Positions 1 to 44,793 of a DNA stretch of 44,793 nt are shown piece after piece (position 1 is the stretch's first letter; every line of letters begins with the position of its first letter). The position numbers were made by a program, and so were the translations under genes. This DNA comes from a virus. The notes beneath the pieces are model-generated. The model did not search any database. It was given only the letters and a program-made list of their open reading frames with translations, and was not told where the DNA came from. The stretch is from the IMG/VR virus record IMGVR_UViG_3300037845_000028, positions 1-44,793 of that record; one strand, written 5' to 3'.

Positions 1-127
1 TCCTAAAGAATGAGGGCGGTTTTGTTGATAACCCTCATGATTCAGGCGGCCCGACCAATATGGGTATATCCCTCAAGTTTTATCGAACTGTTATTGATCC
101 AACGGCAACCGCAGAAGACATCAAAGC
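1..127. repeat. 127-bp exact direct terminal repeat, left copy
   Basis: These bases are identical to 44667-44793. Both copies lie inside the same endolysin reading frame, which is complete only when the ends are joined. A 127-base overlap equals a common largest assembly k-mer, so this is best read as the closure of a circular (circularly permuted or excised) molecule and not as a biological terminal repeat. Confidence 0.95.
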
Positions 128-467
128 TTTAACTCCGCAAACTGTCTCAATCATTTATAAAACTCATTGGTGGGATAGATTCAAGTATGAACGGATCCTC
201 GATCAATCCATAGCAACTAAATTGCTTGATATGAGTATCAATATGGGGCCAGTGCCTGCCCATATAGCGCTACAGCGCGCCGTGCTCGCTGCAAATGGCT
301 TTGCGCTGATTCAAGACGGTGTGCTAGGTGATCAATCCATTACTCAAATCAATGTAGCTAATCCTGCTTCATTGCTTGCGTCTTTTAAATCAGAGTTAGC
401 TGGTCATTATCGAATGATCGGCAGCAGTTTTTTTATTAACAATTGGTTAAGTCGAGCGTACCAATGA
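3..467 (+). CDS. Endolysin (GH108 family muramidase), 3' part of gene split by the contig ends
   Basis: This is the continuation of the gene that starts at 44636; joined, it encodes 165 residues, the usual size for GH108 phage endolysins. The family cleaves peptidoglycan after holin release. The joined protein has the family N-terminal signature: the catalytic Glu (E15 in a KNEGG context), the D-x-GG-PTN-x-G loop at residues 24-32, then a helical C-terminal half with an NNW motif near the end that resembles the PG_binding_3 domain. No signal peptide is visible, so it depends on the holin. The stop overlaps the holin start by four bases (ATGA). Confidence 0.9.
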   Translation, partial: LKNEGGFVDNPHDSGGPTNMGISLKFYRTVIDPTATAEDIKALTPQTVSIIYKTHWWDRFKYERILDQSIATKLLDMSINMGPVPAHIALQRAVLAANGFALIQDGVLGDQSITQINVANPASLLASFKSELAGHYRMIGSSFFINNWLSRAYQ

Positions 468-961
468 GCATGCCAGACCTAATCAAAATCGTTAGTGGAT
501 TCGCGCCGGTACTGGGTAGTCTATTAGGTGGGCCAATAGGTGGCGGTGTAGGCGCTTTGATTGCATCACTATTTGGCGGATCTAAAGACGATCCCGCAGA
601 TCTAGTCAGACGCATACAAGCAGATCCTGATGCCGCAGTGAAGCTTAAAAAACTCGAATATGATCATCTTGAAGAACTGAAAAACATACAGGCAGACAGA
701 GAAAAAACCCAAGCTGATGATCGTAAAGATGCGCGAGCTAGAGAGCTTGAGTTAGCAAAAATGGGTATGCAAGACAAAATGCCGCACATTATCGCATTTA
801 TGATTATTGGCGCAGTCATCGGCGTTGTGATGGCCCAACTAATTCCTGGTGTTAATACATCAAATTCCGCGTTGCTTGGGCAAATCAGCGGAATGCTTAC
901 GAGAGAAATTATTCAAATTTGCGCGTACTACTTCGGTGGTGATTCGCAGGGAGATAAATAA
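464..961 (+). CDS. 3TM-type phage holin
   Basis: The 165-residue protein starts at the ATG overlapping the endolysin stop; an upstream in-frame start at 443 lies inside the endolysin gene and is less likely. A glycine-rich hydrophobic segment occupies about residues 12-38. A charged helical linker follows, with a DPADLVRRIQADPDAA stretch typical of GTA/3TM holins (PF11351). A second hydrophobic helix lies near residues 108-128 and a weaker third near the C-terminus. Holins form inner-membrane lesions that release or activate the endolysin. Its position directly after the endolysin supports the call. Confidence 0.8.
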   Translation: MSMPDLIKIVSGFAPVLGSLLGGPIGGGVGALIASLFGGSKDDPADLVRRIQADPDAAVKLKKLEYDHLEELKNIQADREKTQADDRKDARARELELAKMGMQDKMPHIIAFMIIGAVIGVVMAQLIPGVNTSNSALLGQISGMLTREIIQICAYYFGGDSQGDK

Positions 962-963
962 TC

Positions 964-1350
964 ATGCAAAAATCACGATATCAAATTGCAATCATAGATG
1001 AGATCAATCTTGCGAATACTGCTGTGACATTCGCAGCGGGCGCTACAACATCATCAGTATTTCCTTGCGCGGGAGTTATGCCGTCGAGCCTATTTATTCC
1101 ATCGGGTTGGACGACTGGTAATGTATCGTTTCAAGTTTGCAAAACGGTAAATGGTACGTTTTTACCTTTAGCGTATTTCGACGGCACTGCTTATTCGATA
1201 AGCAGCGTTGCGGCGAGCCAATGTATTCCTCTAATCCCCGCGCTATTTCATTCGCAATTGTATTTGCAACTTGTTTGCAGCGTTGCTCAGGTTAGCGCGG
1301 TTACAGTTGATATGGGTCTTGTGCCGCTTTATCAAGGTTTGCATTCATAG
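964..1350 (+). CDS. Unknown beta-rich late protein
   Basis: A 128-residue protein, starting two bases after the holin gene ends. It is rich in Ser, Thr, Ala, Val and aromatic residues with no charged runs, typical of small virion or fibre-associated beta proteins. It contains four cysteines and no signal peptide or clear membrane helix. It lies between lysis genes and a tail fibre and shares their transcript. I do not recognise a family; a structural accessory of the tail fibre is the likeliest role but is inference from context. Confidence 0.6.
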   Translation: MQKSRYQIAIIDEINLANTAVTFAAGATTSSVFPCAGVMPSSLFIPSGWTTGNVSFQVCKTVNGTFLPLAYFDGTAYSISSVAASQCIPLIPALFHSQLYLQLVCSVAQVSAVTVDMGLVPLYQGLHS

Positions 1351-1362
1351 CGAGGTAAAACT

Positions 1363-1515
1363 ATGTCAAATGCAGCTATTGATTTGTTATTACTTTTTGA
1401 AATAGACGCAGGAAATATTCCGCCGCCAACAGCATCGGATTTTTTATTATTAAATCGCGATAATTTTACATTGCTTAGCGGCGAGCAATTTAATTTACTC
1501 GGAGGGGAGCTATAA
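1363..1515 (+). CDS. Small protein (50 aa) translationally coupled to the tail fibre
   Basis: The ATG at 1363 follows a GAGGT ribosome binding site, and the TAA stop shares a base with the next ATG (TAATG), implying coupling to the tail-fibre gene. The product is acidic with a leucine-rich pattern that repeats twice (DFLLLNRDNF, then EQFNLLGGEL), like phage proteins whose only recognisable part is repeated L-L-N/G turns. Function unknown; a linker, chaperone or adaptor for the fibre is possible. Confidence 0.6.
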   Translation: MSNAAIDLLLLFEIDAGNIPPPTASDFLLLNRDNFTLLSGEQFNLLGGEL

Positions 1516-3623
1516 TGGGTCTAGGGCGCAATTTAAATCAAGTCTATACAGCAAATCCGAGTACAACTCTTAATGCAAATGATCTGCTTTATACAGCTAA
1601 ATCACCATTTGGCCCTACAAATGACAGTGGCATTAAATATTCTGATCTATTAGCTCAACTAGAAGCAGGGATCACTAATTTAAGCGGTATAACTGGTGCC
1701 ATAACCTCTCCCGCGCAAATTACTATGGCAAATAATGGTGTAATCCAAGGAGATAAAACCACTGGTCATCTTTATTCTTTGCAAGTTTATAATAATACAT
1801 CCGCTCTGTATCAAAATGTTTTAACAGTGACTAATGGCGCAAGCCCAACAGCTGCAGCGTCTTTTACGTCGTTAAGCATGAATAGCAATCGGATTAACAA
1901 TGTTCAAGATCCCGCGAGCGCCCAAGATGCAATGACGCTAAATTATTTTAATAACACCACATTATTTCCAAATGGCATAGTGAACGTTACGGGTACAGCA
2001 CAAACAATTGTGCCCGGGACAATTTATTATGCAAATAACTCGTCACAAGTAGTATTTACATTGCCGGCAACTTTTACAACGGCTCAAAATCAATGTTTTG
2101 GAATAATTGGACGTGGTTCAGGTGGTTGGAAAATTATATGCAATACTGGCCAGCAAATGACAATAGGTGAAAGATCTTGCACAGTCAGCACAGGTTATTT
2201 TCAATCTAACCAACAAAATAATTCTATTATTTTTTATCCTTCCGCTGCTAATACTTCTTATCAAGCACTTGCAGTCATAGGTAATATTTCAAATGATTTA
2301 TCGCAAATTGCGAATGCGATTGATGTAACTTTTACAGCAAATCAACTTTTGTATTCTCCGAGTGCTGGTAATTTATCAGGTCTTACAACTGTTGCTAGTG
2401 CTCAATTAGTCACAAATGCAACTGGCGTGCCTGCAATGACTTCGTCAATGACGAATGGTCAAATAGTCATAGGCTCAACAGGTGGAACGCCAGGACCAGC
2501 TACAATTACGGCTGGAACAAATATCACAGTAACTAATGGCGCAAATAGTGTTACTATTGCATGTTCTGGTTCTGCTGCTTCAGCAGCTCCAAGTCCTAAT
2601 GCAATTATCGGCGGAAATTTTGATACTAATCCGTGGCAATTAGGAGTAACTTTTAACTCGACTGCAAATAACACAATAACAGCGGATGGTTTTAAGTGGT
2701 TTCAAGTCGGAACGGGTGTATTAAATATAACAAAAACTGCTGATGCTCCAGCAACCACTACAAATATTCCTTATAACGTATTAAATTCCCTTGGAACTAC
2801 AGTTACAACAGCAGATACCTCAATTACCGCAACTAAAATTTATCGAATTACTTATGGTGTGGAAGGTAATACGTGGGCAAGATTATATGGCGGAGCAATG
2901 ACTTTAAGTTTTTGGGTCAAAGCAACTGTTACAGGCACATATTGTATTTCAATTGCAAATAATGGCGGATCACGAATTTATATAGCTGAATATTCTATTC
3001 CCGTTGCAGGTACTTGGACTAATATTGTTATCAATATTCCAGCAGATAACACTGGATCATGGAATTTAGGTACTGGACAGCTTGGCGCATTAATTACATT
3101 TACGCTTGCAGGTGGCAGTAACTTTCAAGGATCGACGGGTTGGAACACAACGGGCGGTTATCAATATTGCACCTCGAACCAAGTAAATGCGATGGGTACG
3201 AATAGTAATACTTTTAGATTAGCATTGGTTTATTTGCAGCCTGGCACAGTTTCAAGTCCAGTTTATCCTATTGAAGATCCTCAGCATGTTTTAACAAGAG
3301 CTCAGCGTTTTTATGAAACTAGCGTTGATTTTATTGGAGGAAATTATTTTCCAACAAGCAACTCGAATGGCGGTGTTAGTGTGAATGGGCCATCTTTTAG
3401 CGGTGCTTGGATAGTGTATATTCCATTTAAGGTAGTAAAAGCTGTTGATCCGACTGTATCAGTTTGTGATCAAACTCCAACAGTAGGTGATGTATATGTA
3501 GGCACAAATGGAAAAACCGCATCGACAAGTAGTATCGGGATGAGTGGTTTTAATGCTGGAGGTACAGCAACAAGCGCTAGTGGATTATATTTTCAATGGC
3601 AAGCAAATTCTTATCTATTTTGA
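1515..3623 (+). CDS. Tail fibre / receptor-binding protein
   Basis: A 702-residue protein. The N-terminal ~60 residues read like a virion-attachment segment. Residues ~60-350 are low-charge Thr/Asn/Gly-rich beta sequence typical of fibre shafts. From about residue 360 it carries a carbohydrate-binding-like jelly-roll module common in phage fibres: a GGNFDTNPWQ entry, then ADGFKWFQ, TLSFWVKATVTGTYC, and TSNQVNAM before an RLALVYLQPG strand, ending near LTRAQRFYETS. It should bind the cell-surface receptor. It lies far from the other tail genes but is adjacent to them by late transcription through the lysis genes. A second fibre is encoded at 24664-26124. Confidence 0.85.
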   Translation: MGLGRNLNQVYTANPSTTLNANDLLYTAKSPFGPTNDSGIKYSDLLAQLEAGITNLSGITGAITSPAQITMANNGVIQGDKTTGHLYSLQVYNNTSALYQNVLTVTNGASPTAAASFTSLSMNSNRINNVQDPASAQDAMTLNYFNNTTLFPNGIVNVTGTAQTIVPGTIYYANNSSQVVFTLPATFTTAQNQCFGIIGRGSGGWKIICNTGQQMTIGERSCTVSTGYFQSNQQNNSIIFYPSAANTSYQALAVIGNISNDLSQIANAIDVTFTANQLLYSPSAGNLSGLTTVASAQLVTNATGVPAMTSSMTNGQIVIGSTGGTPGPATITAGTNITVTNGANSVTIACSGSAASAAPSPNAIIGGNFDTNPWQLGVTFNSTANNTITADGFKWFQVGTGVLNITKTADAPATTTNIPYNVLNSLGTTVTTADTSITATKIYRITYGVEGNTWARLYGGAMTLSFWVKATVTGTYCISIANNGGSRIYIAEYSIPVAGTWTNIVINIPADNTGSWNLGTGQLGALITFTLAGGSNFQGSTGWNTTGGYQYCTSNQVNAMGTNSNTFRLALVYLQPGTVSSPVYPIEDPQHVLTRAQRFYETSVDFIGGNYFPTSNSNGGVSVNGPSFSGAWIVYIPFKVVKAVDPTVSVCDQTPTVGDVYVGTNGKTASTSSIGMSGFNAGGTATSASGLYFQWQANSYLF

Positions 3624-3631
3624 GGTAGGTT

Positions 3632-3811
3632 ATGGCAACTTTATATCAAAAAAATATGAATATATTAAATCCAGGCGTAATAGATAATGTTTTTGATACA
3701 GTGAATAAATGTTTTATTCCGATAGATGGAAGGAGTCCTTTTTATCAAAACGTATTAGCTTATTTAAAAGAGAATAATTTAACGATCGACCAATTGGATG
3801 TTTATGCATAA
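3632..3811 (+). CDS. Small hypothetical protein (59 aa)
   Basis: The ATG at 3632 has a GAGGT site just upstream, eight bases after the tail-fibre stop. The product has no charged clusters or membrane segment and ends with a short helix-like stretch (YLKENNLTIDQLDVYA). It overlaps the beginning of the small terminase gene in another frame by 14 bases. No family recognised. The good ribosome binding site and tight packing support it being real. Confidence 0.55.
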   Translation: MATLYQKNMNILNPGVIDNVFDTVNKCFIPIDGRSPFYQNVLAYLKENNLTIDQLDVYA

Positions 3812-4334
3812 AGAAACAAAAATGGGAAGACCTACAAAATATACACCCGAACTTGCGGAGGAAATTGCTGATGCTTTAGCTTGCTCAAGTCAGGGTCTTA
3901 GAACGCTTTGTTCTGAAAATCCACACTGGCCAGACAGAAGAAATATTTATCGATGGCTAAAAAGACACGATGAATTCAGAAAACTATATACACAAGCTAA
4001 AATAACGCAAATAGATTCGTTAGTCGATGACATTTTGGAAATTGCTAATAACTCTGAAAATGACACTTACTATGATGAAGAAGGTAACGCAAAATGCAAT
4101 GTTGAATGGGTTAATCGTTGCAGGTTAAGAATAGATGTATACAAGTGGCTAGCTGCTAAGTTGGTACCTCGCATATTTGGAGATGCTGGTCAATTCCCTA
4201 AATCTCCAGAAGATGATCACATTAAGAAAGACGAGTATGATTTTAGTTTATTAGAAAAAGATGAAGTTGAAGTTGTAGAAAAACTTCTAAGAAAAGCCAG
4301 TGTTAAAAAACCTTCCGAATCTGGATCAAATTGA
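3798..4334 (+). CDS. terS: Terminase small subunit (Sf6 gp1-like)
   Basis: A 178-residue protein that should recognise the packaging site and recruit the large terminase. After a short leader it reads GRPTKYTPELAEEIADAL, then a helix-turn-helix region ending in RRNIYRWLKRHDEFRKLYTQA and a DSLVDDILEIANNS helix. This order matches Sf6-type small terminases, including the following RLRIDVYKWLAAKLVPRIFGD segment. The start is uncertain: ATG codons at 3798, 3804 and 3822 are all possible and none has a strong ribosome binding site; 3822 begins exactly at the conserved MGRPTKY. Sf6-type small terminases go with headful packaging, which fits the circular assembly. Confidence 0.85.
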   Translation: MFMHKETKMGRPTKYTPELAEEIADALACSSQGLRTLCSENPHWPDRRNIYRWLKRHDEFRKLYTQAKITQIDSLVDDILEIANNSENDTYYDEEGNAKCNVEWVNRCRLRIDVYKWLAAKLVPRIFGDAGQFPKSPEDDHIKKDEYDFSLLEKDEVEVVEKLLRKASVKKPSESGSN

Positions 4335-5754
4335 AAAATACAAAGCTGAGAAATCTTTGTCTGAATTCATTAAACAGGCATGGAACGTTGTTGAGCCAGC
4401 AACCTATGTTCATGGTTGGCACATAGATGCTATTTGTCAGCATCTTGAGGCTGTTTCGAATGGAACTATTAGAAATATTGTTATCAATATCCCTCCTCGC
4501 CATGCAAAAAGCTTGATAGTTTGTGTTTTTTGGTTTGTATGGGAGTGGATAAATAGACCCTATAAAAAATTTGTATTTACATCGTATTCCCGCGAATTCA
4601 GCTTTAGAGATAGCCTAAAATGTAGAAGATTAATCGAATCACCTTGGTTTCAATCAAAATGGGGTAATATATTCAAGATTACAAAAGATCAAAATACAAA
4701 GGGGAGGTTTGAGAACGATAAAGGCGGTTTTCGATTTGCTACATCAGTAGATGCAGGCGCAACAGGTGAGGGCGGAGATTATATCATTGTTGACGACGCG
4801 CACTCCACTAAGGAAGCAGAAAGCGATGCTGTGCGTCAAGGTACCATTATATGGTGGGATGAAACAATGGGATCTCGCGATAATGACCCCAAAAAAACCG
4901 CGAGAATAGCAATAGGACAAAGACAGCATTATATGGATTTATACGGACATTTATTGAAAAAGAAAAATCAAGTACACCTTTGTTTGCCTGCTGAATATGA
5001 GGGGAATAAAAATAGAACCATTATTGGTTTTGAAGATCCACGGACGTATGAAGGGGAATTATTATGGCCTGCCCGAATAGGCCCTGATGAGATAAACGAT
5101 ATAAAAGAGAGAATGGGAAGTTATGCTTATACAGGTCAATATCAACAAAGACCATCCCAAAGAGAAGGCGCAATCATCAAAATAGACTGGCTTTCTAATC
5201 GCTTTAGCATTCCTAGAGATGCGTTCGGCAAGGTAAGGTTTAATGACTTTAGAGAGCGTTATCAGTCATGGGATACTGCCTTCAAGGAAGGCGAAGAGAA
5301 TGATTATAGCGTTTGCACTTCATGGGGATTAAAAGACGATGGTTTCTATTTGCTGCATCGTTTCAAGATGCGATGTGATTTTCCGACTTTGGAGCAGCGC
5401 GCAATGGAGTTAGCGGCGGCTTTTGTTCCTAATCAGATCTTGATTGAAGATAAAGCCAGTGGCCAATCTTTAGTGCAAGCATTAAAAAGACGAACGCGAT
5501 TACCCGTTAAAGCTGTAAAGATAGACAGGGACAAGGTAGCGCGCCTTAATGCGGTGTCGGGATATATTGAAGCTAAGCGTTTATGGTTGCCGCAGAATGA
5601 AGAATGGGTGAGTGATTATATTGACGAATTAACGACTTTTCCGGCGTGCGCACATGACGACTCTGTGGATTCAACAACCCAATTCCTGCTTGAAATAGCA
5701 CTCCGAAGAGAAGCCTCATTAAACCTTATCCAAGGCTCATTGGTTGGCAGGTAA
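4300..5754 (+). CDS. terL: Terminase large subunit (ATPase-nuclease)
   Basis: A 484-residue packaging motor beginning at GTG 4300, overlapping terS by 35 bases. The ATPase domain shows Walker A PPRHAKS (65-71) and Walker B YIIVDDAHS with D165/D166. The C-terminal RNase-H-fold nuclease shows its acidic residues in SWDTAFKEGEENDYSV (D325), LIEDKASGQ (E383/D384) and FPACAHDDSVDS (D453/D454). The length is normal. It docks on the portal, pumps DNA into the prohead and cuts it. Its stop codon TAA (5752-5754) overlaps a putative late-promoter repeat. Confidence 0.95.
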   Translation: MLKNLPNLDQIEKYKAEKSLSEFIKQAWNVVEPATYVHGWHIDAICQHLEAVSNGTIRNIVINIPPRHAKSLIVCVFWFVWEWINRPYKKFVFTSYSREFSFRDSLKCRRLIESPWFQSKWGNIFKITKDQNTKGRFENDKGGFRFATSVDAGATGEGGDYIIVDDAHSTKEAESDAVRQGTIIWWDETMGSRDNDPKKTARIAIGQRQHYMDLYGHLLKKKNQVHLCLPAEYEGNKNRTIIGFEDPRTYEGELLWPARIGPDEINDIKERMGSYAYTGQYQQRPSQREGAIIKIDWLSNRFSIPRDAFGKVRFNDFRERYQSWDTAFKEGEENDYSVCTSWGLKDDGFYLLHRFKMRCDFPTLEQRAMELAAAFVPNQILIEDKASGQSLVQALKRRTRLPVKAVKIDRDKVARLNAVSGYIEAKRLWLPQNEEWVSDYIDELTTFPACAHDDSVDSTTQFLLEIALRREASLNLIQGSLVGR

Positions 5755-5812
5755 AGTGGTATTTGTAAGACAAATAAACCCTGTTTTTAATATTAAAGTG
5801 GTATTTATAATC
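5751..5812 (+). promoter_or_regulatory. Putative late promoter: two AAAGTGGTATT elements 42 bp apart
   Basis: TTAAAGTGG followed four bases later by a perfect TATAAT lies at 5793-5811. A near copy (TAAAGTGGTATTTGTAAG) starts at 5752. The 20-base element at 5793-5812 matches 17 of 20 bases at 44472-44491, upstream of the lysis genes. There is no good -35 box, so an activator binding the AAAGTGG part is plausible. The region between 5755 and 5917 holds no gene. A second TATAAT lies at 5875-5880, closer to the next gene. Confidence 0.5.
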
Positions 5813-5917
5813 AAAAAAATTATCATTTTTTAATATCAAATCCCATAAAACCTATAAAATCGCAAAAATTCATGTATAATAATTGACAACCATTTCTCTT
5901 TGCAAAGGACTACTCAA

Positions 5918-6583
5918 ATGACAAATAACGTTGTTAATGTTTGGAAACAATCCGTATATCAAGTTCCCGCCTGTACTAATCCGATTTATCTAAATACCAC
6001 TGACAATTTAGCCACCGTTTTATCAGCTGGCTACTTAGCTCCTCAGATTGCCGCTGGTCTTGTTATTAATGCTAATGATCTTATTTTTATTAGCTATAAT
6101 GGCGGCGCAGGTATGTTCATACCTTCCAATGCTTCATCCGCTGGCTCTGTTATATTGTCTAGTGTTGGTACGCAAGTCGCTCAAGTTAACTTAACTGCTG
6201 CACAGTTCAACGGCATGTATGCTGCTCCGGTATTGTTAGTTGCAGCGCCAGGTGCAGGATATATGAATATCCTAGAAAGTATGCTTTTAGATATGACATA
6301 TGGATCAGCAGCATTCGCGTCAGGCGGCCCAGTTGCCGCACAATATGATAGTACGGCTCATGGGGCCGGTGTACTTGCTTCAAATGCTGAGCAAGCAGCC
6401 GATTTCTTTCAAACCGCAAATACAGTATTTCCATTCATTCAAGCTTCTGGAAATGGCAGTTTTTTACTAACAGCTTCTTGTGCAAATAAAGGTATTTATC
6501 TGTCAAATACAACTGGCGCATTTACGACCGGCACTGGTAGCTCTTTCAAAGCGTCAGTGTTTTTCAGAACGGTAGCAGTATAA
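5918..6583 (+). CDS. Probable virion surface protein (head decoration/fibre), unknown
   Basis: A 221-residue protein starting at ATG 5918 after AAAGGA; an in-frame start at 5900 would be less well placed. The sequence begins with NVWKQSVYQVPACTNPIYLNTTDNLATVLSAGYL, a motif-like stretch seen in many phage head/fibre proteins. It continues low in charge and rich in Ala, Ser, Thr and Gly, consistent with an all-beta or trimeric surface protein. It is the first gene after the putative late promoter and lies between terminase and portal, the usual place for head genes. A decoration or head-fibre role is inference. Confidence 0.65.
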   Translation: MTNNVVNVWKQSVYQVPACTNPIYLNTTDNLATVLSAGYLAPQIAAGLVINANDLIFISYNGGAGMFIPSNASSAGSVILSSVGTQVAQVNLTAAQFNGMYAAPVLLVAAPGAGYMNILESMLLDMTYGSAAFASGGPVAAQYDSTAHGAGVLASNAEQAADFFQTANTVFPFIQASGNGSFLLTASCANKGIYLSNTTGAFTTGTGSSFKASVFFRTVAV

Positions 6584-6593
6584 GAGGTTTTTA

Positions 6594-6824
6594 ATGAATA
6601 AAGATGAACTAGAAAAACGCATCCAGTTAATAGATGGGCAAATGGAGAGAGTTAAGCAAGATATTAACAATCTTAACTCTCATCTATTGCTACTGGATGG
6701 CGGCAAACAAGAAGCGCTGCATTGGTTGCATCAATTAGCGATTAAAGAAGCCAATCAGTTAAATGAAAATAAAGAATCTGAGGTGCCACATGCACATGAA
6801 CAGACCGAGCCACAAGCCGCTTAA
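6594..6824 (+). CDS. Small coiled-coil protein
   Basis: A 76-residue protein, with an AAGAGG site before its ATG. Residues ~3-55 form heptad-like helices (QLIDGQMERVKQDINNLNSHLLLL), and the C-terminal tail is acidic and Glu-rich. It is in the head gene cluster, 10 bases after the preceding gene. No family recognised; a minor head component or assembly helper is possible. Confidence 0.6.
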   Translation: MNKDELEKRIQLIDGQMERVKQDINNLNSHLLLLDGGKQEALHWLHQLAIKEANQLNENKESEVPHAHEQTEPQAA

Positions 6825-6981
6825 ATCTAATCCAGCAGGCGAAAACAATCGTGCGCCATCGCACATTGAAAGCCAGCGGGCACGCGGGAACATGGGGGAA
6901 GGTGGGGCGCGAGGAAAAGTCGTTAATCCTCGTGAAATTCCTAATTCTCTCGGTTATGTTGGGCCGAAGATTAAGCGCTAA
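6790..6981 (+). CDS. Small basic hypothetical protein (63 aa)
   Basis: ATG 6790 follows a GAGGTG site and overlaps the end of the previous gene by 35 bases in another frame. The product is rich in Arg, Lys, Gly, Pro and Asn, probably disordered, ending NSLGYVGPKIKR. The base composition is GC-richer than its neighbours. Small Gly/Arg-rich proteins just before the portal are common in phages, but I cannot name it. The overlap and low complexity keep confidence modest. Confidence 0.5.
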   Translation: MHMNRPSHKPLKSNPAGENNRAPSHIESQRARGNMGEGGARGKVVNPREIPNSLGYVGPKIKR

Positions 6982-7058
6982 GAATCCAAGGTTTTTCATA
7001 TGCCTTCCTTCGTTTCCGCAGGTAAACGGGATAAGACCTGCAACAGTTTGGAGGATTT

Positions 7059-7205
7059 ATGCCGCTAGTAAAAGGCAAAGCAGCAAAGACAGCTAAGGGT
7101 ATGTCAAAAAATATTAAAGCAGAGATGAAGGCTGGAAAGCCGCAAAAGCAAGCCGTTGCCATTGCGTACTCTGTTGCTAGGCGATCAGGTAAAAAAGGGA
7201 AATAA
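7059..7205 (+). CDS. DUF6496-like small basic protein (48 aa)
   Basis: ATG 7059 sits six bases after GGAGG. The product is strongly basic with the pattern MSKNIKAEMKAGKPQKQAVAIAYSVAR, which matches the short DUF6496-type proteins found next to phage portals (consensus N-I-x-x-M-x-x-GKPQKQAVAIA). Function unknown; a nucleic-acid-binding head protein would fit the charge. The portal gene starts 11 bases downstream. Confidence 0.7.
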   Translation: MPLVKGKAAKTAKGMSKNIKAEMKAGKPQKQAVAIAYSVARRSGKKGK

Positions 7206-7216
7206 GGCCAAAATAA

Positions 7217-8779
7217 ATGACTCTTAGCTCAGCAACCCATTTTGTATCATCATCGACACCAAATGCAAAAGGGCATACCGACAATTTTATTGCGAGATAT
7301 GCTGAGAGATTTCAACTTTACATTGATAAAGACTGGACTATTCGAGAAACAAAGCTTCATATTTTGCAAATGTTTTTAAATGGCTCCATTTATGACAATC
7401 TGCAATCATTTAATCAGGAGTATCAAGGGGGAAATGGTGCTTACGTCCCGCTTGCTCGTCGCAGACCTTCTACTTTATATAAGCTTTGTGAAATCATAGT
7501 AAATGAAACTGTTGGAATGCTATTCGGTGATGGTCACTTTCCCGAAGTTAAATGCATTGAAGAAGGTCACAAGAAAACAGAAGAGTTCCTGAAGTACATC
7601 ACAAATTCCTGCAAAATAAAAAGAACTATGCTTAATGCTGCTAAAGAAGGCTCGATCGGCAGTGTTTGTATTTTAGTTAAAGTTTTGAATGGAAAATTCT
7701 ATTTTGATGTGCTCAATACTAAACATTTAATGCCGATATTTAATCAAGAGGCTCCAGATCAGCTACTTAAGCTTATTGATCACAAGAAAGTTGACGGCTC
7801 AACATTGATGTCATTCGGCTATGAAATTCCCGAAAAGAATAAAAACAAATATTACTGGCTTGATCGCGAATGGGATGAAAACAATGAAACATACTACAAA
7901 CCATATCTGGTCGAAGAATACGAAACAAATAAAAAAAGAGAAGAAGATAAAGAAAGATCGTCATCACATAATTTCGGTTTTGTTCCCGCCATTTGGATAC
8001 AGAACCTGCCCCATGCGCACCACGTCGATGGATTTTGCACTTTCGAACCAATCATAGATACTCAAACAGAGATTGATTATCTCTTGAGTCAAACTGGGAG
8101 ACTTCTGAAATATAATTCAGATCCGACATTGGTTGTGAAGAACCCCTCGAGTCTTGAAGGTAGTAAGCTCATTAAATCACAGACTATCTTAAATTTGGAT
8201 GAGAAAGGCGACGCTTATTATGCTGAAATGTCGGGATCTTCCGTATCGGCAGTTATCGAGTATGTGAAATTGCTTCGTGAGTATGGCTTAGAATCCATTC
8301 GTGGTAACAGATCAAGCCCTGAAAAACTCAATGCTGCGCAATCAGGTAGAGCATTACAGATGCTTAACAATCCGCTCATTAATCTAGTTGATGAAATGCG
8401 CCTGACTTATGGTGACAGCGGCTTGTTATGTTTGTATTCGATGTGCATTAAGATTTATTTAGCTAACCCTAAAGAGATTGACTGCGGTGGTTTTGAGCCT
8501 GACTCTGATGATTGCTCAGACCACTTGTGTTTGTACTGGCAAGATTGGTATCCAGCAACAGGACAAGACAAATTGCAAGAAGCGCAAGCAGTGCAAATTT
8601 ATCGTGGCGCTGGTGTAATTAGCCAAGAAACTGCAATCAACTTTGTTGCAGAAGAATTTGGAATTGAAGACACAGAAAATGAGTTGTCTTTGATTGACAA
8701 AGAAAAAAATGAAGAACAAAATAGAAACATGAAAATGGCGAGCGTGGATCGTAAGCCTGAAAAATCAAGTGGATCTTGA
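7217..8779 (+). CDS. Portal protein (SPP1 gp6-like)
   Basis: A 520-residue protein that should form the dodecameric ring at the head vertex through which DNA passes. It shows the SPP1-gp6-type layout: an N-terminal wing with RRRPSTLYKLCEIIVNETVGMLFG, a central clip/stem with WIQNLPHAHHVDGFCTFEPIIDTQTEIDYLLSQTGR, and the crown region NRSSPEKLNAAQSGRALQMLNNPLINLVDEM. The C-terminal tail is acidic and lysine-rich. Length and place (before scaffold and capsid) match the family. Confidence 0.88.
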   Translation: MTLSSATHFVSSSTPNAKGHTDNFIARYAERFQLYIDKDWTIRETKLHILQMFLNGSIYDNLQSFNQEYQGGNGAYVPLARRRPSTLYKLCEIIVNETVGMLFGDGHFPEVKCIEEGHKKTEEFLKYITNSCKIKRTMLNAAKEGSIGSVCILVKVLNGKFYFDVLNTKHLMPIFNQEAPDQLLKLIDHKKVDGSTLMSFGYEIPEKNKNKYYWLDREWDENNETYYKPYLVEEYETNKKREEDKERSSSHNFGFVPAIWIQNLPHAHHVDGFCTFEPIIDTQTEIDYLLSQTGRLLKYNSDPTLVVKNPSSLEGSKLIKSQTILNLDEKGDAYYAEMSGSSVSAVIEYVKLLREYGLESIRGNRSSPEKLNAAQSGRALQMLNNPLINLVDEMRLTYGDSGLLCLYSMCIKIYLANPKEIDCGGFEPDSDDCSDHLCLYWQDWYPATGQDKLQEAQAVQIYRGAGVISQETAINFVAEEFGIEDTENELSLIDKEKNEEQNRNMKMASVDRKPEKSSGS

Positions 8780-8810
8780 TATTTTAAGTTTTCATTTTAA
8801 GTGAGGTTTT

Positions 8811-9344
8811 ATGACTGAAGAAGTCAAAGATGTTAAGAGTGCCGAGGTAAAAGCTCCTGAAGATAAATCAGACGTCACAAAGATGTCTGATGCTGATATC
8901 AAATGGCGTGAAAAGTACAAACTATCTAAAGAAGAGTTAGAGCGTACTAAGTTACTCTCCGAGAAGGACAAAAAAGAACTTCAAGGGAAAATTGAATCAG
9001 CTAGTAAGGATCTTAAAATGTTAGAAAGCAAAGTGATTGAAGCCGAGTTAAAAGCTCAGGCAGTTGCTGCCGGTATTAAAGACATCGATTTTGTGAAATT
9101 GATTGATTTGAAAGACGTTAAAATGAATGAAGCGGGCGTGATTGAAGGTATTGATAAAACATTACAAGACTTTAAAGCGCGCAAGCCTGATTTATTTGGC
9201 GTTGATAAAAAGTTTAGTTCTTCAACCAATGCGCCTGCTAGCTCTGGAAGTTCTTCAAATCCAGCGCCAGTAAATGCGCGCAATCTCAGCAATGATGATT
9301 GGAAGAAGAATAGATCGCGTTACATGGCAGGAAATTTTTCCTGA
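8811..9344 (+). CDS. Capsid scaffolding protein (GP20-like)
   Basis: A 177-residue protein. Charged residues 1-75 form a long coiled coil. Then comes the family segment AVAAGIKDIDFVKLIDLKDVKMNEAG-IEGID with LQDFKARKPDLFG, and a Ser/Ala/Pro-rich linker with a short basic tail (DDWKKNRSRYMAG) of the kind that contacts coat protein. It would guide prohead assembly and then leave. It lies between portal and major capsid genes as expected. Confidence 0.8.
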   Translation: MTEEVKDVKSAEVKAPEDKSDVTKMSDADIKWREKYKLSKEELERTKLLSEKDKKELQGKIESASKDLKMLESKVIEAELKAQAVAAGIKDIDFVKLIDLKDVKMNEAGVIEGIDKTLQDFKARKPDLFGVDKKFSSSTNAPASSGSSSNPAPVNARNLSNDDWKKNRSRYMAGNFS

Positions 9345-9375
9345 CATTGAAAATGTAAGACAACTTTTAGCGTAT

Positions 9376-9464
9376 AGAGTGGATCTCTTGCGTTAATCGC
9401 CTTCCGGGTGGATCCCAAAAAGGGAAAAAAGTCAAAAAAGCAATTTTTTGGTTTTTAACTTTTT
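9376..9464 (+). promoter_or_regulatory. Structured leader of the major capsid gene: two GGA-loop hairpins and an A/T-rich hairpin
   Basis: In the 132-base gap before the capsid gene, AGAG-TGGAT-CTCT (9376-9388) and GGG-TGGAT-CCC (9406-9416) place the same TGGAT loop on two stems. These resemble CsrA/RsmA sites, which present GGA in a loop. A third hairpin follows: CAAAAAA-GCAA-TTTTTTG (9433-9450) nested in AAAAAGT/ACTTTTT (9426-9432 with 9458-9464), ending directly at the ribosome binding site GGAGA (9465-9469). It probably controls capsid translation or mRNA stability; this is inference. Confidence 0.45.
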
Positions 9465-9476
9465 GGAGATTTACCT

Positions 9477-10871
9477 ATGTCCGGTCAATTCGGCCCGTTG
9501 CCATCACAGTTAGTCAATGCAATTCAGCAAAATTTCTTAGAAAGAGCATTTATCGATCCATTGCTCAACGTACTCATTTATCGAACAATTGCAGATAAAG
9601 AAGTTTTCCCTGGAAGAATCGGTGACACAATCACTAAAACCCGCGCTGGTTTAATGATTCCAAATGTTACACCATTAGCGCCTAATACCAATACGGGTTT
9701 AGACAATGGTTTAACAAGCCCACAACAATGGTCAGATGAGCAATATACTCTGGCTATTCAGCAATATCCTCAAGTGGCTCCTCCCGTCAACTTAATTGAT
9801 GATGAAACCACAATTGCATCTTTTGCAATGGCCAATTCTGAAAGATTAGGTATTGCATTAGCTACGGCAATTGACCGTATTGCGCGTGCTGCATTGTTTA
9901 ATGCTTATATGGGTGGTAACTCTGCATTCAGTACATCTGCAAGCAGCACAACTCAAACAGTTGATGATCTTCGCGGCTTCATGAGTGTAGTTGTGAATGG
10001 AAACGTTGTACCTGTTACTGCATCAAATCCATTAGCGGTAACGCTTAATGGCAGCACAGCGAATACAGTGACCGGTTTCTCTGTTGATGCTGTAAACGTT
10101 TCTACAGCTGCCGCATCCGGTGGTATCTCTGGTTCTGTAACTTTAGGCACGACCTATAGCTCAACCGCTGGACAATCCATTATTAGCAACTTTGCTCCGT
10201 TAATTTTAAGACCTAATGGACGCACAACCACCTCAGCCATTATCTCTTCAGACTTGTTGAATATGACCGTCATCTTGAGCGCCGTTGCTTATCTGCGCAA
10301 CAACGCAGTACCTAAAGTAGATGGAGCATATAATATCTATCTCAATTCAACCTCGATGAATGAACTCTATCAAGATTCTGAATTCCAATTATTACAACGT
10401 GGAACATCAACTCGCGATCCTAACTATGAAAATGCTTGGGTCATGGGTCAATTCTTAGATATGCGTTTCATTATGACGACTGAAACATATGTTCAATCTG
10501 CAAACCAAGTGAACCAAAGCTATACCGTATCTCAACAAATTCAACGTCCTCTGGTTGTCGGTAAGGGAGCGCTTGTTGAAGGTATCTTCTCAAGAGGTTT
10601 GGATGCAGTTCGAAATATGACGGCATCTTTAGGTGTTGGTCGCATGGAAACTTTCCCATCCGTGATCAACATGCTCGGAGAAAACTTCAACTATGAAGGT
10701 TTTTATTACTATCTCCGTCCGCCATTGGATCAATTGGCTCAAATCATCACGCAAACCGCGAACTATATCGGTGGTTTTACAGTTCCGACAGACGTGACCA
10801 CGTTGCCTGCAATTATCCCAACCGCAAGTAACGCTTACTATAAACGAGCAGTAATTATTGAGACAGCTTAA
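9477..10871 (+). CDS. Major capsid protein (HK97 fold expected)
   Basis: A 464-residue protein with TTTTGGAGA before its ATG. It lies directly after scaffold, the canonical place for coat protein. It has an N-terminal helical arm (LPSQLVNAIQQNFLERAFIDPLLNVLIY), a spine-helix-like segment (DDETTIASFAMANSERLGIALATAIDRIARAALFNAYMGG) and late beta segments with YNIYLNSTSMNELYQDSEFQLLQRG, an insertion typical of P22/Mu-type coats. The 170-240 region is Ser/Thr/Val-rich and may be an extra surface (Ig-like) domain. No protease gene is seen, so it is probably not cleaved. Confidence 0.82.
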   Translation: MSGQFGPLPSQLVNAIQQNFLERAFIDPLLNVLIYRTIADKEVFPGRIGDTITKTRAGLMIPNVTPLAPNTNTGLDNGLTSPQQWSDEQYTLAIQQYPQVAPPVNLIDDETTIASFAMANSERLGIALATAIDRIARAALFNAYMGGNSAFSTSASSTTQTVDDLRGFMSVVVNGNVVPVTASNPLAVTLNGSTANTVTGFSVDAVNVSTAAASGGISGSVTLGTTYSSTAGQSIISNFAPLILRPNGRTTTSAIISSDLLNMTVILSAVAYLRNNAVPKVDGAYNIYLNSTSMNELYQDSEFQLLQRGTSTRDPNYENAWVMGQFLDMRFIMTTETYVQSANQVNQSYTVSQQIQRPLVVGKGALVEGIFSRGLDAVRNMTASLGVGRMETFPSVINMLGENFNYEGFYYYLRPPLDQLAQIITQTANYIGGFTVPTDVTTLPAIIPTASNAYYKRAVIIETA

Positions 10872-10873
10872 TC

Positions 10874-11104
10874 ATGGTAAAAAAACCTGAAGTAAAAGGT
10901 GCTGAGAAATCAGCACCTTTAAGTAAACAGCGAATTGCTATTTTCATGAAGGAATTCGTCCACAGTTTTTGTTATGCGCCTCATTTGCCAGATAAATGCT
11001 TTAAGAAATGGCAGCGAGGACAATTAGTTTTTGATGAAAATGACATTGAAAACTTAAAACAATTGAATGCTCCAATCAGGGTATTTATAGAAGATGTTGA
11101 CTGA
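10874..11104 (+). CDS. Small head-completion type protein, unknown
   Basis: A 76-residue basic protein beginning two bases after the capsid gene. The first 20 residues are Lys-rich, the rest is mixed alpha/beta (YAPHLPDKCFKKWQRGQLVFDENDIENLKQLNAPIRVFIE). This pattern (a short strand stating what is rigid plus an I-E-x-L-x-x-x-x-AP-I-x-x-x turn) recurs in small phage head proteins. It overlaps the next gene by 11 bases. Function not known. Confidence 0.6.
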   Translation: MVKKPEVKGAEKSAPLSKQRIAIFMKEFVHSFCYAPHLPDKCFKKWQRGQLVFDENDIENLKQLNAPIRVFIEDVD

Positions 11105-11477
11105 GCAAAATAAAATTGATGTGAGACGGCATTGCGGATTGCCAGTTTATGGCAATGGCGTCGGCGCGTCTCCTCCATCTTTCGGGTATCGATATTATGA
11201 GTGGTATTTGATTATTGAATATCGAATGAATAATTTAGATCCTCAAGAAGAGACGACCCTAATCAACATTTATCTTGCCAATTGCAATTCACTTGAAGCA
11301 GCTATACCAACAGCATCTAGTAACTTAGATACTGATCGTGCGGCTGTTTGGTATCACAATAAATACGAAGTAAGAGATCGATTTGATCTTTATAAATTGT
11401 GGTGCAAAAGATTAATTGAATTTATGGGTGTTTCTAGCCCTAGCGCTCTTCTTTCGGGAGGTGTAATAGTCGTATGA
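11094..11477 (+). CDS. Head-tail connector protein (putative)
   Basis: A 127-residue protein, mostly helical. It starts DVRRHCGLPVYGNG and has a long helix with EYRMNNLDPQEETTLINIYLANCNSLEAAI, then RDRFDLYKLWCKRLIEFMGV. This is the size, location and helix content of head-completion/adaptor proteins that bind the portal. Assignment rests on context plus resemblance. It overlaps its neighbours at both ends. Confidence 0.65.
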   Translation: MLTEQNKIDVRRHCGLPVYGNGVGASPPSFGYRYYEWYLIIEYRMNNLDPQEETTLINIYLANCNSLEAAIPTASSNLDTDRAAVWYHNKYEVRDRFDLYKLWCKRLIEFMGVSSPSALLSGGVIVV

Positions 11478-12427
11478 CTCCCGAACAAATCCAGCAAAAA
11501 ATATTCTTTGGTTATGCGAAAGCCGCTTACAAGTTGGGAGCTACATTTAATTTGTATCGCTCTTCTACGCCAATAAATCCTATTTCTTCAGGGAATTTAA
11601 TAGGCGAAGTACAAATGTCTCGAAGCGTTAACTGGGAATATAATTCTGCTAATAAATACGGAAACCTTGCATTTAATGCATGTTTAGATGCGCAAGCTAG
11701 CAGTTCTCCACTGAATTGTAGAGTGGGTGATTATTTAGTGCCAACTACGGCAAGTAATCTTCAATATACCGCCTCCTCAATTGCAGTATCTTCCGGAGGA
11801 AGCGGTTATAAAGTTGGTGATCTCATTATCATTAATGAGCTAGCTTATACGCAATATATTTCATTGACTATTACATCAGTCTCTAGTGGTGGAGTAGTTA
11901 CCGGAATTAGTTTCACATCAGGAACAATATACAACTCTCCTTTGCCTTCTAATCCTGTGCCTCAGTATTACACATCAGGCGCCGGAGTTAATGCGACATT
12001 TAATATTACATGGTCGGCTCTGAATGTTACCGATGATAACAACACTTACTATGTGCAATCACTACAGTTTGACTTGCCTCCTCGGGTAGTTCAATGCAAC
12101 AGAACAATCAGCGTGATTCGTCCAGCTCAAACCACCGGCGCGGGAAACGTGGGTTATGTAGGTTATCAGCCCTCGACATCAACAACTATTATGACCGCTA
12201 TGCCAGCTGGCGTGATTATAGAATCACATGGAAAAGAAGCAGCGACAAATTTACCTACCGATACGCGCGAAGATGGATTGATGGTTTTAATTCCTAATCT
12301 AGGAAATGTAACGGTAAGAATCGACGACATTATTATTGATGATTTACAGCAAAATTATGTCGTTTATGCGAATGAATTGACGGAGCTTGGATGGCGTATA
12401 CGCGCTTACCAAGTTGTAAATGCTTAA
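11474..12427 (+). CDS. Neck/tail-completion protein with an inserted beta domain
   Basis: A 317-residue protein overlapping the previous stop by four bases. The N-terminal ~95 and C-terminal ~130 residues look like one virion protein interrupted at about residues 98-185 by a Gly/Ser/Thr-rich segment: SSGGSGYKVGDLIIIN, then ITSVSSGGVVTGISF, then PSNPVPQYYTSGAGVNATFNITW. The same segment type recurs in the tail sheath (13486) and in the I-like tail protein (23693), so it is a movable domain. The host protein fits a neck or tail completion role by position and its C-terminal IRIDDII-x-DLQQNYVV strand pattern. Confidence 0.65.
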   Translation: MTPEQIQQKIFFGYAKAAYKLGATFNLYRSSTPINPISSGNLIGEVQMSRSVNWEYNSANKYGNLAFNACLDAQASSSPLNCRVGDYLVPTTASNLQYTASSIAVSSGGSGYKVGDLIIINELAYTQYISLTITSVSSGGVVTGISFTSGTIYNSPLPSNPVPQYYTSGAGVNATFNITWSALNVTDDNNTYYVQSLQFDLPPRVVQCNRTISVIRPAQTTGAGNVGYVGYQPSTSTTIMTAMPAGVIIESHGKEAATNLPTDTREDGLMVLIPNLGNVTVRIDDIIIDDLQQNYVVYANELTELGWRIRAYQVVNA

Positions 12428-12453
12428 AGACATCGAATTCGAGGGAATTAAAA

Positions 12454-13251
12454 ATGCCAGGATTGTTTGACGTATTAGCAACATTAGCCGCGCAGGTAAC
12501 AACTGCTTGTTATCCTAATGGCACGTCATCGCCTTCAGTAACTGGAAAGCAAATAACCATTCAACAAGGGTTTCCAATTCGAGTTCAGCAAGATATCGAT
12601 TTAACCGCTGGACATTCGCATGTTTATGTGTACCCAACCACAAAAGAACGTGTAGTTACTAAGTTTCAGAGGGATTTTCAGCCATTAACTTTGACAGCGT
12701 CAACATTGACCGCAACCGTTAGCGGTATCACTGTAACAATCGGCGGATCAGTAAGCACACCGCAAGCTGTCATGGTTATAAATAACGGTACAGGCTATGG
12801 TTATCAAGTTCAATCTGGCGATACATTAAATTCTATCGCAACAAATGTCGCCGCGTTAATTCCTGGAGCGTCTGCTGTTGGCCCTGTAATAACTATTCCT
12901 GGATCACATTCTTTAATTGCTAGGATTGCCACTAATTATAGCGCATCGGAAGAATTGGCAAGGGTAGAGCGAGTCTTTGATATTTTTATTGTCTCTCCTA
13001 ATCCAACAGACAGAGCAACAATACTTAATGCCATTGACGTTTATTTAAAAATTAATTTCCGAATTGTTGGATCAGACAATTTTTATTTGCTGCTCTTTTA
13101 TCAAGATCAACCTGTCATAGATATGCTCGAGCAAGAATATGTCTATAAAGGAATTCTGCAGTACATGGTGCAGTATCCAACGACTGTAACCAATAACTAT
13201 ACGACTATTACAGATCCATTTATCAATTCATTAACGGTGAACTGGCAATGA
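12454..13251 (+). CDS. Tail terminator-like protein with inserted LysM-like segment
   Basis: The 265-residue protein starts at ATG 12454 after GAGGG; a longer in-frame start at 12391 lies inside the previous gene. Residues ~1-70 and ~160-265 fit a small tail terminator or neck protein (FPIRVQQDIDLTAGHSHVYVYP; later ELARVERVFDIFIVSPNPTDRATILNAIDVYL). Between them, near residues 95-150, is VQSGDTLNSIATNVAALIPG, a LysM-like repeat also present in the protein at 19613. Function from context only. Confidence 0.65.
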   Translation: MPGLFDVLATLAAQVTTACYPNGTSSPSVTGKQITIQQGFPIRVQQDIDLTAGHSHVYVYPTTKERVVTKFQRDFQPLTLTASTLTATVSGITVTIGGSVSTPQAVMVINNGTGYGYQVQSGDTLNSIATNVAALIPGASAVGPVITIPGSHSLIARIATNYSASEELARVERVFDIFIVSPNPTDRATILNAIDVYLKINFRIVGSDNFYLLLFYQDQPVIDMLEQEYVYKGILQYMVQYPTTVTNNYTTITDPFINSLTVNWQ

Positions 13252-13481
13252 AAGTAAAAAACATTAATCAGCAAATGGAAGTTTATAAGGAACTGGGTGA
13301 AGAAAAAGATTCAAAAAACGAATCTAAACCTGAAGAACCAAAAAAATCATTTTATTTTGTAGTTCGCCAGCCTTTCGATAACTACAAAAAGGGCGACCAT
13401 GTAATAGATGCAAACGAAATTGAAAGAATTGAAAAACAAAGATTATTAGGTCTCGTTATGAAAGTTAACATAAGGAATTAG
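13248..13481 (+). CDS. Small charged hypothetical protein before the sheath
   Basis: A 77-residue protein overlapping the previous stop by four bases. The first half is a Lys/Glu-rich, probably disordered helix; the second half has a small beta fold with FVVRQPFDNYKKGDHVIDANEIERIEKQRLLGLVMKV. That second half resembles the short domain found in several phage tail-associated proteins. It lies just before the sheath gene. Function unknown. Confidence 0.6.
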   Translation: MKVKNINQQMEVYKELGEEKDSKNESKPEEPKKSFYFVVRQPFDNYKKGDHVIDANEIERIEKQRLLGLVMKVNIRN

Positions 13482-13485
13482 GATT

Positions 13486-15759
13486 ATGCCTATCGTACCT
13501 GCTGGGAGTGTAAATTTATCATCAATTGGCGTACCTAATGTGTACGTACAAATTATTCCGCCTAATCCATTATTAAATGGTGTTCCCACGAATATTGTTG
13601 GTGTTGTAGGTAGCGCCTCGTGGGGGCCTGTTAATTCACCCACCGTCATAGGCTCATTACAGCAACTAATTGCTAATTTTGGTAATCCTGTCGCTAGGAC
13701 TTATGATTTAGGAACGCCTGTCTATGCAGCAATGCAACAAGGGGCAAACAGCTTTAAATGTGTTCGAGTAACTGACGGCACAGATACAGCAGCATCATCT
13801 CAATTATTAGATTCGACAACCGCATTAGGTGCGACGCTTACATCGATTTACACAGGATCATATCCTAACTCAAGCTCATCTTCTAATGCTGGTTGCTACG
13901 CGACTCTTGCGCAAGGTTCTACAAGTTCCACGTGGAAATTAAGCATTTATTTTGCAAATGGAATACCCGAAGTATTCGATAACATCGGCGGAAGTGGCGC
14001 TCAGTTTTGGTCTAATTTAGTTAATGCAGTGAATTTAGGTCAAAACGCTTTGCGCGGCCCATCGCAACTTTGCACCGCGGCAACTGCAAATACGATTAGT
14101 TCAGTTACAGTTGCAACCGCTGGAAGCTATGCAACTCTTCCTACGCTCGGTACAAGCGGGCCAGGAAGTGGTGCAACACTAAATGCGACCATGAAGGCAG
14201 TATCCGCAGTAGTAGTTGCGGCTGGTACAGGTTATGCGCCCGCCGACACAATTACATTGACCGGCGGCTCTCATACTGTTAACGCAATTTTGAATGTGGC
14301 TACAACTAAACTTGTCAGCGTTGCCGTAAATGCTGGGGGTTCAAATTATCTAGTCGGAGACACAATCACTTTAGCTGGCGGTACTTTCTCGAGTGCGGCT
14401 GTTTTAACAGTATCTACCGTTAGTGGCGGCGCTGTAACGGGGGTTACGATCTCTAGCGCTGGTTCGTATACTGCAAATTCTACGAGCTTCACGCAAGGTT
14501 CAACCTCTGGTGTTGGTTCCGGCGCAACATTCAACACTGGCGTATTTGGTGTTAATACCGCAACAGTTAACACTGTCGGCGCTTATACTGCTCTTCCTTC
14601 AAGCCCAGTGTCACAGGGGTCAACTTCTGGTTCGGGATCTGGCGCAACATTTACTGTTCTTTGGGGTTTATTGTCGGTTCAAGTTGCTGCTGCTGGTTCA
14701 GGTTATACGACATCATCACAATTCGTAGTTTCAGGTGGCGGCGGTACAGGTGGGGCAACCGGCACGCTTGTTTTAGGGTCTGCTGCATTGCCTAGCTCGA
14801 CCTCAACAGTCTATTACTTTAGCGGCGGCGCAGATGGCGCAAGTAATGTCGGCTCTAGTCAAATGATTGGAAGCGATACCGCTACTCCTCGTTCGGGTAT
14901 GTATGCGCTTAGAAATTCTCAGGCAAGCATTGCTATGCTCGCTGACTTATCGGATGCAACTTCTTTCACGACCCAATTAACTTTCGGTAATTCCGAAGGT
15001 ATTTATATTGTTGCTGTAGAAGCTTCTGGTAATCAAAATAATGTTGCCAACATGGTTTCAATTCTCCAAGGTGCGGCTGCGCAAGGCTATAACTTAAAAG
15101 TCATGGGTGGTGACTGGGTTTATTTCAATGATCCATTCAATAATGTTACTCGTCTGATTAGCCCGCAAGGTTATGTGTGCGGCGTTCTTTCTGTAACTCC
15201 GGCTTTTGGATCATCTTTAAATAAGCAAATGAATGCGATCGTTGGCACGCAGAAATCACAAGAACAGCAATTATATTCAGATGCTGATCTTTATTCTCTG
15301 ATCACCGCAGGCGTGGATTTAATTACTCGTCCAATTCCACTATCCCCTAATGCTTTTGGAGTTCGCTTGGGAGTTAATACAAGCAATAGCGCGGTAACAA
15401 AATTCGATAACTATCCAAGAATGGTGAACTATTTAGCTCAAACAATGGTTGCCGGTATGGGTCAGTTTATCGGTCAACCACAGACTCCGGACGTTCAACG
15501 CCAAGCGCGCGACACATTAAATGTATTCCTTTCCAATCTACAGCAGCTTGGCTGGATTGGTACGCTTGACGGTTCACCGGCATTTTCTGTGATCTTAGAT
15601 AGCAGCAACAATCCACAAAATCGTGTTGCACTAGGGTTTATGCGAGCAGACATACAAGTTGTTTTATTTAGCATTGTCCAACAACTTGTCATCAATTTAC
15701 AGGCAGGCAGCAATGTAAGTATTCAAGTATTGCCGCCTCAATTATTAGCTGGTCAATAA
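13486..15759 (+). CDS. Contractile tail sheath protein with a large inserted beta-repeat region
   Basis: A 757-residue protein, far longer than a typical ~390-500 residue sheath. The N-terminal part (VPNVYVQIIPPNPLLNGVPTNIVGVVG) and the C-terminal part from about residue 460 (IYIVAVEAS, then LNVFLSNLQQLGWIG, ending VVLFSIVQQLVINLQAG) are sheath-like. Between about residues 200 and 445 lie at least three copies of a Gly/Ser/Thr-rich motif of the type AGSGY--GDTITLAGG, LTVSTVSGGAVTGVTI, SQGSTSGSGSGATF. The sheath contracts to drive the tube through the envelope, and the insertions probably face outward. It shows the phage is a myovirus. Confidence 0.88.
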   Translation: MPIVPAGSVNLSSIGVPNVYVQIIPPNPLLNGVPTNIVGVVGSASWGPVNSPTVIGSLQQLIANFGNPVARTYDLGTPVYAAMQQGANSFKCVRVTDGTDTAASSQLLDSTTALGATLTSIYTGSYPNSSSSSNAGCYATLAQGSTSSTWKLSIYFANGIPEVFDNIGGSGAQFWSNLVNAVNLGQNALRGPSQLCTAATANTISSVTVATAGSYATLPTLGTSGPGSGATLNATMKAVSAVVVAAGTGYAPADTITLTGGSHTVNAILNVATTKLVSVAVNAGGSNYLVGDTITLAGGTFSSAAVLTVSTVSGGAVTGVTISSAGSYTANSTSFTQGSTSGVGSGATFNTGVFGVNTATVNTVGAYTALPSSPVSQGSTSGSGSGATFTVLWGLLSVQVAAAGSGYTTSSQFVVSGGGGTGGATGTLVLGSAALPSSTSTVYYFSGGADGASNVGSSQMIGSDTATPRSGMYALRNSQASIAMLADLSDATSFTTQLTFGNSEGIYIVAVEASGNQNNVANMVSILQGAAAQGYNLKVMGGDWVYFNDPFNNVTRLISPQGYVCGVLSVTPAFGSSLNKQMNAIVGTQKSQEQQLYSDADLYSLITAGVDLITRPIPLSPNAFGVRLGVNTSNSAVTKFDNYPRMVNYLAQTMVAGMGQFIGQPQTPDVQRQARDTLNVFLSNLQQLGWIGTLDGSPAFSVILDSSNNPQNRVALGFMRADIQVVLFSIVQQLVINLQAGSNVSIQVLPPQLLAGQ

Positions 15760-15772
15760 GGAGGGTTAAAAC

Positions 15773-16213
15773 ATGCCTGCAAATGGTTTAAGTACCGGTA
15801 TAGATAGCAAGTTGTCATTCGTTGATATTAATGGCGTTCAGCGGTTTGTGATTATTGAATCCGTTAATGCTAAAGAAGATGCAACTACGGGTAAGCAGAT
15901 AGGAATGGATGGCACTGTACGTCATCCTAAATTCCACGAAGGTTGGTCTGGCTCTTTTGTATTACAAAGATCCGACAATTCAATGGATAACTACATTGCG
16001 CTGCAAGAAGCATCTTACTATCAAGGTGTCGATCAAGTACCTATGACAATCACTCAAACAATTACTGAAGTTGATGGATCTATATCTCAATATCAGTACA
16101 CGAATGTCGTTATTACTTTGGATGACTCAGGAACATGGTCGGGTACGGATATCGTGAAGCAATCAGTGTCGTTCATGGCTAGTCGTAAACTTGAATTAGT
16201 AAACAATGCTTAA
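15773..16213 (+). CDS. Tail tube protein
   Basis: A 146-residue protein with GGAGG before its ATG, immediately after the sheath. It is all-beta in pattern: SKLSFVDINGVQRFVIIESVNAKEDAT, HEGWSGSFVLQRSDNSMDNYIALQE and a final SVSFMASRKLELVNN strand. Size and order (sheath, tube, chaperone) fit the inner tube of contractile tails of Mu/P2-related type. Confidence 0.8.
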   Translation: MPANGLSTGIDSKLSFVDINGVQRFVIIESVNAKEDATTGKQIGMDGTVRHPKFHEGWSGSFVLQRSDNSMDNYIALQEASYYQGVDQVPMTITQTITEVDGSISQYQYTNVVITLDDSGTWSGTDIVKQSVSFMASRKLELVNNA

Positions 16214-16222
16214 AGGTGAAAA

Positions 16223-16573
16223 ATGCAAAAACCAAGTGAAAAAGTGTTAAGTAATCCATTCGATGGCAAAGAAATCATGGACAAGGGCGGTCGAAAGATT
16301 CGCTTGAGAAAGCCGAATATCTTAGACCGTTACGATCTATTCAGCGCCCTAGAAGATGATGCAAAGAATCCCATGTGTCTTTCCTATGCTTTGCCTATGC
16401 TGCATGTCATGAGTATTGATGGAGTCATCATGGAATCGGCGCGCTCAATCAAAGAGTTCAGAGCTAATCTTGTCAGGCTAGCTGATGAAGGTTTGGAAGC
16501 CGTTCTGGAATACTTAAATGAAGTGAATGCTAACTCAATAGAACAAGAGGAAACAGACAAAGCAAAAAAATAG
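16223..16573 (+). CDS. Tail assembly chaperone, short (unshifted) product
   Basis: A 116-residue product ending at TAG 16571-16573. It reads NPFDGKEIMDKGGRKIRLRKPNILDRYDLFSALED and has a helical C-terminal half, like the first protein of the paired tail chaperones placed between tube and tape measure. The last codons form an A-AAA-AAA heptamer (16564-16570) directly before the stop, so a share of ribosomes should slip back one base and continue (next entry). These proteins coat the tape measure protein while the tail assembles. Confidence 0.8.
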   Translation: MQKPSEKVLSNPFDGKEIMDKGGRKIRLRKPNILDRYDLFSALEDDAKNPMCLSYALPMLHVMSIDGVIMESARSIKEFRANLVRLADEGLEAVLEYLNEVNANSIEQEETDKAKK

Positions 16574-16749
16574 TAAACCATGTGCCGATAAGAGAGGCTC
16601 TATTTTTAGTTTCGAATGGAGTTCCTTTTGACGTAGCGTTCTCTCTTGATGACATGACTAGGCTTGCATGGGTTGTTATTTTAAAAGAGTCGCAAGATCC
16701 AGTTAAATTTAATTTCACTACGATGCAATTTGAGGAGGCTAAAAAATGA
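16223..16749 (+). CDS. Tail assembly chaperone, -1 frameshift fusion product
   Basis: A -1 slip at the slippery run (16564-16570) moves reading to codon ATA at 16570 and opens 59 more codons up to TGA 16747-16749. The extension (VPIREALFLVSNGVPFDVAFSLDDMTRLAWVVILKE) has the REALFLVS-GVPFDVAFSLDD pattern of the second chaperone domain found in this gene position in many myophages. It has no start codon or ribosome binding site of its own. Together it gives a 175-residue protein. The conserved frame after a perfect slippery site makes programmed frameshifting likely. Confidence 0.78.
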
Positions 16750-17246
16750 AAGTGTTCCAAAGCCTTGACGCCTTCTCAAATCATTTGAGCAAGGTATCCG
16801 CTAAATATAAAGAGCGAGAATTTGCCGCGCTTAATTTTGTAGGCTCTGTATTGGAAGAAGAAGCCAAGCACAAAATAGGACACTTACAGCATGGCGCAGG
16901 CCCGTTTGAAAATTGGAAAGAACTTGCTGAATCCACGAAGCTTGATAAAGCGCGCAAAGGTTATGTTTTTAATGCTGACTATAATCCTCTTTATAGAACT
17001 GGTGATCTTAAGGATTCGATTCACCACGTTGTTAATGCAGCTTCGAGCACTTTATATGTCGGATCAAGTGATGAGGTTGCTATCTTTCAAGAATTCGGCA
17101 CCAAGGATATTCCTGCCAGATCGTTTCTAGGGTTAACTCTATTCAAAGAGAAAGCAGAAATTCAATTTATTCTGGGGTTGTTTTTGCTTTATTGGATCAT
17201 AGACAGCAACAAAAAGCTTATGAGGTCAATTCATGGAAGCGTATAA
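16746..17246 (+). CDS. HK97 gp10-like / tail completion protein
   Basis: A 166-residue protein starting by a four-base overlap with the frameshift product. It has the gp10-type pattern: an N-terminal helix, LNFVGSVLEEEAKHKIG, GPFENWKELAESTKLDKARKG, then RTGDLKDSIHHVV and the signature YVGSSDEVAIFQEFGTKDIPARSFLGL. That domain (PF04883 or the related tail-completion S family) joins heads to tails or finishes tails. The last 30 residues are an unusual hydrophobic extension (FILGLFLLYWII) that overlaps the tape measure gene; such a tail is not usual in the family. Confidence 0.75.
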   Translation: MKVFQSLDAFSNHLSKVSAKYKEREFAALNFVGSVLEEEAKHKIGHLQHGAGPFENWKELAESTKLDKARKGYVFNADYNPLYRTGDLKDSIHHVVNAASSTLYVGSSDEVAIFQEFGTKDIPARSFLGLTLFKEKAEIQFILGLFLLYWIIDSNKKLMRSIHGSV

Positions 17247-19005
17247 GGTCTGGGTCACACTTAATCTACGCGGTGATGCTCATAAAAAAATGGAGCAATT
17301 CCTGTCTCTCGTTAGGAAAACTACTAAAGAGGTAGATAAGCTCTTAAAATCCATGGATAAGTTTAATATTAATTTTCAGGTCTTATCTGGAACATTAAAT
17401 AAAACAAATCCAGAAATAAAAATATTCAACACTAATATTCACCAAAGCATTAATGTGATGAATAGCGCTAGTATTAGCGCGACCAGGCTTTCTAATTCGT
17501 TAACAAAAGTTTATATGGCGTCTCAAAAAGCTAACAGAGGAGGACATCGAGGTGGTTTTATACATGGTGCTTTACTTGGAGTAGGTGCACGACATGTAGC
17601 AGGATTAGGCGCGGCAGCGGCAGGGTTCGGGGTGGTTCATACAATTGGAAGCGCTTTTCATACAGGATCTGAATTTCAAAAAGAAATGACCGTTTTGAAT
17701 GCTCAAAATATTCCAGGATTATCTAAAGAAGCTATTAATAAATTTTTAAATTCGACTAAAGTTAGAGGCGCATCAAGATTAGATTTGTTAGAAGCATTGG
17801 CGGATGCTGCGGTAATCACTAAAGGATCTCAAGAAGCATTGGGAGTGGCGCCAGCTTTAGCAAAAATGAAAGTTGTTGGATCTGGATTGGGCAAAGAAGG
17901 TTTTAAAATGACGCCTAAGCAACTTCAGGCTGCCATTAAAACTGTTGAAATTGTTTCAAAATCTAGAGATCCAAAAGTACTTGAAGAGTATCTAGGAATG
18001 ATGACGAAAACCTGGATTTCCACCGGTGGCAGAGTAGAACCGTCCCAATATCAAAGCATTGTAAGAAGTTCTCGCGGATATGCGGCTGGCATGGATCCTA
18101 AATTCTTCTTTTATATGCTTGAGCCTCTTATTCAAGAATTCGGCACAAGAACTGGCCCTATGATTGCGCAATTTTATCAACATATGCGTGTAGGGCGAGT
18201 TACCACGCAGGCTGCACAACTATTGGGTCAAATGGGTTTAGCAGATCCCAATGCCGTGCAATTAAATAAAATGGGGATGATAAAAGGTATTGCTCCTGGT
18301 GGAATTAAAGGCATGGATGTTGCTGGGAAAAATATTTTCGAGTGGATTGATAAATTTTTAATGCCAGCAATGAACAAGTCTGGTTATAAAACCCCTGAAC
18401 AGCAAATGGGTGTCTTGGGTAAAATATTTACCAATACGGATTTAACTCTGATCTTAACCTACCTACAGCAACGCGAGAAATTTTTAGCGAGCGCAAAAGT
18501 TAATGAAAATAGCTCAGAAATGGATAAGTTAATTAAAGATTTGAACGATATTCATTCTGGAAAAATGCAGCAAACCTCTGCAGCATTTAGAAATTTTGCA
18601 TTATCTTTAGATAAGATCACAGGCCCCATTGTTGACGCAGGATTGGCTACTTTAACTAGAATTTTTAATGTGCTTGATAAATTATTCTCACTTATAGCAA
18701 ATACTGGGGCATCATTAGGAACTGATTACAGTAAGCAATCTTTAAGTAATACGCTTAATAATGGCAACCTCAACTCAGGTTATCCCTCGGTTTTTAATAG
18801 AAATATAACGTCTCCAACGCCAGGGAGTAGCGCCAACCAATCGGCAGGTAATGTTTATTTAGATTCGGAGAAAGTCGGAAGGGTTGTTTTCTCTAAAGCT
18901 AATTCTCAATTCAACCCAATCGTTCAGCATGGCACGACGGCTATCAATGGGGTGTCATCACCATTTTCCAATGCAGTTAATGTTACGGGGCTAGTCGGAC
19001 AATGA
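17233..19005 (+). CDS. Tail tape measure protein
   Basis: A 590-residue protein that sets tail length and is threaded in the tube. It has an N-terminal helical coat (MEQFLSLVRKTTKEVDKLLKSMDKF), a glycine/alanine-rich hydrophobic segment around residues 105-140 (HRGGFIHGALLGVGARHVAGLGAAAAGFGVVHTIG), and the tape-measure core with GSEFQKEMTVLNAQNIPG and long helices. It lies after the chaperones, as it must. At ~590 residues the tail should be short. Confidence 0.85.
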   Translation: MEAYKVWVTLNLRGDAHKKMEQFLSLVRKTTKEVDKLLKSMDKFNINFQVLSGTLNKTNPEIKIFNTNIHQSINVMNSASISATRLSNSLTKVYMASQKANRGGHRGGFIHGALLGVGARHVAGLGAAAAGFGVVHTIGSAFHTGSEFQKEMTVLNAQNIPGLSKEAINKFLNSTKVRGASRLDLLEALADAAVITKGSQEALGVAPALAKMKVVGSGLGKEGFKMTPKQLQAAIKTVEIVSKSRDPKVLEEYLGMMTKTWISTGGRVEPSQYQSIVRSSRGYAAGMDPKFFFYMLEPLIQEFGTRTGPMIAQFYQHMRVGRVTTQAAQLLGQMGLADPNAVQLNKMGMIKGIAPGGIKGMDVAGKNIFEWIDKFLMPAMNKSGYKTPEQQMGVLGKIFTNTDLTLILTYLQQREKFLASAKVNENSSEMDKLIKDLNDIHSGKMQQTSAAFRNFALSLDKITGPIVDAGLATLTRIFNVLDKLFSLIANTGASLGTDYSKQSLSNTLNNGNLNSGYPSVFNRNITSPTPGSSANQSAGNVYLDSEKVGRVVFSKANSQFNPIVQHGTTAINGVSSPFSNAVNVTGLVGQ

Positions 19006-19616
19006 CGACATTTTTGACGTTAGGGCAAGTAACATTCGCTAACTTTGAGATTCCGGAGCGGCTAAACTTCGGCGGTCAGCAAGCATTGTCTGTTAAGCAA
19101 TTGGTAGGTGGGCAGCGCGTCATTGATGCTATGGGTCGGGTTGATGATGATATTAGCTGGTCAGGATTGATGTTTGAAAGCACAGCATCATTTAGGGCGC
19201 AATTCCTCGACAATATGAGAAATCTAGGCGCACCACTTAACTTGACCTGGGGAATATTCAATTATTTAGTTGTGATTAAGGATTTTAGGGCAAGTTTTGA
19301 GAGATCATATCAGATCCCTTATTCAATCACTTGCACGGTTATTCAGAATCTCAGCAATCCGCTTCCGATTCTTTTCCCTGTTGGGTATAACGATGCAATA
19401 GCAGGAATCATGGCGGATTTGAATGACATAGCGCTATTGGTTGCTAATCCTTCAGTGTCATCATCCATGGCATTGGTAGCGTCAGCACTAAATAACATTC
19501 CATCTGTTGCAAATGCTTCTCCAACTCAGCTTATTCCCCTGATTTCAGCAATTGAGGGCGCTCAAACGTCAATTGCCGCAGCTATAGCATCAACTAGTGC
19601 GGGGATATTCTCATGA
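19002..19616 (+). CDS. Baseplate/tail protein, P2 gpU-like
   Basis: A 204-residue protein with a four-base overlap with the tape measure gene. The N-terminal 130 residues fit the GpU/baseplate hub-adaptor pattern: LGQVTFANFEIPERLNFGGQQALSVKQLVGGQRVIDAMGRVDDDISWSG, then a YLVVIKDFRASFERSYQIPYSITC strand. The C-terminal 70 residues are helical and Ala/Ser-rich. It lies between tape measure and D-like hub, the P2-like order. Confidence 0.72.
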   Translation: MTTFLTLGQVTFANFEIPERLNFGGQQALSVKQLVGGQRVIDAMGRVDDDISWSGLMFESTASFRAQFLDNMRNLGAPLNLTWGIFNYLVVIKDFRASFERSYQIPYSITCTVIQNLSNPLPILFPVGYNDAIAGIMADLNDIALLVANPSVSSSMALVASALNNIPSVANASPTQLIPLISAIEGAQTSIAAAIASTSAGIFS

Positions 19617-20167
19617 GCGAAGCGATGAACTTACAAGCTCAAAATTTGCAGACATTAAATAATCTTTATTTGATGCAGTCATTACTCACCAATATGCAGA
19701 CCAACGTTTATTTAATAGCGCAGGGCGCGACAGGGCAAACAATCACGGTGAATTATGCAAATCTATTTCAGCTAGCCGCTCAATACTATGGAGATGCTAC
19801 GCTATGGACAGCTATAGCAGAAGCAAATGGCTTGAGCGATCCGGTAGTGCAAGCAACAGTTACATTGACCTTAAATCCAATGAATCAAAATCAAGTTATT
19901 GTAGGCGGATTTGTTGAAGAAGGGCAGATCGCAGAAATAGCAATAACACAGTTAGGCGGTACTGCAAATTATTCATATTCAGTTCAAGCCACTGACACGC
20001 TGAATACCATAGCCCAAAATCTAGCGAAAATAATTCCTGGCGCTACCTATTCGGGAAATATTATAACCTTGGTAGGGTATCGATCCATAAGCCTTAATGT
20101 TTATAGGTTTCTGACGCTAACCATTCCTCAAAATGCTCCCGCACAAGGAGGCATTTTGAATGTTTAG
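19613..20167 (+). CDS. LysM-like tail protein (P2 gpX-like role)
   Basis: A 184-residue protein. Residues ~45-75 form a LysM-like motif (VNYANLFQLAAQYYGDATLWTAIAEANGLSDP), as in gpX-type baseplate adaptors. Residues ~115-165 carry a second segment (SVQATDTLNTIAQNLAKIIPGATYSGNIITL) that matches the insert in the protein at 12454. It overlaps both neighbours by a few bases and lies between U-like and D-like genes, where gpX-type proteins link hub and tube. Confidence 0.7.
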   Translation: MSEAMNLQAQNLQTLNNLYLMQSLLTNMQTNVYLIAQGATGQTITVNYANLFQLAAQYYGDATLWTAIAEANGLSDPVVQATVTLTLNPMNQNQVIVGGFVEEGQIAEIAITQLGGTANYSYSVQATDTLNTIAQNLAKIIPGATYSGNIITLVGYRSISLNVYRFLTLTIPQNAPAQGGILNV

Positions 20168-21338
20168 CTCATCTAATCCGGTAATAAATCCCCAGCCAAA
20201 TTCAAGTCAATTGAGATATCCTCGCGCTGTGGTCATATTGGATGATGGCGTCAATACTATCTCGATTCTTTGGGAAGATATCGAAATACAGACTACGACA
20301 TTTTTTGTTGCTGATAATTTCCGCATGACAATACCGCTAAATGGTCAAAACCCTATTTTAGACTTGGCATATTGGTCTGCTATCACGCAAGTAACTGTCA
20401 AAATCTACATAGGATTAGTTGCTAATCCGAACTCATGGACACTGCAAGACCTACAATTATTCATGACCGGCAATACTGATACCATTGAAATAGACCCATT
20501 AAGTGCGCGCATAGTCTTATCCGGACGTGATTTAACATCTAACTTTATTGATTCTAAGATCTCTAACATATACCCGAATCAATCCGCGGCGAGCATTGTT
20601 ACGCAATTAGCACAAAAGCATGGTTTAAATTATCAGGTAACACCCACAAGCGGCAATGTAGGGCGTATCTTTAATAACATCACTACAAATGCGCAGAATT
20701 TACTATCCAAAGAAGTAACTGAATGGGATTTAATAACATCGCTTGCGCAACAATCAGGTTATGTTGCTTTTATGATTGGCGACACATTTTATTTTCAACC
20801 TTTTCCATCCGATGAAGCATCAGCTTATATTTTGAATTATGCGCTTCCCACATTTTCTGGTGGAAGCCCGACATTTCCAGGGATGGGTATTGCTTTTAGA
20901 AGATCCTTAACGTTGTCTAATACCATAAATGTCACTGTTACATCTCCGGTGAATCCACAAAATGGTCAATCTGTTATTGGTACAGCTACATACAAGAGAC
21001 GCGCATCTTCATATGTCAATGTTCCAACTCCTCCAAGTGATGAAGAACAGAATTATAGTTTCACTATTCCCGGTCTTACCCAGACGCAAGCGCAACAACA
21101 AGCGCAGACATTAGCTCAAAACATTGGTTTACATGAAATACAGGGGTTCTGCACGCTGCCTGGCGATAATCTTTTATTGAAAAACAGCTTGATCAAAGTG
21201 ACCGGAACCAATTCCGCATTAGATCAGATTTATTATGTTGACAACATTACACGAAGGTTAAGTGTAGAATCGGGGTATATGATGCAGGTTGCTTTTAAAA
21301 ATAGTAGCAATAACTCAATTTTACAAGGTGCAGCATGA
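20160..21338 (+). CDS. Baseplate hub protein (P2 gpD-like)
   Basis: A 392-residue protein. N-terminal beta segments read PRAVVILDDGVNTISILWEDIEIQTTTFFVADNFRMTIP. Then comes the hub-type DPLSARIVLSGRDLTSNFIDSKISNIYPNQSAASIVTQLAQKHGL and EWDLITSLAQQSGYVAFMIGDTFYFQP, typical of phage D/gp27-like hub proteins (PF05954-related). It forms the central ring that holds the spike. It is followed by the spike gene with a four-base overlap. Confidence 0.8.
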   Translation: MFSSSNPVINPQPNSSQLRYPRAVVILDDGVNTISILWEDIEIQTTTFFVADNFRMTIPLNGQNPILDLAYWSAITQVTVKIYIGLVANPNSWTLQDLQLFMTGNTDTIEIDPLSARIVLSGRDLTSNFIDSKISNIYPNQSAASIVTQLAQKHGLNYQVTPTSGNVGRIFNNITTNAQNLLSKEVTEWDLITSLAQQSGYVAFMIGDTFYFQPFPSDEASAYILNYALPTFSGGSPTFPGMGIAFRRSLTLSNTINVTVTSPVNPQNGQSVIGTATYKRRASSYVNVPTPPSDEEQNYSFTIPGLTQTQAQQQAQTLAQNIGLHEIQGFCTLPGDNLLLKNSLIKVTGTNSALDQIYYVDNITRRLSVESGYMMQVAFKNSSNNSILQGAA

Positions 21339-22000
21339 GCGCTGAGAAATTTTTAAATTTGATGAGACTTCAAGCTAGCATGGTTAATAATGGTAGATCA
21401 GCTACTGCGCTCGGTACGATTGTCGGTTATGACCAGACAAACTACTATGTAAACGTGCAGTTATATCCTGCAAATCCATTAGACTCATCTTCTCAAGCGC
21501 TAACCACTGGATGGATACCTCTGTTTTCTCCGTGGGTTGGTAATGGCTGGGGATTTTTTGCGGCTCCTAATATCGGCGATGTGGTTGAAGTACATTTTCA
21601 AGAAGGTTCACAGCAAGCAAGCTATGCTGGTATGAGATGCTTTCAGCTCGGACAAAATGCGCAAGTTCCTTCTGGCGAATGTTGGTTAGTGCATAAGACA
21701 GGCGCTTACATAAAGATGTTGACGTCAGGTGAGATTGATATTGTTTCGGGAGTAACGGGATCGCCACCAATTAACTTAACAAGTTCTGGGATTGTTAATA
21801 TCACTGGCGCAACGGTAAATGTATCAGGAACAGTCAAACTGGGAAATTTGGCCGGAACGTTAACAAGTTTGCTAACAGGTGCAGCAATGAATATTTACAA
21901 TAATCATACTCACGCAGTAACAACAGCCCCAGGAACAACAGGAATACCGAATCAACAAATGACAAGTTCTGATGTGACATCAAATGTGAGCGCAAATTAG
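21335..22000 (+). CDS. Baseplate spike protein (P2 gpV-like)
   Basis: A 221-residue protein. The N-terminal OB-like fold matches the phage baseplate V family (GTIVGYDQTNYYVNVQLYP, FFAAPNIGDVVEVHFQEGSQQASYAG). A beta-helical stem follows (INLTSSGIVNITGATVNVSGTVKLGNLAG). The end YNNHTHAVTTAPGTTGIPNQQM is the apex motif of metal-capped spikes, where the His residues bind iron. It pierces the outer membrane. Confidence 0.85.
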   Translation: MSAEKFLNLMRLQASMVNNGRSATALGTIVGYDQTNYYVNVQLYPANPLDSSSQALTTGWIPLFSPWVGNGWGFFAAPNIGDVVEVHFQEGSQQASYAGMRCFQLGQNAQVPSGECWLVHKTGAYIKMLTSGEIDIVSGVTGSPPINLTSSGIVNITGATVNVSGTVKLGNLAGTLTSLLTGAAMNIYNNHTHAVTTAPGTTGIPNQQMTSSDVTSNVSAN

Positions 22001-22058
22001 AGAGGTTTCACGTAGAACATGATAAAATTTTACTGTTTTTATAGGGAAATTTGATAAA

Positions 22059-22484
22059 ATGCAAAGCGCAGCCACTCCACAAATTTTAAATGATCTATAT
22101 CTGAATTTCGGTACAGACTTGCTTCCGTCTGCCATAGGCGACATTCAAACGGTTAGTGGCTCTACTCGAAGTCAACAAAGAGTATTGCGACGCTTACTTA
22201 CTCAACCAGGTTCCTATATTTGGCATCCAACCTATGGCGCAGGACTTCCCGGATTTGTCGGACAACCGTTGAGTCAAGACAACTATCAACAAATGAAGTC
22301 TCTCATTATCTCAAATATGTTTTTAGAAGAGTCTGTTTCCCAAACGGTTCAACCTGTCATTGCAATGCAGCCATTACCTGACGGTATTTTTATACAAATA
22401 AATTATACGGAGAATCCTACGCTTGCGCCCATTGTTCTATCATTTGATTTAACTTCCAATGGCGTGACCGTTTACCCGAGTTAA
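22059..22484 (+). CDS. Baseplate wedge protein (gpW / gp25-like)
   Basis: A 141-residue protein with the GPW_gp25 pattern: QTVSGSTRSQQRVLRRLLTQPGSYIWHPTYGAGLPGFVGQPLS, then a helix and two closing strands (IFIQINYTENPTLAPIVLSFDL). It joins the baseplate hub to the sheath and is followed directly by the J-like gene. The 58-base gap before it shows no clear promoter. Confidence 0.82.
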   Translation: MQSAATPQILNDLYLNFGTDLLPSAIGDIQTVSGSTRSQQRVLRRLLTQPGSYIWHPTYGAGLPGFVGQPLSQDNYQQMKSLIISNMFLEESVSQTVQPVIAMQPLPDGIFIQINYTENPTLAPIVLSFDLTSNGVTVYPS

Positions 22485-22494
22485 GGAACTAAAT

Positions 22495-23682
22495 ATGACT
22501 TCATCATCATCAACATTGCCGCTTCAAACCTTTGATGAGCTAGTAAGCAATCAAGCATCGGCGGTCTTAGCGCAATCAACTCAGCTAGTGGATTTTCAAG
22601 AGGGTAGCGTTCTGCGCGCAATGATAGAAAGCAACGCTGGAAATAGCATCTGGATTCAAGGTTTAATCTCGGCATTGCTTGCAGTAGCAAGATTACAAAC
22701 GTCAAGCGGGAATGACGTTGATACCTTCATTAATGCTTTTGGTTATTATAGAACCCCAGCTTCACCCTCAACCGGAAGCGTAACATTTAGCAGAACAATC
22801 ACGACCAGCACTTCTTATATTCCTGCATCAAATACGATTGTTAGCGCAACCGTTGGAACCACTCAGGTTCAATTTACCACCACCGTGGATACTACAAATC
22901 CGGCTTATGATCCTACGACAAATAGTTATTTAATGGCTCCAACGGTATCAAGTGTCACGGTGCCCGTACAATGCTTAACTTCTGGGGTAATCGGTAATGT
23001 CTTAGTAGGCGCAATCAATACTATTAATTCACCATTAACCAATGTCACAGGTGTCACAAATTCATCGGCTTTTACTAATGGCGCTAATATAGCGAGCGAT
23101 GCTCAGGCGAAAGCAGGATTTGTTCTTTATCTTGCTGGATTGTCTAAAGCTACTTACTCAGCGATAGCTTCGGCGGTTTCCTCTGTCCAAGGAGTTACGA
23201 GATATTTGATTGTTGAAAATTATAATGAATCTGGTGCACAACAGCTGGGCTATTTTTATGTTGTGATAGATAATGGATTAGGAACTACTCCAAGCAGCGT
23301 AAAGACTAACGTTCAAAATTCCGTAAATGCAGTACGTGGTCTCGCAATAATTCCAAGTGTTGATATTGCAACAGCCAATTTATGCTCCGGCATTACTGCT
23401 ACATTAAAAGTGCCCGCGGGAACTACAACAGCCCAAAAAAATGCAATTACAGCAGCAGTGCAATCTAATGTCGTGAATTTTTTGGGAACTCTTGGTCTTG
23501 GATCTCCGGCTAATACATTTTATTTTACCCGTGTTATACAAATTCTTTATGACGCATCGCCTTTAGTTTTAGATGTTACGAGCGTTACATTAAATGGAAG
23601 CGGTTCAGCGGATTTCACATCATCAAATTTACAAGTACCAACTATTGCAACAAATACAATTGTAATGACTTATGTTAATTAA
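22495..23682 (+). CDS. Baseplate wedge protein J-like
   Basis: A 395-residue protein with the Baseplate_J pattern: DFQEGSVLRAMIESNAGNSIWIQGLISALLAVARLQTSSGNDVDTFINAFGYYRTPA. The middle has a GVTRYLIVENYNESG and GYFYVVIDNGLGTTP arrangement, and the end has beta-rich repeats. It is the main wedge protein anchoring fibres; order W-J-I is as in P2/Mu. Confidence 0.85.
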   Translation: MTSSSSTLPLQTFDELVSNQASAVLAQSTQLVDFQEGSVLRAMIESNAGNSIWIQGLISALLAVARLQTSSGNDVDTFINAFGYYRTPASPSTGSVTFSRTITTSTSYIPASNTIVSATVGTTQVQFTTTVDTTNPAYDPTTNSYLMAPTVSSVTVPVQCLTSGVIGNVLVGAINTINSPLTNVTGVTNSSAFTNGANIASDAQAKAGFVLYLAGLSKATYSAIASAVSSVQGVTRYLIVENYNESGAQQLGYFYVVIDNGLGTTPSSVKTNVQNSVNAVRGLAIIPSVDIATANLCSGITATLKVPAGTTTAQKNAITAAVQSNVVNFLGTLGLGSPANTFYFTRVIQILYDASPLVLDVTSVTLNGSGSADFTSSNLQVPTIATNTIVMTYVN

Positions 23683-23692
23683 TGGATGATTT

Positions 23693-24652
23693 ATGGCAAT
23701 AGGTGACCAAACTGATATTTACAACCGACTCATAGCGCAATTACCGCCATGGTTTGAAACTCCTACAGTTGATCTTGCTGCTGCTTTGCAAATGTATGTT
23801 GGATACAATGCCAATCCTAATCTAATAACGACAATGTTATTTCATTACATGCAATATCAGTATGCTCAATTACAAATGCGCATACAAACCGCAACAGGAT
23901 CTAATTTAGATATTATCTCTCAAGATTACCTAGGTAATACTCTGCCTAGATATCCCAATGAAAACGATGATTCATTTAGGCAAAGGATACTGTCAAATGT
24001 CGTTCGCCCTAGAGCAACAAGACAGGCAATGTCTGACTCGGTGGAATTATTAACTGGATTTACACCAACAATTATTGAGGGTATGTGGGGGCCAGATCAT
24101 GGTTACCTTAATCAACCAACAACGTTGGGTTGCAACATATACGGATCGGTTGGGTCTGGAAGCTATCCTTATCAATTCTGGATTTATGCTTATCTAAGCC
24201 CATTCCAGGCAATGGGGAACTATCCAGGACTCAATTTGATCTCATTTCCAAGCGCTTTAACGATTGCCTCTGGCGGTTCTGGTTATGTTGTTAATGACAC
24301 AATTACACTTGCTGGCGGGAATATTTATGTGTCTATGGTATTAACAGTAACATCCGTTAGCGGAGGTACTGTTACAGGTTTTAGCACAGCGACTCAAGGA
24401 TATTGGAACGAACCATTGCCAAGTAATCCTCTAACGCAAGCCTCTACATCCGGCAGCGGCACAGGTGCAACATTCAATGTGACATCATGGAATGCAGTTA
24501 ATCCGTATTTTTATTTGAATACATACGGCTGGTGCGGAGGTGAATCATTAGAAACAGCAAATATAACCGCTGATGATGTTGCCCAATTAGTGCAGAACAC
24601 AAAAGTATTGGCGACATTGCAGCATTTAACAGTTATTTACAATCCAATATAG
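23693..24652 (+). CDS. Tail protein I-like with the inserted beta domain
   Basis: A 319-residue protein. The N-terminal ~170 residues fit the I/gp-type wedge partner: DIYNRLIAQLPPWFE, TGSNLDIISQDYLGNTLPRYPNENDDSFRQRILSNVVRPRATRQAMSDSVELLTGF. Around residues 195-275 is the movable beta domain again (IASGGSGYVVNDTITLAGG, LTVTSVSGGTVTGF, ASTSGSGTGATFNV). The end (LVQNTKVLATLQHLTVIYNP) closes the original fold. It precedes the fibre gene, as gpI-type proteins do. Confidence 0.75.
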   Translation: MAIGDQTDIYNRLIAQLPPWFETPTVDLAAALQMYVGYNANPNLITTMLFHYMQYQYAQLQMRIQTATGSNLDIISQDYLGNTLPRYPNENDDSFRQRILSNVVRPRATRQAMSDSVELLTGFTPTIIEGMWGPDHGYLNQPTTLGCNIYGSVGSGSYPYQFWIYAYLSPFQAMGNYPGLNLISFPSALTIASGGSGYVVNDTITLAGGNIYVSMVLTVTSVSGGTVTGFSTATQGYWNEPLPSNPLTQASTSGSGTGATFNVTSWNAVNPYFYLNTYGWCGGESLETANITADDVAQLVQNTKVLATLQHLTVIYNPI

Positions 24653-24663
24653 GAATTCATTTT

Positions 24664-26124
24664 ATGGCAAATACAAGAAAACAAAATGGTCGCGTAATTG
24701 AATATACAAATCAAACGCCATTCGAAACAGATTTTTTATATTCTAACATGTATAACATGGTCAATGCGTCTTACCTCGCCTCGGCAATTTTGGCATCAGG
24801 CAATAGCAATGCGACGCTTGTTGCTGGATTAGCATGTACACAAAACTCGTCGCCAAACTTAAGTGTTCTTATTGGGCAAGGTGTAATGTTCAATTATCAG
24901 GAATTTGACGCTACAGCTTATGGTGTTATTAGCGCTGATACTGCAAGCACAGATAATCTCTATAAACCGTATATTCAAACTACTCAGTACAATACTACCA
25001 GCTCATTGCCTACATTGTGTGGCGGCCCTTTAACTTTCACGCCCCCAGGCTCAGGAACTACAAACTATTTACTTCAAGCTACATTCTTAACGACTGATAC
25101 GGATAGCTTAAGTCGTCCTTATTTTAATCCTGCTAATCCGGCGGCTCCAATTTACAATACTGAGCCACAAACGCGATGGGATACTATCTTTTATTCTTTA
25201 AAATCTGCTGTCTCTCCAGCCATTCCAACCCCTGACGCTGGTTATGTGGGTTTATATGTTATTGCTGTAGCATCTGGCGCAACTCAGATTCTAAATAGCA
25301 ATATCAGTGTTTATTCTGGAGCGCCGTTTATAACGGAGTCTTTGACGCAGAAGGTATCGTATAATTCATTGCAACAATCAAAACCTATTTATGCTCTCGA
25401 TACTGGAACAGCTAATAATTATGTAGTATCACCAACGCCCGCATATACAGCATTACAGGCAGGTACTAGAATCTTTATGAAGGCCGCTAATACTAATACT
25501 GCTACTTCGGTCTTAAATGTAAGCGGACTTGGCAATGTTGGAATACAAGTTAATTCATTATCTGGTGTTCAGCAATTAGTAGGAAATGAGATAATTAGCG
25601 GACAACTTTATGAATTCATATATGACGGCACTAAATTTACCTTATTAAATCCCACTGAGCTTGGAAGTGAATTTGTAGGAGCTAGCGCTTATTCTTCAGG
25701 CACTGTTTCTTTGCCTGTCGCAACAGTTCCAACCAAAATTGCATTTGATACTTCTGAATTCGATACTAATGGATTTTTTACATCTGGCACCAATAGAATG
25801 ACAGCCCTTTATGCTGGTTATTATAGAATCTCATCTATGCTAGCAGCTAATACAACATCAAATGCTTCTAGAGATCATTCATATTATATTCAAATATATA
25901 AAAATGGCTCACTATTTAAAACAATTAATGAAATGACACAAACAAGCTTGGGTGACACGGTTGCGGGATCTCAAGTAGTAAAAGCTGCTGCAAATGATTA
26001 TTTTGAAATATGGGGAGTTAATGGCGATCCCACAAATGCTCTTACAGTGCCATCAAATGCGCCTGGGTATACAAATCAACAAACATCTTCATTTCAATTT
26101 GAATATCTAGGAAACCATCCATGA
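24664..26124 (+). CDS. Tail fibre with C-terminal C1q/TNF-like domain
   Basis: A 486-residue protein. The N-terminal part (VIEYTNQTPFETDFLYSNMYNMVNASYLASAIL) looks like a virion-attachment domain, the middle is beta-rich and low in charge. The last ~140 residues form a C1q-like trimer domain: YSSGTVSLPVATVPTKIAFDTSEFDTNGFF, then ALYAGYYRISSMLAAN and a closing FQFEYLG strand. It is likely the baseplate fibre that touches the host first, alongside the larger fibre at 1515. A four-base overlap leads to the next gene. Confidence 0.78.
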   Translation: MANTRKQNGRVIEYTNQTPFETDFLYSNMYNMVNASYLASAILASGNSNATLVAGLACTQNSSPNLSVLIGQGVMFNYQEFDATAYGVISADTASTDNLYKPYIQTTQYNTTSSLPTLCGGPLTFTPPGSGTTNYLLQATFLTTDTDSLSRPYFNPANPAAPIYNTEPQTRWDTIFYSLKSAVSPAIPTPDAGYVGLYVIAVASGATQILNSNISVYSGAPFITESLTQKVSYNSLQQSKPIYALDTGTANNYVVSPTPAYTALQAGTRIFMKAANTNTATSVLNVSGLGNVGIQVNSLSGVQQLVGNEIISGQLYEFIYDGTKFTLLNPTELGSEFVGASAYSSGTVSLPVATVPTKIAFDTSEFDTNGFFTSGTNRMTALYAGYYRISSMLAANTTSNASRDHSYYIQIYKNGSLFKTINEMTQTSLGDTVAGSQVVKAAANDYFEIWGVNGDPTNALTVPSNAPGYTNQQTSSFQFEYLGNHP

Positions 26125-26417
26125 ACCCAGAACAACACGAAACCGTAGATAATATACTAAGACGATTATGCTATTCGATGGAGAAGCTGCAACACTCCAT
26201 CGATATTATTTGCCTCAAGATAGAAAAGCAGGAGCATGACTTACAGCATAAGATGCTTAAATATAAACTCATTAACATATTTTTACTGATTTATCCTCTC
26301 GCAATTGTGTTTTTACTTATGTGGGCTGATATAGATCATAAGAGGATTACAGATAGCTACACTTATACTCAAGCGATACTGGCAGAGCTTTTGAAAGCGG
26401 TTAAGTATTTAGGTTAA
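26121..26417 (+). CDS. Small membrane-anchored coiled-coil protein
   Basis: A 98-residue protein, the last gene of the long late operon. Residues ~8-50 form an amphipathic helix (LRRLCYSMEKLQHSIDIICLKIEKQEHDLQHKML), followed by a membrane helix (LINIFLLIYPLAIVFLLMW) at about 51-70. It may be a lysis accessory (antiholin/i-spanin-like), or a tail-end protein. Nothing in the sequence decides between these; the coiled coil plus one membrane helix is the visible fact. Confidence 0.6.
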   Translation: MNPEQHETVDNILRRLCYSMEKLQHSIDIICLKIEKQEHDLQHKMLKYKLINIFLLIYPLAIVFLLMWADIDHKRITDSYTYTQAILAELLKAVKYLG

Positions 26418-26716
26418 CGTTTATTGCGGAGACGTCGAAGCGCCTTTGACTCAACCCGCTCATGAAAAGCTACTTCTTCTCTTAGGCTTTTCGGAACCTT
26501 ATTGCTCACGCTTATTTTTCCTGACTTAGTATTGTGACCAATCATCTTACCAGCAGGGACTTTTTGATCTAACTTTTTAAGTCTTAAATAACCTTTGGGA
26601 TATTTTGCTTTCTCTTTTTGGTTAGCGATTGTATGTGCCTCATGATAGTTAGGATCATGCTCAGGGTAACCCTTTCTGCTTATATACCCATTAACCACCT
26701 TATAAGTCTTGCGCAT
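26414..26716 (-). CDS. Hypothetical protein with VAFHE motif
   Basis: A 100-residue minus-strand protein. ATG 26716 overlaps the previous stop (TGATG) and has a GAGGT site; an in-frame TTG three bases earlier is less likely. It is very basic, with DPNYHEAHTIANQKEKAKYPKGYLRLKKLDQKVPAGKMIGHNTKSGKI and the terminal EEVAFHERVESKAL. This pattern appears in phage and mobile-element proteins of unknown role; HE-x-x-E resembles a zinc-protease-like helix but is too little to claim activity. It is convergent with the late operon. Confidence 0.6.
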   Translation of the reverse strand: MRKTYKVVNGYISRKGYPEHDPNYHEAHTIANQKEKAKYPKGYLRLKKLDQKVPAGKMIGHNTKSGKISVSNKVPKSLREEVAFHERVESKALRRLRNKR

Positions 26717-26889
26717 CAATAAACCTCACCACAAACAAATCCACCCTCGACCTCATCGCAAAGATAAAGCCGAGACGTAGACGATTTTGGAGTGTAACAA
26801 TGATAATAGCTGCACGCTGATACAAAAATCACGGGCAAAAATAGAATCGCAACGAGGGAGCAACTCTTAAAAAAACCCGTGATTTTCAT
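26716..26889 (-). CDS. Small lipoprotein (57 aa)
   Basis: ATG 26889 encodes a 57-residue product with a signal peptide: MKITGFFKSC start, hydrophobic core LVAILFLPVIFV and lipobox SA-C near residue 26. The mature part has three more cysteines and is short. It is coupled to the following gene by TGATG. A lipoprotein in this size class could be an o-spanin (Rz1-like), but it lies opposite to the late genes and is not proline-rich, so a moron surface protein is equally possible. Confidence 0.6.
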   Translation of the reverse strand: MKITGFFKSCSLVAILFLPVIFVSACSYYHCYTPKSSTSRLYLCDEVEGGFVCGEVY

Positions 26890-26907
26890 ACTTTTTTACC
26901 AAGTACA

Positions 26908-26937
26908 TTGATGTATTAGAAGCACAATAATGATAAT
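26908..26937 (+). promoter_or_regulatory. Sigma70-like promoter of the GNAT/RimK pair
   Basis: TTGATG (26908-26913), an 18-base spacer and GATAAT (26932-26937) give four of six and five of six consensus bases. It lies 30 bases before the GTG start at 26967, in the divergent gap opposite the lipoprotein gene. An own promoter is typical of moron genes and would let the pair be expressed from the prophage. Confidence 0.5.
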
Positions 26938-26966
26938 ATGAAATTAAAATTTAAGGAAGAAATTTT

Positions 26967-27416
26967 GTGATTCGAGAAGCAAAAATAAATGATCTAGATC
27001 AAATTTTCATGATAGAAAGGATGTCTTTTTTATCCGAAAGATTTAGCAAAGATTGCTTGCGTTATCTGATTAATAAAGCAAAGAGCAAAGTTATTGTTTA
27101 TGAACGACATAAAAATCTATGTGGCTATGCTATTACTCTATTTCATACTAAACGCTGTCATGCTCGATTATACTCAATCGCAGTTAGACCGTCAGATAGA
27201 GGCTATCAGATTGGCTCTGAGCTTTTAAAGAAGTCTGAACAAATCGCTGTGCTATACAAGCATCAAATGCAACTCGAAGTTAGACCGAGCAATATGAGAG
27301 CAATTCGATTCTATAAGGGTCATGGCTACAAGCAAGTAGGTCTTAAAATGAATTATTACCAAGATGGAGAGGGGGCTTATATATTCTCCAAGGATTTAAG
27401 ATGCAAGCAAGTTTAG
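26967..27416 (+). CDS. GNAT-family N-acetyltransferase (RimI-like), partner of a RimK-family ligase
   Basis: A 149-residue GNAT using a GTG start with an AAGGAAG site. The fold is complete: IREAKINDLDQIFMIERMSF, the KVIVYERHKNLCGYAITLF strands, LYSIAVRPSDRGYQIGSELL (motif A) and MQLEVRPSNMRAIRFYKGHGYKQVG. In motif A the usual R-x-x-G-x-G reads RGYQIG: the first glycine is Gln, which may weaken acetyl-CoA binding. Bacterial relatives of this GNAT are often fused to a C39-type peptidase and sit beside RimK-family genes; here the peptidase part is absent. It overlaps the ligase gene by 16 bases. Confidence 0.82.
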   Translation: MIREAKINDLDQIFMIERMSFLSERFSKDCLRYLINKAKSKVIVYERHKNLCGYAITLFHTKRCHARLYSIAVRPSDRGYQIGSELLKKSEQIAVLYKHQMQLEVRPSNMRAIRFYKGHGYKQVGLKMNYYQDGEGAYIFSKDLRCKQV

Positions 27417-28279
27417 CTATTTTGTACGATGAGGGCAGGAGGTTTTTACCTTCTAACCCCGCCGCTATTGAAAATTTTATAGATTCAGCAAAAAGGAACG
27501 GTCTTGATTGCGAAGTAATCCAAGAAGTTGATCTTAATGAACTTCATAGATTTGAAGCATTATTCATTAGAAATACAACATCTAAACTCAATGAGACTTA
27601 TCATTTCGCTGCAATGGCTCATATGCTTGATATACCCTGTATCGATGACATTTATTCAATCGGTTTTTGTACCGACAAAATTAAACAAGCTCATGCTTTT
27701 GAGATCAATAACATACTTACGCCATTGACTTTCTGTATAAGCAGAAACAATTATGAATTTATCGGTCGAATTATTAAATATCCGGTTGTGATAAAAAGAC
27801 CGGATGGATGTTTTTCGCGTGGAGTCTATAAGGCTCGCGATAGAGTTGAATACGAAAAAATGTGCTATGACCTATTCAAGAAGCCAGAGATATACGAGCT
27901 TGTAGTTCAGGAATTTATAAAAACCGAGTTCGACTGGCGTATTTGTAGCTTACATAACAAACCATTATTTGCAGTTAAATATTATATCCCAAAAGGTGAC
28001 TTCAGGATTGTTAAGTATAAAAACGACAATGAGTTTGTAGAAGGGGAGCACGAATGTGTTCCGATGGATCAAGTGCCAGCGCATATCTTGAGAGCAGCCT
28101 ATCAAGCCTCAATATGCGCAGGCAATGGCTTGTATGGCGTGGATATTAAAGAAAAAGACAATGCCGCCTATGTTATCGAAGTTAATGACAATCCAAGTAT
28201 AGACGCTGGCATTGAAGACGAGCTAGAGCAAGAGAAAATCTATGACTCAATAACACGTTGGTTTGTAAATCGATTGTAA
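27401..28279 (+). CDS. RimK-family ATP-grasp ligase with N-terminal RLAN-like region
   Basis: A 292-residue protein. Residues 4-90 (LAILYDEGRRFLPSNPAAIENFIDSAKRNGL) match the N-terminal part of RimK-family ligases seen beside GNAT genes. Then comes the ATP-grasp fold: FCTDKIKQAHAF, VVIKRPDGCFSRGVYKA with K132, VVQEFIKTEFDWRI, and the metal/ATP end LYGVDIK (D248) and VIEVNDNPSIDAGIEDE (E260, N262). The family joins an amino acid (often Glu) to a carboxylate or amine. Length is shorter than the ~480-residue chromosomal type, with the N-terminal part trimmed. It is translationally coupled to the GNAT. The target is unknown. Confidence 0.82.
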   Translation: MQASLAILYDEGRRFLPSNPAAIENFIDSAKRNGLDCEVIQEVDLNELHRFEALFIRNTTSKLNETYHFAAMAHMLDIPCIDDIYSIGFCTDKIKQAHAFEINNILTPLTFCISRNNYEFIGRIIKYPVVIKRPDGCFSRGVYKARDRVEYEKMCYDLFKKPEIYELVVQEFIKTEFDWRICSLHNKPLFAVKYYIPKGDFRIVKYKNDNEFVEGEHECVPMDQVPAHILRAAYQASICAGNGLYGVDIKEKDNAAYVIEVNDNPSIDAGIEDELEQEKIYDSITRWFVNRL

Positions 28280-28522
28280 TTTTTTAATTGTTTGCTCAAG
28301 TAGAATTTTAAACTTTACACGCTCGGCAACAAGCCAGAACATTTCGCTTAAAAGAAACCCAACGCAAAAATAATACCATACGCTTTTTGGGTGTATCTCG
28401 ATCAAAATGATCGCGGCGATAAGTAACAAAAATGAAATTGAAGTAATAATAAAATTGTATTTTATTTTTTCTCTTATAGATCTGATTGTGATTCTTAACA
28501 TATCTATTTGCATTCCATCCAT
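28247..28522 (-). CDS. Small membrane protein with two transmembrane helices
   Basis: A 91-residue minus-strand product from ATG 28522 after an AAGG site (an in-frame TTG at 28528 is an alternative). Two hydrophobic helices lie near residues 25-42 (FIITSISFLLLIAAIILIEI) and 48-65 (VWYYFCVGFLLSEMFWLV), flanked by basic segments. It overlaps the end of the ligase gene by 33 bases. Small two-helix membrane proteins near attP often act in superinfection exclusion, but no family is recognised. Confidence 0.6.
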   Translation of the reverse strand: MDGMQIDMLRITIRSIREKIKYNFIITSISFLLLIAAIILIEIHPKSVWYYFCVGFLLSEMFWLVAERVKFKILLEQTIKKLQSIYKPTCY

Positions 28523-28534
28523 AATCAAAAACCT

Positions 28535-28771
28535 TGTCTAATATGCATCGAAATATCAATAAGTTATAGGATCATTATGATTAAAAGTAAGTCATTTTTA
28601 TTAGACATCATAATAGGTTAACCTTTTGATTTTTATTTATAAATCAGAGAAAACATGCGTGCGTTCGAGTCTCTCCTTTCGCATGGAATTCTATCTAAAA
28701 ACCATAAAAAATCAATAAGTTAATCGGTCTAAATTTTAGACCATGTCTAATTACCTTATGTTATGTCTAAT
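28535..28771 (+). other. attP: tRNA 3'-end core flanked by arm-type repeats
   Basis: A 21-base stretch at 28663-28683 reads like the T-loop through discriminator of a tRNA (GTTCGAGT, CTCTC, CTTTCGC, A). The bases upstream do not complete a T-stem, as expected for an attachment core. ATCAATAAGTTA lies on both sides (28555-28566 and 28711-28722). TGTCTAAT occurs four times (28535-28542, 28744-28751, 28764-28771 forward; 28600-28607 reversed). The integrase gene ends at 28785. Core plus two kinds of flanking repeats is the normal form of attP. No gene lies in 28529-28784. Confidence 0.65.
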
Positions 28772-28784
28772 AAAATAAATATTT

Positions 28785-29774
28785 TTATCGTTTAATCGTG
28801 CTCACATTTCTATATTTTCGATTGTAAACACGTTCTGTCATTCTGATATCTGTATGACCTAGCAAAGCACTAACATCAATTTTATTTTTAGCGTCACTTG
28901 CTGTTTTTGCTCGTATATCATGAAAAGTAAATGACTCTTTTAATTTACCATTCGCGAGTGCCGCCTTCATTATTTTTTGCCACGCTGAATCAAATGCTGC
29001 ACTTGTAATTGGTTTACCTTTTCTATTGCAAAATAAAGTAAAACTAACAATCTTAGATCTTGGAAGCTTCATGATCTCATCAATACATTTTCTAAGTTCA
29101 ATTGACCATTTGATATTGATTTTAATTTTAGTTTTATTTTGATAGATCTTAATGCCGTCATCAGAGATATCAGAAAGCTTTATTTTAATAATATCGCCTC
29201 GTCTTTGTCCTGTAATGTAAGCGAAATCCATTAATAACTGATAAGTAAGATCCGCGACTTTTCTAACCTCAAAGTATTCCCAATCTTCAATATAGCGGTC
29301 TCTCGGGCGCTCTGTAAGGCGTTTGACATTGCGGCACGGATTGTCACGTACAATTCCCCAACGAATCGCCATGCTGAATACGTGGCTTAATAGGCTTTTC
29401 TCTCTATTTGCTGATACTGGCGCAAGTTTTCCTCTCATATCTAAATAACGGTATACATCTACCGGAGTGATATCCTCCGGTAACATATCCCCGAAAACCT
29501 CGCGGATTTCTTTCATCTGATAAACATTTTTTTTATAGCTACCAGGTGACTTAAGGGGAGCAACCTCTAACATATACCGATGAAATAAATTGTGCATTGT
29601 AGTTGTTTTTCGAATTGGGCTGGTTATTTCTGCCCATTTGGCCATTGCTTTTGCATAGTCGCTAACTGATGCAAGTCGTATCCATTTATTATTAAGATTT
29701 ACATAATAATAAGCATTATGTTTTATATAAACCCGAGGCGGCAAATGTTTATCGTTTTTTCTAATCTTAGGCAT
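28785..29774 (-). CDS. int: Tyrosine integrase
   Basis: A 329-residue site-specific recombinase that should integrate and excise the phage at the tRNA-like attP beside it. The N-terminal arm-binding/SAM-like region is at about 50-150. The catalytic domain has R191 (TGQRRGD), K215 in a beta hairpin, H285 and R288 (FHDIRAK), H307 (LLGHTDI) and Y317 (VYNRKY). All expected catalytic residues are present, so it should be active. Its start overlaps the DUF4224 gene by eight bases. Confidence 0.93.
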   Translation of the reverse strand: MPKIRKNDKHLPPRVYIKHNAYYYVNLNNKWIRLASVSDYAKAMAKWAEITSPIRKTTTMHNLFHRYMLEVAPLKSPGSYKKNVYQMKEIREVFGDMLPEDITPVDVYRYLDMRGKLAPVSANREKSLLSHVFSMAIRWGIVRDNPCRNVKRLTERPRDRYIEDWEYFEVRKVADLTYQLLMDFAYITGQRRGDIIKIKLSDISDDGIKIYQNKTKIKINIKWSIELRKCIDEIMKLPRSKIVSFTLFCNRKGKPITSAAFDSAWQKIMKAALANGKLKESFTFHDIRAKTASDAKNKIDVSALLGHTDIRMTERVYNRKYRNVSTIKR

Positions 29775-29997
29775 TATGTATAGCTTGCTCTAGTTTTGTA
29801 AAATTTGGTTCTACTCGTCGTTTGGTTATTGACTTAACCTGCGCACCTAATAGCGCCTCAAGCTGGCTCAATAATAATCTCGGTCTACCGTCGGCGCCAA
29901 TCATAAATTTAAATCCATTGGATCGCAGCCATTTTATTTGTAGAGCTGTCTTTTTATAACCTGTCAGCTCTTGTATATCTTCTTGACTTAGAAACAT
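29767..29997 (-). CDS. DUF4224 protein, likely integrase partner/excisionase-like
   Basis: A 76-residue protein of the DUF4224 type: FLSQEDIQELTGYKKTALQIKWLRSNGFKFMIGADGRPRLLLSQLEALLG. This helix-turn-helix-like family is nearly always found next to phage integrases, and probably helps choose recombination direction. Starts after AAGGAT and overlaps the integrase start. It is preceded by a structured non-coding stretch. Confidence 0.82.
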   Translation of the reverse strand: MFLSQEDIQELTGYKKTALQIKWLRSNGFKFMIGADGRPRLLLSQLEALLGAQVKSITKRRVEPNFTKLEQAIHNA

Positions 29998-30014
29998 AAG
30001 ATATCCTTATGAAA

Positions 30015-30288
30015 GCCCGTTTTATCCCCACCGACGGGCGCGGTGACATGGATGTGGGATTCTATTAGCTGCTTTTGATGCGTCGAGAAGCAGTGAAACT
30101 CCTAGCCTCCAATAATCGATATTTAAAGCGGTCTAACTTTCACTTATAAGACAATCACGGTACCGGTTAGTCTTAGTTCATTACTTATTAATTAACCGTC
30201 GATCCCAGTTGAGGCGGTTGGGTTCTGGAGGCATTAGCCCGTCACTATTCCCCTTTGAGTGCTAAGCCGGTGACTTTGCTCTAATGCC
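30015..30288 (-). ncRNA. Putative structured RNA upstream of DUF4224/integrase genes
   Basis: The 299-base gap 29998-30296 holds no gene but many perfect stems. GGCATTAG/CTAATGCC (30230-30237 with 30281-30288) encloses GTCAC/GTGAC (30241-30245 with 30270-30274). AACCG/CGGTT (30194-30198, 30215-30219), TAAGAC/GTCTTA (30147-30152, 30170-30175), CTGCTT/AAGCAG (30069-30074, 30088-30093) and GCCCGT/ACGGGC (30015-30020, 30034-30039) follow. GCCTCCA (30105-30111) can pair with TGGAGGC (30226-30232), competing with the first stem. The strand is inferred from neighbouring genes. It may be a leader that switches xis/int expression. Confidence 0.4.
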
Positions 30289-30296
30289 ATAAACTT

Positions 30297-30560
30297 TTAT
30301 TCTGCAACTTCCCAATCTTCGGCAAGAACATCTGTTTGTGAAGCTAACCATGGCACACAATAACCCTGGGCTGTTTTCATATCGATGTGAGCATGATATT
30401 TAACTTTTGTTCCCATTTCATAAAAGGCATTTAATGGTGCGCGATTAACCTCAAATTCTGATCCATGAACAAGATAAACAAACATATCTTTACCATTCCA
30501 ACCAGATCGAGCAAGTTTTTTACCTTGTTTTATAAGTTCTAATGCTTCGCTGAAATTCAT
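30297..30560 (-). CDS. Tad2-like anti-Thoeris protein (former DUF2829)
   Basis: An 87-residue protein that matches the DUF2829 family from end to end: MNFSEALELIKQGKKLARSGWNGKDMFVYLVHGSEFE, HIDMKTAQGYCVPWLASQTDVLAEDWEV. Characterised members, named Tad2, form tetramers that bind and sequester the signal molecules of the Thoeris defence (and some related nucleotides). This one keeps the W-N-G and W-L-A-S-Q-T-D-x-L-AEDW core. Being the last gene of the early recombination operon fits a counter-defence role soon after infection. Whether it binds the same ligand is inference. Confidence 0.85.
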   Translation of the reverse strand: MNFSEALELIKQGKKLARSGWNGKDMFVYLVHGSEFEVNRAPLNAFYEMGTKVKYHAHIDMKTAQGYCVPWLASQTDVLAEDWEVAE

Positions 30561-30576
30561 GATTTCATTTCCTTAA

Positions 30577-30942
30577 TTATTTTGTATAAATAATAGTAAC
30601 TTTTTTTCCGGATTTCTTGAGCTTATCGATCAATTCACGAAGCGTATCATCTTCTTGTTCTTCGTCATCTTCCTTCTCTGAGCAGTGCTCACAAGAATGC
30701 TCTTCTTCGTCTTGGTGTTGTCCGTCCCACTCTTTTACGAACTTGTCTTGCTCTTTATCTGTATCAAAACCAAAAATCACCAATTTATCATCAATTTTTC
30801 TGAAGCAAGTGCCTCCTTCCGCAGGTTCTGAGACTAACTCATATGGAATATCAACTTTATTTTTGCAATATGTCCTGACTAAATATTGAATTATTCGATT
30901 TCTGATAGTGACATCCGAGTATAGTTTTAATATATCTAACAT
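30577..30942 (-). CDS. Acidic hypothetical protein with a CxxC-like cluster
   Basis: A 121-residue protein. Residues 1-75 are a mixed fold (YLVRTYCKNKVDIPYELVSEPAEGG; KIDDKLVIFGFDTDKEQDKFVKEW). From 76 a very acidic stretch begins with HSCEHCSE and a run of Glu/Asp, ending in a basic helix and strand. It lies between Tad2 and a very small basic gene, with TAATG coupling to it. Acidic early phage proteins can be DNA mimics, but no family is recognised. Confidence 0.55.
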   Translation of the reverse strand: MLDILKLYSDVTIRNRIIQYLVRTYCKNKVDIPYELVSEPAEGGTCFRKIDDKLVIFGFDTDKEQDKFVKEWDGQHQDEEEHSCEHCSEKEDDEEQEDDTLRELIDKLKKSGKKVTIIYTK

Positions 30943-31076
30943 TATTTTTTTCCTTTTTGTGATTTCTTATCAAACTTCGCAACCTCTTTCATTACTACAG
31001 TCATAATTTTATCGATAAGATTTGTAGCTTCTTGACTTGGTTGGTATTGCTTTTTTGCTTTCTTTGGTCGTGCCAT
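30942..31076 (-). CDS. Small basic protein (44 aa)
   Basis: ATG 31076 after TAGGAG encodes 44 residues: MARPKKAKKQYQPSQ, a helix ATNLIDKIMTVVMKEVAKFD, and a Lys-rich tail. The stop overlaps the next start (TAATG), so it is coupled to the acidic gene downstream; a basic plus acidic pair may form a complex. No family recognised. Confidence 0.6.
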   Translation of the reverse strand: MARPKKAKKQYQPSQEATNLIDKIMTVVMKEVAKFDKKSQKGKK

Positions 31077-31099
31077 TTTATTTCTCCTAGTTAAAATAT

Positions 31100-31495
31100 C
31101 TATTGTCTTTGCATCTGATAAATTGAATTTTGAAACATGTTCTTAAACATTGATGTGAAAATTTCTGGCGCATGTTTAATAAGTAATTCTTTTAATGTCT
31201 CGCTTGCTTGAGGAAGTGAATTACCCCAAGTTTCATGCTCATATTTAGCCAGAAATTCTTGTACTTTTTTAGTTGCCACATCACTCATTACATTTCTAAC
31301 TAAAATTTGAAAGTCAGATTTATATTCTCGATTACTGTAACCTGTTTCTTTTACCTTAAAAAAATTATCATATTCATTTTTAATCATTTCTTCCCATTGT
31401 TCGTCAGGTATCAAGCTAACAAATGTTGTCTTAACTCTGTCTTTAACACCTTCCATCAATAATGATGGGTCAAACTTTTGTACTGCATTTGTCAT
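31100..31495 (-). CDS. Hypothetical helical protein of the recombination operon
   Basis: A 131-residue protein, helical throughout (SLIPDEQWEEMIKNEYDNFFKVKE; FQILVRNVMSDVATKKVQEFLAKYEHETWG; MFKNMFQNSIYQMQRQ). No motif or membrane segment. The place, between a Tad2/acidic group and a coiled-coil gene, is in the Bet/exonuclease transcript. Function not known. Confidence 0.6.
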   Translation of the reverse strand: MTNAVQKFDPSLLMEGVKDRVKTTFVSLIPDEQWEEMIKNEYDNFFKVKETGYSNREYKSDFQILVRNVMSDVATKKVQEFLAKYEHETWGNSLPQASETLKELLIKHAPEIFTSMFKNMFQNSIYQMQRQ

Positions 31496-31513
31496 TGATT
31501 GACTCCGCTGTTG

Positions 31514-32614
31514 TTAATAATCTCTGTGTTCGTTTATTGATTCCTTTATTAGTTGTCCGATAACGTCATCTAGTCTATGATCAATTGTTTTTAATGATTC
31601 CTGGATTTGATCTTCAGTGATTGAAAAATAATTATTGATGTAGTTAAGAATATAATCTCTATCAATAGAAATAATTCTGTGAACGACAATGTTTTCTGAA
31701 ACTTCATCAAAATCTGGCTCTTGTTCTTCGACTGTTACCTGCTCTTGACTGATGACAAGGGTAGGGCGCTCGGCTTCTTCTTTGATCTTAGATAAACGCT
31801 CCTGTTCTGCTTTTAATGCTGCTTCTTTCTCTGCTTGTTCACGAGCAATAGCTTCTAAACGCTTGCGCTCAGTTTCTTGTTCTGCACGCTGAATGGCTAG
31901 TTTTTCCTGTTCGACGCGTCGTTCTTCAGCTTCTTTTGCTAATTGTTTTTGACGTTCAGCTTCTAGACGCTCAGCTTCTGCCTTACGTTCTGCTTCAATT
32001 TTGGCTTCTAGCTCTTCTTGTTTACGCTTTTCTTCAGCTAAATAGTTTTGTTTTTCTTGATGGCGCAAATAACAATGAGCATAAACTTCATTGAATCTAT
32101 CTTCAGAATAATCCTTAAGGTTATGTGGATATAGTTCCTCAGTATAGCTCATATAATCAGGGCTATTTTCAGTTCCTTTGTAATGATAATTAGCTGAGAA
32201 TTTTAATCCATCAAAAATAAATCCGATTTCTAAAAGCATCTTGGCTCTTGATGCTATTAGCGCTTGCTCAACATGTTCCTGTTCTTTCTTTAAGCGTTCT
32301 TTTTCTTTGTTATAATTGTCTTCTTGAGTTTTTAAATAATCTTCGAGGGGTTCAAGCAAGCCAGTGATACGCTTTGCTTCTTCATTTATTGCCCTCTGCA
32401 CCGCCAATGCATCAGCCGTTAACTCTTTGCGCTTCTTTTCGACTTCGACGCGCTTATTTTTAACGACAAGCCTAGCTTCTCGAACCGCTAAATATCCTTG
32501 CTTATCCTCAATACCATTAATCGTCAAATGGGAATATTGATTATTTAAACCTGCAATAGCGGCATCTGTTACCGAAAATTTAGCTATTTCTTTTTCTATG
32601 TGGGTTTGTTCCAT
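31514..32614 (-). CDS. Long coiled-coil protein of the recombination operon
   Basis: A 366-residue protein. Residues ~35-115 and ~190-285 are long Glu/Lys/Arg/Gln-rich coiled coils (EAKIEAERKAEAERLEAERQ), separated by a small ordered segment (IFDGLKFSANYHYKGTENSPDYMSYTEELYPHNLKDYSEDRFN). The C-terminal ~60 residues are acidic then helical. Its start follows a structured RNA. Similar proteins accompany phage annealing recombinases; a DUF1351-like scaffold role is possible, not proven. Confidence 0.65.
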   Translation of the reverse strand: MEQTHIEKEIAKFSVTDAAIAGLNNQYSHLTINGIEDKQGYLAVREARLVVKNKRVEVEKKRKELTADALAVQRAINEEAKRITGLLEPLEDYLKTQEDNYNKEKERLKKEQEHVEQALIASRAKMLLEIGFIFDGLKFSANYHYKGTENSPDYMSYTEELYPHNLKDYSEDRFNEVYAHCYLRHQEKQNYLAEEKRKQEELEAKIEAERKAEAERLEAERQKQLAKEAEERRVEQEKLAIQRAEQETERKRLEAIAREQAEKEAALKAEQERLSKIKEEAERPTLVISQEQVTVEEQEPDFDEVSENIVVHRIISIDRDYILNYINNYFSITEDQIQESLKTIDHRLDDVIGQLIKESINEHRDY

Positions 32615-32634
32615 TTTATTTCCTTAAACTTGGT

Positions 32635-32734
32635 GGCAGCTGTCGGACTTACCGACCGGCTTTAGCGCACACTTCATGGCTTGTCTATTCCTACCTTCAT
32701 GCGCTTCCGTCTCGCCTACAACGGAGGAGCTGCC
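32635..32734 (-). ncRNA. Putative tRNA-like cloverleaf RNA
   Basis: The 126-base gap between two genes folds as a closed four-helix cloverleaf. Closing stem GGCAGCT/AGCTGCC (32728-32734 with 32635-32641 read on the minus strand) is 7 bp. Hairpin TCCGT/ACGGA with a 10-base loop (32706-32725), long hairpin AGCGCA/TGCGCT (32664-32705) and hairpin GTCGG/CCGAC with a 5-base loop (32642-32656) sit inside it. On the minus strand the closing stem is followed by ACCA, like a tRNA tail, but there is no TTCRA T-loop or normal anticodon arm. It ends 8 bases before the ribosome binding site of the coiled-coil gene. Confidence 0.5.
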
Positions 32735-32740
32735 GTAATT

Positions 32741-33640
32741 TTAAATCGTTTCGTCTTTCTTAAATTCTTCCCACGATTGATCAAGCTCAATTGCCTTTTC
32801 ATCTTTCGGCGGTTGAGGCGTTAATTCTGCTTTGCGCTTATCTTTAAGCTCGGTCAATACGTTTATATGGTCAGCGTTGTTTCTTGCTGTCTTGTAAGCA
32901 AGCTTGTATTGCATTTCTAAAATTAATAGGTCAGGTGCTTCGTTGATTGATTTGCATAGTTCGGTCATATCGTATTGTGGATTAAGTCCGAGCTTTTCAT
33001 TAAGTTCATTTACTTCGGCTTTTAGAGGCTTAGTTTCGGAATATTCACCATCAAATGTTTTTCCTTCCATTTCTTCGGCGGTTGGGAATTGATCTAAAAT
33101 ATCCGGAAATGCTTTTCTTAATGCTTGAGCTTCTGCGCATTTTGCTAATTGCGCATAGGGTCGTTTCTTCCACATTGCATTAGGTGAACCTTCTTTATTT
33201 GTTGAAAAATTTTCACGCCAAAATTCTTTTGAACTAAACTCAACAATATCGCCATTCGGCATTTGCTTTTTAACAGTGATTTTGCACCATTTTGGATAGG
33301 TAACTGTAACACCATGGATAGACTCGGTTACATCTTCACCATATTCAGGATCTGTTTGACCTGCATACTGACCGCTTCGCTGCGCTTGGATTCGATATAA
33401 CCCAATGCCAGGCATTACAATATCTCGCCATTCTTTTGTCTTTGTTTGTTTATCTTCGACATACATAGGCACAATATGCACTGGTTTTTGCAGTGGATCT
33501 AATCCACGAGCTTTACAATAAGACAATACCATAGCAACGCTTTCATCTTTCGCGCCAGGATAAACAGAGTTTTTTAATGCGCTATATAGATCAGCATCGA
33601 TTGTTTTAACTTGAAATTCTTCTTTAACCATTAAAGACAT
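32741..33640 (-). CDS. bet: Single-strand annealing protein, Bet/RecT family
   Basis: A 299-residue protein from ATG 33640 with GGAG eight bases upstream; a longer in-frame start at 33676 lies inside the exonuclease gene and has no such site. It matches Redbeta/Bet: SVAMVLSYCKARGLDPLQKPVHIVPM, MPGIGLYRIQAQRSGQYAGQ, PKWCKITVKK, NAMWKKRPYAQLAKCAEAQALRKAFPD. It anneals complementary strands made by the partner exonuclease and helps repair, circularise and recombine phage DNA. The C-terminal ~100 residues are acidic and helical. Confidence 0.9.
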   Translation of the reverse strand: MSLMVKEEFQVKTIDADLYSALKNSVYPGAKDESVAMVLSYCKARGLDPLQKPVHIVPMYVEDKQTKTKEWRDIVMPGIGLYRIQAQRSGQYAGQTDPEYGEDVTESIHGVTVTYPKWCKITVKKQMPNGDIVEFSSKEFWRENFSTNKEGSPNAMWKKRPYAQLAKCAEAQALRKAFPDILDQFPTAEEMEGKTFDGEYSETKPLKAEVNELNEKLGLNPQYDMTELCKSINEAPDLLILEMQYKLAYKTARNNADHINVLTELKDKRKAELTPQPPKDEKAIELDQSWEEFKKDETI

Positions 33641-33651
33641 TTTGTAATCTC

Positions 33652-34482
33652 CTAAGCAACTTTTCTTAAGTACCAATCAGGAAGTGAAATTGTTTGTATT
33701 GTTTCTGGATAACCTGGCCAGTCATCTAACTCTAAACATTGTTTATAGAGGAATGAGCCTTCTTTGTATTTGGCGCGGCCTATGTCAATTGCGGTTTGAT
33801 CTAACATATAACACGCGGTTAAATGCGGCTGCTCTTTTTCAACGACCAAATGACAAAAGGTTCGCTTTTTTCCGTCTAGAGCTTCTAAACCGTCAAGCTG
33901 CATTGCAGCTTGAATGTGATAGTTATAATTAAAGATACTTCTCTGAAAATCTTCCTCTGCTGCGCTTTCAGTTGTTTTGATATCAACAACAATGAAGTCA
34001 TTATAAAAATCGGGTCTTGCTCTTAATAGAGATCCGTTAGGATCTTGCCAGTATAAAGAATCTTCAATACATCCGCCGCTTTCGATTAATTTAATGAAAA
34101 CCTTATTCTTTCGAATAGCATAAGAGATGCTTGATATCTCTTTAAAATCTTCACACTTTAATAGTTTTTGATTATTAAGCTCAGCATGAAGCAATGCGCT
34201 TTCATAGAGCGCTTTACCTTCTTTTGTGCGCCGATCTAATCCTTCTGGTAAGACAATATATTTTTTATTAAATAACTCAGGCTCTAAAGCAAGCAAGTGA
34301 ATTGCTGAACCGTAAAGAGTTGCTTTTGTATCCTCTTTCTTAGCCAGACCTGATAAGTATTGATAATAAAACTTAGCAGGTGATTTAAGAATCAGGTTGA
34401 TCCCAGAGCTGCTGATGCCTTGGGATTTGTGATATTCTTCGATATCGATATTTTTATAAATTCCGTGTTTAATTTCTTTCAT
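33652..34482 (-). CDS. RecE-like/PF12684 exonuclease of the annealing pathway
   Basis: A 276-residue protein from ATG 34482, which shares ATGA with the preceding small gene; a start at 34575 would add an unrelated extension. The family pattern is HKSQGISSSGINLILKSPAKFYYQYL and ATLYGSAIHLLALEPELF. The catalytic PD-(D/E)xK core is RARPDF (D) and VVDIKTTESA (D-x-K), with FNYNYHIQAAMQLDG following. It should chew 5' ends to give single strands for Bet. The two genes lie in the usual order. Confidence 0.85.
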   Translation of the reverse strand: MKEIKHGIYKNIDIEEYHKSQGISSSGINLILKSPAKFYYQYLSGLAKKEDTKATLYGSAIHLLALEPELFNKKYIVLPEGLDRRTKEGKALYESALLHAELNNQKLLKCEDFKEISSISYAIRKNKVFIKLIESGGCIEDSLYWQDPNGSLLRARPDFYNDFIVVDIKTTESAAEEDFQRSIFNYNYHIQAAMQLDGLEALDGKKRTFCHLVVEKEQPHLTACYMLDQTAIDIGRAKYKEGSFLYKQCLELDDWPGYPETIQTISLPDWYLRKVA

Positions 34483-34622
34483 TTGATCACCAACATTACG
34501 CAACAAATTATTATTGTTAAACAAAACATCCCTCTTGTTATTTTTGTACTTAATTGGGAGAGATGTTTTCTCCATTCTTCTTTCTCTTCGAAAAACTTAG
34601 CGTAGTCTTTTCTAATAAACAT
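34479..34622 (-). CDS. Tail-anchored small protein (47 aa)
   Basis: ATG 34622 shares TAATG with the gene before it and ATGA with the exonuclease start, so it is coupled on both sides. The product starts MFIRKDYAKFFEEKEEWRKH and ends in a hydrophobic segment (GMFCLTIIICCVMLVIK) of about 17 residues, likely a membrane anchor. No family recognised; the coupling and clear composition support it being a real gene. Confidence 0.6.
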   Translation of the reverse strand: MFIRKDYAKFFEEKEEWRKHLSQLSTKITRGMFCLTIIICCVMLVIK

Positions 34623-35029
34623 TAGGCGCACTCCCAGCTTGGTGAATCATCTTCATCAAAATGATTTTTTAAATCTTGTTTATACTCTTGAGTTACATCT
34701 TTAAAATAAGAGTTAAGAAGCGGTGTAAAATAGGTGATTACTTGATGTTCTAAAGCCTCAATAACTCGCTCTTTAGCTTGCTCTTGATCTTTGACTGCTG
34801 TAAGCATTCTGTAAATTTCTTTAGAGGTATCAATCAAATATTGGCTTTCATAAATCCATTCTTCTTTATCATCCAGGGCTGCGAGATATAGACCTACAAC
34901 TTCTTTTTTGTCTGAATAATAAAGCTCATCAAAAGACGTTATGTTGTCGCAAACCAACTCATAAATTCGATTTGTGAATTTTCGTCGTGCTTCTTGATCT
35001 TTGGTGCAAAATGATAGGGCGTTAATCAT
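34622..35029 (-). CDS. Hypothetical acidic helical protein
   Basis: A 135-residue protein, helical and acidic (FTNRIYELVCDNITSFDELYYSDKKEVVGLYLAALDDKEEWIYESQYL; EQAKERVIEALEHQVITYF). No catalytic motif visible. It couples to its neighbours by overlaps and is transcribed from the leftward early promoter. Function not known. Confidence 0.6.
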   Translation of the reverse strand: MINALSFCTKDQEARRKFTNRIYELVCDNITSFDELYYSDKKEVVGLYLAALDDKEEWIYESQYLIDTSKEIYRMLTAVKDQEQAKERVIEALEHQVITYFTPLLNSYFKDVTQEYKQDLKNHFDEDDSPSWECA

Positions 35030-35220
35030 TAGATCATCCTCATTTTTTCAGCTATGAAAATCTCACCTTTTCGTTCAGCTGCTTGACGACACATTTCTGC
35101 GTATCCTTCCAGGTCTAAACCTTTCGATGCCCTCACAATGTCTGCCATTAGCTTAAAACCCATTAGTTCGAACCCTTCTGCTACGCTTTTAATTTTTGTT
35201 TCGGTTTCTAGATCTGACAT
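35029..35220 (-). CDS. Small hypothetical protein (63 aa)
   Basis: A 63-residue helical protein (KIKSVAEGFELMGFKLMADIVRASKGLDLEGYAEMCRQAAERKGEIF). It shares one base with the gene after it and has GGAG before its ATG. No family recognised. Confidence 0.55.
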   Translation of the reverse strand: MSDLETETKIKSVAEGFELMGFKLMADIVRASKGLDLEGYAEMCRQAAERKGEIFIAEKMRMI

Positions 35221-35235
35221 TCCGTGTCTCCTTAA

Positions 35236-35421
35236 TTAATTTAACTTTGTTAATCCGTGATGAGGGATGAATTCGTATTTTTTGGAACCATCTAAAGATT
35301 CGAGGGTGTAAATATCAGGGAGAAAATCTTTTTCAGCGCGAACATCTAAAACTTTCAGTTTCAAGAAGCCGACTTTTACAGTAGATCCGATGTTCCAGTC
35401 TTGAGTTGTATTTTTGATCAT
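35236..35421 (-). CDS. Small beta-barrel-like protein, first gene of the leftward operon
   Basis: A 61-residue protein with an SH3-like strand pattern (IGSTVKVGFLKLKVLDVRAEKDFLPDIYTLESLDGSKKYEFIPHHGLTKL). It is the first gene after the leftward early promoter (about 57 bases upstream). Small early proteins of this form often bind host enzymes, but nothing in the sequence identifies it. Confidence 0.6.
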   Translation of the reverse strand: MIKNTTQDWNIGSTVKVGFLKLKVLDVRAEKDFLPDIYTLESLDGSKKYEFIPHHGLTKLN

Positions 35422-35477
35422 TTTTTTGCTCCTATTTTTTTAGTTTTAATACGGGGTAGGTATTAAGTATGGAACGG

Positions 35478-35531
35478 ATATTAAACATAACGTTTAATGA
35501 AGTCAACAATAAATTAATCGAAACGTTTAAT
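35478..35531 (-). promoter_or_regulatory. Leftward early promoter (PL-like) with repressor operators
   Basis: On the minus strand TTGACT (35501-35506), a 17-base spacer and TAATAT (35478-35483) form a promoter. The perfect inverted repeat ATTAAAC-N5-GTTTAAT (35480-35498) lies across spacer and -10. A second, one-mismatch copy (ATTAATC-N5-GTTTAAT) is at 35513-35531. The same operator sits in the same place in the rightward promoter at 37227, which supports shared control by the CI-like repressor. Confidence 0.7.
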
Positions 35532-35592
35532 ATTTTTTTATTGGCAAAATGTTATCCTCTAGGGCGCTAAAATTAGAGGAGAGAAAAGTACG

Positions 35593-35823
35593 ATGCTTGA
35601 ATTTTTAGGAGGTCTATCATCTTTGATTATGGGTCTAGTAGCTTTGATTGTAGTTGGATTAGTTTATTTTTTGCCAACAATCCTCGCAAATAGCAGAAAA
35701 CACCATAACGCAGCCCCGATCATGATTATTAACCTTTTAGCGGGCTGGACATTATTAGGTTGGTTTATTGCACTTATTTGGTCAACAACACATGCAATTA
35801 ACACTCAGGAGAAGAAACAATGA
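35593..35823 (+). CDS. Superinfection immunity protein (T4 Imm-like family)
   Basis: A 76-residue membrane protein after GAGGAGAG. Two hydrophobic helices: GLSSLIMGLVALIVVGLVYFLPTILA and IMIINLLAGWTLLGWFIALIW. The FLPTI- and LLAGWTLLGWFIALIW motifs are those of the superinfection immunity family (PF14373), whose T4 member blocks DNA entry of incoming phages. It lies beside the immunity operators and is coupled to the secreted protein downstream by ATGA. Confidence 0.85.
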   Translation: MLEFLGGLSSLIMGLVALIVVGLVYFLPTILANSRKHHNAAPIMIINLLAGWTLLGWFIALIWSTTHAINTQEKKQ

Positions 35824-36212
35824 AAAAAATATTTTTAATTTTATGCCTTATGATTTCTTTATCAGCATTTGCTGCAAAGGAAAATGATGATTTTTTAACC
35901 TTTGATAATTCTAATAACGATACCCCAATGACAATAAGAAATGACTCTCAAGCAGGTTATGAATTTGTAAGGATTCCAGCCTATAGTGTCACAAAATTAA
36001 AACACTCGGCAATTAAAGAAAGAACAGGATCAATTGCGAAAATATTAGTTTGCACTTGTAATGGTGGCAGTGCTGAAACTTGTTTCTCAGGTTTTTATGT
36101 GAATGTAAAGAAGCCCATCATGGAAATAGTAGAAGTTGACGAAGGAACTACGAGTAGGTTCAAAATTAATGTTGATCTGAATAATAAGTATGTGGATATT
36201 ATTCCAAGATAA
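35820..36212 (+). CDS. Secreted protein of unknown function
   Basis: A 130-residue protein with a clear Sec signal peptide (MKKIFLILCLMISLSAFAA, cleavage after A-A near residue 19). The mature part is mixed beta with four cysteines, three of them close together (VCTCNGGSAETCF), likely disulfide-bonded in the periplasm. It overlaps the immunity gene by four bases and ends at a strong terminator. Co-expression with a membrane immunity protein suggests an envelope role in the lysogen; no family recognised. Confidence 0.7.
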   Translation: MKKIFLILCLMISLSAFAAKENDDFLTFDNSNNDTPMTIRNDSQAGYEFVRIPAYSVTKLKHSAIKERTGSIAKILVCTCNGGSAETCFSGFYVNVKKPIMEIVEVDEGTTSRFKINVDLNNKYVDIIPR

Positions 36213-36213
36213 A

Positions 36214-36246
36214 ATAAAAAACCCGCTTCGGCGGGTTATTTTATGG
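36214..36246. terminator. Bidirectional rho-independent terminator
   Basis: AACCCGC-TTCG-GCGGGTT (36220-36237) is a 7-bp stem with a very stable tetraloop. It is followed by ATTTT on the plus strand and, read on the minus strand, by a T-rich run (TTTTTTATTTT). It ends both the plus-strand secreted-protein operon and the minus-strand repressor operon. Confidence 0.88.
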
Positions 36247-36564
36247 AAATAATTTTCTTAGAATCAATGCTGCTATTGCTCCAAAAGAAGCCATAAATAA
36301 AGACCAGCCAGTAAGTCCAATTTTCTTAATAAAATTTTTCCAATCTTCTTTGTCAACTTCTCTTTGAAGTTTTTTAATACTTTCAATAGTGTTCGAGTCT
36401 GTTTTAATCATATTTCTGATTTTCTTGGCCAAAACTTTATCGATAGATCTTTGAGATTCAGCAGCATTACAAAAAAGTTTTGCAAATTTTTCAGGTTGGT
36501 CAATATGTTCGACCACATGTTGTAACTTTTTATGAGGATTAAAATCATCGTTTGGGTCTGTCAT
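36241..36564 (-). CDS. Tail-anchored helical protein of the lysogenic operon
   Basis: A 107-residue protein. Residues 1-85 are helical and charged (KVLAKKIRNMIKTDSNTIESIKKLQREVDKEDWKNFIKKIG), then one membrane helix (WSLFMASFGAIAALILRKLF) at the C-terminus. It is the last gene of the repressor transcript and probably made in the lysogen. An exclusion or membrane-sensing role is possible; no family is recognised. Confidence 0.6.
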   Translation of the reverse strand: MTDPNDDFNPHKKLQHVVEHIDQPEKFAKLFCNAAESQRSIDKVLAKKIRNMIKTDSNTIESIKKLQREVDKEDWKNFIKKIGLTGWSLFMASFGAIAALILRKLFP

Positions 36565-36565
36565 A

Positions 36566-36793
36566 TTACTTTCTTAACAAGTCATTGGCTGGTGCAACAT
36601 TTTGAGTTTCACCATCTTTTTTTATTGAAACATATCTGTTTTCATTTAAGACCATAATAGATATAGCAAACTGCATAAGGCTCGCATAATCCTTAAATTG
36701 CCATTTTTCCATAACTTCTTTTAGCTTTTTTAATTCGCCATTATCTATTTCTAAAATTAATTTTGAATTGTCTTCTTTGCTGTTTACAGCCAT
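36566..36793 (-). CDS. RHH-like small protein of the lysogenic operon
   Basis: A 75-residue protein from ATG 36793 after AAGGAG; a start at 36835 would add residues with no good site. It shows a ribbon-helix-helix-like layout: LILEIDNGELKKLKEVMEKWQFKDYASLMQFAISIMVLNENRY. The fold is used by antitoxins and small repressors. It sits between the CI-like gene and a membrane gene, so regulator or antitoxin-like roles are possible. Confidence 0.55.
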   Translation of the reverse strand: MAVNSKEDNSKLILEIDNGELKKLKEVMEKWQFKDYASLMQFAISIMVLNENRYVSIKKDGETQNVAPANDLLRK

Positions 36794-36861
36794 TTTCGAC
36801 TCCTTGTTAATCGAAACGCATTTATAGTTAATCATGCCATAAATTGCAAATCAAAAATTTT

Positions 36862-37167
36862 TTATTTTTCTAGTTCAGGTTTTTTTAACAAGCTCGGATT
36901 AATTTTATATAAAGGGTTGGTTAAATAATTCGATGAAGAATAGACTTCGAAGGCTCCGAATGTAAGCCAGACAGGGGATATTTCTAATGCTTTAGAAATT
37001 ATCATAATATCACTAAGCGTAGGCTCTCTTTCTTCCCGCTCATATTGCGATATACGAGAAGAGACATTGGTGCCTTCTTTCCAGCCGCACAATAAAGCTA
37101 GCTCTTTTTGAGATAGTTTTTTTGCAGCACGCGCTGATTTTAATCTTTCGCCTATTCCAGTTTTCAT
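36862..37167 (-). CDS. CI-like repressor (short, HTH XRE)
   Basis: A 101-residue protein. The HTH is MKTGIGERLKSARAAKKLSQKELALLCGWKEGTNVSSRISQYEREEREPTLSDIMIISKALE, with a SQKELALLCG recognition entry. The remaining ~35 residues are too short for an S24 autocleavage domain, so induction must differ from lambda CI. Divergent from the Cro-like gene across operators, it is the likely lysogeny repressor of ATTAAAC-N5-GTTTAAT sites. Confidence 0.8.
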   Translation of the reverse strand: MKTGIGERLKSARAAKKLSQKELALLCGWKEGTNVSSRISQYEREEREPTLSDIMIISKALEISPVWLTFGAFEVYSSSNYLTNPLYKINPSLLKKPELEK

Positions 37168-37200
37168 GGCCCCAACGTATCAACAATCTGTTTAAAAATC

Positions 37201-37255
37201 ATTAAACTAATCGCCTAATTTTAATATTGACACATTAAACGCAATGTTTAATAAT
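37201..37255 (+). promoter_or_regulatory. Rightward early promoter (PR-like) with operators
   Basis: TTGACA (37227-37232), a 17-base spacer and AATAAT (37250-37255) form a near-consensus promoter. The perfect operator ATTAAAC-N5-GTTTAAT occupies 37234-37252 inside the spacer. A weaker copy (ATTAAAC-N5-GCCTAAT) lies at 37201-37219. The -10 box ends seven bases before the Cro-like ATG at 37263, and no ribosome binding site lies between, so the mRNA is probably leaderless. Confidence 0.75.
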
Positions 37256-37262
37256 CACGTCT

Positions 37263-37472
37263 ATGACGACATCTATTAAAAAAATCAGATCAGATCTTGG
37301 GCTAAGCCGTAAGGATTTTGCTCATCTATTAGGCATCACTTATGGAGCTATATCCAATTACGAGTACGGCGTAAGACGACCTCAACTAGAGATTTGCTAT
37401 CGAATAATTGACATAGCAAAACAGCATAAGCTGAAAGTTAAGCTGGAAGACATATACCCTCGTTCTGACTAA
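37263..37472 (+). CDS. Cro-like HTH regulator, probably leaderless mRNA
   Basis: A 69-residue HTH protein: IKKIRSDLGLSRKDFAHLLGITYGAISNYEYGVRRPQLEICYRIIDIAK. It is the first gene of the rightward early transcript and should oppose the repressor, as Cro does. There is no ribosome binding site and transcription should start at or a base or two before the ATG. The following 133 bases (37473-37605) hold no gene I can support. Confidence 0.78.
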   Translation: MTTSIKKIRSDLGLSRKDFAHLLGITYGAISNYEYGVRRPQLEICYRIIDIAKQHKLKVKLEDIYPRSD

Positions 37473-37605
37473 TTTTTGTATTATTTATGATCTCAGTATA
37501 TGCCTTTGAAGCTTAAGGAAAGATTAAAAGATTTTAATATGAGTAATTATAAATCAAAAAAGGTGACCTCTACGATTAATTCATAGCGAAATAATAAGGA
37601 AGTTT

Positions 37606-38673
37606 ATGACTGACAAGTCAGTCCATATTGTATTTAGGGTATTGAATTGGCTTTATAGCGAGAAGTCCAAAATGTATGACCTTTTGCCTAATGATGAGAG
37701 GATTTTAACAAATCTTGCTTCTTATCATGGAGAAAATGGGATCATATGTCCTTCTCTTAATACAGTTTCTAAGCAATTATCGATTTCTAAGCGATACATC
37801 ATAGATAGACTTACCCATCTTCAATCGTTAGGGCTCATAAAAATAAATAAAAAAATAAAACACAATGGTGAATTTTCTAATAATTCCTATGAGCTTCTTT
37901 TTGCTGGGGGTAGTGAACCGGAGAACACTACGGTAGTGAACCCCAGATCACCACCTAGTGAACCGGAGATCACTACCCAGGACAGGGGGGTAGTGAACCA
38001 CAGTACACTACCCCCTAGTGATCTACAGTTCACTACCCTAGTGAACCCCAGATCACCAGGTGGTGAACTACAGTGCAAAAATATAAAGGAATTAACAACC
38101 AATAAAACAACTAAAGACAAGAATAAAGATATTGCGCAAAGCGCATTTGCGCACGACAAAAATGCGCAAATCGATGCGCAAAATGCGCAACTTTGCGCAA
38201 GTGAAAATGCGCAAGACAATGCGCAATGCGCAAATGAAACATGCGCAAATTTAGAAAAAAAAATAAACAAACGATTCGAAGATTTTTGGAATGCTTATCC
38301 CAGAAAAAAAGACAAGCAACGAGCTTGCAAGATTTGGCAGAGGAAAAAATTAGATGCAAAAGCAGATTTTATTATTGCCCATGTTATTCACCGTACGAAG
38401 CACGACGAGCAGTGGCAAGACGAAAAGTACATACCCCATCCATCTACTTTTCTCAATGGTGAAAGATGGCAAGACGAAGTTAAGGAGCCAGACAGTGAAA
38501 CCAATGCAGCCCGTCAAACAAATAATGGCAACAATGGATTTCAGCGCAAGAAATCTCGAAGTGAAGAAACCTGGGACTTCCTCACAGCTGCTGCCGGATA
38601 CAAGAGCAGCGAAAATCCTATTGGGATTGAAATCGATTTATCCGAGCAAATTCCAAAACTTGTATCCGAGTGA
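37606..38673 (+). CDS. Replication initiator O-like protein
   Basis: A 355-residue protein with AAGGAAG before its ATG. Residues ~1-95 are a winged helix (YDLLPNDERILTNLASYHGENGIICPSLNTVSKQLSISKRYIIDRLTHLQSLGLIKI). Residues ~105-215 are low-complexity linker encoded by DNA repeats that form the origin. Residues ~220-300 are the C-terminal domain of phage initiators (RFEDFWNAYPRKKDKQRACKIWQRKKLD; YIPHPSTFLNGERWQDEV). The order DNA-binding, origin linker, partner domain is that of lambda O. Confidence 0.85.
   Translation: MTDKSVHIVFRVLNWLYSEKSKMYDLLPNDERILTNLASYHGENGIICPSLNTVSKQLSISKRYIIDRLTHLQSLGLIKINKKIKHNGEFSNNSYELLFAGGSEPENTTVVNPRSPPSEPEITTQDRGVVNHSTLPPSDLQFTTLVNPRSPGGELQCKNIKELTTNKTTKDKNKDIAQSAFAHDKNAQIDAQNAQLCASENAQDNAQCANETCANLEKKINKRFEDFWNAYPRKKDKQRACKIWQRKKLDAKADFIIAHVIHRTKHDEQWQDEKYIPHPSTFLNGERWQDEVKEPDSETNAARQTNNGNNGFQRKKSRSEETWDFLTAAAGYKSSENPIGIEIDLSEQIPKLVSE
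37911..38080 (+). repeat. ori: Replication origin: palindromic iterons inside the initiator gene
   Basis: Six 20-bp palindromic units of the form TAGTGAACCGGAGATCACTA start at 37911, 37934, 37956, 37991, 38016 and 38039, plus a degraded half unit at 38061. Spacings are 23, 22, 35, 25, 23 and 22 bases, about two helical turns with one wider gap. Each unit has inverted TAGTG/CACTA ends. The placing within the O-like gene just after the DNA-binding domain is as in lambda, so this is the likely phage origin. Confidence 0.85.
38133..38247 (+). repeat. Array of ten TGCGCA palindromes next to the iterons
   Basis: TGCGCA, mostly followed by A, occurs ten times in 115 bases right after the iterons, still in the linker of the initiator gene (38133-38138 first, 38242-38247 last). 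It is encoded as Asn/Ala/Gln/Cys-rich low-complexity protein. It may be a second binding array (for host or phage factor) or an unwinding-region feature. Lambda has A+T-rich DNA there, so this differs. Confidence 0.7.
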
Positions 38674-39115
38674 AGAGGCGCAGAAGGTAGCTATAAGCCT
38701 GTGGAGTAAGGTATTAAAAGATTTTGACGAGTCGATCATCAATAAAGCATTGGATGAATGTCCAAGGAGGTTTACCTGGATTCCAGAGATTGCAGAATTT
38801 TTTCAGCTCTGCATGTCATTCAGAGGATCTGAACGCCTCCAATGGTCTGAAGAGGTGATGAAGAAAGTTAATAACGATAGACCATCAAATCGAAGCGTAA
38901 CTGCTGAGATAAACTTGGGCGCAGAAATTACCAAGAAAATAAAACATCTTTATCCTGACAAGCATTGGTTTAGAGACATTCCGGTCATGTTTACTCGGAC
39001 AAAAAAATATGCGCGCAAAATTTTTCCCGAAGCAGATGATCTCGAATTACTACAAGAAATTAGAAAATTCTCCGAGGAAGATTTTAGAGATGTATTGGAA
39101 GGACAAATGCAATGA
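38621..39115 (+). CDS. Replication protein P-like (helicase loader)
   Basis: A protein of about 164 residues read from TTG 38621, where the family-like segment begins: LGLKSIYPSKFQNLYPSEEAQKVAISLWSKVLKDFDESIINKALDECPRRFTWIPEIAEFFQLCMSF. Longer in-frame starts (for example ATG 38525) lie deep in the initiator gene. No strong ribosome binding site is seen. The place after the O-like gene and the loader-type helical pattern support a P-like helicase loader that recruits host DnaB. Start is uncertain. Confidence 0.65.
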   Translation: MGLKSIYPSKFQNLYPSEEAQKVAISLWSKVLKDFDESIINKALDECPRRFTWIPEIAEFFQLCMSFRGSERLQWSEEVMKKVNNDRPSNRSVTAEINLGAEITKKIKHLYPDKHWFRDIPVMFTRTKKYARKIFPEADDLELLQEIRKFSEEDFRDVLEGQMQ

Positions 39116-39453
39116 ATCCTCTCATAACCGAATACCAAGCCCAATGCGCTCTTGTTGATTGGGCGAGACTAAAAGGACTGCCCCTAATTGCAATCCCTAA
39201 CGGCGGCAAACGGACGCGCTGGGAAGGGGCTCGGCAAAAAAAGTTAGGTTTGCTACCAGGAGTAAGCGATCTCTTCCTAGCGATCCCTTCTCGTGGCTTT
39301 GGTGGATTTTGGATTGAGATGAAGACTGAAGACAAAGAGCCAACCATTGAACAAATGTTCTGGATCGAATTAATGCGTCACTACGGTTACAAGGCTGAGT
39401 GGTATAACGATTGGACAAAAGATAAGCAGGATATTGAGGAGTACTTAAAATGA
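39112..39453 (+). CDS. VRR-NUC domain nuclease (Holliday-junction resolvase-like)
   Basis: A 113-residue protein with the VRR-NUC pattern: ITEYQAQCALVDWARLKGLPLIAIPNGGKR, GLLPGVSDLFLAIPSRGFGGFWIEMKTEDKEPTIEQMFWIELMRHYG. Catalytic residues of the PD-(D/E)xK type are the Asp in GVSD and the E-M-K after FWI. These enzymes cut branched DNA, useful in replication and packaging. It couples to the P-like gene by ATGA. Confidence 0.85.
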   Translation: MNPLITEYQAQCALVDWARLKGLPLIAIPNGGKRTRWEGARQKKLGLLPGVSDLFLAIPSRGFGGFWIEMKTEDKEPTIEQMFWIELMRHYGYKAEWYNDWTKDKQDIEEYLK

Positions 39454-39515
39454 TTACAAAATGCACAATACTTTCGTCGCCTCTACGCATAAGATTTGTA
39501 CAGGAGAATATATGA
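39450..39515 (+). CDS. Mini-ORF (21 aa) coupled at both ends
   Basis: ATG 39450 shares ATGA with the VRR-NUC stop, and the TGA at 39513-39515 shares ATGA with the next start. The product is only 21 residues (MITKCTILSSPLRIRFVQEN...). It may be just the remnant left by gene exchange or a translated linker that feeds ribosomes to the next gene, which has its own GGAGA site. Confidence 0.3.
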   Translation: MITKCTILSSPLRIRFVQENI

Positions 39516-39775
39516 ACACTTTAACTTATAACGAAGTCTTAGCAGCTGCAAAACTGCTTAGAAAGCACGGAAAAACAGCGGCTGAATTGGTTAATGAGCA
39601 TATCCAATATTTGCAAACAACGGAAGAATTTAAAGAGATGACCGAGCAAGAAAAATATAACTACTGGCATGAAAATTTTAATTTTTCGAAGCATGAAGGT
39701 CGCTGGCCAACGCTTGCGGATTTCAAGAGGGCGGTTTTGCAGTTGGGGTTAAATTACAAGAGTAAGAATTCATGA
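39512..39775 (+). CDS. Hypothetical helical protein
   Basis: An 87-residue protein from ATG 39512 after CAGGAGA; an in-frame start at 39461 has no site. It is helical (YNEVLAAAKLLRKHGKTAAELVNEHIQYLQTTEEFKEMTEQEKYNYWHENFNF, then GRWPTLADFKRAVLQLGLNY). No family recognised. It lies directly after the nuclease and may be part of replication. Confidence 0.55.
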   Translation: MNTLTYNEVLAAAKLLRKHGKTAAELVNEHIQYLQTTEEFKEMTEQEKYNYWHENFNFSKHEGRWPTLADFKRAVLQLGLNYKSKNS

Positions 39776-39948
39776 GCGCAATGCACGAAGCCTACAAAAA
39801 AGTTCTTAAGTCAAAAGGCAACAGCATAGAACTAACGATGCAGTGGTTTAATACGCCGATATTCGAATTAAACAATCGAACGCCTAATGATTTACTTAAG
39901 AAGGATAAGCAGAAGGTTGTTATTAACTATATTTTGAAGCATTTTTAA
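39772..39948 (+). CDS. DUF2384/MbcA-ParS-like small protein (58 aa)
   Basis: ATG 39772 overlaps the previous stop by four bases. The product ends MQWFNTPIFELNNRTPNDLLKKDKQKVVINYILKHF, the W-x-x-TP-x-x-x-L-x-x-x-TP-x-x-L pattern of the antitoxin toxin-binding domain (DUF2384 type). Here the preceding DNA-binding part is nearly absent. No RES-type toxin is found in the window, so it may act alone or against a host toxin. Confidence 0.55.
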   Translation: MSAMHEAYKKVLKSKGNSIELTMQWFNTPIFELNNRTPNDLLKKDKQKVVINYILKHF

Positions 39949-39962
39949 AATGAGGAAATGAA

Positions 39963-40325
39963 ATGAATATAGAAACAGTTTTGTATTTGATTAATGTTTT
40001 TGGAACTATGAAAGATGTAGTTTGTATAGCAAGCATGATCTCAGTATTTGCTCTAGGAGTTTGCGCTTTCATTTTTGGAATAATTAAAGCTTCAGGAGAC
40101 GGAGACAGCTTATGGATTGCTTATTCAATTTTTCTAAAAAAACATTTCTGGAAATTTATATTTTTAGTATTCTTGGCTTGCATTATTCCCTCTGAAAAAA
40201 CTATGTATTTTATGTTAGGAGCTCATGCAATCAAATCATCTCCATTGCCATCAAAAATTGAATTAGCAATAGAAAAAAAGATTGATGATTTTTTATCTGA
40301 AGATGAGAAAAAGTCCGAAAAATAA
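39963..40325 (+). CDS. Inner-membrane protein with two helices
   Basis: A 120-residue protein with membrane helices at about 20-45 (VCIASMISVFALGVCAFIFGII) and 58-76 (HFWKFIFLVFLACIIPS). It continues EKTMYFMLGAHAIKSSPLPSKIELAIEKKIDDFLSEDEKK, the IIPS-x-x-TMY-x-MLG motif of a common phage membrane protein of unknown role. It has GAGGAAATG context before its ATG. Confidence 0.65.
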   Translation: MNIETVLYLINVFGTMKDVVCIASMISVFALGVCAFIFGIIKASGDGDSLWIAYSIFLKKHFWKFIFLVFLACIIPSEKTMYFMLGAHAIKSSPLPSKIELAIEKKIDDFLSEDEKKSEK

Positions 40326-40351
40326 CGGCCTTTATAAAGGGGGGAATTGTG

Positions 40352-40537
40352 ATGCAGTGGGTGAAGTGGAGCGATAAAAATCCAGAAATAGCAGGTTATT
40401 ACATGGTATGTAATAAAGACAATTTTATACTCAGCGTTAGTGCAGCATATTATTCCAAAAAAGGAAATTATTTCTCTAGCGATTGTTTAACTACACATTG
40501 GGCTAAATTACCGAAAGCTCCGGAGGGCGAGCGATAA
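40352..40537 (+). CDS. DUF551-like small protein
   Basis: A 61-residue protein starting at ATG 40352 (a GTG three bases earlier is possible), with a GGGGGG-type site. Start MQWVKWSDKNPEIAGYYMVCN and end THWAKLPKAPEGE match the W-x-x-x-x-x-x-P-x-x-G-x-Y and THW-x-x-LP-x-P frame of DUF551, a common phage accessory family. The window has a second at 43285. Confidence 0.6.
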   Translation: MQWVKWSDKNPEIAGYYMVCNKDNFILSVSAAYYSKKGNYFSSDCLTTHWAKLPKAPEGER

Positions 40538-40725
40538 GTAATTTTATTATAAATGTTGAAAATCCGAATAATAAAAATGAAGAATATTATTTACATTATT
40601 CCACATCTGGATGTCACATTAAAATAATGAATGATAAAGAAGAAAAAATTTTTATTAAAGATGAAGAATTATTTTTTATTATTGATAAATATTTTAAGAA
40701 TAAAATGAAAGAGGCGCAGGAATGA
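40534..40725 (+). pseudogene. Small gene with probable start-codon loss (ATG to ATA)
   Basis: An open frame of 63 codons begins at ATA 40534, seven bases after GGAGG, and overlaps the previous stop in exactly the way the neighbouring ATGA junctions do (here ATAA). It would read ISNFIINVENPNNKNEEYYLHYSTSG and end KMKEAQE, a plausible acidic protein. One G to A change explains the missing start. It may still be translated weakly from AUA or be dead; an assembly error is possible. Confidence 0.5.
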
Positions 40726-40883
40726 AACAATTTTTTATTGGATGTTTTTATGGATTATTAATAGTTTTAGCAGGTCTAAATTTTGGTTTATTTTTAGTTC
40801 ATTATCCATATTTGGGAATAACTATTTTATTGATATTCATAATATTGGGTATGGGATTGCTGCGATACAAACTTTATAAGTGA
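40722..40883 (+). CDS. Small membrane protein (53 aa)
   Basis: A 53-residue product from ATG 40722, which overlaps the previous stop. Two hydrophobic segments (GCFYGLLIVLAGLNFGLFLV and YLGITILLIFIILGMGLL) indicate a two-helix inner membrane protein. It lies in the chain of small coupled genes. No family recognised. Confidence 0.55.
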   Translation: MKQFFIGCFYGLLIVLAGLNFGLFLVHYPYLGITILLIFIILGMGLLRYKLYK

Positions 40884-40889
40884 TATTTT

Positions 40890-41060
40890 ATGAATGAAGA
40901 ATTAAAACCTTTATTATTTTGTCCGTTCTGTTTAGGGATTGCTGATATAAAAATAATGTATACTTGCATGTACAGAATATTTTGTACGAATTGTGGTATT
41001 GCTACACGTTTCTATCATTCAGAAAATAAAGCAATCGAAATATGGAACACGCGAGCATGA
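40890..41060 (+). CDS. Lar-like restriction alleviation protein
   Basis: A 56-residue protein with two CxxC pairs: LLFCPFCLGIAD and IFCTNCGIAT, then SENKAIEIWNTRA. This is the Lar-family order (CPFC-x-x ... C-x-x-CG ... EAI-x-x-WN-x-R); members relieve type I restriction in lambdoid phages, others are only named by similarity. Ends with an ATGA overlap with the next gene. The zinc-ribbon form is clear; the anti-restriction function is inference. Confidence 0.72.
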   Translation: MNEELKPLLFCPFCLGIADIKIMYTCMYRIFCTNCGIATRFYHSENKAIEIWNTRA

Positions 41061-41215
41061 CCTTCATTCAGAAAATTAAATGATATTTTAATTTTCATGA
41101 CTTTGAAAAAATTGATCTTTGGAGTCATTACAAAGAGCGAACAGGTTATGAGACTAGAAGAATATATAGCAAATATATATGTAAATTTTGCAATAAAGAG
41201 CGTAAGCGAGCATGA
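41057..41215 (+). pseudogene. Zinc-ribbon-like small gene interrupted by TGA
   Basis: ATG 41057 overlaps the Lar stop, runs eight codons (MTFIQKIK) and meets TGA at 41081-41083. The same frame continues without stop for 43 codons with HDFEKIDLWSHYKERTGYETRRIYSKY and CKFCNKERKRA, a protein-like end, to a TGA overlapping the next ATG. A single G to A change (Trp TGG to TGA) explains it. A 41-codon open frame in another frame (41098 on) is less protein-like. Confidence 0.55.
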
Positions 41216-41337
41216 CTAAAAAACAAAAGAAAATAATAGCATTCGTTATTTTGTTACCTCTAATAATTCTTTTAAGTCCTATTCTTTTAATTTTTGGAAT
41301 ATTTCTTTGTATTGAATGGGCTTTGGACCAATTCTAG
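41212..41337 (+). CDS. Small membrane protein (41 aa)
   Basis: ATG 41212 overlaps the stop before it. The product has a basic start (MTKKQKK) and one or two hydrophobic helices (IIAFVILLPLIILLSPILLIFGIFLCI), so positive-inside insertion is expected. No family recognised. Confidence 0.5.
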   Translation: MTKKQKKIIAFVILLPLIILLSPILLIFGIFLCIEWALDQF

Positions 41338-41357
41338 CAAAAATAAGGAAAACCAGC

Positions 41358-41555
41358 ATGACATTGGATCAATATAAGTCATATTTAGATGGACTGAAAA
41401 AATGCATGCGAGAATATAAAAAATTAAAACGTTTGCTATTTGAAGATTATATTGATCATGAAACGGCTTTTAATAATTTAGAAGATATATTGGACGGTCT
41501 TATAATGAAAAAAGAAGAAATGTTAGAGGAAAAGCAGCATGACCAGGGCAGTTAA
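41358..41555 (+). CDS. Small helical hypothetical protein
   Basis: A 65-residue helical protein from ATG 41358, which has AAGGA upstream; an in-frame start at 41316 lies in the previous gene. It is highly charged: YLDGLKKCMREYKKLKRLLFEDYIDHETAFNNLEDILDGLIMKKEEMLEE. It overlaps the YopX-like gene by 17 bases. Confidence 0.5.
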   Translation: MTLDQYKSYLDGLKKCMREYKKLKRLLFEDYIDHETAFNNLEDILDGLIMKKEEMLEEKQHDQGS

Positions 41556-41901
41556 GTTTCGCGCGTATGATCCAGAAAAAAAGATAATGATTGATGATCA
41601 AGATCAAGATGCACAGAAGCATTATAAATTTACTTTAGGTGGCTGGATTCACGATACAGTATGGCGAATCGGGAAACTTAATGGGACATTGATGCAATAT
41701 ACAGGCTTAAGAGATCGCAATGGCGTTGAAATATATGAAGGCGATATAATTGATAGCCAAAGTCTTTGGCAGGGTGAAGTTTGGTGGAATGAACAAAATT
41801 TACAATGGTGGGCTAATGACCATCCTTTATGGGTTATAAGTAAGCCTGAAATAATCGGTAATATTTATCAGCATCCCGAACTTTTGGAGCGGCAAGAATG
41901 A
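41539..41901 (+). CDS. YopX family protein
   Basis: A 120-residue protein of the YopX (PF09643) type: KFRAYDPEKKIMI at the start, LMQYTGLRDRNGVEIYEGDIIDS in the middle, a beta end with VISKPEIIGNIYQHPELLE. Common in phages, function not established. AGAGGA lies before its ATG. The next ATG overlaps its stop. Confidence 0.85.
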   Translation: MTRAVKFRAYDPEKKIMIDDQDQDAQKHYKFTLGGWIHDTVWRIGKLNGTLMQYTGLRDRNGVEIYEGDIIDSQSLWQGEVWWNEQNLQWWANDHPLWVISKPEIIGNIYQHPELLERQE

Positions 41902-42014
41902 CTGAACCAAAATGTAAAGTATGCAATGATCAAGGCGATTATTATGTTGAAATTTGCCTTTTTGAGGAGCCTATTTTAGTTGATTGTGAATGTAAAGAGA
42001 GTGATTCTAAATGA
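41898..42014 (+). CDS. Small CxxC protein (38 aa)
   Basis: ATG 41898 overlaps the YopX stop. The product has MTEPKCKVCNDQGDY and later CECKES, so two cysteine pairs that could bind zinc. Its form is like the N-terminal part of the protein at 42372. No family recognised. Confidence 0.5.
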   Translation: MTEPKCKVCNDQGDYYVEICLFEEPILVDCECKESDSK

Positions 42015-42166
42015 CTGAAAAAGAAATGATTATACAATTAGCTAAATGTTTGCATGACGTTATTAATGAAGTTTGCGCTAATGATAACAAAACAAACGAT
42101 AATCTTAACTTACTACAAAGACAACTTCATGATTGGATTTGTGACCGTGAGAGCGAGCCGACATGA
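42011..42166 (+). CDS. Small hypothetical protein (51 aa)
   Basis: ATG 42011 overlaps the previous stop, and TGA overlaps the next start. A helical 51-residue protein (IIQLAKCLHDVINEVCANDNKTNDNLNLLQRQLHDWICD). No family recognised. Confidence 0.5.
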   Translation: MTEKEMIIQLAKCLHDVINEVCANDNKTNDNLNLLQRQLHDWICDRESEPT

Positions 42167-42375
42167 GAGAACTCGAACAAATGTATAAGGCAATAGCTAA
42201 CTATTTTTCTAAACAAAACATGGCTAACAATGAGCAATATAGATTTAGTGTAATGGTTAAAAAAGAAAATGATGTATTTATAATATCGCCTTACGTTCCA
42301 ATTATAGAAATAACCTCCTTGTCAGTTCCTTTCTATACTTATGCTAATAAAGAAATAACGGAGAACAAGACATGA
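42163..42375 (+). CDS. Hypothetical protein sharing an N-domain with the 42590 gene
   Basis: A 70-residue protein. Residues 8-50 (YKAIANYFSKQNMANNEQYRFSVMVKKENDVFIISP) resemble the first half of the protein at 42590 (KEYFLTMITNNEFYQYSCIIQNTSKGEFIIAN): helix, NNE-x-Y, two strands. Function unknown. It is coupled by ATGA at both ends. Confidence 0.55.
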   Translation: MRELEQMYKAIANYFSKQNMANNEQYRFSVMVKKENDVFIISPYVPIIEITSLSVPFYTYANKEITENKT

Positions 42376-42593
42376 GCGAATCAAAACCAAAATGCGCCAT
42401 ATGTAAAGATAAAAAACGTGATGTTCCTTGTGTTGTTTGTATGGAATTTATTGATGGAGAGAAATTAATAAAAAATTACAAAAAATTACTTGAATTTGTA
42501 AATCAATTTACTTGTCCTGATTGGCCAATGACACCAGATGTTGAGATAGGGCGAGAGGCTTGTCAATTGTTAAAAGAAATAGGTGAAGCATGA
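42372..42593 (+). CDS. CxxC protein sharing a C-domain with the 42590 gene
   Basis: A 73-residue protein: CxxC pairs in PKCAICKDKKRDVPCVVCMEF, then NYKKLLEFVNQFTCPDWPMTPDVEIGREACQLLKEIGEA. The second half is like the C-terminal half of the next protein (KYQKLLEFINSI ... EAKKVLEELGEI). The four cysteines may form a zinc ribbon. Function unknown. Confidence 0.55.
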   Translation: MSESKPKCAICKDKKRDVPCVVCMEFIDGEKLIKNYKKLLEFVNQFTCPDWPMTPDVEIGREACQLLKEIGEA

Positions 42594-42889
42594 CCGAATC
42601 AGAAATTAAACATCAATTCTTTAAAAGTATGAAAGAATATTTTCTCACAATGATTACAAATAATGAATTCTATCAATATAGCTGTATTATACAAAATACT
42701 TCTAAAGGTGAATTTATTATTGCAAATCAATGTTTAACTCTTGGAATACCTAAAATTTTTGATAAGTATCAAAAATTACTTGAGTTTATTAACTCAATTA
42801 TCAATACCGACAAATTTTCAAGTGCTAATCATTGGTATTTGCATTTAGAAGCTAAAAAAGTATTAGAGGAGCTAGGCGAAATAAAATGA
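42590..42889 (+). CDS. Two-part protein joining both neighbouring domains
   Basis: A 99-residue protein. Residues 8-50 correspond to the domain at 42163 and residues 58-99 to the C-terminal half of 42372, so it looks like a fusion of the two, or they are its split halves. No catalytic motif seen. It is coupled by ATGA at both ends. Confidence 0.55.
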   Translation: MTESEIKHQFFKSMKEYFLTMITNNEFYQYSCIIQNTSKGEFIIANQCLTLGIPKIFDKYQKLLEFINSIINTDKFSSANHWYLHLEAKKVLEELGEIK

Positions 42890-43050
42890 AACTTACAGAT
42901 GAACAAAAGCAGATGATAAGTGATTGTATTAGTAAATCAGATAAACTTAATCAATCACAACTTAATTTTATTAAATCAATAAAAGATGCCGAACATCTTT
43001 CGGGTAGAAAAATTTATTATTTAATGGAGATTTGGGCAAGCATTAAGTGA
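42886..43050 (+). CDS. Small hypothetical protein (54 aa)
   Basis: ATG 42886 overlaps the previous stop. A 54-residue protein (LTDEQKQMISDCISKSDKLNQSQLNFIKSIKDAEHLSGRKIYYLMEIWASI), helical, DNA-binding-like in size only. The 58 bases after it hold no gene. Confidence 0.5.
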   Translation: MKLTDEQKQMISDCISKSDKLNQSQLNFIKSIKDAEHLSGRKIYYLMEIWASIK

Positions 43051-43108
43051 TGCCTGTATAAACCAATTCAGAGTTGATATCTATATAAATCAGAATGAGG
43101 GGTAATAA

Positions 43109-43288
43109 ATGAGTAAATGGGAAAGTGTTAGAAATAATGTTTCTCGATTAAAAGTACCGGGTGGTTGGATTGTTAATGTAAGTTTTGGCGCAGAAAATAC
43201 AAAAAATTGGTTTTCAAAATTCTTCACTAAGACATTAGGCAATTCTTTTTTCATATCTGATCCAGAATGGAAATGGGAGTTAAAATGA
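43109..43288 (+). CDS. Small hypothetical protein (59 aa)
   Basis: ATG 43109 has a GAGGGG site upstream. The product MSKWESVRNNVSRLKVPGGWIVNVSFG...NSFFISDPEWKWELK has a beta pattern with several Trp residues and looks like a small single-domain phage protein. The stop overlaps the next ATG. Confidence 0.55.
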   Translation: MSKWESVRNNVSRLKVPGGWIVNVSFGAENTKNWFSKFFTKTLGNSFFISDPEWKWELK

Positions 43289-43557
43289 GCGAATGGATTA
43301 GTGTTAAAGATAGATTGCCAGACGATGATGCCTGGTGTTTGGTTATATATAAAAGTTTTTGCGCTTCTTGTAGAAATTGTAGTGAAGAAAAATATCGTGT
43401 AGGTATTGGGTTATTATTCGATAATTCATTAAAAGAAGAAGGATTCACATTAAGGGAACCTTATTCTGATATCAATAAATACTTATTAGAAGAAAGTGAT
43501 GTCGACATTAGAGTTTCACATTGGATGCCTTTGCCAAAGCCACCGGAGGAAGAATGA
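43285..43557 (+). CDS. DUF551 protein
   Basis: A 90-residue protein from ATG 43285 after GGGAG; a start at 43267 lies in the previous gene. It starts MSEWISVKDRLPDDDAWCLVIYK and ends DIRVSHWMPLPKPPEEE, both hallmarks of DUF551. A CASCRNCSEE patch gives extra cysteines. Common in phages, function unknown; it is the second of this type here (40352). Confidence 0.8.
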   Translation: MSEWISVKDRLPDDDAWCLVIYKSFCASCRNCSEEKYRVGIGLLFDNSLKEEGFTLREPYSDINKYLLEESDVDIRVSHWMPLPKPPEEE

Positions 43558-43649
43558 GCTAGCCAGAAACGATCTGTTATTCTGTAATGGCTATTTCTGT
43601 GGCTTCTGTTGCGATAGCATTTTTTTGGGCTTGTTCTAAGGAGAAATAG
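43554..43649 (+). pseudogene. Small membrane-protein gene interrupted by TAG at codon 3
   Basis: ATG 43554 overlaps the DUF551 stop. Codon 3 is TAG (43560-43562), then the frame runs 28 codons: PETICYSVMAISVASVAIAFFWACSKEK, one hydrophobic helix, to TAG 43647-43649. One G to A change from TGG (Trp) restores MSWPETI.... An internal ATG (43587) could still give a 20-residue peptide. Confidence 0.5.
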
Positions 43650-43650
43650 A

Positions 43651-43743
43651 ATGGATTGTGGATGTTTTGGTTTTACAATAGCTTCAATTTTAGCTGTGAT
43701 TTTTCTTGTGATTTTAATTAGAAAAACAAAGGAAAACAAATGA
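43651..43743 (+). CDS. Tiny membrane protein (30 aa)
   Basis: ATG 43651 lies one base after the broken gene and the stop overlaps the next start. The product MDCGCFGFTIASILAVIFLVILIRKTKENK has one hydrophobic helix and a basic end. No family recognised; it may be an orphan accessory. Confidence 0.45.
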   Translation: MDCGCFGFTIASILAVIFLVILIRKTKENK

Positions 43744-44147
43744 GCGTCTGCCAGAGTCCTGAATGTATTTGCATTTGTCATAAATATTATCAAAGTCAAC
43801 ATACATGTTGTATTTCATGTTATTCGGCTCATGTAAATAAACAAGAAACCATCACCATCAAAAAATCACTTTGGGATGAGATGCTGGAGTATAAGAAAAA
43901 GGTTGATTTATTAGAAAAATTAATGACACAAGAAATTTGTAATAGTTATCATTATCGATTAGAGCAAATTGAAAAAATATATGATGATTTACCACGTTCG
44001 CTACATAAGCAAAGAGAAACGATTGTTAAAATTAATGAGAGAATCGAAAAACTAGAAAACTTCATCACCGACGTTTTGCAAGATTTTGAGAAAAGAATGG
44101 TAAAACTAGAAGAAAAAATAAAATCGATGGACAAAGTTTTAGATTAG
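43740..44147 (+). CDS. Coiled-coil protein with cysteine-rich N-terminus
   Basis: A 135-residue protein, the last of the small-gene chain. Residues 1-35 hold eight cysteines with two histidines (VCQSPECICICHKYY ... TCCISCYSAH), a likely zinc site. The rest is a long coiled coil (KKKVDLLEKLM; INERIEKLENFITDVLQDFEKRMVKLEEKIKSM). No family recognised. It ends just before the structured RNA region. Confidence 0.6.
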   Translation: MSVCQSPECICICHKYYQSQHTCCISCYSAHVNKQETITIKKSLWDEMLEYKKKVDLLEKLMTQEICNSYHYRLEQIEKIYDDLPRSLHKQRETIVKINERIEKLENFITDVLQDFEKRMVKLEEKIKSMDKVLD

Positions 44148-44162
44148 ATATGTAATTGATCT

Positions 44163-44343
44163 GCCCGCGGGTGCTGCTTGGCATGGTGAAAGTCCAGACG
44201 AAGATAGCGCACAGGATGGGAAAACGTGGGCGCCATTATAACGACACTCCCAGTTGGTGAGACAACGGCAATCTCGCGAGATGTGCTCGCTATAGCGCTC
44301 GTCATGAGGCGAAGAGCGGTACCGTTTGAATCGGTAGGGTGTC
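44163..44343 (+). ncRNA. Putative two-domain structured RNA
   Basis: Two closed domains lie back to back. Domain 1: GCCCGCG (44163-44169) with CGTGGGC (44225-44231), enclosing GTGC/GCAC (44171-44174, 44209-44212). Domain 2: GACACTC (44243-44249) with GGGTGTC (44337-44343), 7 bp with one G-T pair. It encloses GTTG/CAAC (44253-44267), the 12-base palindrome ATCTCGCGAGAT (44271-44282), CGCTC/GAGCG (44296-44300, 44314-44318) and TACCG-TTTGAAT-CGGTA (44320-44336), a T-arm-like hairpin. The region is GC-rich compared with its surroundings and has no believable gene. Confidence 0.45.
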
Positions 44344-44418
44344 TACTATAGTTTACCAATTTATGACCATCCGAATTTAAACCAATAACCACGCTGTTTT
44401 CATGTTACTTATTCATAG

Positions 44419-44491
44419 TTCCCCACAACTTTACCCACAGAATCTGTGGATAACCTGTTGCTCATTATTTGTTAAAGTGGAATAAATAATC
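44419..44491. promoter_or_regulatory. DnaA-box cluster and late-promoter-like element before the lysis genes
   Basis: TTCCCCACA (44419-44427), TTACCCACA (44431-44439) and TGTGGATAA (44445-44453) are DnaA-box-like; the last is a perfect 9-mer in reverse. TTAAAGTGG-N-AT-N2-ATAATC (44472-44491) matches 17 of 20 bases of the element at 5793-5812. Two more AAAGTG copies follow (44539-44544, 44552-44557). The endolysin ATG is at 44636. The rest of 44344-44635 holds no gene. Confidence 0.5.
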
Positions 44492-44635
44492 TAAAAATAA
44501 CTATGTACAACAATCAAAGTTGCATAAAACATAAAAAAAAAGTGAAAATATAAAGTGAAATCCCATTTTTACCCTGTTCAATAACTGGCGCATTTGTTAA
44601 CATATTTTCCAGTTGTCATTGAGCAGGGAAATTTG

Positions 44636-44793
44636 ATGAGCAATTTTGATACAGCGATGCTTACAGTCCTAAAGAATGAGGGCGGTTTTGTTGATAACCC
44701 TCATGATTCAGGCGGCCCGACCAATATGGGTATATCCCTCAAGTTTTATCGAACTGTTATTGATCCAACGGCAACCGCAGAAGACATCAAAGC
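44636..44793 (+). CDS. Endolysin (GH108), 5' part running into the contig end
   Basis: ATG 44636 follows CAGGGAAA and begins MSNFDTAMLTVLKNEGGF, with the catalytic Glu (E15) and the D-S-GG-PTN-MG loop of GH108 muramidases. It runs off the end at residue 53 and continues at position 128 (bases 1-127 repeat the last 127). The start and the promoter region confirm it as the first gene of the lysis group. Confidence 0.9.
   Translation, partial: MSNFDTAMLTVLKNEGGFVDNPHDSGGPTNMGISLKFYRTVIDPTATAEDIK
44667..44793. repeat. 127-bp exact direct terminal repeat, right copy
   Basis: Identical to 1-127; see that entry. It joins the two halves of the endolysin gene and shows that the phage genome is circular (or circularly permuted) in the sequenced material. 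Confidence 0.95.

What the first reader, a model, noticed from the sequence alone, without database searches (positions are those of the whole stretch)
26908..28279. Phage-borne GNAT plus RimK-type ligase cassette with its own promoter
Seen: a GTG-started GNAT (149 aa) overlaps a RimK-family ATP-grasp ligase (292 aa) by 16 bases, behind TTGATG-18-GATAAT. Known: chromosomal versions of this pair often have the GNAT fused to a C39 peptidase and are predicted peptide/protein-modification loci. Here the peptidase is gone, the ligase N-terminus is trimmed and motif A has Gln for Gly. Inference: a phage-adapted moron that adds amino acids or acyl groups to a host protein, peptide or surface molecule in the lysogen. 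I know of no described phage function.
Basis: partly seen in the sequence, partly recalled or inferred. Interest (0 to 1): 0.75.

Follow-up and report, generated by a model that had tools for sequence, protein, structure and literature searches.

The report
Two-enzyme phage peptide-modification cassette
A temperate phage, and at least three otherwise unrelated phages, carry a pair of intact overlapping genes for an acetyl-adding enzyme and an amino-acid-joining enzyme; the pair is a stripped-down version of a poorly understood bacterial system and probably changes a peptide or protein of the infected host.

Summary
In detail: GNAT (26967-27416) and RimK-like ATP-grasp ligase (27401-28279) are intact and overlap by 16 bases. 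The putative promoter is not better than chance, but both neighbouring genes point the other way, so the pair needs its own transcription. The window is a circularly closed temperate myovirus. The pair lies between the tail/lysis end and a 21-base attP core that equals the 3' end of tRNA-Leu(UAG), next to the integrase: a moron position. Three other IMG/VR phage contigs carry the same overlapping pair. Phage ligases form one clade (100/99); phage GNATs do too once three long-branch rows are left out (97/96). The pair is absent from 50,697 deposited phages. Chromosomal relatives are GNAT(-C39 peptidase) + RLAN-RimK operons; an alternative form pairs RLAN-RimK with GCS2 + FGase, never both in 69 loci. 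The phage form lacks RLAN and the hydrolase but keeps the invariant ligase residues. All four phage ligases replace an invariant His-Trp-Gln loop by Asp-Trp/Phe-Lys/Arg. Fold matches are protein N-terminal acetyltransferases (RimI, Ard1) and ArgX/LysX/RimK. Best reading: a two-writer peptide/protein-modification moron without the eraser. Substrate unknown. New variant of a known, uncharacterised kind.

The parts
26967..27416 (+). GNAT acetyltransferase, 149 aa, GTG start; RimI/Ard1-type N-terminal acetyltransferase fold
   Evidence: AF2 pLDDT 95.1; top PDB fold hits are RimI (Coxiella, E. coli) and Ard1/Naa10, TM about 0.79-0.89
27401..28279 (+). RimK-like ATP-grasp ligase, 292 aa, ATP-grasp part only, no RLAN domain; K93, K132, D178, R180, D248, E260, N262, N264, E272 kept
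27401..27416 (+). 16-base gene overlap (likely translational coupling); 14, 20 and 25 bases in the other phages
26953..26959 (+). Shine-Dalgarno-like AAGGAAG of the GNAT
   Evidence: Sequence
27390..27394 (+). Shine-Dalgarno-like AAGGA of the ligase, inside the GNAT gene
   Evidence: Sequence
26908..26937 (+). Promoter-like TTGATG-18-GATAAT (9 of 12), not above chance
28663..28683 (+). attP core GTTCGAGTCTCTCCTTTCGCA = 3' end of tRNA-Leu(UAG)
   Evidence: Exact match in 7 of 398 Pseudomonadota genomes, each at a tRNA-Leu(tag) gene
28785..29774 (-). Tyrosine integrase, on the other side of attP from the pair
29767..29997 (-). Excisionase (DUF4224)
26414..26719 (-). 101-aa unknown phage protein, oppositely oriented neighbour; homologues in all three other pair-carrying phages and in three phages without the pair
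28247..28528 (-). Possible 93-aa membrane protein, convergent with the ligase and overlapping its end
   Evidence: sequence

Best explanation
A catalytically intact two-enzyme 'writer' module, carried as a lysogenic-conversion gene pair (moron) at the attP end of a temperate phage. The ligase activates a carboxylate with ATP (acyl-phosphate) and joins an amino acid to a peptide or protein; the RimI/Ard1-like GNAT acetylates a free alpha-amine of the same or a neighbouring peptide from acetyl-CoA. Relative to the chromosomal operon, the phage has kept both writers and discarded the accessory RLAN domain and the hydrolase (C39-like peptidase), so the mark would not be reversed by a module-encoded enzyme. 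Shown by sequence: the intact pair, its single origin and maintenance in divergent phages, loss of RLAN and C39, invariant active-site residues, and position beside attP. Inferred: coupled action on one substrate, expression in the lysogen, peptide/protein as substrate, and changed specificity through the loop at 200-202.
For: ORFs intact. The same overlapping pair is in L007, L008 and L009, on contigs with phage genes such as terminase, RecT or Sak4-like proteins, endolysin and integrase. Phage ligases are one clade, 100/99; phage GNATs are one clade, 97/96, without three long-branch rows, and the AU test does not reject it with them, although the phages share almost no structural genes. K93, K132, Q170, D178, R180, Y194, D248, K250, E260, N262, N264 and E272 are the same in 4 of 4 phage and 47 of 47 chromosomal ligases. 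GNAT and ligase are fused in one protein in L049, L062 and L079. The fold matches are protein N-terminal acetyltransferases and ArgX/LysX/RimK, ligases that act on carrier-protein or ribosomal-protein carboxylates. attP is adjacent.
Against: No substrate was identified. The alternative chromosomal partners (GCS2, FGase) usually act on small molecules. Ddl is almost as good a fold match as ArgX/RimK. Conserved GNAT Glu104 is Asp in L009, and motif A of L008 has a two-residue deletion. The promoter is not demonstrated. The pair is rare: the window plus three of 2.9 million IMG/VR contigs, with pattern-based scans.
Confidence: 0.45

Rival explanations
1. The pair makes a free small molecule: an N-acetylated dipeptide-like metabolite (functionally like N-acetylglutaminylglutamine amide) that helps the lysogen under stress or acts as an inhibitor.
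For: In the alternative operon type GNAT is replaced by GCS2 + FGase, never both (51 vs 15 loci, 0 with both, Fisher 1.4e-12, not corrected for relatedness); GCS2 and FGase families usually handle small amino-acid derivatives (general knowledge). Ddl-type dipeptide ligases are close fold matches.
Against: The GNAT's best fold and sequence matches are protein N-terminal acetyltransferases; 41 of 51 GNAT loci carry a peptidase-like C39 domain. Neither protein hit a NAGGN synthetase model in NCBIfam.
Confidence: 0.27
2. The target is a surface molecule or cell-wall peptide, giving superinfection exclusion.
For: Moron position at the attP end is typical of lysogenic conversion (general knowledge); ATP-grasp ligases include peptidoglycan ligases.
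Against: No transporter, glycosyltransferase or signal peptide is near; neither protein has surface-modification relatives in the searches.
Confidence: 0.1
3. Counter-defence or host takeover: the pair modifies a host defence or RNA-polymerase protein, as phiKMV Rac is reported to do.
For: Phage GNATs and R2K ATP-grasps are proposed to modify host proteins (PMC7824862, PMC4431377).
Against: No PADLOC match; a temperate phage with the pair at the prophage end rather than among early lytic genes; R2K models are not matched by the window ligase.
Confidence: 0.1
4. Decaying passenger acquired from a bacterial chromosome, without function.
For: Two domains of the chromosomal operon are missing; long branches of the phage clade.
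Against: Four divergent phages keep both frames open, overlapping starts and the invariant ligase residues; single origin of the pair.
Confidence: 0.05

Closest known systems
Chromosomal GNAT-C39 (DUF3335) + RLAN-RimK amidoligase operons (family described by Iyer et al. 2009, cited through PMC10318531 and PMC4431377)
   Same: Same GNAT and same ATP-grasp subfamily (37-43% identity over 99% of the ligase), adjacent genes
   Different: The phage lacks RLAN and the C39-like domain; HWQ loop changed to D[WF][KR]
RimK (ribosomal protein S6 : glutamate ligase)
   Same: ATP-grasp fold, catalytic residues, TM about 0.77
   Different: TIGR00768 56.5 bits against a cut-off of 143.4; PRK10446 19.2 against 331
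ArgX/LysX (carrier-protein amino-acid ligases)
   Same: Best PDB fold match, TM 0.77-0.84
   Different: 17-19% identity; no LysW carrier protein was noticed in the window, but none was searched for
RimI / Ard1 N-terminal acetyltransferases
   Same: Fold, Glu104/Tyr116 and the NYY-x-D hairpin
   Different: 78.4 bits against the RimI cut-off of 86.4; partnered with a ligase
R2K-type phage ATP-grasp ligases and phage GNATs such as Rac (PMC4431377, PMC7824862)
   Same: Phage-encoded amino-acid or acetyl writers proposed to modify host proteins
   Different: Different ATP-grasp family, and not known as a coupled GNAT-ligase pair

Membership tests
GNAT / RLAN-RimK amidoligase system | ATP-grasp domain of the RLAN-RimK subfamily | tested here: met
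   37-43% identity over 99% of length; clade in tree
GNAT / RLAN-RimK amidoligase system | N-terminal RLAN domain (PF14401) | tested here: not met
   Absent in the window and in L007-L009; present in 83 of 84 chromosomal/plasmid loci (the exception, L017, sits at a contig end)
GNAT / RLAN-RimK amidoligase system | Adjacent GNAT of the same subfamily | tested here: met
   26-42% identity to chromosomal GNATs; 51 of 69 chromosomal loci have GNAT
GNAT / RLAN-RimK amidoligase system | C39-like DUF3335 hydrolase | tested here: not met
   Absent; also absent from 10 of 51 chromosomal GNAT loci
RimK S6 modification enzyme | Passes NCBIfam RimK models | tested here: not met
   56.5 vs 143.4 and 19.2 vs 331 bits
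RimI S18 acetyltransferase | Passes NCBIfam RimI model | tested here: not met
   78.4 vs 86.4 bits
N-terminal acetyltransferase fold | GNAT fold closest to RimI/Ard1 with catalytic Glu and Tyr-Tyr hairpin | tested here: met
R2K ATP-grasp clade | Match to Pfam R2K models | tested here: not met
   No R2K match for P0002 at E 0.01
Phage moron / lysogenic conversion cassette | Located at the prophage end beside attP, in opposite orientation to neighbours | tested here: met
Phage moron / lysogenic conversion cassette | Own promoter | tested here: inconclusive
   9/12 site, not above shuffles
Phage moron / lysogenic conversion cassette | Expression from the repressed prophage | not testable with these tools
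   Needs RNA data from a lysogen; host unknown
Known anti-phage defence protein families | Match to PADLOC models | tested here: not met
   No match at E 0.01

The most novel reading that the evidence does not exclude
A RimI-like plus RimK-like pair that writes a dual mark, an acetyl group and added amino acids, on neighbouring host protein ends. The most pointed version is the S18 N-terminus and S6 C-terminus, which lie together on the 30S ribosome. The mark would be locked because no eraser is carried, giving a phage-made translational or regulatory switch in lysogens.
Probability: 0.08. Interest if true: 0.8.

Novelty: new variant of a known kind. Interest (0 to 1): 0.5.

Why it matters
The substrate and product of the widespread chromosomal GNAT/RLAN-RimK system appear to be unknown (no experimental paper was found in the library searched). 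The phage form reduces it to two small enzymes, which makes biochemistry and mass spectrometry tractable, and it would be the first coupled GNAT + RimK-like ligase reported from phages, as far as the searches show.

Tried and rejected
Single-protein scan of IMG/VR gave nothing because its patterns were too strict; alignment scans worked. Legionellales as host was tested with a tail protein: 0 of 143 genomes, and all strong ligase matches listed there are the long form or fragments. Prophage copies of the short ligase in 369 Gammaproteobacteria and 398 Pseudomonadota genomes: none; the two hits above threshold are a 500-aa long form (L161) and L160, which is cut at a contig end next to a GCS2 gene. 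Host identification by the 101-aa neighbour gene: 0 of 398 genomes. RimK or RimI membership rejected by curated cut-offs. Dead GNAT because of the odd motif A: rejected. Promoter as evidence: rejected. Structured RNA upstream of the pair in L007: z-score 0.04, rejected. The Iyer et al. 2009 paper is not held, so it was read only through papers that cite it.

Full report
Observation. Pfam calls the first Acetyltransf_1 (3.8e-13) and the second RimK (9e-9). Each gene has an AAGGA-type ribosome-binding site. The promoter match is 9 of 12 and the region holds 11 such sites against 9.8 +- 2.5 in shuffles, so it is no evidence; however, the genes on both sides are on the other strand, so the pair must be transcribed on its own or by long read-through of opposing genes.

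Context. The window is an IMG/VR virus record. Its last 127 bases repeat its first 127 (the first 100 bases recur from index 44666 to the end; one search shows that 128 do not match), so the genome is circularly closed at 44,666 bases. It encodes terminase, portal, major head protein, tail sheath, baseplate wedge, RecT, integrase and excisionase: a temperate myovirus. Megablast of the window's right half against the deposited phages finds no relative. The pair lies between the tail-fibre/lysis end and the integrase. The 21-mer at 28663-28683 occurs in 7 of 398 Pseudomonadota genomes, every time at a tRNA-Leu(UAG) gene, so attP lies between the pair and the integrase, and the pair would sit at the end of the integrated prophage opposite the integrase. 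This is inference from sequence; no lysogen was found, and the host stays unknown.

Relatives. The ligase matches the C-terminal half of chromosomal 'RimK family' proteins at 37-41% identity over 99% of its length (best plasmid records). Those proteins carry an N-terminal RLAN domain (PF14401). In 84 chromosomal or plasmid loci, RLAN is present in all but one, L017, which sits at a contig end. Among 69 loci with enough flank, 51 have a GNAT beside or fused to the ligase (41 with the C39-like DUF3335 domain), 15 have a GCS2 ligase instead (12 of them with an FGase), 3 have neither, and none has both GNAT and GCS2 (Fisher 1.4e-12, not corrected for shared ancestry). Three proteins fuse GNAT-RLAN-RimK (L049, L062, L079). 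The pattern suggests a ligase, an amine-capping enzyme and a hydrolase as interchangeable roles; this is inference.

Other phages. Alignment-based scans of 2.9 million viral contigs found the same overlapping pair in L007, L008 and L009, on contigs with phage genes, and a lone RLAN-less ligase between terminase and portal in L010/L011. No deposited phage of 50,697 has the pair. The four phage ligases form one clade (100/99). The four GNATs form one clade at 97/96 when three long-branch rows are left out; with all rows they do not, and the AU test does not reject it (p 0.605). The phages share almost no capsid or tail genes with the window. The module was therefore probably acquired once and has been kept while the phages diverged.

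Active sites. Twelve listed ligase residues that are invariant in 47 of 47 chromosomal sequences (ATP, metal and substrate positions of the fold by general knowledge) are identical in the four phage ligases. A His-Trp-Gln stretch at 200-202, invariant in the chromosomal set, is Asp-Phe-Arg in the window and Asp-Trp-Lys in the others. In the profile alignment it falls against the 'HW-ITN' loop of Thermus LysX, a region that takes part in amino-acid recognition in this fold according to general knowledge; altered specificity is therefore inferred. The GNAT keeps Glu104, Tyr116 and the Tyr-Tyr hairpin of RimI/Ard1; the Gln in motif A stands where other intact members have Arg or His. AlphaFold models are confident (pLDDT 95.1 and 94.9). 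The GNAT matches RimI and Ard1/Naa10 structures; the ligase matches ArgX/LysX, RimK and Ddl.

Mechanism. Best explanation: ATP-dependent joining of an amino acid to a carboxylate of a peptide or protein, with acetylation of an alpha-amine by the partner, as a prophage-borne trait without the chromosomal eraser. The strongest rival is a free N-acetyl peptide metabolite. Sequence cannot decide between them.

Literature. Iyer et al. 2009 is not held; papers citing it describe GNAT-fused DUF3335 proteins and operonic ATP-grasp/GNAT links as predicted peptide-modification systems. Phage R2K ATP-grasps and GNATs are predicted host-protein modifiers. No paper on RLAN or on this phage pair was found.

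Verdict. Real, intact, shared by divergent phages, and a new variant of a known but uncharacterised kind.

Noticed in passing
window 1-127 and 44667-44793: Identical 127-base terminal repeat: the record is a circularly closed phage genome of 44,666 bases.
   Followed up: yes
window 26414-26719 (-): 101-aa unknown protein with a conserved AxHExxE stretch, found in six other IMG/VR phage contigs (three with the pair, three without), in no deposited phage and in none of 398 Pseudomonadota genomes sampled.
   Followed up: partly
L009 5841-5904 (+): tRNA-like element (Rfam tRNA 45.7 bits) with D, T and acceptor arms but no anticodon arm, about 715 bases upstream of the phage GNAT.
   Followed up: partly
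L007 7151-7265 (+): Another tRNA-like stretch (acceptor GGTAATC/GATTACC and a T-arm, about 115 nt, not called by ARAGORN) about 235 bases upstream of the GNAT.
   Followed up: no
L010 6085-7020, L011 7974-8909: Lone RLAN-less ligase between terminase and portal genes of a GC-rich phage, without a GNAT.
   Followed up: partly
L012 7719-8879: 83-kb AT-rich phage contig with a ligase that keeps a partial RLAN domain.
   Followed up: no
G037 contigs C11 and C18: A Legionellales genome with four long-form RLAN-RimK ligases, three of them in tandem.
   Followed up: no
window 28247-28528 (-): Possible 93-aa membrane protein convergent with the ligase and overlapping its 3' end.
   Followed up: no
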